Part shown: positions 1 through 56,684 of the stretch, piece after piece
Position numbering within the stretch: the first letter of the stretch is position 1
Layout of the letters: each line of letters opens with the position of its first letter
Source: Pseudonocardia xinjiangensis
Lineage (GTDB): Bacteria > Actinomycetota > Actinomycetes > Mycobacteriales > Pseudonocardiaceae
DNA: 56,684 nt
Direction: 5' to 3'
NCBI RefSeq assembly: GCF_012911925.1
Contig: NZ_JAAXKY010000030.1
Location: forward strand, 1-56,684
The notes under the pieces: generated by a model
The model's input: only the letters and a program-made list of their open reading frames with translations
Told to the model about the DNA's origin: nothing
The model's database searches: none
Made by a program: the position numbers and the translations under genes

Positions 1-14
1 GCGGGCGGGCGGGC
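1..14. repeat. GCGG/GGGC simple repeat at contig edge
   Basis: The window opens with GCGGGCGGGCGGGC, a 4-bp simple repeat inside the 3' part of the permease gene. Such tracts commonly break short-read assemblies, so this is probably where the contig stopped. Confidence 0.5.
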
Positions 15-839
15 GCTCGGAGCCTGCGGCCCCGGGAGCGTCATCCGGACCGCACGGCGGCGGTGCCGCCGTCCTGCTCCGCCGCTCAGAGCCAGCACGA
101 GGACGGCAGCGAGCAGCGCAGCCGCGACCGGGACCATGGTCGTGTCCACCCCGGAGCTGCCGAACTCGACGTAGGTGAACACCGGCAGCGAGTACGGGTG
201 GTAGGCGAGCACCACCGTGGCCCCGAACTCCCCGAAGGCGCGCAGCCAGGCCAGCAGCAGCCCCGCCCGGATGCCCGCCCAGGCACCCGGCAGGGCGACC
301 CGCGCGAACCGCGACCAGGGGCCGTGCCCAAGGGTGGCGGCCACGTCGGCCAGCTCGGGATCCAGCGCCGCGAACGCGGAGCGGGCGGCGATGATCAGGA
401 ACGGGGCCGCCACGAAGATCTGCGCCAGCACCACCCCGGTGAGGTCGTCGGTCAGCCGGCCGTCGAACAGCTGCCCGAGCGAGGTGTAGGGCCCGATGAC
501 GTACACCAGCAGCAGGCCGCTGATCAGCGGTGGGAGCGCCAGCGGCAGCTGCACCGTCACGCCGAGCAGCTCGGCGGCGCGGCCGTGGGCCCGCGCGAGC
601 AGGTAGCCCAACGGGATCCCGGCCACGGCGATGACCACCGTGGCGATGCTGGCGCTCACCAGGGAGACGCCCAGGGCGTCGACGATGCCGGGCACGGTCA
701 GCTGCTCCGAGGACGCCCCCGCCAGCCGCACCAGGAACGCCCCGATCGGCACGAGCAGGTAGGCGACCAGCAGCGCCGCGAGCCACGGGAGCGGGGTCGC
801 GAGCACCCCGGTGCCCGCCCGCCGCCCCGTCAGGCCCAT
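1..839 (-). CDS. ABC transporter permease, molybdate/sulfate type (partial, 3' end missing)
   Basis: The frame is open from an ATG at 839 to the left edge, so the C-terminus lies outside the window. It encodes at least 279 residues of a hydrophobic inner-membrane permease. The conserved cytoplasmic loop typical of ModB/CysT-type permeases is visible (WLRAFGEFGATVVLAYHPYS, about residues 200-220), where the ATPase docks. Other family segments include PLALPPLISGLL and FLIIAARSAFAALDPELADVAATLG. It should form the channel for an oxyanion (molybdate, tungstate, sulfate or thiosulfate). The binding protein and ATPase are not in the window, so the substrate cannot be settled. No strong ribosome-binding site precedes the ATG. 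Confidence 0.8.
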   Translation of the reverse strand, partial: MGLTGRRAGTGVLATPLPWLAALLVAYLLVPIGAFLVRLAGASSEQLTVPGIVDALGVSLVSASIATVVIAVAGIPLGYLLARAHGRAAELLGVTVQLPLALPPLISGLLLVYVIGPYTSLGQLFDGRLTDDLTGVVLAQIFVAAPFLIIAARSAFAALDPELADVAATLGHGPWSRFARVALPGAWAGIRAGLLLAWLRAFGEFGATVVLAYHPYSLPVFTYVEFGSSGVDTTMVPVAAALLAAVLVLALSGGAGRRHRRRAVRMTLPGPQAPSARPP

Positions 840-1011
840 CGGCGCACCGCGGCAGGGGCGTCACGCTCGAAGGCACTCACGACGTCCAGGATATCCGCGA
901 CTGCGGACAAGAGTCCGTCTCTCGATCGCAGATACGGAGAACCGGGGCGAACAGGACGCGAGTGTCCGCCGCCGCACGAGCTCCGGAGCGCGGCCGCCCG
1001 CTCGCGGAACG

Positions 1012-1081
1012 TCCTCGCAGAGCGAGTGTGATCCTCGCAGGGCCCACAGCATCTGCGAGGAACCCACGCGGTCTGCGAGGA
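1012..1081. repeat. Symmetric array of four CTGCGAGGA nonamers
   Basis: Two copies of TCCTCGCAG (1012-1020, 1032-1040) are followed by two copies of its complement CTGCGAGGA (1053-1061, 1073-1081). Spacing is 20, 21 and 20 bp, about two helical turns, with dyad symmetry near 1046. Each half is an imperfect inverted copy of the other, so a transcript could also fold into a long hairpin. It lies in the 386-bp gap between the permease (start 839) and gnd (end 1226). No convincing gene was seen in that gap. Confidence 0.6.
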
Positions 1082-1186
1082 ACGCCGGAGGCGTGCGGAG
1101 GCTGGCGGCTCGAGAGCTGACGCCCCGCCCTGGAACAGCAACACGGGACCACAACGCTGTCACCCTGGCCGCCCGCAGCAGGAAAC

Positions 1187-1220
1187 GGGCGACTCGCGCA
1201 CTCGGAAAGGGCGACTCGCG
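1187..1220. repeat. Direct repeat GGGCGACTCGCG x2
   Basis: The 12-mer GGGCGACTCGCG occurs at 1187-1198 and 1209-1220, 22 bp apart, immediately downstream of the gnd stop codon. The function is unknown. It could be part of a transcript 3' end or a protein-binding site. Confidence 0.4.
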
Positions 1221-1225
1221 GGCCG

Positions 1226-2674
1226 TCAGGCGTCGGTGCGCACCTCGGTGCCGTCCTGGCCCCACCGGGTGTGGAACGAGCCGTCCGCGTCGATGCGCCG
1301 GTAGGTGTGGGCGCCGAAGTAGTCGCGCAAGCCCTGGATCAGGTTGGCCGGGCCGCGCTCGCGGCGGTAGCCGTCGTAGTACGACAGCGACGACGAGAAC
1401 GCCGGGATCGCCACGCCCTGCTGCGTGGCGGTGGCCACGACCCGCCGCCACGCGTCCTGCGCGTCGGCCACGGCCTCGGTGAAGTACGGCACCATCAGCA
1501 GGTTCTCGACGTCGCCGTGCTCGGCGTACGCCTCGCGGATCCGGTTGAGGAAACGGGCCCGGATGATGCAGCCACCCCGCCAGATGGTGGCCATGGCGCC
1601 GAGGTCGAGGTTCCAGTCGTTGGCCTTCGACGCGGCGCGCATCTGCGCGAAGCCCTGCGCGTAGGCCACCACCTTGCTGGCGTAGAGCGCCTGGCGGATG
1701 TCCTCGACGAGGTCGGTCCGGTCCTCCCCCGCGCCGGGGACGGGCCCGGCCAGCGTGCCGGCTGCCGCCTTGCGCTCGCTGCGCAGCGAGGAGAGCGTGC
1801 GGGCGAACACGGCCTCGGTGATGCCGGTGAGCGGGACGCCGAGCTCCAGGGCGTCCTGCGAGGTCCAGCGGCCGGTGCCCTTCTGCTCGGCCTCGTCGAC
1901 GATGACGTCGACGAGAGGGCCGCCGGTACGCGCGTCGGTCTTCTGGAGGACCTCGCCGGTGATCTCGATGAGGTAGGACTCGAGGTCGCCCGCGTTCCAC
2001 TCCTCGAAGATCTTGCCGATCGCCGGGGCGTCCAGCCCGGCCACGTGCGTGAGCAGGTCGTACGCCTCGGCGATGAGCTGAATGTCGGCGTACTCGATGC
2101 CGTTGTGCACCATCTTGACGTAGTGCCCGGCGCCGTCCGGCCCGACGTGCACGCAGCAGGGGGTGTCGTCCACCTGCGCGGCGATGGTGGTGAAGATGTC
2201 CTCGACCTCGGCGTAGGCCGCGGGGTCGCCGCCGGGCATGATGCTCGGCCCGTTGAGCGCGCCCTCCTCGCCGCCGGACACCCCGACGCCCATGAACCGC
2301 AGCCCGCGCTCCGCGCAGGCCCGCGTGCGGCGGGTCGTGTCGGGGAAGTGCGAGTTGCCGCCGTCGATGATGATGTCGCCCTCGTCGAGCAGCGGGGAGA
2401 TCTCCTCGATGACCGCGTCCACCGGGGCGCCGGCCTTCACCATGACGAGGATGCGGCGGGGCTTCTCCAGGGCGGCCACGAAGTCCTCGAGGCTGTCCGT
2501 GGCCGTGAACGCGCCCTCGTCGCCGTAGGCCTCCATGAACTCGCGGGTGCGCGCCGATGTCCGGTTGTGCACAGCGACCGGTGTGCCCCGCCGCGCGATG
2601 TTGCGGGCCAGGTTCGCCCCCATCACGGCCAGCCCGGTCACCCCGATGCGGCTCTTCGCGTCTGCCACGGTCAT
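1226..2674 (-). CDS. gnd: 6-phosphogluconate dehydrogenase, decarboxylating
   Basis: This 482-residue cytoplasmic enzyme oxidises 6-phosphogluconate to ribulose 5-phosphate plus CO2 and makes NADPH in the oxidative pentose phosphate pathway. The N-terminal Rossmann signature GLAVMGANLARN (residues 14-25) is followed by NRT, typical of NADP specificity. VSGGEEGALNGPSIMPGG and the catalytic-lysine segment HYVKMVHNGIEY are intact. The C-terminal helical domain ends in the substrate-binding GLRDYFGAHTYRR segment. Length matches the long (about 470-480 residue) dimeric form. The ATG at 2674 has a well-placed GGGAG ribosome-binding site. It stands alone as a transcription unit. Confidence 0.97.
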   Translation of the reverse strand: MTVADAKSRIGVTGLAVMGANLARNIARRGTPVAVHNRTSARTREFMEAYGDEGAFTATDSLEDFVAALEKPRRILVMVKAGAPVDAVIEEISPLLDEGDIIIDGGNSHFPDTTRRTRACAERGLRFMGVGVSGGEEGALNGPSIMPGGDPAAYAEVEDIFTTIAAQVDDTPCCVHVGPDGAGHYVKMVHNGIEYADIQLIAEAYDLLTHVAGLDAPAIGKIFEEWNAGDLESYLIEITGEVLQKTDARTGGPLVDVIVDEAEQKGTGRWTSQDALELGVPLTGITEAVFARTLSSLRSERKAAAGTLAGPVPGAGEDRTDLVEDIRQALYASKVVAYAQGFAQMRAASKANDWNLDLGAMATIWRGGCIIRARFLNRIREAYAEHGDVENLLMVPYFTEAVADAQDAWRRVVATATQQGVAIPAFSSSLSYYDGYRRERGPANLIQGLRDYFGAHTYRRIDADGSFHTRWGQDGTEVRTDA

Positions 2675-2815
2675 CGTTCTCCCTCAGTCAGCCCCTGGCG
2701 ACGGTACCGCCGGAGCGGAGTGCCCGGCTCGTCGCCTCCACCACCACGACCATGCCCGCTGCCCCGGCATTCCGTCCGGGACGCGAACGCGGTGTGAACG
2801 GTCCTCGACGCGGTG

Positions 2816-3688
2816 TCAGAGCTGCGCCGCGATCGGCACGACCTCACGTCCGAGCAGCTTCAGCGGCTCCAGCTCCCACACCCGGGCGACCCGGCCGTGG
2901 ACCTCACCGATGCCCAGCTCGGCGAAGCGGTGGAGCTGCTCGAGGATCGCGTCGACGTTCTCGCCCTTCTCCCCGGGGTCGAGGGGGAACATCACCGTCT
3001 TCTCGATCTCGTCGTACGGGCGGCCGAGCGCCTCGCAGTGCTCCCGCAGCACGTCGAGCTTGTGCTCGAGATCGGCGTTCGCGAACAGGTTGCAGGCCTG
3101 CGCGTACTGGGCGACCATCCGCAGTGTCTTCCGCTCCCCACCGCCGCCGATCAGGATGGGCGGGTGGGGGCGGCGCAGCGACTGCGGGGCGTTCAGCGTC
3201 CGCTCGAGCCGGTAGTGCTGCCCCTCGTACGGGCCGTCGGCGGGACCCCACATCTGCAGGCAGATCTGCAGGGCCTCCTCCAGGCGCTCGAACCGCTCGG
3301 CGGTGGGTGGGAACGGCAGCCCGAGGCCACGCGCCTCCTCGGCGTTCCAGCCGGCACCGATGCCGAGCCAGGCGCGTCCGCCGGAGAGCACGTCGACCGT
3401 GCTGACCAGCTTCGCCAGCATCCCGGGCTCCCGGTAGGTGGCGGCCGTGACCCAGGCCAGGAGCTGCACCTGCGACGTGCGCGCCGCGAGGAAGCCCAGC
3501 GTGGTGTAGGCCTCCAGCATGTCGTGCTCGGGCGGCCCGATCGTCCCGATCTGCCAGACGTGGTCCATGACGCTGATGCGCGCGAAGCCGACATCTTCGG
3601 CCGTCATGACGATCCGCGTCAGGTCGTCGGCGAGCCCGGGGGCTCCCGCCGGAAACGTGAGGTCTGCGAGGTGGAGACCGATATCCAC
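2816..3688 (-). CDS. LLM-class F420-dependent oxidoreductase
   Basis: This is a TIM-barrel luciferase-like oxidoreductase of about 290 residues, of the type that in actinobacteria usually uses coenzyme F420. Family segments seen are RISVMDHVWQ, LSGGRAWLGIGAGWN and RPHPPILIGGGGERKTLR. The frame continues upstream to 3769, but I take the GTG at 3688 because GAGGAG lies five bases before it and the protein then begins with the barrel strand DIGLHLADLTF. The substrate is unknown. It is followed by the SCO1664-family gene's neighbourhood but separated from it by about 115 bp. Confidence 0.88.
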   Translation of the reverse strand: MDIGLHLADLTFPAGAPGLADDLTRIVMTAEDVGFARISVMDHVWQIGTIGPPEHDMLEAYTTLGFLAARTSQVQLLAWVTAATYREPGMLAKLVSTVDVLSGGRAWLGIGAGWNAEEARGLGLPFPPTAERFERLEEALQICLQMWGPADGPYEGQHYRLERTLNAPQSLRRPHPPILIGGGGERKTLRMVAQYAQACNLFANADLEHKLDVLREHCEALGRPYDEIEKTVMFPLDPGEKGENVDAILEQLHRFAELGIGEVHGRVARVWELEPLKLLGREVVPIAAQL

Positions 3689-3805
3689 GATGACTCCTCG
3701 GTGAACGCCGTCCGGGGCGTTCCCGACGCTAGTCCCCGTACGCGGTCCGGAGCCGGGCGAAGGTGACACGATCGGACCCCGGCTGACGGCGCCCAGGACG
3801 CGTGG

Positions 3806-4600
3806 TCAGAAGGCGGGCCAGGGGATGGCCGGGCCGTAGCCGGAGGGCTCGGGGTAGCAGGGGTCGGCCAGCAGCGCGTCCACCCGCGCCGACAGCGTGC
3901 GCATCTCACGGCGCGTGATGTGCTCGCCGAGCGTGTCGGAGAGCCCGTCGTCGAGCTCGGAACGCAGCCGCTCCATCGCCTCGACCACCCGGTCGGGAAG
4001 CCGCTTGCCCACCCAGCCCCACAACACGGTGCGGAGCTTCTCCTCGGTGTGCAGGCAGAGCCCGTGGTCGACGCCGTAGACGTTGCCGTCGACGCCCGCG
4101 AGGACGTGCCCGCCCTTGCGGTCGGCGTTGTTGGTGACCACGTCGAACGCCGCCATCGCCTGCAGCTCCGCGCTGTCGGCGTGCACGAGCACGGCGGGCT
4201 CGCCGTGGTCGCCGCGGGCCCGCAGCACCCTCAGCCACCCCGCCGGCACGTCCGACGGGTCACGCACGTCGACGAGCTCGCGCTCCTCGTCGGTGTCGAC
4301 CCAGATCTGCACCATGCCCGGCCCGAACGGGCCCTCGCGCAGCACCGTCGGCGGCACGACGTGCAGCCCCGCGGCCTCGGACACCAGGTACGTCGCCACC
4401 TCGCGCCCGGCGAGCGTGCCGTCCGGGAAGTCCCAGAGCGGACGCTCGCCGCGCACCGGCTTGTAGACGCACTGCGCCTCGAGCCCGTTGCTGCTGATCG
4501 TGCCGAACAGGGTGGCGTTGGAGGCGTCGACGAGTCGTCCGGTGATCTCTATCCGGCCTCGCCGGAGCAGTTCCGGCACAGCCGGGTCACGAGGTTCCAC
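3806..4600 (-). CDS. SCO1664 family protein (PI3/PI4-kinase-like fold)
   Basis: This 264-residue protein matches the actinobacterial SCO1664 family, which shows distant likeness to the phosphatidylinositol 3/4-kinase catalytic fold. Visible elements are CVYKPVRGERPLWDFP (the nucleotide-contacting lysine region), FDVVTNNADRKGGHVL (catalytic-loop-like, with N, D and K) and YGVDHGLCLH (metal-binding-like D). The true activity is not established. It is the last gene of a conserved minus-strand run, uppP - phosphomutase family - DUF3090 - SCO1664. The start is a GTG at 4600 with no clear ribosome-binding site, suggesting translational dependence on the upstream gene, whose stop lies about 20 bp away. 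Confidence 0.88.
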   Translation of the reverse strand: MEPRDPAVPELLRRGRIEITGRLVDASNATLFGTISSNGLEAQCVYKPVRGERPLWDFPDGTLAGREVATYLVSEAAGLHVVPPTVLREGPFGPGMVQIWVDTDEERELVDVRDPSDVPAGWLRVLRARGDHGEPAVLVHADSAELQAMAAFDVVTNNADRKGGHVLAGVDGNVYGVDHGLCLHTEEKLRTVLWGWVGKRLPDRVVEAMERLRSELDDGLSDTLGEHITRREMRTLSARVDALLADPCYPEPSGYGPAIPWPAF

Positions 4601-4622
4601 GTGCGTCAGGTCGGTCTCTTCG

Positions 4623-5189
4623 TCAGTCCGCTACCGGGGACCGCTCGTGGTAGCCGTTGAGCCGCACGCACACGTGGCCCTCGGGGTCGAGCGGCTCGGC
4701 GCAGAGGGGGCACGGCGGCCGGCCGGCGGACACGACCCGCTCGGCGCGGTCGGCGAACGCGCGGGCCTGCACCGGCGAGAGGAACACGCGGAGCGCGTCG
4801 GGGCCCTCCTCGGTGTCGTCGAGGACGACGGACTCGTCGATCTCCTCATCGGTGACGGCGAGCAGCTCGACGACGATGGAGCGGGAGTCGGCGTCCCAGC
4901 CCAGGCCCATGGTGCCGACGCGGAACTCCTCCTCCAGCGGCACCGCGAGCGGGTCGAGGTCGTTGCCGCCCCCCTCGTCGGGTACCTCGTCGCCGAAGCG
5001 GCGAGCCACCTCCTGGAGCAACGCGCTGATGCGGTCGGCGAGTACCGACACCTGCTGTTTCTCCAGGAGGACGCTGATGGTGCGCGCGTCCTCGATGGCC
5101 TGCAGGTAGAAGGAGCGGTCGCCGGGTTCGCCAACGGTCCCGGCGACGAAGCGCTCGGGCTGGCGGAAGACATGGATGACGCGTGACAT
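4623..5189 (-). CDS. DUF3090 family protein
   Basis: This 188-residue protein begins MSRVIHVFRQPERFVAGT and ends with a small zinc-ribbon-like motif (CPLCAEPLDPEGHVC) before LNGYHER. These features are typical of DUF3090, an actinobacterial family of unknown biochemical function that neighbours the SCO1664 and phosphomutase families. The middle is acidic. The frame extends 13 codons further upstream, but the ATG at 5189 gives the family-typical N-terminus. No transmembrane segment or signal peptide is seen, so it is probably cytoplasmic. The context suggests a shared, undescribed function with its neighbours. Confidence 0.9.
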   Translation of the reverse strand: MSRVIHVFRQPERFVAGTVGEPGDRSFYLQAIEDARTISVLLEKQQVSVLADRISALLQEVARRFGDEVPDEGGGNDLDPLAVPLEEEFRVGTMGLGWDADSRSIVVELLAVTDEEIDESVVLDDTEEGPDALRVFLSPVQARAFADRAERVVSAGRPPCPLCAEPLDPEGHVCVRLNGYHERSPVAD

Positions 5190-5239
5190 GGCGACATCGA
5201 GAGTAGGCCACGTCGGCGCGCTCGGCACGTCCTCGTGGG

Positions 5240-5944
5240 TCAGCCGCCGGTGCTCCCGCCCACCACCGCGTCGGAGCTGCGGGCGGCCGTTTTGCGCCGG
5301 CGCTTGGGCTTGGGCGGGATCAGCCCGGCCACGTCGCCGCCGAGGTCGTTCACACGCGCGACGAACGGGCGGGTGTCGGTGTAATGCACGACACTGATCG
5401 AGCTCGGGTCGACGACGATGCGCTGGAAGTTGTCCAGGTGGGTGGCCAGCGCATCGGCCAGCACCGCCTTGATCACGTCACCGTGGGTGCAGGCCAGCCA
5501 GACCGCGGTGGGCCCGTGCTCGGCGGCGATGCGCGCCCCGTGCCTGCGCACGGCGGCCACCGCGCGGGCCTGCATCCCCGCGAGGCCCTCGCCGCCGGGG
5601 AACACCGCGGCGGAGGGGTGCGCCTGCACCACCTTCCACAACGGCTCCTTGAAGAGCGTCTTCAGCTCGGCCCCGGTCCACGAGCCGTAGTCGACCTCCG
5701 CGAGCTCGGGCTCCGACACCGGTGTGAGCCCGCGGTCCTTCGCCAGCGGCGCGACCGTCTGCTCGCAGCGCACCATCGGCGAGCAGACGATCTCCGCCAG
5801 CGGCACGCCCGCCAGCCGGTCGACCATCTTCTGCGCCTGCGTCTGGCCGACCTCGTCCAGCTCCACGCCGGGGGTGCGGCCGGCGAGGACACCGGCGGCG
5901 TTGGCCGCCGACCGGCCGTGGCGGAGCAGGATCAGGGTGGTCAC
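5240..5944 (-). CDS. Histidine phosphatase family protein (MSMEG_4193-type phosphomutase-like)
   Basis: This is a two-histidine phosphatase superfamily member of about 234 residues. The catalytic motif LILLRHGRSAAN is at the N-terminus, the second-half acid is in ELAEVDYGSW, and the partner histidine is in WLACTHGDVIKAVL. The C-terminal tail is basic (PPKPKRRRKTAARS). Annotation as a phosphomutase is by family name only and a phosphatase activity is equally likely. I start it at GTG 5944, two codons before the LILLRHG strand. The upstream frame to 6004 overlaps the uppP 3' end. It sits between uppP and the DUF3090 gene in the conserved cluster. Confidence 0.88.
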   Translation of the reverse strand: MTTLILLRHGRSAANAAGVLAGRTPGVELDEVGQTQAQKMVDRLAGVPLAEIVCSPMVRCEQTVAPLAKDRGLTPVSEPELAEVDYGSWTGAELKTLFKEPLWKVVQAHPSAAVFPGGEGLAGMQARAVAAVRRHGARIAAEHGPTAVWLACTHGDVIKAVLADALATHLDNFQRIVVDPSSISVVHYTDTRPFVARVNDLGGDVAGLIPPKPKRRRKTAARSSDAVVGGSTGG

Positions 5945-5978
5945 GATCAGCGAGCCTACGTGGAACAGCCGCCTGCTC

Positions 5979-6800
5979 TCAGGTGGCTGCGAGCCAACCG
6001 GCACTCAGCGCGACGAACAACACCGCGCCCAGCACCACCCGGTACCAGACGAACACGTAGATGCTGTGACGCTCCACATAGCGCAGCAGCCAGGCGATCG
6101 TCACGTAGCCGATGACGAACGCGATGACGGTGGCCACGGTCATCTGCAGCGGGCTGGGCCCGTCACCGGAGAACACGTCGGGGAGCTGGAACAGGCCGGA
6201 CGCGACCACGGCCGGGATCGCGAGCAGGAACGAGTAGCGCACAGCCGCGGGCCGGGTGTAGCCGAGGAAGAGCCCGGCGGTGATCGTGCCGCCGGAGCGG
6301 GAGACCCCCGGGACCAGCGCCATCGCCTGCGCGAACCCGAGCAGCACGCCGTCCGTAACGCCCATGTGCTTCAGCTCGTAGCGCTGCTTGCCCAGCCGCT
6401 CGGCCAGGCCGAGCAGCAGCCCGAAGACGACGAGGGTGGTCGCGATGAGCCAGAGGTTGCGGGCCGCGGTCTGGATCTGGTCCTCCAGGAGCACCCCGAG
6501 CAGGCCGATCGGGATCGTGCCGATGATCACGAGCCACGCCATCCGGTAGTCCGGGGTATTGCGGACGGACGGGTCACGTAGGCCCTGGAACCAGGTGACG
6601 GCCAGGTGACCGATGTCCTTGGCGAAGTAGACGATCACGGCGGCCTCGGTGCCCAGCTGCGTCACTGCCGTGAACGCGGCACCGGCATCACGCCCGAAGA
6701 AAACCTCCGAGATGATCCTGAGGTGCGCTGACGAGGAGATCGGGAGGAACTCCGTCAAACCCTGCACAACACCGAGAACGAGCACTTCCAGCCAAGTCAC
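5979..6800 (-). CDS. uppP: Undecaprenyl-diphosphate phosphatase
   Basis: This is an integral membrane phosphatase of 273 residues (BacA/UppP family). It dephosphorylates undecaprenyl diphosphate to recycle the lipid carrier for peptidoglycan and polysaccharide synthesis, and overexpression is known to confer bacitracin resistance. Both active-site motifs are present: [14 protein letters not shown] near the N-terminus and [14 protein letters not shown] in the second half. Several hydrophobic helices follow. The start is GTG at 6800. It is first in the minus-strand run with the phosphomutase-like, DUF3090 and SCO1664 genes, and divergent from the aldo/keto reductase at 6851. Confidence 0.96.
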
Positions 6801-6838
6801 GCGCGGGACCGTACCGACACCCTTCCGAGTCGCCCGCT

Positions 6839-6844
6839 TAGGCT
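6839..6844 (+). promoter_or_regulatory. -10 element of a leaderless promoter
   Basis: TAGGCT lies six bases before the GTG at 6851, the spacing expected if transcription starts on the start codon itself. No ribosome-binding site precedes that GTG, consistent with leaderless expression. Confidence 0.55.
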
Positions 6845-6850
6845 CTTCCC

Positions 6851-7795
6851 GTGCGGCGGCGACGGGTCGGGGGCAGCGGACTGGAGGTGTCGCAGATCGG
6901 CCTCGGCACCATGACCTGGGGTGCCGACACCGATGTCGACGGCGCGGCCGCTCAGCTCGCCACGTTCGTCGACGCGGGCGGCACCCTCGTGGAGACCGCC
7001 GACGGCTACGGCGACGGCGCCGCCCAGGCGACGCTGGGCGAGGTGCTCACCTCCGCCGTGCCGCGCGACGACCTGGTCATCGCCGGCCGCGCCACGCTGC
7101 CCGGTGGCCCTCTCGGGGACGGTGCCGCCCGCGGCGCGCTGCTCGCGGCTCTCGACGCCACCCTCGCCCGCATCGGCATCGACCACCTGGACCTGTGGCA
7201 GCTGCCCGGCTTCGACGCCGACGTCCCGCTGGAGGAGACGCTCTCCGCGGTGCAGGTGGCCGTGATGGCCGGGAAGGCGCGCTACTGCGGGCTCGTCGCG
7301 CCCAAGGGGTGGCAGCTCGCCACGGTGGCCGAGCGCGGGCGCGCGCTGGGCAGCATCACGGTTCCGGTGTCGGCGCAGGTGGAGTACTCGCTGCTGGCCC
7401 GGGACGTCGAGGCCGAACTGCTCCCCGCCGCGCAGCACCACGGCGTCGGGCTGATGGCCTGGGCGCCGCTCGGCCGCGGCGTCCTCACCGGCAAGTACGC
7501 CGACGGCACCCCGGCCGACTCCCGCGCCGCGTCGCCCACGCTGGCGCCCTACGTGGAGGCGCGGCGCAACGAGCGCTCGGCCCGGATCGTGCAGGCGGTG
7601 CTCACGGCGGCCGACGGGCTGGGCACCTCCCCGCTCTCGGTCGCACTGGCCTGGGTGCGCGACCGGCCCGGGGTCGCCGCCGCCGTCGTGGGGGCCCGGG
7701 ACGCCGCGCAGCTGTCGGCCTCGTTGGCCGCCGAGTCGGTGGTGCTGCCCGCGGAGATCCGCTCGGCGCTCGACGACGTGAGCGCGCCTGCATGA
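6851..7795 (+). CDS. Aldo/keto reductase family protein with atypical active site
   Basis: This 314-residue TIM-barrel protein begins with a typical [15 protein letters not shown] start. The catalytic tyrosine region (ETADGYGDG) is present. The usual lysine strand (IATK) reads IAGRATLPG, and the usual QLH histidine reads QLPGFD, so two tetrad positions look replaced. The NADPH-binding end ([10 protein letters not shown]) is kept. It may have altered chemistry or bind without classical reduction. The GTG start at 6851 is probably leaderless. Its stop overlaps an in-frame ATG of the DUF5703 reading frame, so the two genes are probably cotranscribed. Confidence 0.88.
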
Positions 7796-7908
7796 CCGCT
7801 GCCGGGACCTGGCACGGCATCGCGGCCACGCCTATGGTGTGGGGAATTCCACCCGGTGTTCACCCCGACGTGGGGTGTCGGACGGACGAGCTGGCGGGAG
7901 GTGAGCCG

Positions 7909-8148
7909 GTGGAGCGAGGCGGCCCGACCGGCATGGTCGAGGAGGATTCGATCGACGGGGACTGGGAGTACCGCCCGGTCCAGCTACCCGGTGACGTGTC
8001 CCGGATGACCGCGGCGGTGCGACTGGCGATCCAGGCCGAGTTCGGTGGCTGGGAGCTCTCGCGCGTGCGGCTCTACCCGGGAGGCGTCCGCAAGGTGTGG
8101 CTGCGGCGGCGGCGCAGCTCGAGGATGCTCCCGGAGCTCTCGGTCTAG
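7909..8148 (+). CDS. DUF5703 family small protein
   Basis: This is a small basic protein of about 79 residues with the family core WEYRPVQLPGDVSR, AAVRLAIQAEFGGWELSRVRLYPGG and KVWLRRRR. Function is unknown, but the family is widespread in actinobacteria. The frame is open back to an ATG at 7792 that overlaps the preceding stop. I choose GTG 7909 because GGGAGG sits seven bases upstream and the homologous region begins soon after. It is followed by a strong inverted repeat that probably ends the transcript. Confidence 0.8.
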   Translation: MERGGPTGMVEEDSIDGDWEYRPVQLPGDVSRMTAAVRLAIQAEFGGWELSRVRLYPGGVRKVWLRRRRSSRMLPELSV

Positions 8149-8150
8149 CC

Positions 8151-8207
8151 GGTTCAGGAAAGCCACTTTCCTGTACTGGGAGGGCCTGAAAGTGGCTTTC
8201 CTGAACC
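8151..8207. repeat. Perfect 20-bp inverted repeat, terminator-like intergenic element
   Basis: The arms 8151-8170 and 8188-8207 are perfect reverse complements over 20 bases, with a 17-nt loop. The left arm contains CAGGAAAG-CCA-CTTTCCTG, which is itself palindromic. The element lies between the convergent DUF5703 and SDR genes, so it is well placed as a bidirectional terminator. I recall similar CAGGAAAG/CTTTCCTG intergenic elements in Pseudonocardiaceae genomes, but could not check. Confidence 0.7.
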
Positions 8208-8229
8208 TCGGGAGTGCTTCCCTGGCTCG

Positions 8230-9003
8230 CTAGTGGTCCTTCCACGTCACGTCTTCGGGGGGCGGGGTGCCGCTCTTCGGGCCCGGTACCCCGCGGAAGG
8301 CGTACGGCGCGGGCTCGCGGCCGGGCTGGACGAACCAGCACTCCCCCGGCTCGCCGCGTTCGAGAACCGCCTCGATCGCGCCGGCGACGTCCTCCGCGCT
8401 GAGCAGCGGGAAGTCCCCGAACCGGTCCTTCGCCTTCGCGATCAGCGGGGTGTCGGCGAAGCCGGGGCACACCGCGTTCACCCGGATCCCCTCCGGCGCC
8501 AGCGTGGGCGCCGCGGAGCGGACGTACCCCACCACGGCGTGCTTCGTCATCGTGTAGAGCGCGTCGCCGGGCATGGCGACGAGCCCGGCCAGCGACGCCG
8601 TGGCGACGATGGTGCCCCCGCCCGCCCGGCGCAGCGCCGGCACGGCCGCCGTCAGCCCGAAGACCACGTGGTCGATGTTGACCCCGACGATCCGCCGGTA
8701 CGCGGCCAGGTCGAGGTTCTCGATGCCCGACTGGCCCGCGGTGACGCCCGCGTTGAGCAGCACGATGTTGAGGCGGCCGAACGCGTCCTCGGCCACGTCG
8801 ACGGCCATCGTCATCGTGTCCGGGTCCGACGCGTCGCCGGGCAGGGCGAGCCCGCCCACCTCCTCGGCGAGCGCCCGCGCCCCGGCCTCGTCCCGGTCGG
8901 CGACCGCGACGACGGACCCCGCGGCGGCGAGCCTGCGCACCGCGGCGGCGCCGATCCCCGACGCCCCTCCGGTGACCAGAGCCGCCTTGCCCGTCAGATC
9001 CAT
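8230..9003 (-). CDS. SDR family NAD(P)-dependent oxidoreductase
   Basis: This is a 257-residue classical short-chain dehydrogenase. It has the nucleotide-binding motif TGGASGIG near residue 10, an acidic residue after the second strand (ADRDEAG) favouring NAD, LLNAGV, the catalytic serine in TASLAG and the YTMTK active-site pair. The C-terminus is extended and lacks the usual DGG ending, reading PYAFRGVPGPKSG instead. The ATG at 9003 overlaps the stop of the peptidase gene by one base (TGATG), so the pair is translationally coupled. The substrate is not predictable. Confidence 0.92.
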   Translation of the reverse strand: MDLTGKAALVTGGASGIGAAAVRRLAAAGSVVAVADRDEAGARALAEEVGGLALPGDASDPDTMTMAVDVAEDAFGRLNIVLLNAGVTAGQSGIENLDLAAYRRIVGVNIDHVVFGLTAAVPALRRAGGGTIVATASLAGLVAMPGDALYTMTKHAVVGYVRSAAPTLAPEGIRVNAVCPGFADTPLIAKAKDRFGDFPLLSAEDVAGAIEAVLERGEPGECWFVQPGREPAPYAFRGVPGPKSGTPPPEDVTWKDH

Positions 9004-10319
9004 CAGCAGCTCCTCAGGAAGGTGTCGAGCACGCGCGCACCGAACTTCAGCGAGTCGACCGGCACCCGCTCGTCGATGCCGTGGAACAGGGAGGCGAAGT
9101 CCAGGTCCGGCGGGAGCCGCAGCGGGGCGAAGCCGTAGCAGTTCATGCCCAGGTCCTGGAACGACTTCGCGTCGGTCCCACCGGAGAGCATGTACGGCAC
9201 GGTGACGGCGCCGGGGTCCTCGGTGCGCAGCGCGGCGGCCATCGCATCGGTGAGCGGACCACCGAACGGTGTCTCCACCGCCGGCAGGTTGGTCACCCAC
9301 TCCCGGGTCACGTCCGGGCCGAGCAGCTCGTCCACCTCGCGGAGGAACGCCTCCTCTCGCCCCGGCAGGACGCGGCAGTCGACCACGGCCTCGGCCGACG
9401 AGGGGATGACGTTGGCCTTGTAGCCGGCCGAGAGCATCGTCGGGTTGGCGGTGTCGCGGATCGTGGCGCCGACGATCCGCGAGAGCGGCCCGAGCTTCGC
9501 GATCGCCCCCTCCAGGTCGTCCTCCGGGAACTCCAGCCCCGTGAGCTCGGCCATCTGCTCGAGGAACGCGCGGACGGTGTCGGTGAGCACCAGCGGGAAC
9601 TTGTGGTTGCCCAGCCGGGCGACGGCTTCCGCGACCTTGGTGACGGCGTTGTCGTCGTGGAGGAACGACCCGTGGCCGGGCCTCCCGCGGGCCTGCAGCC
9701 GCATCCAGGCGATGCCCTTCTCGGCGGCCTCGATGAGATACACGCGCCGGTCCTCGGCGAGGGTCAGGGAGAACCCACCCACCTCACCGACGGCCTCGGT
9801 GCAGCCCTCGAACAGGTCGGGCCGGTTCGCGGCGAGCCACTGGGCCCCGAGCCGTCCGCCGGCCTCCTCGTCGGCCAGGAAGGCGAACACGATGTCCCGG
9901 GGCGGCACCACGCCGTCGCGCTTGAACCGGCGCGCGACCGCGATCGTCATCGCCACCATGTCCTTCATGTCCACGGCGCCGCGACCCCACACGTAGCCGT
10001 CCTGGACAGCGCCCGAGAACGGGTGCACCGACCACTCGGACGGGTCGGCCGGCACCACGTCGAGGTGCCCGTGCACGAGCAGCGCCCCCCGCTCCGGGTC
10101 GGCGCCCTTGAGCCGGCAGATCACGTTGTCGCGCCGCGGGCCGCCCGACTCGACCACCTCGACCTCGAACCCGACCTCGGTGAGCTTCGCCGCCACGTAC
10201 TCCGCGGCCTCCCGCTCCCCGACCGTCGTGTCGGGGTCGGCGGTGTTGGTCGTGTCGATCCGGATGAGTTCCGAAGCCAGCTCGACGACCTCGTCCTCGG
10301 CTGCGATATCGCTGGTCAC
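9003..10319 (-). CDS. M20/M25/M40 family metallo-hydrolase (peptidase or deacylase)
   Basis: This is a two-zinc amidohydrolase of about 438 residues. Metal ligands are visible in LVHGHLDVVP, GRGAVDMKDM, LADEEAGG and the C-terminal FHGIDERVP. The internal dimerisation domain follows GRPGHGSFLHDDNA. It fits the ArgE/DapE/CPG2-like group, but the substrate is not evident. The GTG at 10319 has an AGGA ribosome-binding site, and the frame upstream of it runs toward the tRNA gene and is probably not translated. The downstream SDR gene is coupled through TGATG. Confidence 0.92.
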   Translation of the reverse strand: MTSDIAAEDEVVELASELIRIDTTNTADPDTTVGEREAAEYVAAKLTEVGFEVEVVESGGPRRDNVICRLKGADPERGALLVHGHLDVVPADPSEWSVHPFSGAVQDGYVWGRGAVDMKDMVAMTIAVARRFKRDGVVPPRDIVFAFLADEEAGGRLGAQWLAANRPDLFEGCTEAVGEVGGFSLTLAEDRRVYLIEAAEKGIAWMRLQARGRPGHGSFLHDDNAVTKVAEAVARLGNHKFPLVLTDTVRAFLEQMAELTGLEFPEDDLEGAIAKLGPLSRIVGATIRDTANPTMLSAGYKANVIPSSAEAVVDCRVLPGREEAFLREVDELLGPDVTREWVTNLPAVETPFGGPLTDAMAAALRTEDPGAVTVPYMLSGGTDAKSFQDLGMNCYGFAPLRLPPDLDFASLFHGIDERVPVDSLKFGARVLDTFLRSC

Positions 10320-10410
10320 GCCGATCTTCCTACCACCGGAGGTCCCGGCGCGGAGCCTCGGCGCGCGTGAGCTATCCTCTTCCTCGCGCGACCGGGAGGT
10401 CACGCAGCTT

Positions 10411-10495
10411 GTCCGAGTGGCGGAATGGCAGACGCGCTAGCTTGAGGTGCTAGTGCCCTTTAACGGGCGTGGGGGTTCAAGTCCCCCCTCGGACA
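10411..10495 (+). tRNA. tRNA-Leu (anticodon GAG)
   Basis: The acceptor arms GTCCGAG (10411-10417) and CTCGGAC (10488-10494) pair perfectly, with discriminator A at 10495. The anticodon stem CTAGC/GCTAG encloses loop TTGAGGT, giving anticodon GAG. A long class II variable arm (GTGCCCTTTAACGGGCGT) and the T-loop GGTTCAAGTCC are present. CCA is not encoded. Confidence 0.97.
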
Positions 10496-10685
10496 CAAGA
10501 TCAGGTACTGTCGAGTGGATTCCGCGGGATGGATCCACGTGCATGTCGCACCTTCATGCACCAGACGCAGCACCGCCTCCGTCTTCCCCGAACCGTCCGC
10601 CAGAACACGGCCGTCGCGGCCGACGTTCCCGCGATCCGGCGCTCCCCATCACCACCGCCTTGACCTTGTAGTTGCTGCAAGCCCC

Positions 10686-12053
10686 ATGCTGGACGCCGTG
10701 GACTTCTCCATCGGCGAGTTCAGCGCCGTGTCCGGCCTGCCGCCGCAGACGCTGCGCTTCTACCACTCCCAGGGCCTGCTCGTACCGGCTTCGGTCGACG
10801 AGCAGACCGGGTACCGCTCGTATGGGATGCACCAGGTGGAGCAGGCCGTGCTCGTGACGACCCTGCGCCAGGCCGGTCTCGCTGTCCGCGACGTCCGACG
10901 GGCGCTCGACAACCTCGATCGCGCCGGGGCGATGCTGCACGACCATGCGGAGGCGGTGGAGCGCCGGCGCCGCCGCGAGGACCAGGCGATCGGCGAGGCC
11001 CGCAGTCTCCTCACGTCCTGGCCCGAGGTGCGCACCGATCGCTTCGCCGGCCAGGTTGTGCTGTCGGCCCCGGTGCCGCACGCCGAGGCCGGGACCCGGG
11101 AGGGCCACGTCGTCGACGAGCGGTGGTACGACTGGGACCGGGCGCACCGGTCGTTCCACGACACCGTGCGCCGGCTGCGCGGAGTGGCCGCCGCGCGCGG
11201 CCTGGAGCAAACCGGCACCGCCTGGAAGACCCCGGCCGCCGAGACGCCCCGACAGTCGGCCGACAGCATGACCGCGGACGGGCCGCACTGGCTCGCGAAG
11301 CTCCCGGTCCTCACCGCCGACGCCGACTCGGTGGCGGGCGCGCTGCCCCCGGGCGTCGAGGTCCAGTCCTGGCCCGGCCGGGACGAGCTCGGGATCCGCA
11401 TGCCCGGACCGGCCACGACGGCGAAGTACAGCATGGCGCTCAGCCGGCTGGTCACCCACCACCTCGACGGCGTGTTCCCCGACCTGGGTCCTGGAGGGCC
11501 GCGGCTCGTCGTGCACGACGACGCGTTCGAACTGTTCGTGCGCTCGGTGCCGGTGGATGAGGAGGAGTTCCCGATGATCAAGGGGTTCGCGGGGGCGGAC
11601 AGGTTCACCGACCGGGCCAAGCGCGTCGTCGCCCTGGCCCAGGACGAGGCCCGGATGCTCGACCACGACCACGTCGGCCCCGAGCACGTCCTGCTCGCCC
11701 TCCTGAGTGAGGGCAACGGGGTCGCCCCTCAGGTCCTCGAATCCCTCGGGATCACCCTTGAGGCTCTGCGCGAGCAGGTGGAGCGGATCGTCCGCCGGGG
11801 CCGGCGGGCGCCGAGCGGGGACGTCCCGCTCGGGCCGCGGGCCAGGGAGGTGCTGGAGCGCTCGCTGGACGAGGCCCAGCGGATCGGCCAGAGCTACGTC
11901 GGCACCGAGCACGTCCTGCTCAGCCTCGTGCGCGCGGGCGAGGGCGAGGGCGAGGGCGAGACGGTCGCAACGCAGGCCCTGGTCGGGCTGGGCGTCGACC
12001 CGGACCGCGTCAGCCGGGAGGTGCGGCAGCTGCTGACGACCTTCCGCTCCTAG
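10686..12053 (+). CDS. MerR family regulator fused to ClpC-type N-terminal repeat domain
   Basis: This is a 455-residue fusion. Residues 6-75 form a MerR helix-turn-helix (FSIGEFSAVSGLPPQTLRFY, TGYRSY). A charged coiled-coil helix follows (ERRRRREDQAIGEARSLL). The middle domain, about 130-300, resembles a GyrI-like effector-binding fold (ELFVRSVPVDEEE) but is divergent. Residues 303-450 are a two-repeat Clp N-domain with FTDRAKRVVALAQDEARMLD, GPEHVLLALLSEG and GTEHVLLSLVRAG. No AAA+ module is present, so it cannot unfold proteins itself. The Clp domain may bind adaptors, substrates or phosphoarginine as in ClpC. I start at ATG 10686, since the frame upstream is unlike any domain. Confidence 0.88.
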   Translation: MLDAVDFSIGEFSAVSGLPPQTLRFYHSQGLLVPASVDEQTGYRSYGMHQVEQAVLVTTLRQAGLAVRDVRRALDNLDRAGAMLHDHAEAVERRRRREDQAIGEARSLLTSWPEVRTDRFAGQVVLSAPVPHAEAGTREGHVVDERWYDWDRAHRSFHDTVRRLRGVAAARGLEQTGTAWKTPAAETPRQSADSMTADGPHWLAKLPVLTADADSVAGALPPGVEVQSWPGRDELGIRMPGPATTAKYSMALSRLVTHHLDGVFPDLGPGGPRLVVHDDAFELFVRSVPVDEEEFPMIKGFAGADRFTDRAKRVVALAQDEARMLDHDHVGPEHVLLALLSEGNGVAPQVLESLGITLEALREQVERIVRRGRRAPSGDVPLGPRAREVLERSLDEAQRIGQSYVGTEHVLLSLVRAGEGEGEGETVATQALVGLGVDPDRVSREVRQLLTTFRS

Positions 12054-12128
12054 CGTTCCGGCAATGGGATGCGGTGCGGGTGCCGATCCCGAAGCCCTCG
12101 GCGAGGTCTCCAGCTGCAGCAGGTTCGC

Positions 12129-13382
12129 TCAGTCACCGGTGACGTTGAGTGCTGCAGCCATGCGGTCGAGGAGGAGCTGTCGCTCCTGCTTCGTGGGTGC
12201 GAGGTCGGCGGCCCGCTCGAGTTCGGCGGCTGCTTCGTGACGGCGGCCGAGGCGGGTGAGGAGGTCGCCGCGGACGGCGCCCAGGAGGTGGTAGCCGGCC
12301 AATCTGCGGTCGGAGGTGAGTGGCTCGGTGGCGATGAGTGCGGCTTCGGGGCCGTCGACGTGGAGAACGGCGACGGTGCGGTTCAGCTCGACCACCGGTG
12401 AGGCGGTGATCTGGGCGAGCGCGTCGTAGAGCGCGAGGATCGTCACCCAGTCGGTCTCGGCGAAGCTGGGGGCGCGGGCGTGACAGGCGGAGATCGCGGC
12501 CTGCAGGCAGTAGGGCCCGAGCGGCCGGGCCAGCCCGAAAGCGCGGTCGAGCATGCCGAGGCCGTGGTCGATGAGGGTTCGGTCCCAGCGCCGGCGGTCC
12601 TGGAGCTCGAGCTGGATGGGGATGCCGTTCCCGTCGGTGCGGGTACGGAACCGCGAGGCCTGCAGTTCCATGAGTGCGACCAGGCCGAAGACCTCGGCCT
12701 CGGACGGCAGCAGCCCGGCCAGGACCCGTCCCATCCGCATGGCTTCGACCGCGAGGTCCGCGCGGACGACGCTCTCGCCGGAGGAGGCCGAGTAGCCCTC
12801 GTTGAACACCAGGTACAGCACCTCGAGAACGGCGTGGAGACGCCCAGGCAGTTCGTCGGCCGATGGTGCCTCGATCGGCACGCGGGCTCCGGCCAGCGTG
12901 CGCTTCGCGCGGGAGATCCGCTGGCCGATGGTCGATGAGGGAGCGAGGAACGCCCGGGCGATCTCGTCGGTGGTCAGGCCTCCGAACAGCCGCAGGGTCA
13001 GGGCGACCCGGGACTCGGGCGGCAGCACCGGGTGGCAGGTGGTGAACACCATGGTGAGCAGGTCGTCCGGGATCGGGTCGAGGGCCTCTGCGGCGACGTC
13101 GGGAAGCGCGCCGTCCTGCCCGGCGACGAGGAGCGGCGCCTTCGTGCGTGCCGTCTCCTCGCGCCGGGCCCGGTCGATCGCCTTGTGCCATGCCGTCGTC
13201 ATCAACCACGCGCCCGGCCAGGGTGGCACCCCCTCGACGGGCCATTGCGCCAGGGCTGCGACGAACGCCTCGGAGGCGATGTCCTCGGCGATGTCGAGGT
13301 TTCCGATGCGCCGGGCGAGCGTGGCGATCAGCTGCGGCGCCTCGATCCGCCAGAGCGCGTCGACCGAATCCCGGAGTTCCAC
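12129..13382 (-). CDS. ECF42-type RNA polymerase sigma factor with C-terminal helical/TPR extension
   Basis: This 417-residue sigma-70 family protein has region 2 (LDIAEDIASEAFVAALAQWP, WLMTTAWHKAIDRARR) and region 4 (LTTDEIARAFLAPSSTIGQRISRAKR). A long C-terminal domain of about 200 residues (LVFNEGYSASSGE, LDRAFGLARPLGPY, TPR-like end) is characteristic of ECF42/DUF6596. ECF42 factors have no anti-sigma factor and are encoded next to a DGPF/YCII protein, exactly as here. The GTG start at 13382 lies three bases after the stop of that partner. The C-terminal domain probably controls activity. Confidence 0.93.
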   Translation of the reverse strand: MELRDSVDALWRIEAPQLIATLARRIGNLDIAEDIASEAFVAALAQWPVEGVPPWPGAWLMTTAWHKAIDRARREETARTKAPLLVAGQDGALPDVAAEALDPIPDDLLTMVFTTCHPVLPPESRVALTLRLFGGLTTDEIARAFLAPSSTIGQRISRAKRTLAGARVPIEAPSADELPGRLHAVLEVLYLVFNEGYSASSGESVVRADLAVEAMRMGRVLAGLLPSEAEVFGLVALMELQASRFRTRTDGNGIPIQLELQDRRRWDRTLIDHGLGMLDRAFGLARPLGPYCLQAAISACHARAPSFAETDWVTILALYDALAQITASPVVELNRTVAVLHVDGPEAALIATEPLTSDRRLAGYHLLGAVRGDLLTRLGRRHEAAAELERAADLAPTKQERQLLLDRMAAALNVTGD

Positions 13383-13385
13383 CGG

Positions 13386-13832
13386 TCAGCCGTGAGACGG
13401 GCTCGACTCGGTCGAGGCCCGGTCGTGCAGCTCCTCGCTGCGGGCGAGGGTCTCGCCGTCCACGGTTTCGGCGAAGTCGGCCATGTCGAACAGGGGCCGG
13501 ATCTCCAGGACCTGCGTCTCGCCGTACGCGGCGTCGAACGGGCAACGCCTGGCCCACTCGACAGCCTCCGCCAGGGAGCTGACCTCCCAGATCCAGTAGC
13601 CGGCGATGACTTCCTTGGACTCGGTGAACGGGCCGTCGACGACCGAGGTCCCCGCGTTCGAGAACGCGACCCTCGCTCCGGCGCCGCTGGGCTGGAGGCC
13701 TTCGCCGCCGAGCATGATGCCGGCGTTGACCAGCTGCTCGTTGAAGGCCCGCATCTTCTCGAACATCTCCGTCGTCGGCTGTCCCTTGCCTTCGTCGGCA
13801 CCATCGCCCTTGGTGATCACCATCACGCGCAC
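13386..13832 (-). CDS. YCII-related (DGPF domain) protein, ECF42 partner
   Basis: This is a 148-residue ferredoxin-like-fold protein with the defining VVDGPFTESKEVIAGYWIWEV motif split around DGPF, plus the N-terminal MVITKGD strand. DGPF proteins are the conserved partners and main regulon members of ECF42 sigma factors, and their biochemical role is unknown. The GTG start at 13832 has a strong AGGAGGA ribosome-binding site. It sits between the DUF1801 gene (13 bp upstream) and the sigma gene (3 bp downstream) in one operon. The C-terminal tail is a polar extension beyond the usual domain of about 120 residues. Confidence 0.93.
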   Translation of the reverse strand: MRVMVITKGDGADEGKGQPTTEMFEKMRAFNEQLVNAGIMLGGEGLQPSGAGARVAFSNAGTSVVDGPFTESKEVIAGYWIWEVSSLAEAVEWARRCPFDAAYGETQVLEIRPLFDMADFAETVDGETLARSEELHDRASTESSPSHG

Positions 13833-13844
13833 AGGTGGTTCCTC

Positions 13845-14189
13845 CTACTTGTTGTGGCCGGCAGTGCGGCGCAGCAGATCGGCGATGAACGGGAGATCGG
13901 CGGACTCGCCCTCCCGGATGTCGACGACCTTGCGGTCGCCGGATCCGAGGGAGCGGAGCAGGCCCGGTACTGGTTCGACGTCCCCTGCGTCGAAGACCAT
14001 GAACGAGACCTTAGCGGCGGCTACGTGCAGCACCGCGATGTTCCTCCCCTCCTGCACGAAATGCGGCTTGCCGTACTGAGGGACCTCCTCGACCTCCAGG
14101 CCACTGTGGACGGTCTCGCGCAGGGCGTTGCAGACCTCTGCCTGCCAGGGCTTCGTGCGGGCGATGTAGGCGGTGACGTCGGTGTTCAT
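13845..14189 (-). CDS. DUF1801-like protein
   Basis: This is a small protein of about 114 residues beginning MNTDVTAYIARTKPWQAEVCNALRE. It has the family segments EVPQYGKPHFV and the central strand pair NIAVLHVAAAKVSFMVFDAGD. The fold is like YdhG/DUF1801, with unknown function. ATG 14189 is preceded by AAGGAG at good spacing and lies 11 bp after the DHFR-like gene's stop. Membership in the ECF42 operon suggests it belongs to the same response. Confidence 0.8.
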   Translation of the reverse strand: MNTDVTAYIARTKPWQAEVCNALRETVHSGLEVEEVPQYGKPHFVQEGRNIAVLHVAAAKVSFMVFDAGDVEPVPGLLRSLGSGDRKVVDIREGESADLPFIADLLRRTAGHNK

Positions 14190-14200
14190 CTCGTTCTCCT

Positions 14201-14749
14201 TCACGCTGCGGTGACGCGGTAGGACAGCACGACCACACCGGACTCGAAGGTCGTGGTGCCGATGTGCTCGAGGCCGGTGCGGCTCTCGGGCCGGAACAGC
14301 GGCTCGCCACTGCCCTTGATGACGGGGTAGACCCAGACGCGGTACTCGTCGAGCAGCCCGGCTGTGGCCAGGGCGTCGGTCAGTCGACCGTTGCCCCAGA
14401 TCAGGATGTCCTGGCCGACGCTCCGCTTCAGTCGCTCGACCGCTCCGAGGACGTCATCGCCGGCGATGACGGTGGTCGGACCCCAGGCCTCGACGTCCAC
14501 CGGCTCCGAGGCGACGACGTACTTCTCGATCTTGTTGACATGGTCGGCGTACGGGTTGCCGCCCATGTGCGGCCACGCCTGGGCCATCCCGGCGTACGTC
14601 ACCCGGCCGAGCAGGAGAGCATCCGCACCGAGAGTGAGATCCAGTGCGCACTGCTGGGCGCCGGGGTCGTTGTACGACAGCGACCACTCGTGCGGGTTGT
14701 CGATGAATCCGTCGAGCGTCGTGTAGGTCGAGGCGATGATGCGTCGCAT
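14201..14749 (-). CDS. Dihydrofolate reductase family protein (RibD C-terminal-like)
   Basis: This is a 182-residue NADPH-binding protein of the DHFR/RibD-C superfamily, of the YwjB/YyaP type, not true folate DHFR. It shows IIASTYTTLDGFI at the N-terminus, LLLGRVTYAGM (nucleotide-binding loop), ILIWGNGRLTDAL and PVIKGSGEPLF. Such proteins are common cargo genes of ECF42 operons. The start is ATG 14749, with GGGAG just upstream; the in-frame stretch to 14830 is ignored because it covers the candidate promoter. It is the first gene of the four-gene unit. Confidence 0.9.
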   Translation of the reverse strand: MRRIIASTYTTLDGFIDNPHEWSLSYNDPGAQQCALDLTLGADALLLGRVTYAGMAQAWPHMGGNPYADHVNKIEKYVVASEPVDVEAWGPTTVIAGDDVLGAVERLKRSVGQDILIWGNGRLTDALATAGLLDEYRVWVYPVIKGSGEPLFRPESRTGLEHIGTTTFESGVVVLSYRVTAA

Positions 14750-14799
14750 GGGGGCTCCCTCTGCCGGGGGGCCGGTTGATCCGGCCCTCAACCCGTCCT

Positions 14800-14825
14800 T
14801 CGGGTGGCCCCACCGGATTTCGACG
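14800..14825 (-). promoter_or_regulatory. Candidate ECF42-dependent promoter
   Basis: Read on the minus strand, CGTCGA (14825-14820) is followed after 17 bases by CGA (14802-14800), about 50 bases before the DHFR-like start at 14749. The ECF42 group is reported to use TGTCGA at -35 and CGA/TC at -10, so five of six -35 bases match. This would make the sigma factor autoregulated. Confidence 0.5.
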
Positions 14826-15031
14826 ACCACTCCGAACTTTCTCGGGAAAAATCCGTGGCGGCCGAGCGTGCCCGCGCTGATACCGTGCCCGCGATCGCGA
14901 CCCGGCCGGTGGAGGTGAGACCCATGCTCGTTGAACGCACGTGGGTGCTCCCCTCTCCGTCACGATCGGGCGACTGACGCAGGTGTCGCCAGGAGCGCCT
15001 CCCACCAGGCACTTCTGAGAGGGCACAACCT

Positions 15032-15838
15032 ATGGACTCCGTGCATTTCAGCGCGGGCGCACCCCCGACCGTCGGCACGCACGCGGTGATCACCCGGTTC
15101 GACGACCTGCGGTGGCGGGCCGTGGAGGACGGCGTGGTGATCGGCCACAGCGAGGCATCCCGCCGACCCGACGGCCGCGTCTTCCTCAGCATCGACACCT
15201 GGCACGGCGCGGTCTTCGACCGGCTCGCGACCGCGATGCTGGCGGACCTGCCGAGCCCGCTGCACACGATGGTCGACGAGGCCGACCACGACCTGACGGC
15301 CCGCTGGGAGCGGGCAGGCCTCACCGTCCGGCGTCGGGAACAGGAGTACCTCGTCGCCACCGACCCGCTGGTCACCGGGCTCGACACCGCGCAGGCGCCG
15401 TCGGACGTGACGATCCTGGGCCTCGGTGCGGCGCGGGAGCCCGCGTTGCGCGAGGTCTACGAGGCGGTCCGCGCCGAGGTCGACGCCCGCGTGGGCTGGG
15501 ACTCGATGCCGGTCGAGGTACCGGCCCGGCCGGACGGGGCTCCCATGGACCCGTCGATGTACGCGGTGGCCGAGGCTGGCGATCGGTACGTGGGGCTGGT
15601 CCGGGTGGTGGCCCGCCGCAGGCACGCGCGGATCGGGTTGGTCGCGGTCCGCGAGGGTCTGCGCCGCCGCGGCATCGCCCGGGCGATGCTGGCCGAGGTG
15701 CTGGGTGCGCTGCACCGTCGCGGGGTCGAGGCGGCGTCGGCCGAGGTGGACGAGCGCAACAGCGCGGCGGCGGCGCTGTTCGAGGGCATCGGTGCGCAGC
15801 GCGTGAGCAGCGCCGTGGAAATGGTGCGTGGCGTATGA
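15032..15838 (+). CDS. GNAT family N-acetyltransferase
   Basis: This is a 268-residue protein with a divergent N-terminal half (probably a degenerate GNAT repeat) and a clear C-terminal acetyl-CoA-binding domain. Motif A is in [22 protein letters not shown], with RRRGIA as the pyrophosphate loop, followed by [16 protein letters not shown]. The target of acetylation is unknown. ATG 15032 starts the unit. The stop overlaps the IF-1 start (ATGA), so acetyltransferase and IF-1 are translationally coupled, which hints at a ribosome- or translation-linked substrate but does not prove it. Confidence 0.9.
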
Positions 15839-16059
15839 CGAAGGCAGCAGGAGCCATCGAGGTCGAGGGCACCGTCGTCGACTGCCTGCCCAACGCCACC
15901 TTCCGGGTGGAGCTCGAGAACGGGCACAAGGTGCTCGCGCACATCAGCGGGAAGATCCGGAAGCACTACATCAAGATCGTGCTGCTCGACCGGGTGCTCG
16001 TCGAGCTCAGCCCGTACGACCTGAACCGGGGCCGGATCGTGTTCCGGTACCGGACGTAG
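15835..16059 (+). CDS. infA: Translation initiation factor IF-1 paralogue
   Basis: This is a 74-residue OB-fold protein matching IF-1 almost end to end, with [36 protein letters not shown] and [20 protein letters not shown]-1 binds the 30S A site during initiation. The usual actinobacterial copy lies in the ribosomal-protein/rpmJ region. This one is coupled to an acetyltransferase gene by ATGA overlap, so it is probably a second copy. Small differences from the consensus ([15 protein letters not shown] for KMRQHYIRILPEDRV) also suggest a paralogue. Confidence 0.93.
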
Positions 16060-16075
16060 CGCCGGGTCAGATCGC

Positions 16076-16105
16076 GGTACCGGCGGCCGGGCGGACGCCG
16101 GTACC
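16076..16105. terminator. Bidirectional terminator-like hairpin
   Basis: GGTACCGGCG (16076-16085) and CGCCGGTACC (16096-16105) form perfect 10-bp arms around a 10-nt loop. They lie just after the IF-1 stop and before the 3' end of the convergent terpene cyclase remnant. There is no U-tract, as is usual in such genomes. Confidence 0.6.
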
Positions 16106-16129
16106 CGCGCGCTCGGCGTGTCAGCCGGA

Positions 16130-16645
16130 TCACCTGCCGCTGCCGGCGAAGACCCGCGCCGCCGACGTGCCCAGCCCGACCGGTGCGAGCGGGAGACCGG
16201 ACGGCGTGGTCGGCACGCGGCTGCGCTGCAGTTCGGCCTCCGTGTAGCGCGCACACCGGCGGTGCCACTCGAGGATGCCGGAGAGCCAGTCCTTCAGGCC
16301 GGCGACGTGGTCGACCAGGACGGCCCGGGTGGCGGCGTCGAGGGCGAGCTCGTCGAACATCGCCGGCAGGTCGTGCTCGACGAGCAGCTCGAACTCCTCC
16401 ATCCGGGCCTTCATCAGCTCTGCCACGACCGCGGCGGCGCGGTTGCGGTCGACGCCCAGGAACGTCTCCACGACCTGCACCATGTTGTGCATCTCGCCCT
16501 CGTACTCGATCTCCTTCTGGTAGGAGAACAGGTCGTTGAGGAAGATCGCGTAGTCCTGGGCCGCGGTGTCCAGCTCGTGCATCACCCGGTGCTGGTGGAC
16601 CTCGGACGCCACCGCTCCCCCACCGGCGAGCCGCCGCAGGAAGAC
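16130..16645 (-). pseudogene. Terpene cyclase remnant (germacradienol/geosmin-synthase-like C-terminal part)
   Basis: About 170 residues of a class I terpene cyclase remain. The metal-binding NSE motif is intact in NDLFSYQKEIEYEGEMHN. It is followed by FLGVDRNRAAAVVAELM, LPAMFDEL, KDWLSGILEWHRRCARY and the terminal tail. The N-terminal half, with the aspartate-rich DDxxD motif, is gone. The readable frame continues right to 16705, but that part is antisense to a shell-protein remnant and is not cyclase sequence. The break lies at about 16610-16650. Without the first metal site it should be inactive. In family 2B encapsulin loci such cyclases are the cargo. Confidence 0.78.
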
Positions 16646-16647
16646 CG

Positions 16648-16808
16648 GGCTCCCCGACGAGTACCAGCCCGGCCTGAACGTGCGCTTCATGGGGATCGAC
16701 GACAAGGCGGTCGCGTCCTACCTGGTCAGCGCCTACTACTCGGTCGCCGTGATGGTCCCCGACGCGCTCGCCGTGCTCGAGGACGTCGAGGTCGGGCGCG
16801 AGGACTGA
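16648..16808 (+). pseudogene. Encapsulin family 2B shell protein remnant (C-terminal about 50 residues)
   Basis: The plus frame reads [20 protein letters not shown], then continues [20 protein letters not shown] and ends [12 protein letters not shown]. It aligns with the last 50 or so residues of the intact shell gene just downstream (LPDQLEPGVTVRFTGIDERA and so on). Homology stops abruptly at about 16648, where antisense terpene cyclase sequence begins. The stop at 16808 is only seven bases before the intact shell start at 16816. This is the tail of a first, paralogous shell gene whose 5' part was deleted. Confidence 0.8.
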
Positions 16809-16815
16809 CGCGGCG

Positions 16816-18213
16816 ATGACGGTCACCGAGACGCCCGACGTCGCCGACGCGACGATGGCCACGAGCCTCCACACCGAGGCGGCACGCCGGCTTGCGACCA
16901 CCACCAAGACCGCCCCTCAGATGCGGGGCATCACCCCGCGCTGGCTCCTGCGGATGCTGCCGTGGCAAGGGGTGAGCGGCGGCGCCTACCGGCTCAACCG
17001 CCGCCTGACGAGCGTCGTCGGCGACGGGCGCGTGACGTTCGCGCAGACCGGCTCCGCCGTCACGGTCATCCCCGCCGAGCTGCGGGAGATCGGGGCGCTG
17101 CGCGGCGTCACGGACGAGTCCACCCTGGCCGGCCTCGCCGGGCTGTTCACGCAGCGGGAGGTGCAGGCCGGGCAGGTCCTCGCCACGGCGGGGCAGCCGG
17201 TCGACGAGCTGGTGCTGGTGGCGCACGGCAAGATCAGAAGGCTCGGCGCCGGCCCCTACGGCGACCCGGCCGTGCTCGGGGTGCTCGCCGACGGTGACAT
17301 CGCCGGTGCGGAGCTGCTCACCGGCCGCGACGCCGTCTGGCCTGCCACGCTCACGGCCGCCACCCGTGGCGTGGTGCTGGTGCTCGGCCGCGCCGCGCTC
17401 GACGGGTACCTCGGCGCCGCGGCCGGCCTGCGCGAGCACCTGGAGCGGAACGCGGCAGCGGCGCCCGCAGCGAACAGGTACGGCGAGGCGCCCGTCGAGA
17501 TCGCGGCCGGCCACACGGGCGAGGCGGTGCTCCCGCGGACGTTCGTCGACTACGAGCTGCAGCCGCGCGAGTACGAGCTGAGCGTCGCGCAGGCGATGCT
17601 GCGGGTCCACACCCGCGTCGCCGACCTCTACAACAAGCCGCAGAACCAGACCGAGCAGCAGCTGCGGCTCACGATCCACGAGCTGCGCGAACGCGAGGAA
17701 CTGGAGCTGCTCACCAACCCCGGCTTCGGGCTGCTGCACAACGTGGCGCTGGCCCAGCGGGTGCAGACCCGCAGCGGGCCACCCGGCCCCGGCGACATGG
17801 ACGAGCTGCTGAGCAGGCGGCGCAGCACGGCGTTCTTCCTCGCGCACCCGAAGGCGATCGCCGCGTTCCACCGCGAGTGCAACCGCCGGGGCGTCTACCC
17901 GGCCCCGGTGCTCGTCGACGGCCGGCTGCACGCCGGGTGGCGCGGCGTGCCGGTGCTGCCGTCGGACAAGATCCCGATCGCCGCCGACGGCACCAGATCG
18001 ATCCTGGAGATGCGGACCGGCGCCGACGACCAGGGCGTCATCGGGCTGCGGCCCGACGAGCTGCCGGACCAGCTGGAGCCGGGCGTCACGGTGCGCTTCA
18101 CCGGCATCGACGAGCGCGCCGTGCTGACCTACCAGGTCAGCGCCTACCACTCGGTGGCGGTGCTGGTGCCGGACGCGCTGGGTGTCCTCGAGAACGTGCA
18201 GCTGGGCCGGTGA
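16816..18213 (+). CDS. Family 2B encapsulin nanocompartment shell protein with cyclic-nucleotide-binding domain
   Basis: This is a 465-residue HK97-fold shell protein that self-assembles into a protein compartment. The N-arm matches the family (SLHTEAARRLATTTKTAPQM, then RGITPRWLLRMLPW). Residues 99-210 are an inserted CRP-like cyclic-nucleotide-binding domain (LAGLFTQREVQAGQVLATAG, DGDIAGAELLTG). The rest is the HK97 core, including DYELQPREYELSVAQAMLRV, YNKPQNQTEQQLRLTIHELR and the C-terminal YHSVAVLVPDALGVLEN. No internal stop or frameshift is seen. The start is ATG 16816. Its stop overlaps the GTG of the polyprenyl synthase (GTGA), so shell and enzyme are coupled. Confidence 0.9.
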   Translation: MTVTETPDVADATMATSLHTEAARRLATTTKTAPQMRGITPRWLLRMLPWQGVSGGAYRLNRRLTSVVGDGRVTFAQTGSAVTVIPAELREIGALRGVTDESTLAGLAGLFTQREVQAGQVLATAGQPVDELVLVAHGKIRRLGAGPYGDPAVLGVLADGDIAGAELLTGRDAVWPATLTAATRGVVLVLGRAALDGYLGAAAGLREHLERNAAAAPAANRYGEAPVEIAAGHTGEAVLPRTFVDYELQPREYELSVAQAMLRVHTRVADLYNKPQNQTEQQLRLTIHELREREELELLTNPGFGLLHNVALAQRVQTRSGPPGPGDMDELLSRRRSTAFFLAHPKAIAAFHRECNRRGVYPAPVLVDGRLHAGWRGVPVLPSDKIPIAADGTRSILEMRTGADDQGVIGLRPDELPDQLEPGVTVRFTGIDERAVLTYQVSAYHSVAVLVPDALGVLENVQLGR

Positions 18214-19301
18214 CCACGGTCGGCTCCGGGGGCGCCGCGACGGAGGACACGGCCGGCCGGTCACCCACCGACACCGGACACCGGCCGGTCGCGGCCGTCC
18301 TCGCGGCGTGCCGCGACACCGTCACGCCCGCCCAGCGCGCCGCGATCGACTCGCTGCCCGGTTCGGTCCGGCACGTCGCGGGCTACCACCTGGGGTGGTG
18401 GGACGCCGACGGAACGCCCGTGCCCGACGGCGGCGGTAAGGCCGTCCGGCCCGCGCTCGCGCTGCTGTCGGCCGGCGTCGCCGGCGCCGGACAGGTCCAG
18501 GACGCCGTGCCGGCCGCGGTCGCCGTCGAGCTGGTGCACGACTTCTCGTTGCTGCACGACGACGTCATGGACCGCGACCCGACCCGCCGCCACCGCCCCA
18601 CGGCGTGGTCCGTGTTCGGCATCGGTCCGGCGATCCTCGCGGGCGACGCGCTGCTGGCGCTGGCGGCCGACGTGCTCGCCGGTAGCGGGCACCCGGCGGC
18701 GGGGCAGGGCGTGCGCATGTTGACCACCACCGTCCAGGAGCTGGTGGAGGGCCAGATGTCCGATCTCGCGTTCGAGCGACGGACCGACGTCGGGCTGGCG
18801 GAGTGCCTCGACATGGCCGAGGCCAAGACGGGCTCCCTGCTGGGTTGTGCGTGCTCGCTCGGCGCGCTGTTCGGCGGCGGGCGCCCGGACGAGGTCGCCC
18901 GCCTGCGGCGCTTCGGGCGCGACATCGGGCTCGCGTTCCAGGTCGTGGACGATCTGCTGGGTATCTGGGGCGATCCGCGGACCACGGGCAAGCCGGCCGG
19001 CAGCGACCTGCGCCGCCGCAAGAAGTCGCTGCCGGTGATCGTCGCCCTCACCTCCGGCCGGCCGGCCGGCCGCGAGCTCGCCGCGCTCTACCGCGGCGAC
19101 GCCGAGCTGTCCGACGCCGACGTGTCGAGGGCGGCCGCGCTCGTCGAGCACGCCGGCGGCCGCGCGTGGTGCCGGACGAAGGCCGACGCGCTCGTGGCGG
19201 ATGCTCTCGACCTGCTCCCGGTCGGCGGGGACGGCACCGAACCGGCGGCCGTCAGCGACCTGCACGAGCTCGCCCGCCTGCTCGTCCGGCGAGACCGCTG
19301 A
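18210..19301 (+). CDS. Polyprenyl synthetase (trans-isoprenyl diphosphate synthase), probable encapsulin-associated
   Basis: This is a 363-residue class I prenyltransferase that condenses isopentenyl diphosphate with an allylic diphosphate. The first aspartate-rich motif is in LLHDDVMDRDPTRR (about residue 116), the second in FQVVDDLLGIWGD (about 246), and KAVRPALALL is the substrate lysine/arginine region. The N-terminal 30 residues are Gly/Ser/Thr-rich and look disordered, as in encapsulin cargo extensions. Product chain length is uncertain; FPP or GPP would fit a terpene locus. It is translationally coupled to the shell gene. Confidence 0.92.
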   Translation: MTTVGSGGAATEDTAGRSPTDTGHRPVAAVLAACRDTVTPAQRAAIDSLPGSVRHVAGYHLGWWDADGTPVPDGGGKAVRPALALLSAGVAGAGQVQDAVPAAVAVELVHDFSLLHDDVMDRDPTRRHRPTAWSVFGIGPAILAGDALLALAADVLAGSGHPAAGQGVRMLTTTVQELVEGQMSDLAFERRTDVGLAECLDMAEAKTGSLLGCACSLGALFGGGRPDEVARLRRFGRDIGLAFQVVDDLLGIWGDPRTTGKPAGSDLRRRKKSLPVIVALTSGRPAGRELAALYRGDAELSDADVSRAAALVEHAGGRAWCRTKADALVADALDLLPVGGDGTEPAAVSDLHELARLLVRRDR

Positions 19302-19391
19302 AGGGGATGCTCGGGCCAGTGTCGTTCGCGGGAAGGTCGGGTATGTGCTCGACGAGCAGCGCTTCGGTCGCTGTCGGCGGGAGGACATGCG

Positions 19392-20225
19392 GTGACCTGG
19401 ACATTGTCCGAGGAGTTCGAGACTGATGGCGGAGTCATCCGGTGGGCACGGCTCGGCGACGGGCCGGATCCGATCGTCCTGGTGCACGGCACGCCCTACT
19501 CCTCGTTTCTCTGGCGAGACATCGCACCGGCACTCGCCCTGGAGCGCACCGTCTTCGTCTTCGACCATCTCGGCTACGGGCAGTCCGACCGGAAAGAGGG
19601 CCAGGACCTCACGCTGGCCACGCAGGCTCGCCGATTCGTGGAGCTGCTCGCCCACTGGGAGCTGAGCGCCCCCAGCGTCGTCGCCAACGACATCGGCGGC
19701 GCCATCGTCCTGCGCGCCCTGCTCCTCGACGGGGCCGCGTACCGCGACCTCACCATCTTCGACGCGGTCAGCGGCGGGGCGTGGGAACGGGGTCTGTTCG
19801 CGCTCATCCGCACCCACCCCGAGGTCTTCGACGAGCTCCCCGGCTACGCGCACGAGTCCCTCGTCACCAGCCACCTCGACAACGCGACCCACCTGGGGTT
19901 CCGTCCGGAGGTGCTCAAGGCCCACCTCGCCCCCTGGCTCGGGCCGGAAGGACAAGCGGCGTACTACCGGCAGTACCGCCAGCTCTCCGAGTCCGACACG
20001 AAACCCTATGAGGCCAAGCTCGCCGAGATCGCCGTGCCGGTGAAGCTGCTCTGGGGGCGCGAGGACCGCATCCTGCCCCCGGAGTACGGCACCTGGTTGC
20101 AGGAACGGATCCTCCACGCCGAGTTGCACTGGATCGACGATGCGGGCCACCTTCTGCAGGAGGACGCGCCCGCGCAGCTGCTCTCGCACCTGCTCGCCGG
20201 CTTCACCTCCGGACACGGCGAATGA
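19392..20225 (+). CDS. Alpha/beta hydrolase, haloalkane-dehalogenase-like (Asp nucleophile)
   Basis: This 277-residue alpha/beta hydrolase has the oxyanion motif HGTPYSSFLWRD, the nucleophile elbow VVANDIGGAIV with aspartate instead of serine, an acid in LLWGREDRILPP and the catalytic histidine in DDAGHLLQED. An Asp nucleophile is typical of haloalkane dehalogenases, haloacetate dehalogenases and epoxide hydrolases. Substrate is unknown. The GTG start at 19392 is preceded by GGGAGGA. A 90-bp gap with the palindrome TGCTCGACGAGCA (19346-19358) separates it from the encapsulin operon, so it is probably independent. Confidence 0.88.
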   Translation: MTWTLSEEFETDGGVIRWARLGDGPDPIVLVHGTPYSSFLWRDIAPALALERTVFVFDHLGYGQSDRKEGQDLTLATQARRFVELLAHWELSAPSVVANDIGGAIVLRALLLDGAAYRDLTIFDAVSGGAWERGLFALIRTHPEVFDELPGYAHESLVTSHLDNATHLGFRPEVLKAHLAPWLGPEGQAAYYRQYRQLSESDTKPYEAKLAEIAVPVKLLWGREDRILPPEYGTWLQERILHAELHWIDDAGHLLQEDAPAQLLSHLLAGFTSGHGE

Positions 20226-20250
20226 GGCGAGTGGTCCGGATTCCCGTTCG

Positions 20251-21267
20251 TCAGAGCTGGATGTCGAACAGCTGCCGCGCGTTGCCGGCGGTGAACTTCT
20301 GCCGGTCCTCATCGCTCGCGAACTCGCCCAGGAACTGCGACAGGTCCGCCGCGGTCGGGTGCTGGAACGGGTAGTCGGTCGAGAACAGGAGCCGATCGAT
20401 CGTGGTGACCTCGAGCGCGTGATGCAGGAGCGCGGGACTGAGCATGCCCGAGCACGTGAGGTGGATGTTCGATCGGATGGTGTCCGACACCGATCGCTGC
20501 AGCCCCGCGATGCGAGCCAGGCTGTTCGTCCGGTCGGACCAGAAGGGCAGGAGCTCGCCCCAGTGTCCGAGCACGATCTGCAGGTCGGGGTGACGGTCGA
20601 ACGTGCCGCGGACGATCAGGCGCAGCGCCGCGACCGCCGCCTCGAGGTGCCACCCCCACCCGAACGTCGCGAGGCCGAGCTCGGTCATCTCGTCGAATCC
20701 GGAGTACGCGGCCTCGCGGACCGCGCGCGGTGGGATCTGGGGGTGGATGAAGATCGGCAGGCGGAGCGCCGCGGCGGCTGCGAACAGGTCGTCGTAACGG
20801 GGGTCGTCGAGTGCCGTCGCACCCGTACGGCCGTAGACCATGGCACCGACGAGCCCGAGCCCGGCCGCCCGCTCGAGCTCTCCGACGACGGCGCCCGGGT
20901 CGGCCATCGGCAGCGTGGCCATGGCGCGCAGGCGCGACGGGTGGCGCCGGACCGCCTCTGCCGCGATGTCGTTCGCTCTCCGGCTGAGCGCGACCGCGTC
21001 GGCAGGACGCAGCGGGCCCGTCGCCGGCGGAGCGAGGGAGATGACCTGGACGTCGATGCCCTGCTCGCCCATCGCTGCGATCCGGGCGTCGCCGATGTCC
21101 TCGAGCCGGACGCGGGCGTCGCCCAGCCCGTTGAGCGCCAGGCTGTCGTCCCGCTGCTCCTCCGGGAGGCCGTCGAGCGCCGCCGTCAGCTCCGGCGTGG
21201 TCCAGTGCTCCTCGATCGCGATAACGGTGATGACCGACCCCTTGCTCGCTGAACATCCGTCCAGCAC
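20251..21267 (-). CDS. Amidohydrolase-fold metal-dependent decarboxylase/hydrolase
   Basis: This is a TIM-barrel amidohydrolase 2 family protein of about 330 residues. VIAIEEHWTTPE carries the EEH signature seen in gamma-resorcylate and dihydroxybenzoate decarboxylases, not the hydrolase HxH. LPIFIHPQIP, IVLGHWGELLPF and LLFSTDYPFQHP supply the other ligands. A non-oxidative aromatic decarboxylase is the best guess. The only legal upstream start in frame is GTG 21267, with no ribosome-binding site. Family members usually start near residue 12, where the codon is ATC preceded by AAGGGG, an oddity worth noting. Confidence 0.85.
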   Translation of the reverse strand: MLDGCSASKGSVITVIAIEEHWTTPELTAALDGLPEEQRDDSLALNGLGDARVRLEDIGDARIAAMGEQGIDVQVISLAPPATGPLRPADAVALSRRANDIAAEAVRRHPSRLRAMATLPMADPGAVVGELERAAGLGLVGAMVYGRTGATALDDPRYDDLFAAAAALRLPIFIHPQIPPRAVREAAYSGFDEMTELGLATFGWGWHLEAAVAALRLIVRGTFDRHPDLQIVLGHWGELLPFWSDRTNSLARIAGLQRSVSDTIRSNIHLTCSGMLSPALLHHALEVTTIDRLLFSTDYPFQHPTAADLSQFLGEFASDEDRQKFTAGNARQLFDIQL

Positions 21268-21344
21268 AACACTAGCCGCGAGCGCAAATCATCTGCACCC
21301 CGTCATTGTCCCCACTCGTCCGCTCACAGTGCCGGCACGTGGTC

Positions 21345-21357
21345 GTCGAAATTCGAC
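21345..21357. promoter_or_regulatory. Palindrome GTCGAA-A-TTCGAC
   Basis: This perfect 6+6 bp palindrome with one central base lies in the divergent gap between the amidohydrolase and DUF4142 genes. It is a plausible repressor site for either gene, with no known regulator assigned. Confidence 0.35.
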
Positions 21358-21459
21358 ACAACGGACGAGGCTCACCAATGGCCGCCCCGCGTCCGGAACA
21401 ATCACGAACAACCACTCCGGCAAGATCACGATCCGCGTTTCGAGGACTAGGATTCCGAC

Positions 21460-21963
21460 ATGATCACAACCGTTATTGCCGCCGGGCTGGCTGTCGCATC
21501 TGCCCTGGGTATCGCCGGTTCGCCGAATGATGTCTCCCCTGCCGATCGCGGCTTCATCGCGATGGTCGGCCAGGGTGGCCTGTTCGAGGTGATGGCCGGC
21601 CAGGCGGCCGCCGACCAGGGAGGCAGTCAGGACATCCGGGACCAGGGCGTGACCGAGGCCCATGATCATCTACTTGTCGGCGACAAGCTCACATCCATCG
21701 CCGCGGACGCCGGAATCCGGACCGGCGACAGACTGAACACGCAATTCCAGAAGGAGCTGACCGGGCTCAAGGCCTTGTCCGGGCCGGCCTTCGATGCCGC
21801 CTACCTGAGCGACATGAAGGCGATCCACGCCAAGGACGGAGCAGCCTTCGCCAAGGAGGCCGAGTCCAGTTCGAACCCGAAGCTGAAGGCTTTCGCCGCT
21901 GAGACCCACCGCATCGTCGAGCGGCATATCGGCGAGCTGAATGCGGTTGGTCCCGAGAAGTAG
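21460..21963 (+). CDS. DUF4142 domain protein, probably exported
   Basis: This 167-residue protein has a short hydrophobic N-terminus (ITTVIAAGLAVASALGIAGS) that looks like a signal peptide, followed by a ferritin-like four-helix domain of the DUF4142 type: FIAMVGQGGLFEVMAGQAAA, DIRDQGVTEAHDHLLVGDKL and KAFAAETHRIVERHIGEL. Function is unknown. DUF4142 proteins are often outer-layer or periplasmic stress proteins. It stands alone, convergent with the MFS gene. Confidence 0.85.
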   Translation: MITTVIAAGLAVASALGIAGSPNDVSPADRGFIAMVGQGGLFEVMAGQAAADQGGSQDIRDQGVTEAHDHLLVGDKLTSIAADAGIRTGDRLNTQFQKELTGLKALSGPAFDAAYLSDMKAIHAKDGAAFAKEAESSSNPKLKAFAAETHRIVERHIGELNAVGPEK

Positions 21964-22004
21964 GCCGTCGCCTCTCCGCGATTCCCTTTCTCCGCAGCCG
22001 CCTC

Positions 22005-23288
22005 CTACGTCTCGGACTCGACCGGGACGGAGGAGGCGGCCGGCCCGGTGCCCCCGGCCGCGGCGGTCGGCATGCGCAACTGCCGGGCGTTCCGGCTGGC
22101 CAGCAGGGTGAGGCCGACCGCCAGCATCGGTACGGCGGCCATCGCAAAACCCCACCGGACGTCGATCGCGACCACCACGCCCATCAGCGCCAGCGACAGC
22201 GGCTCGAGCACCACCCGCGGCGCGTTGAGGATGCTGTTCACCCGGCCGAGCAGCTCGCCCGGCGTCCGGGTCTGGACGAACGTGGGCAGCGCGACGTCGG
22301 TGGAGTAGGCGACACCGATGCCGAGCACCACCAGCAGGGCGGCGGCGGCCCACGGGTTCGGCAGGAAGCCCAGTCCGGCGAAAGCGGCCCCCTCGCACAG
22401 GGTCACGCCGATGATCAGAATGCCCCAGCGGGCAGGGAGCCCGGTGATGCCGGCCCCCACCGTGCCGAGGAGCTGCCCGAGGCCCCAGGCGGACAGCAGC
22501 AGGCCGAGCGCCAGCGCACCCTGCGGGAAGGTACCGGCCAGCGCCGGCAGGCCCACCGCGAACAGCCCGCTGTAGCTCAGCGTCGCCGCGCTGATCAGCA
22601 GCAACACGACCCGGATCTCCCAGCTCCGCCCGGCGTACCGGAACCCGGAGACGATCTCGTCCCGGATCGCCGTCACCGACGTCGCCGCCTCGGCCGGGTC
22701 GCGCGGCGCACGCGGTGCGGCCCGCAGCGTCGCCGCCGCCACGAAGAAGGTGACGGCGTTGAGCAGGAACACCAGCGCCGGGCCGGCCCCGGCGACCGCG
22801 AGGCCACCCAGCACCGGACCGGCCAGCCGCGCCACCTGCTCGGCCAGGCCGACCAGCGCGTTGGCCCGCGGCAGGTCGCGCGCGGCCACCAGGGACGGCA
22901 GGATGCTCCCGCTGGCCGGCCAGAAGAACGCCTCGGCCGCGCCCATCACGGCGGCGAGCAGCAACAGCTGCCAGACCGCCACGTCGCCGATCGCGGCGAC
23001 GAGGCCCAGCGCGCCCACCGCGGCCCCGCGGGTCAGGTGCGACACCAGCATCACCGTGCGCGGCGAGAACCGGTCGGTGATGGCGCCGCCGAGCAGCATC
23101 AGCACAGCCCGCGGGATCGCCTGCGCCAGCATCGCCCCGGCCAGGGCCACGGGCGAACCGGTCACCTGCAGCACCAGCCAGATGAAGGCGACGTCGAAGG
23201 CGCAGTCGCCGAGCATCGACAGACCCTCGCCGCCCCAGACCCACCGGAAAGCGCGGGAGCGCAGCGGGGCGACGATCCGCTCGCGCAT
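22005..23288 (-). CDS. MFS transporter (multidrug/siderophore exporter-like)
   Basis: This is a 12-helix major facilitator of about 427 residues of the MFS_3/EntS-like type. It shows RSRAFRWVWGGEGLSMLGD at the start, GGAITDRFSPRTVM as the loop 2-3 motif, FFWPASGSILPSLV, and a second half ending in LASRNARQLR. Substrate cannot be predicted. ATG 23288 with a GGGGGA ribosome-binding site is preferred over the upstream start at 23339. Confidence 0.9.
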   Translation of the reverse strand: MRERIVAPLRSRAFRWVWGGEGLSMLGDCAFDVAFIWLVLQVTGSPVALAGAMLAQAIPRAVLMLLGGAITDRFSPRTVMLVSHLTRGAAVGALGLVAAIGDVAVWQLLLLAAVMGAAEAFFWPASGSILPSLVAARDLPRANALVGLAEQVARLAGPVLGGLAVAGAGPALVFLLNAVTFFVAAATLRAAPRAPRDPAEAATSVTAIRDEIVSGFRYAGRSWEIRVVLLLISAATLSYSGLFAVGLPALAGTFPQGALALGLLLSAWGLGQLLGTVGAGITGLPARWGILIIGVTLCEGAAFAGLGFLPNPWAAAALLVVLGIGVAYSTDVALPTFVQTRTPGELLGRVNSILNAPRVVLEPLSLALMGVVVAIDVRWGFAMAAVPMLAVGLTLLASRNARQLRMPTAAAGGTGPAASSVPVESET

Positions 23289-23427
23289 CAGCAGTCCCCC
23301 ACCCGGGCCCCGGCGACCGTGCTCACGCCGCACCCACACGGCTCGGGCGCGGTATCCGCCGGACCATCCGCACCTGTGATCGGATCAATTCGGAGAGCGA
23401 GCGTCCCAGGCGCACCCCCGACCGGCA

Positions 23428-23457
23428 ACCGACATTGCAGGGACCGACATCGCAGGG
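23428..23457. repeat. Tandem 15-bp repeat in promoter gap
   Basis: ACCGACATTGCAGGG (23428-23442) is followed directly by ACCGACATCGCAGGG (23443-23457), one mismatch. It lies in the 293-bp divergent gap between the MFS and acyl-CoA-dehydrogenase-like genes and may be a pair of direct regulator sites. Confidence 0.45.
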
Positions 23458-23581
23458 TCGTGCCGTCAAAGGTGTACGGACTCGTATGAACCGGGGCAGC
23501 TCACGCATGGTCCCGTGCCCCCGGCTGCTGGTTTGGTCGAGATCGTGATCGCTCACGACCTGTTCTTTCTGAAGGAGAATC

Positions 23582-24760
23582 GTGTCGACTGACCTGCATG
23601 CCACCCAGGCCGCGGACACCGCTGATCCGTGGGAGCCGGCCCGGAGGGCTCGCGCGGTCCTCGCCGCGAACGCGGCGGCCACGGAGGAGCGCGGCAGACC
23701 CACGACGGAGAGCCTCGCCGCGGCGCGCGGGGTGGGCGCGTTCGCCGTGACCACCCCGGCCCGGTTCGGCGGGCTCGATGCCGACAACCGCACGATGGTG
23801 CGGGTGTTCGCGGAGCTGGGCGCCGGGTGCCCGTCGACGTCGTGGCTCGCGGCCGTGTCGGCGACCGCCAAATCGATGTTCACCGACTGGATGACCGCGG
23901 ACGCCCAGAAGGCCTTCTACACCGATCCGCACGTGTCGATCAGCGGCACCGCCAAACCCGCCGGGCACGCCCGGACGGTCCCCGGCGGAACCCGTATCAC
24001 CGGACGCTGGCCCTACGCCTCGGGCTGCCTGGACTCCCCCTGGACGATGGTGGGAGCAGCCGTGCTCGACGACGAGCCGGCCGGCCGGCCCCACCTGGTG
24101 CTGCTGCCCACCGACGAACTGACGATCGAACGCACCTGGGACGGGGTCACCGGCCTGCGGGGCACGGGCAGCCACACCCTCGTGGCCGACGACGTGTTCG
24201 TGCCGGACGCCTTCCTGATGGCCCCACCCCGAGGTCCGGACGGCACACCGCTCCCGCCTCCTGAGGCGCGCCGGGCGCAGGTCGCGCTGCACACCGTCTC
24301 CCCGCTGCTCGGCGCGGCGATGGGGGCGCTCGGTGTGGTCGAGCCCGTCATGACGGCCGACCGTCCGGTGTTCGGCACCGCCTACCGGCGCCGGACCGAG
24401 TCGCCGTCGGCACGCCGGATCTTCGCCGACGCCGCCCACCTCGTCCGCACCGCGGAACAACGCACGCTCGGCGTGGCCGACGTGCTGGACACCGCCGAGC
24501 GGGGCCACCCCGTCTCGCGCGTCGAGTTCGCCCACGCCCGGATGCAGCTGATGGCCGCGGTGCAGGACTGCCGGCTGGCGGTGGATAAGCTCCTCGACCT
24601 GAACGGCTCCAGCGCTTTCGCCCCGGGGTACCCGCTGGGCCGGTTCTGGCGCGATCTCGCGGTCGGCACCCGGCACGCCGCGGTCAGCCCCTGGGTGGCC
24701 GCCGACGACTACAGCCGTGTCCTCACCGACGACCGCGAGGACCCGACCACCGGACACTGA
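23582..24760 (+). CDS. Acyl-CoA dehydrogenase-fold flavin monooxygenase-like protein
   Basis: This is a 392-residue acyl-CoA-dehydrogenase-fold flavoprotein. The N-terminal helical domain (ESLAAARGVGAFAVTTPARF), central beta-domain (GGTRITGRWPYASGC, GVTGLRGTGSHTLVADDVFV) and C-terminal helices resemble group D two-component monooxygenases such as HsaA/HpaB-like hydroxylases. GSWPYASG-type sequence supports a reduced-flavin oxygenase over a CoA dehydrogenase. A flavin reductase is not adjacent. The GTG start at 23582 has an ideal AAGGAGA ribosome-binding site. Substrate is unknown. Confidence 0.85.
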   Translation: MSTDLHATQAADTADPWEPARRARAVLAANAAATEERGRPTTESLAAARGVGAFAVTTPARFGGLDADNRTMVRVFAELGAGCPSTSWLAAVSATAKSMFTDWMTADAQKAFYTDPHVSISGTAKPAGHARTVPGGTRITGRWPYASGCLDSPWTMVGAAVLDDEPAGRPHLVLLPTDELTIERTWDGVTGLRGTGSHTLVADDVFVPDAFLMAPPRGPDGTPLPPPEARRAQVALHTVSPLLGAAMGALGVVEPVMTADRPVFGTAYRRRTESPSARRIFADAAHLVRTAEQRTLGVADVLDTAERGHPVSRVEFAHARMQLMAAVQDCRLAVDKLLDLNGSSAFAPGYPLGRFWRDLAVGTRHAAVSPWVAADDYSRVLTDDREDPTTGH

Positions 24761-24830
24761 CGCCTCGCAGCACGCCGGGGATGTCGATGGACAGCATCCA
24801 GGATGTGTTTGTCATCCGGCGCTCCAGGCT

Positions 24831-25733
24831 TCAGGCCAGTGCCGGGATGATCTCCTCGGCGATCAGGTCCAGGTGTTCGGGCTGGTCGTACAGCGGGGTG
24901 AACAGGATGAGCTCGGCGCCGGCCTCGATCACCTGGCGCACCGCGCGCACGCAGTCCTCCGGAGTACCGGCGATCGCGGCCGCTTCGACGGCGGGCGACA
25001 GGCCGCCGTACACCGCCGTCAGCTCGGCGTTGACCCGCTCCCGCGCCCGGCCGGCGTCGGCGTCGATGGCGATGTAGACGCGCTTGGCGATCTCGAAGTC
25101 CGGCCGTTCGGTCTGCGACCGGACGGACCGCACCTGGTCGGCGAACGTCACCGTCGGGACCGAGCCCGCACCGAAGAACCCGGTGCCCAGCTCGACGGCC
25201 CGCCGCAGCGCCGTGGGCCCGCTGCCGCCGAACCACAGCGGCGGGTGCGGCTTCTGGAACGGCCGGGGCGAGATGGTCGCGCCGGAGAGCTGCCAGAACT
25301 CGCCGTCGTGCTCGACGCCCTCCTCCGTCCAGAGCTGCTTGATCAGCTGGACGCCCTCGGTGAACCGGGCCAGGTACCGGTCGGGCCGCATGCCGAACGC
25401 CGCGTACGGCCGGTTCTTCCCACCCGAGCCGACCCCGACTTCCAGCCGTCCCCGGGACAGCTGGTCCAGGCTGCTCGTGCTCTTCGCCAGCTGCGCCGGA
25501 ATGTGTTGCGTGGACACGAACACGGTGCAGCCCAGCCGGAGCGTGTCGGTGCACGCGGCGGCGAAGGTCATCACCTCCATCGGGCTGAGCAGCGGACGCG
25601 TGCCGAACACGGCCTCCTGCGTCCACGCGCTGTGAAACCCGGCCTCCTCCGCACGCACCAGGTACTCCCGGAAGGCACCCGGGTCGAACGAGCCATCCGA
25701 GTAGAATTGCGGAATCGCGATCGCATATCTCAC
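24831..25733 (-). CDS. LLM-class flavin-dependent oxidoreductase
   Basis: This 300-residue luciferase-like monooxygenase/F420 oxidoreductase begins MRYAIAIPQFYSDGSFDPGA. It shows FHSAWTQEAVFG, RGRLEVGVGSGGKN, RPFQKPHPPLWFGGSGPTAL and a C-terminal GTPEDCVRAVRQVIEAGAEL. Probably cytoplasmic, using FMN or F420. It converges on the flavin monooxygenase-like gene, but no cotranscription is possible. Substrate is unknown. Confidence 0.9.
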   Translation of the reverse strand: MRYAIAIPQFYSDGSFDPGAFREYLVRAEEAGFHSAWTQEAVFGTRPLLSPMEVMTFAAACTDTLRLGCTVFVSTQHIPAQLAKSTSSLDQLSRGRLEVGVGSGGKNRPYAAFGMRPDRYLARFTEGVQLIKQLWTEEGVEHDGEFWQLSGATISPRPFQKPHPPLWFGGSGPTALRRAVELGTGFFGAGSVPTVTFADQVRSVRSQTERPDFEIAKRVYIAIDADAGRARERVNAELTAVYGGLSPAVEAAAIAGTPEDCVRAVRQVIEAGAELILFTPLYDQPEHLDLIAEEIIPALA

Positions 25734-25869
25734 AACGCCATCCTATCGATTCTGATCGCATTCCTCTTTGGGCGAGGATCGTCGCGGTCGGCACTCCCGG
25801 CACCACGGCCGGGCGGTGTCCCGGTGGGCATCAACTTCGCCCCGCACCGGACCACGTCGGAGGTGTCCG

Positions 25870-25947
25870 ATGACCGTCATCGCGCGGCCGGCCATCGACA
25901 ACGCGTGGTTCGAGGGCGACCCGGCCGTGCTGGTCGCGCCCGTCTGA
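25870..25947 (+). CDS. Short ORF of 25 codons with strong ribosome-binding site
   Basis: ATG 25870 is preceded by GGAGG at ideal distance and encodes MTVIARPAIDNAWFEGDPAV followed by LVAPV and a stop. It could be a leader peptide, a true small protein or the 5' stump of a lost gene. It lies in the 522-bp gap between the luciferase-like and helicase genes, where I see no other supportable gene. Confidence 0.3.
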   Translation: MTVIARPAIDNAWFEGDPAVLVAPV

Positions 25948-26255
25948 GTGCTCGCCGCCTGCCACCGGCCGCCAGGCGCTACCATGGAACGGAGAACCGA
26001 CCCTGGCGCACGCCGCTCGTCCGGCGACCGCCGGCCCTGTGCGTGGGTGATGCCGCAGCCGTCGACTGGTGGATGATCAGTGGCGACGCCTTCCCGTACG
26101 CGGGCGGCATCGATCTCCCACGGATCCGTGGGCCCGGGTCGCGTCTCGGAGGAGCCGCTTCGGCTCTCTCCCCGCGACGCCCATCGCCCGGCCGCAGTCC
26201 TGTGGCCGGCACGGCTGCCACGGCGACCGTGCCGGGCACCCCGAAGGAGGAGTTA

Positions 26256-28400
26256 GTGGCTCGACGAGGCCGGCCCCAGACGGGGGCTCGCCGTAGCGCC
26301 CCGCGCGACCGCCGTCGCGGCAGTGGCCCCGACGACGTCAACTCGGTGCTCGCGCGAGCCGTCCGGGAGGTCGAAGCCGCCCTCCGCAGCGGCCGGGTCA
26401 CGCCCGCGACGCGCACGAAGTTCCAGGCCGTCGCGCTGCTGCTGCGCGATGAGCGCGCCCGGGTCCGGGCGGAGAACAGCAGCGACACGCACCGGGCCGA
26501 GCAGCTCAAGCGCCTCGACGGCATCGCGACGATCCTCGCGAGGAGCGCCGTCCGTGACTCCGCGCTCCTCGCGCTTCTCGCCGAGGACGCCGTCGTCTCC
26601 GACGAGGCCCGGTCGCTCAAGGTGGAGATGCTGCGGACCGCGGGCATAGAGCCCGCCGCCGACGACCTACCGCCCGCGGAGCCGCCGCCCGCCGCCATCG
26701 AGCCTCGCGTGATGCCGCGGTCGGTCATCTCGCGGCAACTGGCCAACCCGTTCCTCGCCCCTGACGCCTCCGCGGCCCGGCCGAGCGCCCCCCGCCGGAC
26801 GCGGCTGGCCACGTGGGAGCTGATCGGCCCGCTGCTCAGCTCGTTCGAGCGCGCAGGCAGCGGCGCCCCGGCATGCATGGACCTCCCCGCGCCGATCTCC
26901 CGGTACACGCCTCGCGGCCTGGAGCTGATGCCCCACCAGGCTTCGGTGGTGGCCGCGGCCGCGGCGGGCCACCGGACCTTCCTGCTCGCCGACGAGCCCG
27001 GCCTGGGCAAGACCGCACAGGCGCTGCTCGCCGCGGAGGCCGCCAACGCCTACCCGCTGCTCGTCGTCGTGCCGAACGTCGTCAAGACGAACTGGGCGCG
27101 CGAGGCCGGGATGTGGACACCCCACCGCTCGGCCACCGTGATCCACGGCGACGGTGACTCGATCGACGGGTTCGCCGACATCCTCGTCGTCAACTACGAG
27201 GTGCTCGACCGCCACGTGGGATGGCTCGGCGACTTCGGCCTGCGCGGCATGGTCGTCGACGAGGCGCACTTCATCAAGAACAAGTCCTCGCAGCGCTCGC
27301 GGCACGTACTGGCGCTCTCCGAGCGCATCCGGTCCTTCACCGCGCGCCCGCTGCTGATGGCCCTCACCGGCACCCCGCTGATCAACGACATCGAGGACTT
27401 CCGGGCGATCTGGCAGTTCCTCGGCTGGATCGACGAGACCAAGCCGCTCGCCGAGCTGATGAACGCGCTCGACGAGACCGGCCTGACCCCCGCCGACCCC
27501 GGTTTCTACGCCGCGACGCGCCAGTGCGTGGTCGACCTCGGCATCGTCCGGCGTCGCAAGGTCGACGTGGCCGCCGACATCCCCGCCCGTCGCATCGCCG
27601 ACCTCCCCGTCGAGCTGGACGGGCCGGTCGGCCGGTCGATCCGAGCGGCCGAACGCGACCTCGCTCTCCGGATGGTGTCGCGGTACGAGGAGGCACTGGC
27701 CGGCCGCCGGGCCGGTGCCGTGGTCGAGGGCATCGACCACGCACTCGTGCGCCAGGTGGCCAAGTGGGAGCAGAAGGACGCGACCACCTCGACGACCGGC
27801 GAGAACGTCTTCAGCATGATGCGGCGCATCGGCCGGGCGAAGGCCGGTCTCGCCGCCGACTACGCGGCCCAGCTCGCGCGCAGCGCGGGCAAGGTGGTCT
27901 TCTTCGCCAAGCACGTCGACGTGATGGACGTCGCCGAGGAGACGTTCGCCAAGCAGGGGGTCCGCTTCTCGTCGATCCGAGGCGACCAGACCCCCGCGGT
28001 GCGGCAACGGAACATCGACTCCTTCGTCAATGACCCCGACGTGGCCGTCGCGGTCTGTTCGCTGACCGCAGCCGGCGTGGGCCTCAACCTGCAGGTCGCC
28101 TCCAACCTCGTGCTCGCCGAGCTCTCCTGGACCGCCGCCGAGCAGACGCAGGCCATCGACCGCAGCCACCGCATCGGGCAGGCGCAGCCCGTCACCGCGT
28201 GGCGCATCATCGCCGCGCAGACGATCGACGCCCGGATCGCCGAGCTGATCGACAGCAAGGCCGGCCTCGCCGCCCAGGCGCTCGACGGCTCGGAGGAGGA
28301 GGTCGGGTCGTCGGCCGACGTGCAGCACGAGGCGCTCGTCGCGTTGCTGACCGACGCGCTGTCGGAGGTCTCCGACGCACCCCAGGAGCTCACCGGCTGA
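26256..28400 (+). CDS. SNF2-family DEAD/DEAH-box helicase, stand-alone
   Basis: This is a 714-residue superfamily 2 ATPase. After a 200-residue N-terminal region without recognised domains, the motor shows motif I (DEPGLGKTAQ, with P for the usual M), motif II (DEAH in VVDEAHFIKN), motif III (ALTGTPLIND) and motifs V-VI (TAAGVGLNLQVASN, QAIDRSHRIGQAQPV). The RSHRIGQ ending is typical of the SNF2/HepA group, which translocates on double-stranded DNA. No methylase, nuclease or defence partner is adjacent. GTG 26256 has AAGGAGGAG a few bases upstream. The open frame extends to 24717 but covers the convergent genes. Confidence 0.92.
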   Translation: MARRGRPQTGARRSAPRDRRRGSGPDDVNSVLARAVREVEAALRSGRVTPATRTKFQAVALLLRDERARVRAENSSDTHRAEQLKRLDGIATILARSAVRDSALLALLAEDAVVSDEARSLKVEMLRTAGIEPAADDLPPAEPPPAAIEPRVMPRSVISRQLANPFLAPDASAARPSAPRRTRLATWELIGPLLSSFERAGSGAPACMDLPAPISRYTPRGLELMPHQASVVAAAAAGHRTFLLADEPGLGKTAQALLAAEAANAYPLLVVVPNVVKTNWAREAGMWTPHRSATVIHGDGDSIDGFADILVVNYEVLDRHVGWLGDFGLRGMVVDEAHFIKNKSSQRSRHVLALSERIRSFTARPLLMALTGTPLINDIEDFRAIWQFLGWIDETKPLAELMNALDETGLTPADPGFYAATRQCVVDLGIVRRRKVDVAADIPARRIADLPVELDGPVGRSIRAAERDLALRMVSRYEEALAGRRAGAVVEGIDHALVRQVAKWEQKDATTSTTGENVFSMMRRIGRAKAGLAADYAAQLARSAGKVVFFAKHVDVMDVAEETFAKQGVRFSSIRGDQTPAVRQRNIDSFVNDPDVAVAVCSLTAAGVGLNLQVASNLVLAELSWTAAEQTQAIDRSHRIGQAQPVTAWRIIAAQTIDARIAELIDSKAGLAAQALDGSEEEVGSSADVQHEALVALLTDALSEVSDAPQELTG

Positions 28401-28424
28401 GCGGCGGCCGGTGGGGCGGCATAT

Positions 28425-28460
28425 GCAGGTACGTCTGCGGTTCATCGACGCCGTACCTGC
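28425..28460. terminator. Hairpin after helicase gene
   Basis: GCAGGTACG (28425-28433) pairs perfectly with CGTACCTGC (28452-28460) around an 18-nt loop, starting 25 bp after the helicase stop. It probably ends that transcript, or acts as an operator for the next operon. Confidence 0.5.
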
Positions 28461-28493
28461 CACGGCCATGCCGAGAAGACCTTCACCGGGCCC

Positions 28494-28519
28494 GGAATAA
28501 CTGCCCGGCATCTCCTGTC
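28494..28519 (+). promoter_or_regulatory. SigR-type promoter P1 (GGAAT-N18-GTC)
   Basis: GGAAT at 28494-28498 is followed after exactly 18 bases by GTC at 28517-28519, about 83 bases before the SDR start. It matches the SigR/SigH consensus GGAAT-N18-GTT except for the last base. The same arrangement recurs at 31144 and 32591. Confidence 0.65.
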
Positions 28520-28541
28520 AGCGGGGGTAGGCAGGAGATGC
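28508..28541. promoter_or_regulatory. Inverted repeat over the P1 -10 region
   Basis: GCATCTCCTG (28508-28517) and CAGGAGATGC (28532-28541) are perfect 10-bp arms around 14 bases. They span the -10 GTC and the expected transcription start of P1, so a repressor site is more likely than a terminator. Confidence 0.5.
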
Positions 28542-28601
28542 GGGCGCGCGCCCCCTGTCTCCGGGAACGGCCGCCGGCCGGCCGAAGGCAGGAGAAGAGC
28601 A

Positions 28602-29363
28602 ATGAGTCTTTCCGGCAAGACAGTCATCGTCACCGGTGGGGCCTCGGGAATCGGAGCCGTCTACTCGGCCGCGCTCGTCCGGGAAGGCGCCGTCGTCTAC
28701 ATCGCCGACATCACCGACGGAACCTCGCTCGAGGCTGAGCTCTCCCAGGGGGAACCAGGTCGAGCCATTTTCGTCCGCACCGATGTCGGCGACGAGGAGT
28801 CCGTCCGCGCGCTGGTCGGCACCGTCATCACGGAACACGGCCGGATCGATGTTCTGATCAACAACGCGGCGCTCTTCGCCACTCTCGAACCGACCCCGTA
28901 CGACCAGATCGACCTCGCCCTGTGGGACCGGGTGATGCGGGTCAACCTCGCCGGCGCCTTCCTCCTGTGCAAACACGTGGGGCCGCACATGGCGGCGCGG
29001 GGAGCGGGCCGGATCGTCAACATCGGTTCCGGTACGAGCATCAAGGGACACCCAGGAATGCTCCACTACGCGGCGTCGAAAGGCGCGATCACGGCGCTGA
29101 CCCGGACACTGGCGCGCGAACTCGGCGAGCACGGCGTCGTGGTGAACATGCTCTCCCCCGGCTTCACCCTCTCCGACACCGTCGTCAAGGACAACCCTGG
29201 CCTGGTCGACGTGGCGAGAGCAGGTGTCGCCACCCGCTCGATACACCGTGACATGTATCCCGACGATCTGGTCGGCGCACTCCTCTTCCTGGCCTCCGAA
29301 GCGAGCGGCGGTTTTCTCACCGGCCAGACGCTGCTGGTCGACGGCGGGCAGCTCAACACCTGA
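28602..29363 (+). CDS. SDR family oxidoreductase
   Basis: This 253-residue classical short-chain dehydrogenase has VTGGASGIGAVYSAAL at the N-terminus, FVRTDVGDEES, LINNAALFATL, the catalytic SGTSIKGHPGMLHYAASKGA (S, Y, K) and the C-terminal FLTGQTLLVDGGQLNT. The YAASK pair and DGG end are intact, so it should be active, probably NAD-dependent. ATG 28602 has an AGGAGAAG ribosome-binding site. It opens the gene set that ends with the SigR-type sigma gene and lies under promoter P1. Confidence 0.93.
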   Translation: MSLSGKTVIVTGGASGIGAVYSAALVREGAVVYIADITDGTSLEAELSQGEPGRAIFVRTDVGDEESVRALVGTVITEHGRIDVLINNAALFATLEPTPYDQIDLALWDRVMRVNLAGAFLLCKHVGPHMAARGAGRIVNIGSGTSIKGHPGMLHYAASKGAITALTRTLARELGEHGVVVNMLSPGFTLSDTVVKDNPGLVDVARAGVATRSIHRDMYPDDLVGALLFLASEASGGFLTGQTLLVDGGQLNT

Positions 29364-29456
29364 GAGTTTTGGGCTACGGCCGTCTCGGCGAGAAGGCATC
29401 GATTCACGAGCTCATCCCGCCAATTCCCCATGTGACCGACAGGAGAGGTGACGGAC

Positions 29457-30008
29457 GTGCCCTACATCGACCCACCCACCGACGCCGCACTCGACCCGGC
29501 GGCTCGCGCCCAACTGGACGCGTTCGCCGAGGACCACGGCCATTTCGCCGCGGTCCGCGCGATATTCGCCCACTTCCCGGCCGCGTTGGCCGCACTGGAC
29601 AACCAGTACAGGCTGATCATGGGCTACGGCGCCCTTGACCGCTGGGTACGGGAAGCCGTGTTCGCGGTCTGCGCCGACGCGCGCGGTGACAACTATCTCG
29701 CGGAGGCACTGTTCGCAGAGGCCGTCCGCCACGGCGCAGAAACCGAGCGGCTGAACAGCTTCCTGACCCGGACGCCTGACACCGCGGTAGCGGACGACGG
29801 GGTCGGCGAACTGATCCGCTTCAGCCGCAAGATGGCCCTGGAGCCCTACAAGTCCGTGGAACGCGACGTCCGGGCCCTGTACGAAGCCGGCTGGTCGGAC
29901 GCCCACCTCCTCGAAGTCCTCACCGTCGTCTCACTGTCCGCCTACATGGACATCATGACCCTGTCCGTCCACCTGGGACAGGCCGAAGCACCGAGCGGAC
30001 ATCACTGA
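29457..30008 (+). CDS. AhpD-like (carboxymuconolactone decarboxylase fold) protein lacking catalytic cysteines
   Basis: This protein of about 183 residues has the all-helical AhpD/CMD fold: PAALAALDNQYRLIMGYGAL, WVREAVFAVCADARGDNYLA, AGWSDAHLLEVLTVVSLSAY and MDIMTLSVHL. At the place where AhpD-like enzymes carry CxxC, this protein reads GDNYLAEAL, so both thiols are missing. It is followed 17 bp later by a paralogue with an intact CAYC. A non-redox partner of a mixed complex is plausible. GTG 29457 sits 11 bases after GGAG; an earlier GTG at 29448 is too close to that site. Confidence 0.82.
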   Translation: MPYIDPPTDAALDPAARAQLDAFAEDHGHFAAVRAIFAHFPAALAALDNQYRLIMGYGALDRWVREAVFAVCADARGDNYLAEALFAEAVRHGAETERLNSFLTRTPDTAVADDGVGELIRFSRKMALEPYKSVERDVRALYEAGWSDAHLLEVLTVVSLSAYMDIMTLSVHLGQAEAPSGHH

Positions 30009-30025
30009 ACCCCAGGAGGCCGGAC

Positions 30026-30586
30026 ATGGCTTTGATCGACTACCCCGATCTGCACACGCTGGACCCGGAGAACCGCCGAGCGATCGACCGCTTCACGGAA
30101 GAACAAGGCCGACCGACCCTGCTGCGGATGATGCTCGCCTACTCCCCGCCCGCCCAGGAGGCGATGGACAGCCTCTACCACCCGGTCGTGGAGAACGGCA
30201 GGCTCTCTCGCCGGTTGAAGGAATCCCTTTTCGTCGCGGCGAGCGACGCACGCAAGTGCGCATACTGCGCGGGCGGCCATTCCCGTTTCCTGGTCAACGA
30301 GTTCGGCTACAGCGAAGACGCGGTACGCGCCATGCGCGGCGGCACGGAGTCGGAAGCATGGACCGACGCCGAACTCGCACTGGTGCGGGTCGTCCGCTCG
30401 GCCGCAGCGGAACCGGGATCGGTGACCGAGGACGACTTCGCCGCCCTGCGCGGCGCCGGCTGGTCCGACGCAGAGATCGTCGAGGGCCTGATCATGGCCT
30501 GCCACGCGGGCTGGACGAACACGGTCGCCCAAGCCCTGCATCTCGAAGACGACCTGGTCACGCCGGAGTTCGACGGCTACTTCTGA
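30026..30586 (+). CDS. AhpD-like peroxidase-related protein with intact CxxC
   Basis: This is a 186-residue CMD/AhpD-fold protein. The redox motif is visible in SDARKCAYCAGGHSRFLVNE, with both cysteines and the following histidine as in alkylhydroperoxidase AhpD. Later helices, AGWSDAEIVEGLIMACHAGW and NTVAQALHL, parallel the preceding gene. It may reduce hydroperoxides or act in a catabolic step. The gene start (ATG 30026) is 17 bp after the paralogue's stop, with a GGAGG ribosome-binding site. Confidence 0.9.
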   Translation: MALIDYPDLHTLDPENRRAIDRFTEEQGRPTLLRMMLAYSPPAQEAMDSLYHPVVENGRLSRRLKESLFVAASDARKCAYCAGGHSRFLVNEFGYSEDAVRAMRGGTESEAWTDAELALVRVVRSAAAEPGSVTEDDFAALRGAGWSDAEIVEGLIMACHAGWTNTVAQALHLEDDLVTPEFDGYF

Positions 30587-30671
30587 CTCGCCGCCCATGT
30601 TTCCCTGCTCCACATCACGATGCCGCCGCCTGCGTTACTTCCTCAGGCATCCGAACCACAGGAAAGAGCCC

Positions 30672-31124
30672 ATGAAAATCCATGAACTCGGCCATGTCGT
30701 GCTCTTCGTCAAGAGCCTGGCACGTTCTGCACACTTCTACCGGGATGTGCTCGGCTTCGAGGCCCTCGAGACACCCGAGCACATGCGTGGCAAGGTGATG
30801 GCGTTCTCCTCGGGCCGCACGCACCACGAGCTTCTCCTCATCGAGGTCGGCAAGAACGCGCCCCATCCCGGAAACGGCCACCGTGCCGGGCTCTACCACA
30901 TCGGCCTCAAGGTGGGCGACAACGACGAGGAACTGGCCGCTGCCTGGGAGCACCTCAAGCGCGAAGGCGTTTCCGTGCTCGGCACCGCCGACCACACGGT
31001 GACACACAGCCTCTATCTCCACGACCCCGACGGGAACGAGATCGAGCTCTACGTCGACATGCCCGGATCGGACTGGACCGACGTGGAGCAGGTACTGGCA
31101 CCGACTCGCGCACTGCGCCTCTGA
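30672..31124 (+). CDS. VOC family protein (extradiol-dioxygenase/glyoxalase-like)
   Basis: This is a 150-residue vicinal-oxygen-chelate protein with metal-ligand positions all present: His in ELGHVVLFVKSL, His in AGLYHIGLKVGDND and Glu in LHDPDGNEIELYVD. It matches the small catechol 2,3-dioxygenase-like or glyoxalase group. HSLYLHDPDGNEIELY is typical of one-domain dioxygenase-like members. Substrate is unknown. ATG 30672 with AAGAG upstream is chosen over the longer frame from 30597. It is part of the 28.6-33.2 kb set. Confidence 0.88.
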   Translation: MKIHELGHVVLFVKSLARSAHFYRDVLGFEALETPEHMRGKVMAFSSGRTHHELLLIEVGKNAPHPGNGHRAGLYHIGLKVGDNDEELAAAWEHLKREGVSVLGTADHTVTHSLYLHDPDGNEIELYVDMPGSDWTDVEQVLAPTRALRL

Positions 31125-31143
31125 TATTCGTCCTTTCCAGGCG

Positions 31144-31169
31144 GGAATACGGACCGCCCTTTCCCTGTC
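31144..31169 (+). promoter_or_regulatory. SigR-type promoter P2 (GGGAAT-N18-GTC)
   Basis: GGAAT at 31144-31148 (preceded by another G) and GTC at 31167-31169 are separated by exactly 18 bases. They lie in the only sizeable gap inside the gene set, upstream of the MBL-fold gene. Confidence 0.65.
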
Positions 31170-31231
31170 CACCGGGTGTGCGGCTGAGCGGAAAGTTCCG
31201 GCGAAGTCCCGGCAATGACCGGAAGACCACG

Positions 31232-32089
31232 ATGGACATCACGAAAGAGAAGAAGAGCATGGACGGATCAGTGCAGACCCTCGACCTCGACGGCCTCAAG
31301 GTGCACATCTACACCCCGCCGGACGAGTCCTTCCTGGTGAACTCGACCATCCTCGAGCTCGCCGACCGGCTCATCGTCGTCGACGGTCAGATCTTCCAGC
31401 GGTTCGCCCGCGAGGTCGGCGACGTGATCGACGGGCTGGGCAAGCCGGTCGACCGGTTCGTCCTGACCCACAACCACCCCGACCACTACTCGGGCTTCCA
31501 GCATCTGACCGAGCGCTTCCCCGGCGTCCAACTCGCCACGACGGCCTCGGTGCGCGACTACCTGGTGCGGCTGGGCCAGCAGGTCCTCGACATCCGCCGG
31601 GCGATGTTCGGGGACGAGATCGCCTCGCGGATCGTCATCCCGGACGCGGTCATCGTTCCCGGTGAGCTGGTCATCAGCGGGGTGCGGTTCCTCTTCCAGG
31701 AGTTCCACGACACCGAGGCCGAGTTCACGCTGACGATCACCCTGCCCGACCACGGCGTCGCACTGGTCGCCGACCTGCTGGCGGGGAAACACAACCACCT
31801 GTTCACCGTCCAGCCGCAGTTCGACCGATGGATCGCCGCGCTGGGCAAGATCCGGAACGACGTGGCCAGGTTCGGTCTCACGACCCTGATCGTCGGTCAC
31901 GGCGCACCGATCGACCCCGAGGCGGTGCCCGCGAACATCGCCTACCTCACGACCGTGAAGGCCGCCTACGACTCGTCGGGCACGGCGGAGGACTTCGTCG
32001 CCGCGGTCAGCGCGAGCCTGCCCGATCGCTCACCGGAGGGCTGGCTGAGTTTCTCCAGCCAGATGCTGTACGGGCACGTAGCCCCGTAA
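31232..32089 (+). CDS. MBL-fold metallo-hydrolase
   Basis: This is a metallo-beta-lactamase-fold hydrolase of about 285 residues. The metal site motif is in FVLTHNHPDHYSGFQHL (HxHxDH form, with Asn between the first two His). VALVADLLAGKHNHLF gives the bridging Asp, and LIVGHGAPID gives the last His. Substrate is unknown; such genes often serve lactone, thioester or quorum-signal hydrolysis. ATG 31232 has GGAAG upstream. A second in-frame ATG at 31259 after a purine run is equally possible. It lies downstream of P2. Confidence 0.88.
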   Translation: MDITKEKKSMDGSVQTLDLDGLKVHIYTPPDESFLVNSTILELADRLIVVDGQIFQRFAREVGDVIDGLGKPVDRFVLTHNHPDHYSGFQHLTERFPGVQLATTASVRDYLVRLGQQVLDIRRAMFGDEIASRIVIPDAVIVPGELVISGVRFLFQEFHDTEAEFTLTITLPDHGVALVADLLAGKHNHLFTVQPQFDRWIAALGKIRNDVARFGLTTLIVGHGAPIDPEAVPANIAYLTTVKAAYDSSGTAEDFVAAVSASLPDRSPEGWLSFSSQMLYGHVAP

Positions 32090-32132
32090 CCAGGCCCGGC
32101 CGCACCACCGTCGAGACGAAAGGTGAACGGAA

Positions 32133-32570
32133 ATGCTGAGTTTCGGGACCGCGCAGCGGCTGGCCAACGCCGTGCTGGCGGAGGGTGAGCGCCGGAACAG
32201 CTCCGCGCTGACCGTCGCCGTGCTGGACTCCGGAGGCCATCAGATCGTCCTCTACCGGCAGGACGGCGCGGGCTTCGTCCGGCCTCAGATCGCGATCGGC
32301 AAGGCCTGGGGCGCCCTCGGTCTGGGCTTCAGCTCGCGGGGTATCGCCAATGTGGCGGCGCGGGTGCCGGCCTTCTTCGACGCGCTCGCCGTCGCCGCCG
32401 AGGGCCGGATGTTCCCCGCAGCAGGCGGGGTGCTGCTCAGAACCCGCGCGGACGGCATCATCGGCGCTGTCGGCGTCAGCGGCGACAACTCCGACGTCGA
32501 CGAGGCCTGCGCCATCGTCGCCGCGCATGAGGTCGGCCTCGAACCCGAGCCGCTCGAGCCATCCGCGTAG
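32133..32570 (+). CDS. HbpS/GlcG family heme-binding-like protein
   Basis: This 145-residue protein of the GlcG/HbpS family has LTVAVLDSGGHQIVLYRQDG, PQIAIGKAWGALGLG, FPAAGGVLLRTRADGIIGAVGVSG and DNSDVDEACAIVAA. In Streptomyces, HbpS is an extracellular heme-binding redox sensor modulator; here no signal peptide is seen, so the protein is probably cytoplasmic. Many GlcG members accompany catabolic operons with unknown function. ATG 32133 follows AAAGGTGAACGGAA. It precedes promoter P3 and the sigma gene. Confidence 0.88.
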   Translation: MLSFGTAQRLANAVLAEGERRNSSALTVAVLDSGGHQIVLYRQDGAGFVRPQIAIGKAWGALGLGFSSRGIANVAARVPAFFDALAVAAEGRMFPAAGGVLLRTRADGIIGAVGVSGDNSDVDEACAIVAAHEVGLEPEPLEPSA

Positions 32571-32590
32571 CCCCCGGTCGACCGGCTCCT

Positions 32591-32616
32591 GGAATAAAGC
32601 CGGCCACGAGCCGGTC
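32591..32616 (+). promoter_or_regulatory. SigR-type promoter P3 (GGAAT-N18-GTC), upstream of the sigma gene
   Basis: GGAAT at 32591-32595 and GTC at 32614-32616 are separated by exactly 18 bases, about 42 bases before the sigma factor start. This position suggests that the sigma factor transcribes its own gene. Confidence 0.65.
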
Positions 32617-32657
32617 GACCGGTCACGGGGTGTCCGACGGCATGAGGGGCTGATGTG

Positions 32658-33221
32658 ATGAGCGAGTCCGCATCGACGGCGAGGACCACGCCGGTGGAGT
32701 ACGCGCAGGAGGCGTTCGGCTACAAGCCGTCACTGTTCTCGACGGCGTACCGCATGACGCACAACTCAGCCGACGCCGAGGATCTCGTGCAGGAGACCTA
32801 CCTCAGAGCACACAAGAACTGTTCGAGCTTCCGCGGCACGTACTTGCGGGCCTGGCTCACCCGTATCCTCACGAACACCTTCATCAACACCTATCACGCC
32901 CGGAAGCTGCGGCCCGAAGAGCTGGGACTCGACGGGCTCGAGACCCAGCTCGACAACTCCCCCGAAATGCCGGGAATCGGGCGCGACCCCGCCGAGGAAG
33001 TCCTCGCCCGCTACCCCGACGACGACCTCAAGGCGGCGCTGACGTCGTTGCCGCTGCCCTATCTCCGGGTGGTCCTCCTGGCCGATGTCGAGGGTTATTC
33101 CTACAAGGAGATCGCCGCGATCGCGGGGATCCCCATCGGCACGGTGATGAGCAGGCTGCACCGCGGACGGCAGGCACTGCGGCAGACCCTGCTCGACGCG
33201 GGCGTCACGCCTCCCTCGTAA
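32658..33221 (+). CDS. ECF sigma factor, SigR/SigH (ECF12) type
   Basis: This is a 187-residue two-domain sigma factor. Region 2 reads YRMTHNSADAEDLVQETYLR, WLTRILTNTFINTYHARKL. Region 4 reads VVLLADVEGYSYKEIAAIAG and PIGTVMSRLHRGRQALR. These are the signatures of the actinobacterial SigR/SigH group controlled by thiol redox. The usual zinc anti-sigma gene (rsrA type, about 100 codons with HxxxCxxC) is absent downstream; after 87 bp come oppositely oriented ABC genes. A GTG at 32655 is an alternative start. It probably directs promoters P1-P3. Confidence 0.92.
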   Translation: MSESASTARTTPVEYAQEAFGYKPSLFSTAYRMTHNSADAEDLVQETYLRAHKNCSSFRGTYLRAWLTRILTNTFINTYHARKLRPEELGLDGLETQLDNSPEMPGIGRDPAEEVLARYPDDDLKAALTSLPLPYLRVVLLADVEGYSYKEIAAIAGIPIGTVMSRLHRGRQALRQTLLDAGVTPPS

Positions 33222-33308
33222 GCGTTCCGGTCCAGATGTCGCGCTTCAGGCATCCGGGCTGGTCGACGGCGTGCCGCCGGCCCAGGGACGGGCGCGGCGG
33301 CGGTAGTG

Positions 33309-34061
33309 CTAGATCGGGTCCAGGATTCGCTGCAGGAACTGCCGGGTGCGCGCGTGGGACGGCTCGCCCAGCACCTGCGCAGGTGGCCCCGACTCCAGCA
33401 CCACCCCGCCGTCGATGAACAGCACCTGGTCGGCCACCTGCTGGGCGAACCGGATCTCGTGGGTGACGATCACCATCGTCCAGCCGTCCGCGGCCAGGTC
33501 CTTGATCACCCGGAGCACGTCGCCGACGAGCTCCGGGTCGAGCGCCGAGGTCGGCTCATCGAAGAGCATCAGCGTGGGCCGGAGGGCGAGTGCCCGGGCG
33601 ATCCCGACCCGTTGCTGCTGGCCGCCGGAGAGCTGGTACGGGTACTGGTCGGCCTTCTCCCCCAGCCCGACCTGTTCCAGCAACACCTTCGCGTCCTCGA
33701 TCGCCTCGGCCTTGGGCCGCTTCTGCACGATCACCGGGCCCTCGATGACGTTCTGCAGCACCGTCCGGTGCGGGAACAGGTTGTGCGACTGGAAGACCAT
33801 GCCGCTCTGGGCGCGGAACCGGGCGAGCGTCGCGCGGTCGACGGGCTGGGCGAAGTCGACCGAGACGGATCCGATGTCGATCACGCCGGCGTCGGCCCGG
33901 TCCAGGGCGTTGAGCGTCCGCAGCATCGTGGTCTTGCCCGAGCCCGACGACCCGATCACCGCGGTGACCGTGCCCGCCGGCACGTCGAACGAGATGTCGC
34001 GCAGGACCTGCAGGTCACCGAACGACTTGCGCAGACCCCGCACGGTCAGCAGGTCGGTCAT
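33309..34061 (-). CDS. Polar amino acid ABC transporter, ATP-binding protein
   Basis: This 250-residue ABC ATPase has Walker A GSSGSGKTTML, Q-loop VFQSHNLFPHRTVL, signature LSGGQQQRVGIARA, Walker B LMLFDEPTSALDPE and H-loop VTHEIRFAQQ. It is closest in style to the GlnQ/HisP/TcyC class. ATG 34061 overlaps the stop of the permease gene (ATGA), giving the order binding protein - permease - ATPase. Confidence 0.95.
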   Translation of the reverse strand: MTDLLTVRGLRKSFGDLQVLRDISFDVPAGTVTAVIGSSGSGKTTMLRTLNALDRADAGVIDIGSVSVDFAQPVDRATLARFRAQSGMVFQSHNLFPHRTVLQNVIEGPVIVQKRPKAEAIEDAKVLLEQVGLGEKADQYPYQLSGGQQQRVGIARALALRPTLMLFDEPTSALDPELVGDVLRVIKDLAADGWTMVIVTHEIRFAQQVADQVLFIDGGVVLESGPPAQVLGEPSHARTRQFLQRILDPI

Positions 34062-34726
34062 CGCGCCACGTACCTCTCCAGTCGCGCTTCCACCCGGTTC
34101 TGCACGGACGACAGGGCCAGGCAGATGATCCAGTAGTAGACGGCGGCGACCCCGTAGAGCGCGAAGAAGTCGAACGTCGGCGCCGCCGCCAGCTGGGCGA
34201 CCCGCAGCAGCTCGGTGACCAGGATGGTCGAGGCCAGCGAGGTGTCCTTGACCAGCGAGATCAGCGTGTTGGACAGCGGTGGCACCGCGGTGCGCGCCGC
34301 CTGCGGGAGGATCACCCGCTGCAGCGTCGTCGCGTAACCCATGCCGATGGTCTGCGCCGCCTCCCACTGGCCCTTCGGGATGCTCAGGATCGCCGCCCGG
34401 ATCACCTCGGCCGCATAACCCCCGACGTTGAGGCTGAACGCGATCACCGCCGACGGGAACGGGTCGATCACCAGTCCGAGCTGCGGCAGCGCGTAGAACA
34501 CGATGAACAGCTGGACCAGCAGCGGTGTGCCGCGGATGACGGAGATGTAGGCGCGGGCCAGCGCCGACAGCGGCACGACCTTCGAGATCCGGGCCAGCGC
34601 GACGAACAGCGCGAGCACCAGTCCGAGCGCGAAGCTGATCGCCGTCAGCGGGAGCGTCTGGGTGACGGTGGCGACCAGCATCGGCCACAGGTTGCGCCCG
34701 ATCAGCGCCCAGGTCGAGGCATCCAA
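34058..34726 (-). CDS. Polar amino acid ABC transporter, permease
   Basis: This 222-residue HisM/GlnP-type inner-membrane permease shows the family pattern YISVIRGTPLLVQLFIVFYA, NVGGYAAEVIRAAILSIPKG and the ATPase-docking EAAQTIGMGYATTLQRVILP. Several hydrophobic helices are visible. The start appears to be TTG at 34726, directly after the stop of the binding-protein gene (TAGTTG), so it relies on coupling. Confidence 0.93.
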   Translation of the reverse strand: MDASTWALIGRNLWPMLVATVTQTLPLTAISFALGLVLALFVALARISKVVPLSALARAYISVIRGTPLLVQLFIVFYALPQLGLVIDPFPSAVIAFSLNVGGYAAEVIRAAILSIPKGQWEAAQTIGMGYATTLQRVILPQAARTAVPPLSNTLISLVKDTSLASTILVTELLRVAQLAAAPTFDFFALYGVAAVYYWIICLALSSVQNRVEARLERYVAR

Positions 34727-35482
34727 CTACTGCCCACTCACGTCGGAACCGAAGTACTTCTCCGAGATCCGTGCGAGCGTGCCGTCCGCGCGCAGCTCGT
34801 CCAGGGCGCGGTTGACCTCGGGGACCAGACCGCTGTCCTTGCGCGCCGCGAACGCCTGCTCGCTGGTGTCGCCGGTACTCCCGGCGACCTTCACGCCGGT
34901 GTCGCCGGTGGTCTTCTGGTACTCGCCCACCGCGAGGGTGTCGTTCACCGTGGCGTCGACCCGGCCGTCCTTGAGCAGCCGGACGGCCTGCACGAAGCCC
35001 TCGACGGCCTCCACGTCCGCCCCGGCCCCGCGGGCGACGTCGGCCCAGTTGCTGGTCGCGGACTGCGCGGTCGTCCTGCCTCGCAGGTCGGCGAGGCTGG
35101 TGATGCCGGTGTTGTCGGCGCGCGTGACGATCACGCCCTCGGACACCGTGTAGGGCTCGGAGAGGTCGTACTCGGCCCTGCGCTCGTCGGTGATCGTCAC
35201 CTGGTTGGCGACCAGGTCGAAGCGCTTCGACTCCAGCCCGGCGAAGATCGCGTCCCACGGGGTCTGCACGAACTCGACGGTGCGCCCGAGCTTCGCCCCG
35301 ACGGCCTGGGCGACCTCGACGTCGTACCCGGTGAGCTTGCCGTCGGGGCCCTGGAAGCTGAACGGGCTGTACGTGCCCTCGGTCCCGACCCGCAGTGTGG
35401 TGGCGTCGGAGCCGCCGCTGCAGCCGACGATCATGACGGCGGACAGCAGCACGACGGCTGCGGCGAGCAACGTGCGGCGCAC
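34727..35482 (-). CDS. Amino acid ABC transporter substrate-binding lipoprotein
   Basis: This 251-residue extracytoplasmic solute-binding protein (family 3) has a lipoprotein signal ending LLSAVMIVGCSGGS, so cysteine about 19 is the lipidation site. Family segments include LRVGTEGTYSPFSFQG, DGKLTGYDVEVAQAVG, FDLVANQVTITDERR and GSTGDTSEQAFAARKDSG. It resembles cystine/glutamine-type receptors (TcyA/FliY) but the ligand is uncertain. GTG 35482 has GGAG at good spacing; the longer frame to 35578 is dismissed. Confidence 0.94.
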   Translation of the reverse strand: MRRTLLAAAVVLLSAVMIVGCSGGSDATTLRVGTEGTYSPFSFQGPDGKLTGYDVEVAQAVGAKLGRTVEFVQTPWDAIFAGLESKRFDLVANQVTITDERRAEYDLSEPYTVSEGVIVTRADNTGITSLADLRGRTTAQSATSNWADVARGAGADVEAVEGFVQAVRLLKDGRVDATVNDTLAVGEYQKTTGDTGVKVAGSTGDTSEQAFAARKDSGLVPEVNRALDELRADGTLARISEKYFGSDVSGQ

Positions 35483-35649
35483 GGGATTCTCCTTCGGATG
35501 GGGCACGAGTGGCGCCCGGGATACCGCGGACAACGGCAGCGAGCAGCCCGGCCAAGGCGGCGAACGGTATTTTTCCACGTCGCCGCCGACCGACCGCAGC
35601 AGTGCCTGCGTTGATCCCGTCGCCCGCTCGTCGTCCGGGAGGTTCAGGG

Positions 35650-35729
35650 GACCGCGGCGACGATCTTGCCGGGCTGGGCAGCCCGACGGTCCGGCGTGAC
35701 GAGGGTTTCGCAGTCCATCAGAACGCGGC
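35650..35729 (-). pseudogene. Possible fragment of an MmyB-type regulator gene
   Basis: On the minus strand the frame reads SRVLMDCETLVTPDRR, matching PLLMDCETLVTPDQ near the C-terminus of the regulator encoded at 40329. The DNA at 35694-35721 matches 26 of 28 bases there. Nothing upstream or downstream continues the similarity, so only a small relic is left. Confidence 0.35.
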
Positions 35730-35951
35730 TCACCTTCGGCGGTAGTGGTCGCGCACCAGCAGCGCGGCGAGCGCGAGGGCGATCACGCCGAACGTCGCCC
35801 CGACGGCGACCGGCAGCGACGAGAGCGACGAGATGCCGTTGGCCGCGACGGCGACGACCAGGAGCACCCACAGGAGAGGGCGCGGGAGGCCGCGAGCCGG
35901 AGCAGCACTGGCCTCGCTGGGCGTACCGGGGGTGGCGGGATCGCTGGTCAT
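35730..35951 (-). CDS. Small membrane protein of unknown function
   Basis: This is a 73-residue protein with a polar N-terminus (MTSDPATPGTPSEASAAPAR), two hydrophobic helices (PLLWVLLVVAVAANGISSL and VGATFGVIALALAALLV) and a basic end (RDHYRRR). No family was recognised. It is divergent from the two-component system starting at 36171 and could be its accessory or target. Confidence 0.6.
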   Translation of the reverse strand: MTSDPATPGTPSEASAAPARGLPRPLLWVLLVVAVAANGISSLSSLPVAVGATFGVIALALAALLVRDHYRRR

Positions 35952-36170
35952 GGGAGGCGCCTCTCGTCGTGGGGGACGGTGTCCCCGTTGCTGTCCGATG
36001 TGGTCCAGCCTGTCCGCCGCGCCCCCGGGACACATCGGTCCGAGGTACCCAGTTCCCCGTCGCCAACTTTCGATGGAGGCGGGCGGGTAGCCGGTAGCGT
36101 TCACGCGCCGTACCGGATGATCACGGACGGCGCCACCCGGCGACGACGAGCAGCACCGCGGAGGCCGACC

Positions 36171-37445
36171 GTGTCCCGACCCGCGCAGGCACCACGCCCG
36201 CGTGCCCCGCTCCGGCCGGTGCCCGCCACGGTGTGCGGGCTGGTCTCGATCTGCCTGCTGTTCGCGCTGCCGGTCGCCACGGCGGCCGAGCCGGACGCCG
36301 GTCTGCTGCCCGGTCTCGGCAGTGTCGGCTGGTGGACGGTGGTCGTCGTCCTGGTGCTGCAGGCCCTGGCGGTGGCGTGGGTCGGCCGGTTCCCGACGAC
36401 GGTCCTACCGGGGCTGGCCGCCGTGCCGCTGGTGCTGGTCTGGGCGGTCCCGGGTGGGGCGTTCAGCCTGACCGCCGTCGCCGAGCTGGCCGGGGTGTTC
36501 CTCGCCGTCGTCGCCCGCCCGCTCCGCCGCCTGTGGGTCGCGCTGGCGGTCACCGCGCTGCTGCTGGCGACCGCGCAGTTCCTCAACGAGGTCCGCAGCG
36601 GCACACCGGACATCGGCACGACGGTCGCCGCCGCGCTGTTGCAGGGGCTCGTCGTCGTCGGGCTGCCGCTGCTGTTCGGCCTGGTGGTCGCCGCTCAGCG
36701 CGACGCCCGCGAAGCCCGTCGCCACGAGGTGCAGGCGCTGCGGCGGGAGCAGGACGCGCTGCTGCAGGCCGCGGTGTCGCGCGAGCGCATGGCGATGTCG
36801 CGGGAGCTGCACGACATCGCCGCCCACCACATGTCCGGTATCGCGCTGATGGCCGCGGCGATGGACCGGCAGATCGACTCCGACCCCGCCACGGCGAAAC
36901 AGTCGGCGCGCCAGGTCCGCGAGCAGAGCAGGGCCGTCCTGGACGACCTGCGGCGGCTGGTCGGCCTGCTGCGCGAGGACGCCGACGCCACCCGGCCCGT
37001 GGAGAGCCTCGACGCCGTGGTCGCGCTCGTCGAGGCCCGCCGGCAGACGGGATCCGAGATCGACCTGGTCGTGCCCGACCGGGGCACCGGGTCCGGCACG
37101 GGTGTGGGCCCGCTCGCTCAGCTCGTCGCCTACCGGATGGTGCAGGAGTCGCTGGCCAACGCCGCGGCGCACGCGCCGGGTGCCCGGTGCACGGTCGAGA
37201 TCAGCGACCCGCAGGACCGCCGGCTCACGATCACCGTGCGCAACGGCGCTCCCGCCGGACCCGACCCGGGACCCGGCGGTGGGTTCGGACTGGTCGGGAT
37301 GGCCGAGCGGGCCCAGCTGGTGGGCGCCGACCTCACCTACGGCGCCACCCCGGACGGCGGCTGGGAGGTACGCCTGACGCTCCCGGTCGACGACATGATC
37401 AGTACGATGCGCGCGCCCGCGCCGCTCCCGGAGGACCCTGCATGA
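36171..37445 (+). CDS. Two-component sensor histidine kinase, NarL-family type
   Basis: This is a 424-residue membrane kinase. About five hydrophobic segments in residues 15-170 form the sensor part. A short coiled coil (QRDAREARRHEVQALRREQD) leads to the HisKA_3 box SRELHDIAAHHMSGIALMAA, with His about 213. The ATPase domain has QESLANAAAHAPGARC (N box) and GGGFGLVGMAERAQLVGADL (G box). GTG 36171 has GGAGG at good spacing. Its stop overlaps the response-regulator start (ATGA). The signal is unknown. Confidence 0.93.
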   Translation: MSRPAQAPRPRAPLRPVPATVCGLVSICLLFALPVATAAEPDAGLLPGLGSVGWWTVVVVLVLQALAVAWVGRFPTTVLPGLAAVPLVLVWAVPGGAFSLTAVAELAGVFLAVVARPLRRLWVALAVTALLLATAQFLNEVRSGTPDIGTTVAAALLQGLVVVGLPLLFGLVVAAQRDAREARRHEVQALRREQDALLQAAVSRERMAMSRELHDIAAHHMSGIALMAAAMDRQIDSDPATAKQSARQVREQSRAVLDDLRRLVGLLREDADATRPVESLDAVVALVEARRQTGSEIDLVVPDRGTGSGTGVGPLAQLVAYRMVQESLANAAAHAPGARCTVEISDPQDRRLTITVRNGAPAGPDPGPGGGFGLVGMAERAQLVGADLTYGATPDGGWEVRLTLPVDDMISTMRAPAPLPEDPA

Positions 37446-38116
37446 TCCGCGTGCTCATCGCCGACGACCAGCACCTGGTGCGCGCCGGCCTGTCCGCGTT
37501 GCTGGGCGCCGAGGCCGACATCGAGGTGGTCGGCGTGGCCCGGGACGGGACCGAGGCGCTGACGCTGGCCCGTGACCTGGTGCCCGACGTCGCCTGCCTC
37601 GACATCCGGATGCCCGGCCGCAACGGGATCGAGGTGGCCCGCGAGCTGTGCGCCCCCGACGCCGATCCGCAGGTGCCGGTCCTCGTTCTGACGACGTTCG
37701 ACCTCGACGACTACGTCTTCGGAGCGCTGGAGGCCGGTGCGTCGGGGTTCCTGCTCAAGGACGCGCCGCCGGAGGCGATCGTCCACGCCGTCCGCCAGGT
37801 CGCCGCCGGTCAGGGCACCATCGACCAGACGCTCACCCGGCGCATCCTGCAGGAGTTCGTCCACCGCCGTCGCCTGCAGCCGGTGGCCGGCCGGTCCGTC
37901 GAGGCCCTGCTCACCCCCCGGGAGCACGAGATCCTGCTGCTGCTCGCCCAGGGCATGTCGAACGACGAGATCGCCCGCACCCTCGTCGTCGAGGTGTCGA
38001 CGGTGAAGTCGCACCTGGCGCGGATGCTGCCCAAGCTCGGTGTGCAGTCCCGGCTGCAGGCGGTCGTCTGGGCCTACCAGAACCACGTCGTCGCCGTCCC
38101 CGGGCCGAGCGCCTGA
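37442..38116 (+). CDS. Response regulator, LuxR/NarL family
   Basis: This 224-residue protein has a receiver domain (VLIADDQHLVRAGL, phospho-acceptor Asp about 54 in VACLDIRMPGRNG, switch residues in VLVLTTFDLDDYV and lysine in GFLLKDAP) and a C-terminal LuxR helix-turn-helix (LLTPREHEILLLLAQGMSND, EIARTLVVEVSTVKSHLARM). It is cotranscribed with, and surely partners, the upstream kinase. Targets are unknown; the divergent small membrane protein and downstream CPBP protease are candidates. Confidence 0.95.
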   Translation: MIRVLIADDQHLVRAGLSALLGAEADIEVVGVARDGTEALTLARDLVPDVACLDIRMPGRNGIEVARELCAPDADPQVPVLVLTTFDLDDYVFGALEAGASGFLLKDAPPEAIVHAVRQVAAGQGTIDQTLTRRILQEFVHRRRLQPVAGRSVEALLTPREHEILLLLAQGMSNDEIARTLVVEVSTVKSHLARMLPKLGVQSRLQAVVWAYQNHVVAVPGPSA

Positions 38117-38146
38117 GTCCGGCGCCCGACCCGGGGGACCGTCGCC

Positions 38147-39085
38147 TCAGTCGGCATCGGGCGCCCGGTACCCGAGGCGCCCACGGGTCCCGACCAGTAC
38201 CAGCACGGCGGCCACGGCCGCACCGCTCGCCATGGCCTGCTGGGCCCGGTCGATGTCGATGGTCGGGAAGACGTCCGACCACACGATCGAGGCGAAGTTG
38301 TTCACGCTGACGTGCAGCAGCATCGCCAGCGGCAGGCTCTCGCCGGTGCGGTTGAACACCCAGGTCATGACGATGTTGAAGGCGACGCAGAACGCGGCGA
38401 AGACCACCGGGCGGGTCCAGTCCGCGTCCGGCCAGCCGCCCCACTCGGTGAGGAACAGCGGCAGGTGCCAGACCGCCCAGAGCGGCCCCAGGATCATGGT
38501 GCCGGCCAGCGGTCCGAAGCGGCGCTGCATGCGGGGCAGCGCGAAGTCGCGCCAGCCCGGCTCCTCGGCGAGTCCGGTCGTGACCATCTGGATGATCAGG
38601 CCGGGGACGTAGGCGGCGACCACCATCACCGACGGCGCGGTGATCTGGCCGCCGGAGAAGGCGTAGCCGGAGGCGAGCATGAACGCGGGGACCCCGAGCA
38701 GGGTGATCGCGTACCAGTGCCACCGGACTCGCCAGCGCCACATCCGGCCGAGCCAGCGCCGCAACCCGGGCCGCCCGTCGGCGACGGCGGTGACGAACAG
38801 CGCCGAGGCGATCGGGCCGAGGTAGGCGCCGGGCAGCACCCCCAGGAGCTGGCTGGCGCCCAGAGCGTCGGGGTAGCGGTAGCTCCAGATCCCGAGCCCG
38901 TTCTGCGACAGGATGTAGGGCAACCAGGCCAGCCAGCTCATCAGGTTGGCGAGCACGAAGAAGCTGAGCAACGGGTGCCGGCGCACCGGCCCGAGCACTC
39001 CCCCGTCCCGCGCGGGCGCTCGTGGCGGCGCGCCGCGCAGCGTCCCGCGGTCGGTCTCCGGTGTGCTCCTGTCCGAGATCGTCAT
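38147..39085 (-). CDS. CPBP family intramembrane metalloprotease
   Basis: This 312-residue multi-pass membrane protein belongs to the CAAX protease and bacteriocin-processing family. The conserved EExxxR motif is in LAEEPGWRDFALP, the second His motif in LWAVWHLPLF, and the third in MLLHVSVNNFASI. About eight hydrophobic helices are visible. The N-terminal 20 residues are polar. It may process a membrane peptide or protein. The gene converges on the response regulator. Confidence 0.9.
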   Translation of the reverse strand: MTISDRSTPETDRGTLRGAPPRAPARDGGVLGPVRRHPLLSFFVLANLMSWLAWLPYILSQNGLGIWSYRYPDALGASQLLGVLPGAYLGPIASALFVTAVADGRPGLRRWLGRMWRWRVRWHWYAITLLGVPAFMLASGYAFSGGQITAPSVMVVAAYVPGLIIQMVTTGLAEEPGWRDFALPRMQRRFGPLAGTMILGPLWAVWHLPLFLTEWGGWPDADWTRPVVFAAFCVAFNIVMTWVFNRTGESLPLAMLLHVSVNNFASIVWSDVFPTIDIDRAQQAMASGAAVAAVLVLVGTRGRLGYRAPDAD

Positions 39086-39172
39086 GTACCGAAGTCTGTG
39101 ATCCGGCCGGGCCCGTCACGAGATGCGAAGGATCGAAGATCCCCGATGCCATCGAAAGGTGCAGGAGGGTCG

Positions 39173-39667
39173 CTAGCGGGTGATCGTGGTGAGGAAGGCG
39201 TCGAGGTTCGCCAGGGTGCGGGCGATCTTCTCCTCCCGGGACAGGCTCTCGCGGAGCACTCCCTCCGCCGACTGCTTCCGTCCCCGGATGTAGAGGGAAC
39301 AGGCCAGGTCGGAGCACAGGTACTGCCCGACCGAGTTGCCCCCGCGCCCGGCCGCTCCGGTCCGGCGGGCGCTCATCAGCACCACCCCGCCGCCGGTGCG
39401 CGTGGTCAGGCACAGCGAGCAGATGCTGCGCGCCGTGAAGCCACGCGCTCCGGCCGCTGCGGCACGCAGGGCGACGCCGACCAGGCGGCCGTCGTGGTCG
39501 GCGACGAGGTAGGCGCGCTCGGGAGCGCCCGGATCGCGCCAGCCCAGGAAGTCCAGGTCCGGCCAGGGCAGCTCGTCGAGGCCGGCGGGGAGCTTCAGCC
39601 GCTGGGCCTCTCCCTTGGAGCAGTTGACGAAGGACGAGCGGATGTCGCGTTCACTGAGCGGCTTCAT
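39173..39667 (-). CDS. FBP domain-containing protein (EF-G-binding-like treble clef)
   Basis: This 164-residue protein matches the FBP_C family, related to the zinc-finger part of FusB-type EF-G binding proteins. It starts MKPLSERDIRSSFVNCSKGE, and paired zinc-ligand motifs SICSLC and YLCSDLACS are visible, followed by SREEKIARTLANLDAFLTTI. FusB-type proteins release EF-G from fusidic-acid-stalled ribosomes; activity of actinobacterial FBP proteins is not established. It is divergent from, and shares an operator region with, the TetR gene. Confidence 0.88.
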   Translation of the reverse strand: MKPLSERDIRSSFVNCSKGEAQRLKLPAGLDELPWPDLDFLGWRDPGAPERAYLVADHDGRLVGVALRAAAAGARGFTARSICSLCLTTRTGGGVVLMSARRTGAAGRGGNSVGQYLCSDLACSLYIRGRKQSAEGVLRESLSREEKIARTLANLDAFLTTITR

Positions 39668-39670
39668 GAC

Positions 39671-39710
39671 TGCCTAAAGACGATGGTAGTTTGCCTAAAT
39701 ATTTTAGGCA
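39671..39710. promoter_or_regulatory. TetR operator: palindrome TGCCTAAA-TAT-TTTAGGCA plus half site
   Basis: TGCCTAAA (39692-39699) and TTTAGGCA (39703-39710) form a perfect palindrome with three central bases. An extra TGCCTAAA half site lies at 39671-39678. The AT-rich patch stands out in this genome and sits between the divergent FBP (start 39667) and TetR (start 39735) genes, so it can control both. Confidence 0.72.
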
Positions 39711-39734
39711 GCGTACACCGTGTGGAAGGAAGCC

Positions 39735-40301
39735 ATGGCACGCGTCGGGCTCACCACCGAACGTCTGGTCCGGGCCGGGGCCGACCTCGCCGACGAGGCC
39801 GGCTTCGACCAGGTCACCGCCTCGGCGCTCGCCCGGCGGTTCGACGTCAAGGTCGCGAGCCTCTACTCACACGTGAAGAGCTCGCACGACCTCAAGACCC
39901 GGATCGCCCTGCTCGCACTGGAGGAGCTCGCAGAACTGCTCGCCGGCGCCCTGGCGGGCCGGGCCGGGAAGGACGCACTGACGGCCTACGCGAACGTCTA
40001 CCGCGACTACGCCCAGGAGCACCCCGGCCGCTACGCCGCCGCCCAGCTCAGGCTCGACCCGGAGACGGCGGCCGCCAGCGCGGGCGGCAGGCACGCCGAC
40101 ATGGCGCGGGCGATTCTGCGCGGCTACGACCTCGCGGAACCGGATCACACCGCCGCGGTCCGGCTGCTCGGCAGCGTCGTGCACGGCTACGTCAGCCTGG
40201 AGATGGGCGGAGGGTTCAGCCACAGCGCCCCCGACACCCAGGAGACCTGGTCCCGCATCCTCGACGCCCTCGACGCCCTCCTGCGGAACTGGCCCGCGTG
40301 A
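39735..40301 (+). CDS. TetR/AcrR family transcriptional regulator
   Basis: This 188-residue repressor has an N-terminal helix-turn-helix (LADEAGFDQVTASALARRFD, VKVASLYSHVKSSHDL) and a helical C-terminal ligand domain ending SVVHGYVSLEMGGGFSHSAP, typical of the TetR_C_33/WHG group. ATG 39735 follows GAAGGAAGCC. The palindromic operator 25-43 bp upstream implies autoregulation and control of the divergent FBP gene. Ligand is unknown. Confidence 0.92.
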   Translation: MARVGLTTERLVRAGADLADEAGFDQVTASALARRFDVKVASLYSHVKSSHDLKTRIALLALEELAELLAGALAGRAGKDALTAYANVYRDYAQEHPGRYAAAQLRLDPETAAASAGGRHADMARAILRGYDLAEPDHTAAVRLLGSVVHGYVSLEMGGGFSHSAPDTQETWSRILDALDALLRNWPA

Positions 40302-40328
40302 CACCCGGTCGCGCCGCCGACGGCCGCG

Positions 40329-41189
40329 TCACCGCGCAGGCGCGCCCGCAGCGCCGGTCGGGAACTCCTCGGTCCCGAGGACGCACAGCAGCTCCAGCCG
40401 CTCGCGGGCCTCGGCGTCCGCCGGCGTGAGCACCAACAGCTGCTGGCCCTGGTCGGGCGTGACCAGGGTCTCGCAGTCCATCAGCAGCGGGCCCATCCGC
40501 GGGTGCAGGAAGGTCTTGCGGTCGGCGCGCCGGACGGCCACCTCGTGCTCGGCCCAGAGCCTGCGGAAGTCGGCGCTGGCGGCCAGCAACCGGTCGACGA
40601 GCCCGGCGGCCTCCGCGTCGCCGGACCGGCGGCCCGCGGCCGCGCGGAGGTCGGCCACGAGCGAACGAGCGTGGTGCTCCTGTTCCTCGGGCGGCCCGAC
40701 CGCGCGGGCGGCGCGATCGGTGAACCAGCGGTACACGACATAGCGCCGGTCACCGGAGAAGCCGGTTAGGTCGCCCATCAGCAGGACCGCTGCCCGGTTC
40801 TGGGCGAGGACCTCACCCAGGTCGGACAGCACCAGTGCCGGGGTGTCGCCGAGCAGGTCGAGCATGCGCAGCAGGCCGGCGCGGGCCAGGCGGGCCAGCC
40901 CGTCGGCGGGCGGGGGCCGGTGGCCGGCCAGGTGGAACAGGTGGGCGCGCTCGTCGTCGGAGAGGCGCAACGCCCGGGCCAGCGCGCCGAGCAGCTGGGT
41001 CGAGGGCTGACTGCTGCGGCCCTGCTCAAGGCGTACGACGTAGTCGACCGACATGCCGGCGAGCATGGCCACCTCCTCCCGGCGCAGGCCGGGGGCGCGG
41101 CGGCGGGGACCGTCGGGGATACCGACCTCGGCCGGGCGGATCGCCTCGCGGCGACGGCGCAGGAAGTCGGCGAGCTGGTCACGCTCCAT
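40329..41189 (-). CDS. XRE-family regulator with MmyB-like ligand-binding domain
   Basis: This 286-residue regulator has an N-terminal helix-turn-helix (APGLRREEVAMLAGMSVDYV, VRLEQGRSSQPSTQLL) followed by a PAS-like MmyB domain (TPALVLSDLGEVLAQNRAAV, MGPLLMDCETLVTPDQGQQL). Members of this group usually control a divergent oxidoreductase gene and may bind fatty-acid-like ligands. The start ATG is 41189. The aldo/keto reductase at 41316 is divergent, 126 bp away, and is the likely target. Confidence 0.9.
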   Translation of the reverse strand: MERDQLADFLRRRREAIRPAEVGIPDGPRRRAPGLRREEVAMLAGMSVDYVVRLEQGRSSQPSTQLLGALARALRLSDDERAHLFHLAGHRPPPADGLARLARAGLLRMLDLLGDTPALVLSDLGEVLAQNRAAVLLMGDLTGFSGDRRYVVYRWFTDRAARAVGPPEEQEHHARSLVADLRAAAGRRSGDAEAAGLVDRLLAASADFRRLWAEHEVAVRRADRKTFLHPRMGPLLMDCETLVTPDQGQQLLVLTPADAEARERLELLCVLGTEEFPTGAAGAPAR

Positions 41190-41315
41190 CACCTCATGCT
41201 CCTCGTGGCCGCCGAGCTGATCCAGGGAGCGGCTCTCCCACGATGAACGCTCCGCTCCCGCGCGTCCCGCCGCGGGCACAGGGTGGGGTCGACATCGACG
41301 ACGAAGGAGCACGCG

Positions 41316-42317
41316 ATGCAGACACGAACCCTGGGCCGCACCGGACCTGCCGTTTCCGCGCTGGGTCTCGGGGCGATGGGCATGTCGGGCGCTTACGGCG
41401 CGGCCGACCGCACGGAGAGCATCGCCACCGTCCACGCCGCGCTGGAGGCGGGCGTCACGCTGATCGACACCGGCGACTTCTACGCCATGGGCCACAACGA
41501 GCTGCTGCTCGCCGAGGCGCTGCACGGCCGGGATCGGGACAGCTACGCGCTGAGCGTCAAGTTCGGCATGCTGCGGGGGCCGGGCCACGAGTTCGGCGGG
41601 ACGGACGCCCGTCCCGAGGCGGTGAAGAACTTCCTGGCCTACTCGCTGACCCGGCTGGGCACCGACCACATCGACATCTACCGTCCGGCCCGGCTGGACC
41701 CGGCGGTGCCGATCGAGGAGACGGTGGGCGCGATCGCGGAGATGATCGACGCCGGGCACGTGCGGCACGTCGGCCTCTCGGAGGTCGACGCCGCGACCAT
41801 CCGCCGCGCGCACGCCGTGCACCCGATCGCCGATCTGCAGATCGAGTACTCGCTCCTGTCCCGCGCGGTGGAGGCGGACATCCTGCCCACGCTGCGAGAG
41901 CTGGGCATCGGCCTGACGGCGTACGGGGTGCTGAGCCGCGGCCTCATCTCAGGACACTGGAGCACCGACCGCGCCGCCCCCGGTGACATCCGCGGCTCCA
42001 GCCCGCGGTTCTCGAGCGGGAACGTGGAGCACAACCTCGCACTGGTGGAGGCGTTGCGCCGCGTTGCCGAGGAGAAGGGCTGCACGGTCGCCCAGCTGGC
42101 CATCGCCTGGGTGGCCGCGCAGGGTTCCGATGTCGGCGACATCGTGCCGCTGGTCGGCGCCCGCACCCGCGGGCGGCTGGCCGAGGCACTGCCCGCGGTG
42201 GAGCTGGACCTGACCGCGGACGACCTCGCCGAGATCGAGAAGGCGGTGCCGGCGGGCGCGGCGCGCGGCGACCGCTACCCGCCCGCGTTCATGTCGACCC
42301 TCGGGGCAGGCAACTGA
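41316..42317 (+). CDS. Aldo/keto reductase
   Basis: This 333-residue TIM-barrel oxidoreductase shows PAVSALGLGAMGMSGAYGAA, the catalytic Asp/Tyr in LIDTGDFYAMGHNE, the lysine in YALSVKFGMLRG, the IEYSLLSRAVE strand and the NADPH-binding end IVPLVGARTRGRLAEAL. The usual active-site histidine (YQLHR) reads YRPARLDP, as in some actinobacterial members. ATG 41316 has AAGGAG at good spacing. It is probably controlled by the divergent MmyB-type regulator. Confidence 0.92.
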   Translation: MQTRTLGRTGPAVSALGLGAMGMSGAYGAADRTESIATVHAALEAGVTLIDTGDFYAMGHNELLLAEALHGRDRDSYALSVKFGMLRGPGHEFGGTDARPEAVKNFLAYSLTRLGTDHIDIYRPARLDPAVPIEETVGAIAEMIDAGHVRHVGLSEVDAATIRRAHAVHPIADLQIEYSLLSRAVEADILPTLRELGIGLTAYGVLSRGLISGHWSTDRAAPGDIRGSSPRFSSGNVEHNLALVEALRRVAEEKGCTVAQLAIAWVAAQGSDVGDIVPLVGARTRGRLAEALPAVELDLTADDLAEIEKAVPAGAARGDRYPPAFMSTLGAGN

Positions 42318-42334
42318 GGCCACCGGCCGGCACC

Positions 42335-42355
42335 ACCCCCGTTGCGGGCGGGGGT
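42335..42355. terminator. Hairpin between convergent genes
   Basis: ACCCCCG (42335-42341) and CGGGGGT (42349-42355) pair perfectly around a 7-nt loop in the 38-bp gap between the convergent aldo/keto reductase and SDR genes. It is a likely bidirectional terminator. Confidence 0.6.
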
Positions 42356-43138
42356 CTACGCCACGCCGCCGTCCACCAGCAGGATCTGGCCGGTCATGTA
42401 CGAGGACGCATCCGACGCCAGGTAGAGCACGCCCGACGCGATCTCGTCCGGCGTCGCCTGCCGCCCCAGCGGCACGATCCGCTTGACCACCTCGTCCTGG
42501 GCCTCGCGCCCACCCATGAAGTCGACGGCCGGGTCGTTGAAGGGGGTGTCCACCCAGCCGGGGCAGATGGTGTTCACCCGGATCCCGGCCGGGGCGAGCT
42601 CCGTGGCCAGAGCCCGGCCGAAAGCGACGATCGCGCCCTTGGAAGCCGAGTACGCGGTGAGCCCCGGACCGCCCTTCACCGCGGCCAGCGAGGCCGTGAA
42701 GACGATCACGCCACCACCCGCCGCCTTCAGGTGGGGCACCACGTGCTTGGCGCCCAGGAAGCAGTGCCGCGGGTTGACCCGGAACAGCGCGTCCCAGTCC
42801 TCGGCGCTGAACTCCGTGACCGGGCCGGAACGCTGCATACCCGCGTTGAAGAAGGCCACGTCGACCCCGCCGAGACGCTCCGCGCTCGTCTCGATCAACC
42901 GGGCCACCGAATCCTCGTCGGTGACGTCGGTGTGCACGAAGGAAGCCTCACCGCCCTTGTCGGTGATGGCGCGGACCGTCTCTTCGGCCCCCTCGGCGTT
43001 GAGATCACCGATCACCAGACGCGCACCGTGCGTGGCGATCAACAACGCGGTCGCCCGGCCGATGTTGGTGGCGCCACCCGTGAGAACCACGCGTTTTCCG
43101 ACGAGTTGCCGCAAGTCGTCCATTTCACCCGCTTTCAC
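42356..43138 (-). CDS. SDR family oxidoreductase
   Basis: This 260-residue short-chain dehydrogenase has VVLTGGATNIGRATALLIA, an Asp-Leu-Asn after the second strand (IGDLNAEGAEE) indicating NAD use, FFNAGMQRSG, the catalytic TASLAAVKGGPGLTAYSASK and the C-terminal MTGQILLVDGGVA. A GTG at 43138 or an ATG at 43123 could be the start; neither has a strong ribosome-binding site. It is divergent from the IclR gene, which is the likely regulator, as part of a small catabolic unit with the MFS transporter. Confidence 0.92.
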   Translation of the reverse strand: MKAGEMDDLRQLVGKRVVLTGGATNIGRATALLIATHGARLVIGDLNAEGAEETVRAITDKGGEASFVHTDVTDEDSVARLIETSAERLGGVDVAFFNAGMQRSGPVTEFSAEDWDALFRVNPRHCFLGAKHVVPHLKAAGGGVIVFTASLAAVKGGPGLTAYSASKGAIVAFGRALATELAPAGIRVNTICPGWVDTPFNDPAVDFMGGREAQDEVVKRIVPLGRQATPDEIASGVLYLASDASSYMTGQILLVDGGVA

Positions 43139-43197
43139 TTACTTCGGTATGCTAAAAGTGCCTCAAGCAGCTTAACCACAACCGTTACCGGCCCGAG

Positions 43198-43203
43198 TAG
43201 CCT
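43198..43203 (+). promoter_or_regulatory. -10 element of leaderless IclR promoter
   Basis: TAGCCT is followed by seven bases and then the GTG at 43211, the arrangement expected for a leaderless transcript. No ribosome-binding site is seen. Confidence 0.5.
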
Positions 43204-43210
43204 GGACGGG

Positions 43211-43987
43211 GTGCCACCGTCAACCGAGGCGGGCCTGTCGTCCGTTGAGCGCGCCCTCCGGATGCTCGAAGCCGTCGCGGAAGGGCCGCCCCTGGGGGCC
43301 ACCGAGCTCGCCGCCCGGCTCACCACCTCGAAGGCCACCGCGTTCCGCCTGGCGCGCACCCTCCAGGCGAACGGCTATCTGGAACAGCTGGAGGACTCGC
43401 GCTACCGGCTCGGCTCGCGCTGCCTGATCCCCGGCGCGCGGGCGTCCAGCGAGATCGACCTGCGCCATGAGCTGCGCGAGGCCGTGGAGGATCTGCACGC
43501 CAGAACCCAGGAGACGGTCCTGCTGACGGTTCTGGCCGGCCGGTTCGCGGTCTGCCTGGACTCGATCCCGTCGACCCATCCGGTCGTCACCGTCGCGCAG
43601 ATCGGCACGGTCTGGCCGCCGCACGCGGTCGCCGGTGGGCTGGCGATCCTGGCCGCGGACGACGAACTGCGCGACGAGTACCTGGCCGGCCCGTTGACCA
43701 GCCACTCCCCTGACACGATCACCGATCCGTCAGCGCTGCGGAAGGTCCTCGTCGAGGCACGCGAAGCCGGCTACGCGGTGAACCACAGCTACCTCCGCCC
43801 GGGGGTGTGCGCGGTCGGCGCGGCGGTGCGCAAGCCGTCCGGCGAAGCGGTGGCCGCACTGTCGGTGATGCTCCCCGAGTTGCGCCTACGCGTCACCGGG
43901 GTGGAGACACTCAGCCGGGTCGTGCGCGCCGTGGCCGATCGGGCGAGCCACCGGCTCGGCAGGAGACCCACCACCCAAGCCGGCTGA
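43211..43987 (+). CDS. IclR family transcriptional regulator
   Basis: This 258-residue regulator has an N-terminal winged helix (SVERALRMLEAVAEGPPLGA, LAARLTTSKATAFRLARTLQ, NGYLEQLEDSRYRLG) and a C-terminal effector domain (TVAQIGTVWPPHAVAGGLAI, REAGYAVNHSYLRPGVCAVG, VRKPSGEAVAALSVMLP). IclR proteins commonly control aromatic or hydroxy-acid catabolism next to them, here the divergent SDR and the downstream MFS gene. The GTG start at 43211 looks leaderless. Confidence 0.93.
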   Translation: MPPSTEAGLSSVERALRMLEAVAEGPPLGATELAARLTTSKATAFRLARTLQANGYLEQLEDSRYRLGSRCLIPGARASSEIDLRHELREAVEDLHARTQETVLLTVLAGRFAVCLDSIPSTHPVVTVAQIGTVWPPHAVAGGLAILAADDELRDEYLAGPLTSHSPDTITDPSALRKVLVEAREAGYAVNHSYLRPGVCAVGAAVRKPSGEAVAALSVMLPELRLRVTGVETLSRVVRAVADRASHRLGRRPTTQAG

Positions 43988-44131
43988 GACACGCAGAAAT
44001 CCGGCAATTCCGAGTACGCAGCGTGCCGGGCGGTTCACGCCTTTCCCGAGGACGTTTCGCCATGCGGTACGGGATTGCGAGCCGCGGAACGCCGCGCTTA
44101 TTTTGAAGTTCACGTCGCAGCGACGCTCCGA

Positions 44132-44150
44132 CCCCGGCTCGACGCCGGGG
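44132..44150. terminator. Hairpin CCCCGGC-N5-GCCGGGG
   Basis: CCCCGGC (44132-44138) and GCCGGGG (44144-44150) pair around TCGAC in the 198-bp gap between the IclR and MFS genes. It may end the IclR transcript or lie in the MFS leader. Confidence 0.45.
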
Positions 44151-44185
44151 GGTTGTCCGCGGCATGTCACATAGGGGTTGCATGC

Positions 44186-45574
44186 ATGGCACTTGACGAG
44201 ATCGCGCCTTCACGTCGGCGCGCAAAAATCGGTTTCAAATACTCCTGGCTCGTGCTCGTCGCGTTGTGGCTCGTTTACGCCATGAACGGCATCATGCGCA
44301 ACTTGGTGTTTTTGGTCCAACCATCCATCGTTCAAGAATTTCGGGTCACCCCCGGCGAGCTCGGGCTGTTCACCGGGTTCCTCACCCTTGCCCAGTCCGT
44401 CCTGGTCCTGCCCCTGTCGGTCTGGTCCGACAAGGGTGGGCACGGCTGGGCGCGGAAGTTCCGCGAACTGCCGGTGGCTCTCGGCTACCTGGTGTTCTCC
44501 CTGCTCACCGGGATCGGCATCCTGACCCACAGCTTCGCCGGCCTGTTCACCCTGCAGGCGATCAAGAACGCGTTCAGCGGGACCGGTGAGTCGCTCGAGG
44601 TCACCGCAGTTGCGGAGTGGTGGCCGGTGGAACGGCGAGGCTTCGCCCAAGGCCTGCACCACACGGCGTTCCCGTGGGGATCGCTGATCGGCGGCTGGGC
44701 GGTGGCTGCCATCCTGGCCGGCTTCGGCAGCCAGAACTGGCGGCTGGTGTTCCTGTTCGTGCCGCTGATCACGATCCCGATCCTGATCTTCTACTGGTGG
44801 GCGTCGAGCCGCGGCCGGTTCGACGCCTTCGTCGCGGACACCCGCGCCCGCGGGCTCACCGTCCCGGTCACCGGCGGCGCGGCCGACCAGGACGGGGCCG
44901 GGTCCGCGCCCGGAGCGGTCCGCCGGGCGCTGCGCAACCCGAACGTGCTGGTCAGCGCGATAGCGTCCGGCCTCGGACTGGCGATCTACACCGGGATCAA
45001 CTTCTGGATTCCGCTGTATCTCGCGTTCGTCGCGCACTACGACTTCGCCCAGGTCGCGGCCTACAGCGTGATCTTCACCATCACCGGTGGCATCGGCCAG
45101 GTCCTCTGGGGGACGGTCTCCGACCGCCTCGGCCGCAAGTACACGCTGATCATCTGCTTCCTGTGGCTGACCGTGGCAGTGCTCCTGCTGCAGCAGACCG
45201 GCATCAGCCTCGGCTGGCTCATCGGCGTGCAGCTGTTCCTGGGTATGGCCACCAACGCCATCTACCCGGTGCTGTACTCGCTGTCCTCGGACTCCAGCGA
45301 GAAGGGCGCGGTCGCCATCGGCAACGGGCTGCAGATGGTCGGTCAGGGCATCGGCGGCCTGTCCCCCATCCTGCTGGGCGTGCTGATCGCTTTCGGCGGG
45401 GGTTTCTCCAGCGTCCGAGGCTTCGACTACGGCCTGTACTTCCTCGCCGCCCTCCAGTTGCTGGCCGCGATCCTGATGGCGCTGTTCACCCGGGAGACGA
45501 TCGGCATCTTCAAGCACCGCGACCGCGCCCTGGTGTCGCGCGAGTCGTGCAACCTCCCCTCGACGGCCGGCTGA
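44186..45574 (+). CDS. MFS transporter, probable organic acid uptake
   Basis: This is a 12-helix major facilitator of 462 residues. It starts with a basic stretch and then YSWLVLVALWLVYAMNGIMR. The loop 2-3 region is SVWSDKGGHGWARKFRELP, and the second-half motif is GTVSDRLGRKYTLI. Glucarate/phthalate-type permeases have a similar pattern, but the substrate is inference. ATG 44186 with AGGGG upstream is chosen. It follows the IclR gene and probably imports the compound metabolised by the linked SDR. Confidence 0.9.
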   Translation: MALDEIAPSRRRAKIGFKYSWLVLVALWLVYAMNGIMRNLVFLVQPSIVQEFRVTPGELGLFTGFLTLAQSVLVLPLSVWSDKGGHGWARKFRELPVALGYLVFSLLTGIGILTHSFAGLFTLQAIKNAFSGTGESLEVTAVAEWWPVERRGFAQGLHHTAFPWGSLIGGWAVAAILAGFGSQNWRLVFLFVPLITIPILIFYWWASSRGRFDAFVADTRARGLTVPVTGGAADQDGAGSAPGAVRRALRNPNVLVSAIASGLGLAIYTGINFWIPLYLAFVAHYDFAQVAAYSVIFTITGGIGQVLWGTVSDRLGRKYTLIICFLWLTVAVLLLQQTGISLGWLIGVQLFLGMATNAIYPVLYSLSSDSSEKGAVAIGNGLQMVGQGIGGLSPILLGVLIAFGGGFSSVRGFDYGLYFLAALQLLAAILMALFTRETIGIFKHRDRALVSRESCNLPSTAG

Positions 45575-45636
45575 GAAACCCGTCCTGACTCGTCGAGCGG
45601 CCGCCACGCGGTGAGGGCGAGCCTGGACCGGGCAGT

Positions 45637-46575
45637 TCATTCCTCCGGCGCGGTGAGGAACGCGCAGATCGGCGTCGCGGTCCGAGCGACGTCGTCGAAC
45701 CAGGGGTTGTGTCCGCCGGGCACGACCGCCAACCGTGCCCGAGGAACCTTCGCCACGCTCGGACGGCCCAGCTCGGGTGAGCAGAACTTCTCCTGCTCGC
45801 CCCAGACGAAAAGGAGCGGAGTCGTGATCGACGCCAGTTCCTCATCGGTGAGGACGTTCTCGGGGCACGGGGTGGGTCCGTTCAGCAGGCGGCGCAGCAA
45901 CGCGCGGTACGAGGCGGCCTGCCCGCGCAGGCGGAGCGGAAGGCGGTGGAGGTCGACGAGATCGTCGGACATGCACTGCGCCGCCACGGTCCCGATCGCG
46001 TCCGCAAGGGCGGCGCGGGCCACGAACCTCGGGGACGGCAGCCGCATCGACAGCTGCGCGACCCTGCCCCGCACCGGGGATGCCATCGCCGCCATCGAGG
46101 CGGTCACGCGGGTTCCGGGCAGCGCTGTCGCGGGCGCGCCGACGATCACGGCTCGCGACAGGCGCGCCGGTGCGTCGATCGCCGTCCACAACGTGAACAA
46201 GCCACCCAGTGAGCTGCCGACGACGGCCGCGCGTTCGAGTCCGAGTTCGTCCACCGTCCGCGTCAGCACCTGCACCGCCAGCTCGCGGAGAGATCGGCCC
46301 TGCCACCGGTAGGGCGGTGCGAGACCGTGCCCAGGCAGGTCGAGCAGAAGGTGACGGTGCCCGGGTAGCTGGGCGACGAGGGGTGCGAACCCCATGCCCG
46401 GAGCCGAGATCCCGTTGACGTAGATCACGGGCAGGCCCGCGCCCGTGGCCTGAACCCGCAACTGAACCGGTGGGTACTCAAGCGAAATCAGGCGCTCCGT
46501 CATCGACAGCCCATAGGCGGCCGAGACGCGCGTTTCCACCGCCCGGATTCGCTCCTCGAGCCCCGTGGCACTCAT
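45637..46575 (-). CDS. Alpha/beta hydrolase
   Basis: This 312-residue hydrolase has LPVIYVNGISAPGMGFAPLV (oxyanion region), LLLDLPGHGLAPPY, nucleophile elbow VVGSSLGGLFTLW with serine, the acid region LLFVWGEQEKF and the catalytic His in VVPGGHNPWFDD. It has no signal peptide. Similar to C-C bond hydrolases or esterases; substrate is unknown. ATG 46575 gives the domain-proximal start; the frame to 46728 covers promoter sequence. Confidence 0.88.
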   Translation of the reverse strand: MSATGLEERIRAVETRVSAAYGLSMTERLISLEYPPVQLRVQATGAGLPVIYVNGISAPGMGFAPLVAQLPGHRHLLLDLPGHGLAPPYRWQGRSLRELAVQVLTRTVDELGLERAAVVGSSLGGLFTLWTAIDAPARLSRAVIVGAPATALPGTRVTASMAAMASPVRGRVAQLSMRLPSPRFVARAALADAIGTVAAQCMSDDLVDLHRLPLRLRGQAASYRALLRRLLNGPTPCPENVLTDEELASITTPLLFVWGEQEKFCSPELGRPSVAKVPRARLAVVPGGHNPWFDDVARTATPICAFLTAPEE

Positions 46576-46758
46576 GGACCCACTGTCGCCGTCAGTTCGC
46601 GAGGGCGTCTTGGACGAATGTTCCGCCCCTCCGGCTCGGGAGAATGGACGATGCGACCCGCTGCGCAGGCCGGACGCTACGGTTCGGTGAGCTGTCGTAG
46701 GGCCGTCGGCGCCCAGCCGGCCGTCCACAGCCTGGCCTCGGGTTCACCGCGGAACATT

Positions 46759-46773
46759 CGTACAAGACGTACG
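46759..46773. promoter_or_regulatory. Inverted repeat CGTAC-AAGAC-GTACG
   Basis: This perfect 5+5 bp inverted repeat lies 27 bp upstream of the cupin start in the 224-bp divergent gap with the hydrolase gene. It is compatible with a GntR- or TetR-type operator, unassigned. Confidence 0.35.
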
Positions 46774-46799
46774 GTCGTCAGACACCCGACCATCGGGCA

Positions 46800-47183
46800 A
46801 TGCGTAGCCACGACCCCGTTGCCCTCGCCGGAAACCTCTCGCCATTCGATTTCCGGGAGCTCGCGTCGTTCAACGGCGCCGCGTTCTGCATGTACTACGG
46901 CGATCGGCTCGACCAGTCCGACTGGGAGCTCCACCCCGATACCGACGAGCTGCTGATGGTTCTCTCCGGCAGCGTCACCGTCGAGATCCTCACCGACACC
47001 GACCACCATCGCCTGCCACTCACCGCCGGTCAGTTCGCCATCGTGCCCAAGGGCCACTGGCATCGGCACGTCGAGGTGCACGACGTCGTCGAGATGTTCT
47101 ACACGCCGGGCGCCACCATCGAATCCACAGCCAACGACCCTCGCGCCGCTCACGCAGGGGCTGCCCCGGTGTCCGGCTCATGA
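46800..47183 (+). CDS. Cupin domain protein
   Basis: This 127-residue small single-domain cupin has DELLMVLSGSVTVEILTDTD and the second motif GQFAIVPKGHWHRHVEV, with histidines that could hold a metal. The first motif has HPDTDELL in place of the canonical HxH pattern. Function may be a small dioxygenase, isomerase or binding protein. The C-terminal tail is Ala-rich and disordered-looking. The gene is divergent from the alpha/beta hydrolase. Confidence 0.85.
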   Translation: MRSHDPVALAGNLSPFDFRELASFNGAAFCMYYGDRLDQSDWELHPDTDELLMVLSGSVTVEILTDTDHHRLPLTAGQFAIVPKGHWHRHVEVHDVVEMFYTPGATIESTANDPRAAHAGAAPVSGS

Positions 47184-47225
47184 CCATGGCGGGCGGAGAC
47201 GGTCAGGGCCGGACGTACCGCCGGG

Positions 47226-48722
47226 TCACCGCGGCTCCAGGCCCGCCCGGTGCGTCCAGCGGCCGCCGACCATCGTCCCCACCACCGGCAACGTGCGCAG
47301 CGCCGAGGCATCCAGCTCTGCGGGGTCGTCCTCGGTGACGATCAGGTCGGCCCGCCTGCCGACGCCGACCGGTCCGTCCGGCCCGTTCGACGCGGCGAGC
47401 GCGACGTCGAAGGGAATCTCCTGCTCGGGGTGCCAGCTCGGCCGATCGTCGGCGCTGCGACGGACGGCGGCGGCGATGGCGCCCCACGGGTCGAGCGGGG
47501 CCACCGGGGCATCCGACCCGAGCACGAGCCCGGCCCCGGCGTCCCGCAGCGAACGGTAGGGAAAGGCGCGGCCGGTCCGCCCCTTCCAGTAGCGGTCGGC
47601 GACGTCGCGGTCGTCGACGACGTGCTCGGGCTGCACGCTCGCGACGACCCCGAGCTCGGCGAACCGGGCCACGTCGGGTTCGGACAGTAGCTGGGCGTGC
47701 TCGATACGGCCGCGGGCACCGCTGGCGGCGAACGCGTCGAGCGCGAGGGTGTTGGCCCGGTCGCCGATGGCGTGCACCGCGACGTCGATCCCGGCGGCAG
47801 TGGCCCGGCGCAGCAGCGGCACGAGATCCTCGGGCGCCACGAGCAGGACGCCGCACGGGTGCGCCGTTCCCTCGAGTCCCGGGTAGGGGTCCTGGCAGTA
47901 GGCGGTGCGGGTGTTGAGGGACCCGTCGCTCACGACCTTGAGCGGGCCCATGGTGAGGAGTCCGGCCGTGCCGGGGATCGGGTCGCCGGTGCGCAGCCCG
48001 CGCGAGATCGCCTCATCGAGATGGGACGGCCACACCGACGACACGACCCGCAGGGAGGTACAGCCGCGGGCGACCCGACCGGCCCAGGCGTCGAGCTGCC
48101 ACGGCGCCTCGAAGTCGACGATGCCGACCACTCCCCGCGCCGCCGCCTCCTGCGCGGCCTCGCGCGCCCAGACGTCGAGCAGGTGCGCCGGCACCTTCCG
48201 GGTGTCCTCCATGATGGGGTGCCAGTCGGTCTCCCGGAGCACCCCGGTTGGATGGGCGGCCCACCCGTAGGTCCGCGCGGCGGCGGAGTTCAGCCAGCAG
48301 CAGTGGAGATCGGCGGAGACGAGCACGACCGGAGTCCCGCCGGTCACCGGGTCGAGCAGGGCGCGATGCGGCGCGTCGGGCCAGAGCGCGTCCCGGAAGC
48401 CGACGCCGACGAGCGCGGTGTCACGCTCCGGCGGGTCGGTGCGCATCCGCCGGGCCACCAGCTCCACGACCTTGCCTGCCGACCGCGCCGAGCCGAGATC
48501 GAGCCGGCGGCGCGCCAGCGTCCACTGGTCGAAGTGCACGTGGTTGTCCCACAAGCCGGGCAGAACACTGCGCCCGTCGAGCGGCACCACCTCGGCGCCA
48601 CGAGATGCGGTCAGCTCCGGGCCGAGCGCGGTGACAACGCCTGCCTCGATCGTGATGTCCACGATCCGGCCCGCCACCCGGGCCGAGCGCAGCAGGAGCG
48701 CGCCGTCCCCGTGATCGTCCAT
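47226..48722 (-). CDS. Amidohydrolase family protein (YtcJ-like)
   Basis: This is a metal-dependent amidohydrolase of about 498 residues. The first metal motif is LWDNHVHFDQW, followed by VGIVDFEAPWQL, GPLKVVSDGSLNTRTAYCQD, IDVAVHAIGDRANTLALDAF, RIEHAQLLSEPD and GLVLGSDAPVAPLDP. These match the Amidohydro_3/YtcJ group, with no established physiological substrate. ATG 48722 is preferred to the frame at 48767. It lies four bases from the stop of the PPOX gene on the same strand, so the two are probably cotranscribed. Confidence 0.9.
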   Translation of the reverse strand: MDDHGDGALLLRSARVAGRIVDITIEAGVVTALGPELTASRGAEVVPLDGRSVLPGLWDNHVHFDQWTLARRRLDLGSARSAGKVVELVARRMRTDPPERDTALVGVGFRDALWPDAPHRALLDPVTGGTPVVLVSADLHCCWLNSAAARTYGWAAHPTGVLRETDWHPIMEDTRKVPAHLLDVWAREAAQEAAARGVVGIVDFEAPWQLDAWAGRVARGCTSLRVVSSVWPSHLDEAISRGLRTGDPIPGTAGLLTMGPLKVVSDGSLNTRTAYCQDPYPGLEGTAHPCGVLLVAPEDLVPLLRRATAAGIDVAVHAIGDRANTLALDAFAASGARGRIEHAQLLSEPDVARFAELGVVASVQPEHVVDDRDVADRYWKGRTGRAFPYRSLRDAGAGLVLGSDAPVAPLDPWGAIAAAVRRSADDRPSWHPEQEIPFDVALAASNGPDGPVGVGRRADLIVTEDDPAELDASALRTLPVVGTMVGGRWTHRAGLEPR

Positions 48723-48726
48723 CCGC

Positions 48727-49341
48727 TCAGTATCGGTTGACGCGGGCGTCGTGGCGCAATGCCGCATCGATCACCCGGGCCGGCGCCGGAACGCCGTGCT
48801 GGCTCCGCACCATCTGCCCGGCCGACGGCACGTCGCTCTCGGCGGGCCACGTCTCCGGATCCCAGAGCGCCGACCGCGCGAACGCCTTCGTGCAGTGCAG
48901 GAACAGCTCGTCGACGGTGACCTCGATCGCGAGGTCCGGGGTGACTCCGGCGACCGTCAGCCGGGGCAGGTAGGGGGCTTCCGCGACCACCCGGGCGGTG
49001 CCGTTCACCCGGAGCGTGTCGCCGACCCCGGGCACGATGAAGAGCATTCCCACGGCGGGGTTGCCGAGGATGTTGCGCATGCTGTCGAGGCGGCGGTTGC
49101 CCTTGCGGTCGCCGAACACGAGCGTCCTGGTGTCGAGCACGAGCACGCTGCCGGCAGGGTCGCCACGCGGCGAGACGTCACACGACCCGTCGGCCCCGCT
49201 GGTGGCGAGGATGAACATCGGGCTGGCGGCGATGAACCGCGCGGACGCGTCGTCGATGTGATCGATCGCCTTGGCCGCGATCGCGGCCGAGGGGTCGCGC
49301 ACGTACTCGCGGAGCTCGGACTCACTACTGATCGTGCGCAT
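48727..49341 (-). CDS. FMN-dependent PPOX family protein (MSMEG_1061-like)
   Basis: This is a 204-residue pyridoxamine-5'-phosphate-oxidase-fold flavoprotein with FILATSGADGSCDVSPRGDP, LVFGDRKGNRRLDSMRNILG, GMLFIVPGVGDTLRVNGTAR and the C-terminal HCTKAFARSALWDP. It likely binds FMN (possibly F420) and is not the vitamin B6 enzyme itself. ATG 49341 lies 30 bp from an iron-box-like sequence shared with the divergent siderophore importer, so iron-dependent expression is likely. Confidence 0.88.
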   Translation of the reverse strand: MRTISSESELREYVRDPSAAIAAKAIDHIDDASARFIAASPMFILATSGADGSCDVSPRGDPAGSVLVLDTRTLVFGDRKGNRRLDSMRNILGNPAVGMLFIVPGVGDTLRVNGTARVVAEAPYLPRLTVAGVTPDLAIEVTVDELFLHCTKAFARSALWDPETWPAESDVPSAGQMVRSQHGVPAPARVIDAALRHDARVNRY

Positions 49342-49369
49342 CCTGATCAATGCCCCCCTTGCGCTCAAG

Positions 49370-49388
49370 TAAAGGTAGCCTATCCTCC
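49370..49388. promoter_or_regulatory. IdeR/DtxR-like iron box over divergent promoters
   Basis: The 19 bases here, TAAAGGTAGCCTATCCTCC, match about 14 of 19 positions of the DtxR/IdeR consensus (TWAGGTWAGSCTWACCTWA). They overlap possible -10 elements on both strands (TAGCCT/TATCCT forward, TAGGCT reverse) between the PPOX and importer genes. Iron-loaded repressor bound here would silence both. Confidence 0.62.
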
Positions 49389-49392
49389 GTTC

Positions 49393-50261
<869 letters not shown>

Positions 50262-50265
<4 letters not shown>

Positions 50266-51257
50266 GACGATCCTGGCGGCGCGGTCCATGGGCGGCGGTG
50301 ACCGTCCTGGTCGCCGTGGCGCTCGCCGGTTGCGGCACCACGGAGGCGCCGGACGACGCGGGCTCCGCACCCACCGCCGGCAACAGCGCACCCATCACCG
50401 TCACCGACGGACGTGGCCGGCAGGTCACCCTCGACGGTCCGGCGACCAGGCCGGTCGGGCTCGAGTGGAACGTCGCCGAGCACCTGGTCTCGCTGGGCGT
50501 GCCGCCGGTCGGTGTCGCGGACGTCGAGGGGTACACCAACTGGGTCAAGGCCGCACCGCTGGCGGGCGATGTCACCGACGTCGGGGTGCGGGGTGAGCCG
50601 AGCGTCGAGGCGATCGCCGCCCTGCGCCCCGACCTCGTCCTCGCCACCACCGACCTGCCCGATGGCGCCGTCACGCAGCTGGAGGCGATCGCGCCCGTGG
50701 TGCTCGTGCGTCCGGCCGACGCCTCCGACAGCATCGGCCAGATGCGCCGCAACGTCGAGCTGGTCGCCACGCTCACCGGCACCCAGGCCGCTGCGCAGCG
50801 CGTGCTCGCCGACTTCGACACCGCACTCACCGACGGCGCGGCGCGGCTGGCGGCAGCCGGGCTGGCCGGGCGCCGGTTCGCCTTCGCCGACGGCTACCTC
50901 GACGGTGGGCGCCTCTCGATCCGCCCGTTCACCGAGGGATCGCTGGTCGAGTCGGTGTCGCAGGAGCTCGGCCTCGTCAACGCGTGGCCACTCACCGGCG
51001 ACGCCGACTACGGCCTCGCCACGACCGACGTCGAGGGGCTGACCACGCTCGGGGACGTCGAGTTCGTCTACTACGCCAACGACGCCGACGGCCCCGACCC
51101 CTTCGTCGACGGGCTCGCGGGCAACGCGGTGTGGGCGTCGCTGCCGTTCGTGCAGGCCGGCAACGTCACGCGGCTCCCGGACGGGATCTGGATGTTCGGC
51201 GGGCCGGCATCGATGAGGCAGTACGTCGACGCCGTCACCGCGGCACTGGCCGGCTGA
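50262..51257 (+). CDS. Iron-siderophore ABC transporter, substrate-binding lipoprotein
   Basis: This is a 331-residue class III binding protein (FecB/FhuD-like). The signal peptide with lipobox is VAVALAGCGTTEAP, so cysteine about 26 is the anchor. Family segments include ITVTDGRGRQVTLDGPATRP, IAALRPDLVLATTDLPDGAV, a long linking helix and PDGIWMFGGPASMRQYVDAV. It captures a ferric siderophore outside the membrane. It is coupled to the ATPase by overlap and followed by the fused permease after four bases. Confidence 0.94.
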
Positions 51258-51261
51258 GACG

Positions 51262-53355
51262 GTGGGCAGGGCCGGGGTCTCGGAGGTCTTCGCCGACCCG
51301 CGGCCGGCGCCGTGTGCGGTGCCGTCGCGCGTCGCCGCCGCTGCCGTGCTGGGGGTCGGCGCGGTGCTGCTGCTCGCCGCCGTGCACCTCACCCAGGGCA
51401 CATCGGGTGTCGGGGTCGGCCAGTTGCTGGCGCTGCTCACCGGATCGGGCACCGACGGGACCGCCGCGGTGCTGGTCGCCTCGCGCGTGCCCCGGCTGCT
51501 CGCCGCCGTCGTGGTCGGGGCGGCGCTGGGTGCGGCAGGCGCCGTGCTGCAGTCCGTCAGCCGCAACGCGCTCGCCTCGCCGGACACCCTCGGGGTCGAC
51601 GCGGGCGCGTACTTCGCGGTCGTCGCCGTCGCGGCGTTCGGCCTGGTCGTGCCCGTCGAGCTGTCGGCACTGCTCGCGTTCGCCGGCGGTCTAGCCGCCG
51701 CGGCGCTCGTCTTCGCGCTGTCGGGCGGCGGCACGGGGCCGACCCGGCTCGTGCTGGCCGGGTCCGCGGTCGCACTCGCGCTCTTCTCGCTCACGAGGGT
51801 GCTCCTGCTGCTGTTCTCGCAGGAGACCTCGGGGCTCTACGCCTGGGGCAGCGGCCAGCTCGCGCAGACCGGGCTCGACGCGGTGGCGCGGATGAGCCCG
51901 GTCGTGCTGCTCGCCCTCGCCGGTCTCGTCGGGCTCGGCCGCAGGCTCGACGTCCTCGGCCTCGGCGACGACACCGCGGCGGTGCTGGGCGTCCCGGTCC
52001 GCCGCACCCGCGTGCTCGTGACCGTGCTCGCGGTGCTGCTCTCCGCCTCCGCGGTGACGGTGGCGGGCCCGGTCGGCTTCGTGGGCCTGTGCGCGCCCGC
52101 CGTGCTCCGGCTCGTCGCGCCGCTCGTGCCCAGGCTGCGCCGACACCGGGTGCTGCTGCCCATGTCCGCGCTGGCCGGGGTCGGCGTGGTGCTCGCGGCC
52201 GACGTGCTCGTGCGACTCGTGCTCGGCGGGCAGGGCGGCGTCGAGGTGCCGACGGGGGTGGTGACCACCCTCTTCGGTGCGGTCGTCCTGGTGGCCGTGG
52301 CCCGCCGGTTCCGTGAGTCCGGCCCGGTGCGGCAGGTCGCCGCCGCGCACTCGGGGCGGCTGCGTGACCGCCGGGGCTTCCTCGTCGTGCTCGCCGTGAC
52401 ACTCGCCGCCACCGCGGTCGTGGCCGCGGGTGGCCTGCTGCTCGGTGACACGCTGCTGCTCGCAGGCGACGTCCTCAACTGGTTCACCGGTCGCGCCGGC
52501 CCGATCACCGCGTTCGTGCTGGACACGCGGGTGCCGCGCGTGGTCGCCGCCCTGTTCGCGGGAGCCGCGCTCGCGGTGGCAGGCACGGCCGTGCAGGCGG
52601 TCTGCCGCAACCCGCTCGCCGAGCCCGCTCTCCTCGGCGTCAGCGGCGGCGCGGGGGTGGCAGCCGTCGTGGTGATCACGGCCGTCCCGGCCGTCGGGGT
52701 CTGGACGCTCGCCGGCAGCGCCGCGCTCGGTGCGCTGCTCGCCGCCACACTCGTGTTCGGGCTCGCCGTGCGTGGCGGCATGGCGTCCGACCGGCTCGTC
52801 CTGATCGGCGTCGGGGTCTCCTACGGGGCCATGGCGCTCATCACCGTCATGATCGTGTCCACCGACCCGTTCAACGAGACGAAGGCGCTCACCTGGCTGG
52901 CCGGCTCGACGTATGGGCGCACGTTCCCGCAGGTGTTGCCCGTGGTCGGTGCGTTGCTGCTCGTCCTCGCGCTGTTCGCCGGGCGGCGTCACGAGCTCGA
53001 CCTCCTCGCCGTCGACGACGACACCCCGCAGGTGCTCGGCATCCGGCTCTCCCGGACCCGGGTGCTGCTGCTGGGTGCCGCGGCACTGCTCACCGCCACC
53101 GCCGTCGCCGCGATCGGCGTGCTCGCGTTCGTCGGGCTCGTCGCCCCGCACGCCGCACGCGCCCTCGTCGGGGCCCGGCACGCCCGCGTGCTCCCGGTCG
53201 CCGCCCTGCTCGGCGCGCTGCTCGTCGGGCTCGCCGACGCCGTCGGCCGCACCGTCATCGCGCCGGCCCAGCTGCCCGCGGGCGCGCTCACGTCGCTGAT
53301 CGGCACGCCGTACTTCGCGTGGCTGCTCTGGCGCTCCCGGCGGCTGGCGGCCTGA
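51262..53355 (+). CDS. Iron-siderophore ABC transporter, fused double FecCD permease
   Basis: This 697-residue protein carries two FecCD/BtuC permease units in tandem. Unit 1 (about 1-345) has GAVLQSVSRNALASPDTLGV, GPVGFVGLCAPAVLRL and PTGVVTTLFGAVVLVAVARR. Unit 2 (about 365-697) has GTAVQAVCRNPLAEPALLGV, IGVLAFVGLVAPHAARALVG and PAGALTSLIGTPYFAWLLWR. The FhuB-like fusion supplies the whole transmembrane channel, so one ATPase and one receptor complete the importer. The GTG start at 51262 follows the receptor stop by four bases. Confidence 0.95.
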   Translation: MGRAGVSEVFADPRPAPCAVPSRVAAAAVLGVGAVLLLAAVHLTQGTSGVGVGQLLALLTGSGTDGTAAVLVASRVPRLLAAVVVGAALGAAGAVLQSVSRNALASPDTLGVDAGAYFAVVAVAAFGLVVPVELSALLAFAGGLAAAALVFALSGGGTGPTRLVLAGSAVALALFSLTRVLLLLFSQETSGLYAWGSGQLAQTGLDAVARMSPVVLLALAGLVGLGRRLDVLGLGDDTAAVLGVPVRRTRVLVTVLAVLLSASAVTVAGPVGFVGLCAPAVLRLVAPLVPRLRRHRVLLPMSALAGVGVVLAADVLVRLVLGGQGGVEVPTGVVTTLFGAVVLVAVARRFRESGPVRQVAAAHSGRLRDRRGFLVVLAVTLAATAVVAAGGLLLGDTLLLAGDVLNWFTGRAGPITAFVLDTRVPRVVAALFAGAALAVAGTAVQAVCRNPLAEPALLGVSGGAGVAAVVVITAVPAVGVWTLAGSAALGALLAATLVFGLAVRGGMASDRLVLIGVGVSYGAMALITVMIVSTDPFNETKALTWLAGSTYGRTFPQVLPVVGALLLVLALFAGRRHELDLLAVDDDTPQVLGIRLSRTRVLLLGAAALLTATAVAAIGVLAFVGLVAPHAARALVGARHARVLPVAALLGALLVGLADAVGRTVIAPAQLPAGALTSLIGTPYFAWLLWRSRRLAA

Positions 53356-53829
53356 CGGTTCCGGGGCGGGTCGGCGCGGGGACGTCCGGCACATCTCGCC
53401 GCCGACCGGGTTATCCCGGACAGATCATCTCTTCCCGCCCGGCGAGCCGGCCGCGCTCGAATGCGGGAGGAACACTCCGGGCAGATCAATGCGACGAAAG
53501 GGGGCCACAATCAGCATCCAAACGGTCGCCCGACACATAAACCTTATCACTATGAAATGATTGCAATGCGAGATGATCGAAGATGAGGATGGCGTTGGTC
53601 ACTATTCTCGGCGGCCACTGATACACGGTTCGTCATCGAGTAACGGCGCTCCGCTAAGGGCGACGTCTACCCAGACCTTTGAGCTGGGAAAATCTTGGCC
53701 AAGGCGCCGCACGAGTCGATCAAACCGGCGCCCGGCGCGACCCGACACCGGTGTGCGCGCCTTTGATCCGGTCTGCAGACTCACACTCCTCAGTGATCGA
53801 TCGCGGTGCCGAGCGAGAGAGGCTTGCGA

Positions 53830-54747
53830 ATGCAGCCATCGAGGGTATTCGTCGTTGGGTCCGGCGTCGTCGGAACAGCGACAGGCATGGGTTTCCGGGC
53901 CGCCGGAAACACAGTGACCTTCATCGACATCTCGGTGCCACGGGTGTGCGACCTCCGGGCCCAGGGCCTGGACGCACGTACGGAGCTGGACCTGGCCTCC
54001 GAGCCCGACTCCTTCATCTTCCTCACCTTGCCCACGCCGAACGCGGGACGGGGGTACGACCTGGGAGCGTTCGCGGCGGGGTCCGCCGCCGTCGGCCGAG
54101 CCCTCGCCGGGTCGAGCGCACGGCACACCGTCGTCGTGCGGTCGACGGTGGCGCCGGGCACCACCGAAGAACTGGTGCGGCCGGTGCTGGAGGAGAACTC
54201 CGGCATGACCGCCGGTGACGGGTTCCGCCTGGCCACGAACCCGGAGTTCCTGCGCGCGGTCTCCGCGGAGGAGGACTTCAGCCACCCGTGGATGACCGTC
54301 ATCGCCAGCCGGGACCCGCAGGCCGTGGCTCAGCTGCGCGCGCTGCTCGCACCGTTCGGTGGCGAGATGCGCACGTTCTCCGATCCGGCCGAGGCCGAGT
54401 TCGTCAAATGTGCGCACAACATCTTCAACGCCACGAAGATCAGCTTCTGGAACGAGATGTGGCTCGTCGCGCGGGAGATCGGGCTCGACCTCGACCCGAT
54501 CGCGGCGACGGTCGCGAAGTCCGCCGAAGGATCGATCAATTCACGGTACGGGATCCGCGGCGGCGCCCCCTACGGCGGAGCGTGCCTGCCCAAGGACACC
54601 CGCGGCTTCCTCGGATACTCCGACGCGATCGGTGTCGACATGCCGTTACTGCAGGCCGTGGTCGAAACGAACGAACGGCTCGAAAACGTGGTCAAACAGG
54701 AGGTCGAAGCCGCCGGAAAAGCGGCATCCGGCATCACGACGGCATGA
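53830..54747 (+). CDS. UDP-glucose/GDP-mannose dehydrogenase family protein, short form
   Basis: This 305-residue protein has the NAD-binding start VFVVGSGVVGTATGMGFRAA, the NPEFLRAVSAEEDFSHPW segment, the central-domain KCAHNIFNATKISFWNEMW helix and the catalytic-cysteine loop GGACLPKDTRGFLGY. It then ends, lacking the roughly 100-residue C-terminal UDP-sugar-binding domain of typical UDP-glucose 6-dehydrogenases. It may make UDP-glucuronate by a reduced fold or need a partner. Its stop overlaps the glycosyltransferase start (ATGA). A 474-bp gap precedes it, holding an AT-rich patch at about 53530-53600 but no gene that I can support. Confidence 0.85.
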   Translation: MQPSRVFVVGSGVVGTATGMGFRAAGNTVTFIDISVPRVCDLRAQGLDARTELDLASEPDSFIFLTLPTPNAGRGYDLGAFAAGSAAVGRALAGSSARHTVVVRSTVAPGTTEELVRPVLEENSGMTAGDGFRLATNPEFLRAVSAEEDFSHPWMTVIASRDPQAVAQLRALLAPFGGEMRTFSDPAEAEFVKCAHNIFNATKISFWNEMWLVAREIGLDLDPIAATVAKSAEGSINSRYGIRGGAPYGGACLPKDTRGFLGYSDAIGVDMPLLQAVVETNERLENVVKQEVEAAGKAASGITTA

Positions 54748-55958
54748 CCCTCCCTTTCTACTACTACGTGCTGGGCACGCCTCTCGGCGTGCTCGGTCTG
54801 ATCCGGTGGGGATGCTGGCTGGTACGGCGGATTCCCGCGGTGCTGTACCGGCCGGTGATGAACGACCATCGCCTGCCGATCACCGTGGTCGTGCCGGTGT
54901 ACCAGGAGGATCCGGAGATATTCGCCGCCGCGATCGAGTCCTGGCTGGCGAACAGGGTCGACGACGTCATCCTGGTCATCGACGTCTCCGACGCGGACTG
55001 CCAGGAGGTCGCCGGCCGTTACCCGGTACGGGTGCTGATCACTGATGTGCCGGGGAAACGGGACGCGTTGCGCCGGGGATGGCGGGCGGCCGGCACCGAA
55101 CTGGTCGCCCTCGTCGACTCCGACACCGTCTGGGCGCCGGACGTCGCGGACGAGGTGTGCAAGCCGTTCGCGGACCCCCGGATCGGAGGCGTCGGAACCC
55201 GGCAGAACGTCTACGAGGCCTCGGGCTTCCTGGCCCGCATCACCGACATGTTCCTCGATCACCGGTACTTCGACGAGAACGCCAGCCAGAGCCTGCTCGG
55301 CCAGGCGGTGTCGTGCCTGTCCGGACGCACGGCGATCTACCGCCGCGCGCTGCTGCTCGAGGTCGAGGAAGAGTTCATGCACGAGACGTTCTGGGGCGTG
55401 CCGTGCCTGTCGGGCGACGACAAGCGCCTGACGACCCTCATCCTGGAACGCGGCCATCTCACGTACATGCAACGGACGGCCGAGGTGTGGTCGACCTTCC
55501 CCACCCGCTGGCGGATCTTCTTCCGCCAGCGGCTCAGGTGGGCGCGCAACACCTGGCGTTCCGATCTGCGCGCGCTGTCGCGGCGCTGGGTGTGGCGGCA
55601 TCCCTTCCTCGCCTACACGATGGTCGACAAGGGCGTCAGCAGCTTCACCCTGCTGTTCGGGCCGGCGTTCATGATCCACTCATTGGTGAACCGGAACTGG
55701 GTGTTCGCCGGTGTCCTGGCGGTCTGGTGGCAGATCAGCCGGTCGGCGAAGCTGTTGCCCCACCTGCGCCGCCGGCCCTCCTCGTTCTTCTTCATCCCCG
55801 GCTACGTCGTCGTCTCGTGGATCATGGCCTTGATCAAGCTGCAGGCCCTGTTCACCATCCGCAGGCAGCGCTGGCTCACCCGGCAGGTGGCCGTCGAGAA
55901 CGGCGAGGTCGTCCGCACCGAGCAGCCAGGGTCGACCCCGGACGGGGTACCGGCATGA
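54744..55958 (+). CDS. Glycosyltransferase family 2, hyaluronan-synthase-like
   Basis: This is a 404-residue processive beta-glycosyltransferase anchored by an N-terminal helix (LGTPLGVLGLIRWGCWLV) and C-terminal helices. Catalytic motifs are VVPVYQEDPEIF (nucleotide pocket), VALVDSDTVWAPDV (about residue 123), PCLSGDDKRLTTLI (GDD, about 222) and FFRQRLRWARNTWRSD (QxxRW-like, about 261). The pattern follows hyaluronan and cellulose synthases. Coupling to a UDP-glucose-dehydrogenase-like gene suggests a glucuronate-containing exopolysaccharide. The next gene's ATG at 55955 overlaps its stop. Confidence 0.92.
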   Translation: MTLPFYYYVLGTPLGVLGLIRWGCWLVRRIPAVLYRPVMNDHRLPITVVVPVYQEDPEIFAAAIESWLANRVDDVILVIDVSDADCQEVAGRYPVRVLITDVPGKRDALRRGWRAAGTELVALVDSDTVWAPDVADEVCKPFADPRIGGVGTRQNVYEASGFLARITDMFLDHRYFDENASQSLLGQAVSCLSGRTAIYRRALLLEVEEEFMHETFWGVPCLSGDDKRLTTLILERGHLTYMQRTAEVWSTFPTRWRIFFRQRLRWARNTWRSDLRALSRRWVWRHPFLAYTMVDKGVSSFTLLFGPAFMIHSLVNRNWVFAGVLAVWWQISRSAKLLPHLRRRPSSFFFIPGYVVVSWIMALIKLQALFTIRRQRWLTRQVAVENGEVVRTEQPGSTPDGVPA

Positions 55959-56633
55959 CCAGCACCCGACCGAGCCGATACCGGGTCGGCCGACTGCTCC
56001 CCTGGTGTGCGATCGCCACGCTGCTCGCCGTCGCGGCGACGCCCGGTGCGGCGCTCGCGGCCGGTCCGACGACCACGGCGCCGGCAGCCCGGGCGGCGGC
56101 GACGGCGGGGGCGGCGCAGACGCCCGGCACGGACTCGGACGGTCCGCAACCACCCACCGCGGGTCCGGACCGTGGGCGCGATCCGTCGCGGCGGGCAAGG
56201 CGGCCGCCCCACCGGCACGACCGGGGTGCCGACGGAACGCCCCGGCCGCGCGACATCCCGCACCGGCCGCTCGGTCCACGCGGGGACCCGTCGGCCGCCC
56301 AGGGGCCGGATACCAACACACCGGACACCGACACACCGGACACCGACGGACCAGACACCGACGGACCGGACACCGACACACCGGAAGACTCCACGCCGGA
56401 AGACTCCACGCCGGACACCGACGCACCAGAGACCGGCGCACCGGAGACCCGCGCACCGGAATCCCCCGCACCGGAACCCCCCGCGGCGCAGCAGCCCGCG
56501 CGGGCAGTTCCCGCCCGGCCGCCGGTCCGCACCCCGCCGCAGGCCCTCAGGCCGGAGCAGCCGGCGCAACCGGAGCAACCGGCGCCCCCGCCCGTGCCGG
56601 CACCCCGCACGCCGGCAGCACCCCGGCCGGGCC
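55955..56633 (+). CDS. Secreted Pro/Thr/Asp-rich repeat protein (partial, cut by contig end)
   Basis: The first 226 residues of an exported protein remain. A signal peptide, VGRLLPWCAIATLLAVAATP followed by GAALAAGP, is clear. The rest is low-complexity: Ala/Thr-rich, then Arg/His-rich, then 12 repeats of five residues (PDTDT, PEDST, PETGA and similar), then Pro/Ala-rich. It looks like an extended wall-spanning stalk. The annotated-looking C-terminus SYTHLTLPTIRLL comes from adapter sequence and is not part of the protein. Start ATG 55955 overlaps the synthase stop, so it belongs to the polysaccharide operon. Confidence 0.75.
56306..56485 (+). repeat. Twelve 15-bp tandem repeats coding for PxTxx pentapeptides
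   Basis: Twelve consecutive 15-bp units of the type CCGGACACCGACACA run from 56306 to 56485 in frame with the secreted protein. The first eight diverge little (PDTNT, PDTDT, PDTDG x2, PDTDT, PEDST x2, PDTDA), the later ones more (PETGA, PETRA, PESPA, PEPPA). Copy number is likely variable between strains. Confidence 0.85.
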
Positions 56634-56684
56634 CTGGCTCTTATACACATCTTACGCTGCCGACGATAAGGCTCTTGTAGCGTC
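56634..56684. other. Nextera adapter read-through at contig end (artefact)
   Basis: The last 51 bases are not genomic. CTGGCTCTTATACACATCT followed by ACGCTGCCGACGA is the Nextera transposase mosaic end and read-1 adapter in reverse, with two mismatches (as recalled). The next eight bases, TAAGGCTC, are the complement of GAGCCTTA, which I recall as i5 index S521. Confidence 0.93.

Follow-up and report, generated by a model that had tools for sequence, protein, structure and literature searches.

An ECF sigma factor with an altered -10 specificity loop and GGAATA-N17-GTC promoter-like sites in a gene cluster of Pseudonocardia xinjiangensis: a likely horizontally acquired, self-activating module apart from SigR/RsrA

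Which sigma factor reads the promoters of a small gene set that encodes a sigma factor of its own, and does such a set run apart from the SigR/RsrA system of its host? The question is raised by a locus in the 56,684-nucleotide stretch of Pseudonocardia xinjiangensis DNA that was analysed as a whole (hereafter, the window, which is contig C232; Table 1). The initial annotation had placed GGAAT-N18-GTC sequences shortly upstream of the SDR, MBL-fold and sigma factor genes, so that one matching promoter-like site preceded the sigma factor's own gene, and all of this was confirmed by a scan of the window, in which the motif was found at sites 1, 2 and 3 on the plus strand and at position 2748 on the minus strand; the last of these was missing from the initial annotation, which had considered the forward strand. 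The hexamer GGAATA is common to the three cluster sites, which can thus be written as GGAATA-N17-GTC, and their last base lies 83 (site 1, SDR), 63 (site 2, MBL) and 39 (site 3, sigma) bases ahead of the start codon. For the MBL gene, the start given in Table 1 is more likely than the one chosen initially, an in-frame GTG at 31178 being a possible alternative. A histidine kinase gene (36219-37445) is located 3 kb downstream of the cluster.

Table 1. Genes, promoter-like sites and inverted repeats of the cluster (positions in the window).
Feature	Positions	Strand	Basis or remark
Promoter-like site 1, GGAATA-N17-GTC, upstream of SDR gene	28494..28519	+	Motif scan; -10 at inverted-repeat edge
Inverted repeat overlapping -10 of site 1	28505..28544	.	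RNA fold -32.3 kcal/mol, z -4.4
SDR-family dehydrogenase	28602..29363	+	PF00106, PF13561
CMD1, AhpD-like without CxxC	29448..30008	+	No Pfam match; TIGR01926 weak, below cut-off
CMD2, carboxymuconolactone decarboxylase/AhpD-like with CxxC	30026..30586	+	PF02627; AhpD 6k40; CAYC motif
VOC-family (glyoxalase-fold) protein	30672..31124	+	PF00903
Promoter-like site 2, GGAATA-N17-GTC, upstream of MBL gene	31144..31169	+	Motif scan
MBL-fold hydrolase-like protein	31232..32089	+	PF00753; fold; start from codon model and relatives
HbpS/GlcG-like protein	32133..32570	+	PF03928
Terminator-like inverted repeat overlapping site 3	32574..32622	.	Arms 32574-32592 and 32604-32622, 95% complementary
Promoter-like site 3, GGAATA-N17-GTC, upstream of sigma gene	32591..32616	+	Motif scan
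ECF sigma factor, clade beside SigR, shortened -10 specificity loop	32655..33221	+	Alternative start ATG 32658

The bare count of GGAAT-N18-GTC in the window exceeded expectation only modestly (4 vs 1.19 expected, with at least 4 in 3 of 100 shuffles), and the weight was placed on clustering rather than on the count, because all three plus-strand sites fall in gaps upstream of genes of the same strand. Genome-wide, 58 sites of the GTC type were revealed, 55 of them outside the cluster. At this rate 0.0022 sites would be expected in the 621 bases of intergenic DNA of the cluster, where three were observed, the probability of at least three being 2e-9 and rising to as much as 1e-7 with an intergenic-only rate (expectation 0.0088). 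Three same-strand sites falling within 4.2 kb anywhere in the genome correspond to a value of about 0.004.

Strong inverted repeats contain or border the -10 elements of sites 1 and 3, whose GTC may thus be incidental; at site 2 an inverted repeat was looked for and none was found. The region of site 3 (32570-32630) folds as RNA with -40.8 kcal/mol (z -4.9), the repeat there begins 4 bases past the HbpS stop codon, and one half of it, CCGGTCGACCGG, is present at 19 places in the genome, including 3 in the cluster, as compared to 3 for the reversed control. These features are what would be seen if the motif matches were partly incidental, with site 3 coming from the HbpS terminator hairpin, site 1 from the other inverted repeat, and site 2 being the sole promoter, if any. 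We regard this as distinctly unlikely, since the -35 hexamer GGAATA is common to all three sites and at site 3 extends past the repeat arm, and since two sites alone are still improbable: when site 3 was left out of the calculation, because its -10 is within the hairpin arm, the remaining two gave 2.5e-6 to 4e-5.

The genome has a resident SigR, which matches the SigH_actino model TIGR02947 with 352.9 bits and is encoded beside RsrA. Genome-wide, 21 of the 36 GTT-ending sites are located upstream of genes, including sigR, trxB, lon and infC (the 36 include the site C27:2236, around which codon scoring called no gene), whereas with the cluster excluded the same is true for 9 of the 55 GTC-ending sites (Fisher p 7e-5). 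Consequently, the view of GTC as a loose SigR site, which the initial annotation entailed, is not supported, and the GTC sites elsewhere in the genome are mostly background. The same comparison bears on whether the resident SigR could read all three cluster sites, which would put the cluster into the RsrA-controlled thiol-stress regulon and leave the accessory sigma factor with targets elsewhere. SigR is indeed present, together with RsrA, the -35, the spacing and the first two -10 bases of the sites match those of SigR/SigH sites, and some of the nine further GTC sites upstream of genes are possibly weak SigR sites. Nevertheless, this reading appears rather improbable, considering that SigH loses its activity when the third -10 base is altered in any way (PMC6411747), that upstream enrichment was seen for GTT sites and not for GTC sites, and that GTC is present in three of three cluster sites but in 9 of the 30 other upstream sites (0.3 cubed = 0.027).

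The sigma factor of the cluster had been taken for an accessory SigR paralogue. It is a relative of SigR, with the SigR/SigH systems controlled by RsrA/RshA (ECF12) being the closest to it both in sequence and in solved structures (the nearest one is the SigH-type 5zx2), but it is not SigR proper: its score against TIGR02947 is 165.5 bits, below the cut-off of 251.55, and a rapidly built tree, which has no bootstrap values and gives P0055 a long branch, places it in a separate clade apart from the SigR-like rows. The protein comprises 188 amino acids, in which sigma regions 2 and 4 were the only domains found. In contrast to the ECF12 systems, no RsrA is encoded on the contig, and the earlier remark that a zinc anti-sigma is missing holds at this scale, as none of the 8 zf-HC2 matches and none of the 4 RsrA-type matches of the genome fall within the window.

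In the open complex of M. tuberculosis SigH (PMC6411747), the third -10 base, mutation of which abolishes activity, is held by the loop residues Thr76 and Asn77, the first two -10 bases are read by Trp81, Ile85, Asn88, Ile91 and Asn92, and the -35 GGAAYA is read by Met181, Ser182 and Arg186. The counterparts of the latter two groups are all kept in the cluster sigma factor (those of the -35 readers in MSRLHR), and the cluster sites share with SigR/SigH sites the -35 GGAAYA, the 17-bp spacing and the GT of the -10. The loop, however, lacks one residue and, while Thr76 is kept, Asn77 is replaced by Tyr; all three sites, which are its putative targets, have GTC and not GTT. Thus, the protein is changed precisely where it would read the base in which the promoters differ. 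Another study reports that exchanging the loops exchanges the base preferred at the third -10 position (PMC6372665), and the loop change and the GTC change are predicted to fit each other.

The alteration was found throughout the clade: the loop is one residue shorter in 55 of 55 listed members, all of which have Tyr, His or Ser at the position of Asn77, and 23 have Thr at that of Thr76; the SigR-like comparison rows possess the long loop in 64 of 64 readable cases, with Asn at position 77 in 60 and Tyr in 4. Additionally, the clade sigma factors have invariant His52 and Cys55, the latter three residues ahead of the -10 loop. Among the matches listed (80 of 523 relatives), 27 loops were read, 19 of them by pattern match, all long, and the other 8 by eye, of which 7 were long. 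The exception is L055 (41% identity), which comes from an Acidimicrobiaceae MAG: its loop is short and carries His in place of Asn77, and both His52 and Cys55 lack a counterpart. A short loop therefore also occurs outside the clade.

We assume, with a probability of roughly 0.6, that the gene set is a likely horizontally acquired, self-activating module, whose ECF sigma factor with the altered -10 loop reads GGAATA-N17-GTC apart from SigR/RsrA. The cluster sigma factor would transcribe from the three sites, its loop presumably accepting, as the third -10 base, C in place of the T accepted by SigR, and the sites would define three transcription units, SDR-CMD1-CMD2-VOC, MBL-HbpS and sigma. By activating its own gene the sigma factor would form a positive loop, and since both the loop and the promoter base are altered, the module would likely run apart from the main SigR, being insulated from the resident SigR/RsrA with its GTT sites. 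If so, this would be a case of natural promoter-code divergence, in which the reader of one base and that base in the local promoters have both changed, and of an imported gene set without cross-talk to the main thiol-stress sigma factor of the host; it would also exemplify an ECF module that lacks both a zinc anti-sigma next to it and a regulatory extension. The proposition from structural work that the third -10 base is set by the specificity loop thereby becomes testable by one short loop exchange.

As to the control of such a module, ECF sigma factors without an anti-sigma are reported to be controlled by transcription, proteolysis or phosphorylation (PMC8999054). The cluster sigma factor resembles those described there in having no recognisable anti-sigma, and differs from them in that the cluster was found to encode no two-component system, kinase or protease. 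It might need no anti-sigma if it were its own switch, oxidation or metal binding of Cys55 (with His52) opening or closing promoter reading, in which case one mobile gene would carry both a private promoter code and a sensor; this we consider a long shot. His80 was dropped as a third ligand beside these two: in the structure model of the sigma factor, which is of low confidence (pLDDT 71, pTM 0.42), a single helix spans residues 60-83 and His80 sits towards its distal end.

Alternatively, the sigma factor could read the sites while being restrained by a partner encoded in the cluster, MBL or CMD1, acting as a putative non-homologous anti-sigma or sensor. MBL is the most regular companion of the clade sigma factor found, and CMD1 is an enzyme-family sequence devoid of the catalytic cysteines, with CxxC missing in 24 of 24 aligned rows (CMD1 and 23 relatives, CMD2 being aligned alongside). 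Of the AhpD-like pair proposed initially, only CMD2 has CxxC. Still, all 33 aligned members have kept the MBL metal motif HxHxDH and the hydrolase fold of MBL is whole, so MBL looks like an enzyme, and CMD1 shares a contig with a clade sigma factor in just 4 cases; a restraining partner thus seems unlikely. The close family of MBL comprises 72 clusters, all sharing 53% identity or more with the query, while to the MBL-fold hydrolases 8d2z and chlorothalonil dehalogenase 6uxu it shows only 15-16% identity. The thiol- or hydroperoxide-responsive pathway suggested for the set was drawn from protein names and is a guess.

Returning to the self-activating module, the system nearest to it in logic is ECF41 with its COE genes. 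According to the ECF41 study (PMC3426412), that group likewise has no adjacent anti-sigma, neighbours of the carboxymuconolactone decarboxylase (PF02627) and oxidoreductase type (here SDR, which the oxidoreductase domain list of that study does not include), and a promoter motif upstream of the neighbours and sometimes of the sigma gene, with a narrow local regulon. By the same account, ECF41 proteins bear a large C-terminal extension, absent from the cluster sigma factor; their promoters have a -35 TGTCACA with 16 bp spacing, unlike the SigR-type -35 of the cluster; and the linked decarboxylases all have CxxC, as compared to one of two here. In the literature searched (mostly non-subscription and exclusive of the 2021 ECF reclassification, which may hold a group number), nothing closer than ECF41 was found for a SigR-like clade with MBL/CMD genes.

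Occurrence of the clade across genomes is sporadic. At the set E-values, the sigma factor was matched only in the window's own genome among 394 genomes of the class, and MBL only there among 396 of the phylum; in 390 genomes of the family both were absent from the 389 others, and 219 genomes of the genus of G215 yielded no match in a search without a positive control. In 142 loci searched (E 1e-6), MBL or HbpS genes were present only at own-genome loci and CMD1, CMD2 and VOC at none, and the searches found no second locus for promoter comparison. At a looser E-value, a SigR-like match was obtained in each genome of 199 relatives, and outside the own genome the top one had E 6.5e-46 and about 51% identity; the contig scan reached 53% among the matches listed (80 of 523 relatives), and the best plasmid and viral-contig matches to the sigma factor were 50% and 43% identical. 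The cluster is GC-poor (66.8% vs 71.8%), and the gene set was likely acquired horizontally, although GC3 is near-native in the MBL (93%) and HbpS (90%) genes.

Among contigs of at least 20 kb, the MBL family was found together with the clade sigma factor on 6 of 9 clade contigs vs 0 of 14 SigR-like ones, P0055 and P0056 being counted with the clade, and only 6 of 11 MBL contigs carried a clade sigma factor. The distances within the two families are correlated (r 0.62), a value reached in 81 of 40,320 permutations. P0186, an ORF in which a part of MBL is joined to sigma region 4, occurs on contigs no longer than 1360 bases and was regarded as the product of a deletion or of the assembly.

The gene cluster probably represents a real module of sporadic distribution, headed by a SigR-derived sigma factor (the accessory sigma) whose -10 reading loop is changed and whose promoters are changed correspondingly, the usual zinc anti-sigma being absent. 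The protein consists of sigma regions 2 and 4 with no further domain, and scored 165.5 bits against the SigH_actino cut-off of 251.55, as compared with 352.9 for the resident SigR, whose gene on another contig (C27) is directly followed by that of RsrA. The initial annotation considered it an accessory SigR paralogue; derivation from SigR is probable, but the protein falls below the cut-off and is separated in the tree from the SigR-like rows. Relatives were sought among 7981 matched proteins, the best 120 of which were examined: 53 of these showed 64-100% identity and the remainder 53-58%. A quick tree of 76 rows was split into 55 and 21 (SH-aLRT 100), the clade of 55 comprising the first 53 proteins, P0056 (a 169-residue fragment) and P0055 from Streptomyces sp. 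NPDC005483, which had a long branch. The proposed absence of a zinc anti-sigma was borne out by a genome search covering the zinc-type families, which placed none on contig C232, of which the window is the full extent. Among the neighbouring genes, those scanned gave matches to an SNF2 helicase, an MFS transporter, an amino-acid ABC transporter and a histidine kinase, one further protein being without match. This ABC transporter lies convergent to the sigma gene, and its binding protein scored best with a cystine-binding model, at a value below cut-off.

Each run of cluster genes, i.e., SDR, CMD1, CMD2 and VOC (CMD1 and CMD2 being AhpD-like, without and with CxxC), MBL (MBL-fold hydrolase-like) and HbpS-like, and sigma, is preceded by one GGAAT-N18-GTC, our motif search of the window having recovered the three positions reported initially. 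All three share the extended form GGAATA-N17-GTC, the sixth base A of which is missing from a fourth site of the window.

Features of the window and of loci with related sigma factors
Feature	Position	Strand	Remark
GGAAT-N18-GTC, site 1	28494	+	G at -5
GGAAT-N18-GTC, site 2	31144	+	C at -5
GGAAT-N18-GTC, site 3	32591	+	C at -5
GGAAT-N18-GTC, fourth	2748-2773	-	74 bases from start of 6-phosphogluconate dehydrogenase gene
In-frame GTG of MBL gene	31178		its G would be the start from site 2, counted as in SigH
Palindrome CCGGTCGACCGG, two copies	32574-32622		around site 3
Palindrome CCGGTCGACCGG, one copy	31445		within MBL gene
Amino-acid ABC transporter	33309-35578	-	convergent with sigma gene
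L055, sigma	3976-4437		Acidimicrobiaceae MAG
L047, sigma and following genes	4376-6264		Mycolicibacterium parafortuitum
L048, sigma and following genes	6899-8747		actinobacterial MAG

The count in the whole window (4 vs 1.19 expected; at least 4 in 3 of 100 shuffles) is weak evidence. In the seven cluster gaps (621 bases), 0.0022 sites were expected on that strand at the genome-wide rate, the probability of three being 2e-9; with the intergenic-only rate, the expectation rose to at most 0.0088 and the probability to 1e-7. As a point against reading these sites as promoters, strong inverted repeats occur at sites 1 and 3, with the -10 boxes inside them or at their edge; since the repeat at site 3, beginning 4 bases past the HbpS stop, is terminator-like, this site was left out of the conservative statistic. 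The 12-base palindrome around site 3 is found at 19 places genome-wide. The MBL relatives P0124, P0126 and P0129 (302-312 aa) are about the size of the form starting at GTG, and, as the predicted transcription start falls on this codon, a leaderless MBL start from site 2 is possible.

Throughout the genome (7.76 Mb, 308 contigs), GGAAT-N18-GTY occurred 94 times (36 GTT, 58 GTC) vs 10 for the reversed control. Around these 94 sites, genes were predicted by means of a codon model derived from the same stretches, and a site was classed as upstream within 350 bases before a same-strand gene. This applied to 21 of the 36 GTT and 12 of the 58 GTC sites, three of the latter being those of the cluster; without the cluster, the proportions were 21/36 vs 9/55 (Fisher p 7e-5). 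Of the genes that follow the 21 upstream GTT sites, 14 were identified or scanned, namely sigR, thioredoxin reductase, Lon, IF-3, a PIG3-type quinone reductase, an ABC transporter, an IspD-like protein, an MFS exporter, two luciferase-like proteins (one a monooxygenase), a VOC protein, a weak PNPOx-like match and two without match at the E-value set. As trxB, lon and infC are SigR regulon members, the first four fit this regulon; PMC5472188 gives trxBA as one of the SigR targets. Seven of the nine genes behind the other upstream GTC sites were scanned, giving Ldh_2, MFS, HATPase, methyltransferase, Glu/Leu dehydrogenase, 6PGD and one without match; only the Ldh_2 site has GGAATA.

In the M. 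tuberculosis SigH open complex (PMC6411747), Thr76 and Asn77 bond T-9, the third -10 base, flipped into the loop; alanine at either residue severely lowers activity, and mutation of T-9 abolishes it. There, G-11 is read by Ile91 and Asn92, T-10 by Trp81, Ile85 and Asn88, and the -35 element GGAAYA by Met181, Ser182 and Arg186; the promoter numbering (-34 to -29 and -11 to -9) gives a spacing equal to that of the cluster sites, and bases such as G/C at -5 are favourable. In the accessory sigma, all these -35, G-11 and T-10 readers are kept, as is Thr76, while Asn77 and the loop size are not. The cluster sites retain GGAATA, GT and the distance between them; their third -10 base is different. 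The loop is one residue shorter in 55/55 clade rows, with Tyr (29), His (25) or Ser (1) at position 77 and invariant His52 and Cys55 shortly before it, whereas all 64 readable SigR-like rows (of 65) have the long loop and Thr76, with Asn77 in 60 and Tyr in 4, and counterparts Tyr (64) for His52 and Phe (61), Tyr (2) or Trp (1) for Cys55. Loop exchange is described to exchange the preferred base (PMC6372665); that the altered loop would prefer C is our inference. A short loop, with His at position 77, is also found outside the clade, in the L055 sigma, which has neither the His nor the Cys of the clade. In L047 and L048, a long-loop SigR-like sigma gene is directly followed by that of an SDR and then of a protein resembling, by eye, a cupin.

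Shared contigs were recognised by equal size in bases among protein matches. With P0055 in the clade, the MBL family was present on 6 of 9 clade-sigma contigs of at least 20 kb (205,008, 68,085, 1,652,800 from Kribbella sp. NPDC051620, 1,871,185, 83,899 and 26,827 bases) vs 0 of 14 SigR-like ones, misses being possible as only the longest contig per 90% cluster was recorded; the 205,008-base contig carries the window's own protein in another assembly. At any size, eight clade contigs matched MBL and one SigR-like contig (1,179), the latter probably by chance. CMD1 accompanied both on contigs of 205,008, 68,085, 1,871,185 and 7,266 bases, and, in reverse, 6 of 11 MBL contigs of at least 20 kb carried a clade sigma. 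Sigma and MBL distances correlated over eight pairs (r 0.62; as high in 81 of 40,320 permutations). At the E-values set, searches of 389 other genomes of the family and 393 of the class gave no clade sigma, and searches of 389 other genomes of the family and 395 of the phylum no member of the MBL family. The GC content is 66.8% in the cluster vs 71.8% in the rest of the window, and GC3 values are 82-85% for the four genes of the first run, 93% for MBL, 90% for HbpS, 88% for sigma and 91-97% for seven genes on the flanks. Such sporadic presence and lowered GC and GC3 suggest that the module has spread horizontally, most clearly its first run. Its logic resembles that of ECF41 with COE genes as presented in PMC3426412; ECF41, however, has its own extension and -35 element, both missing here.
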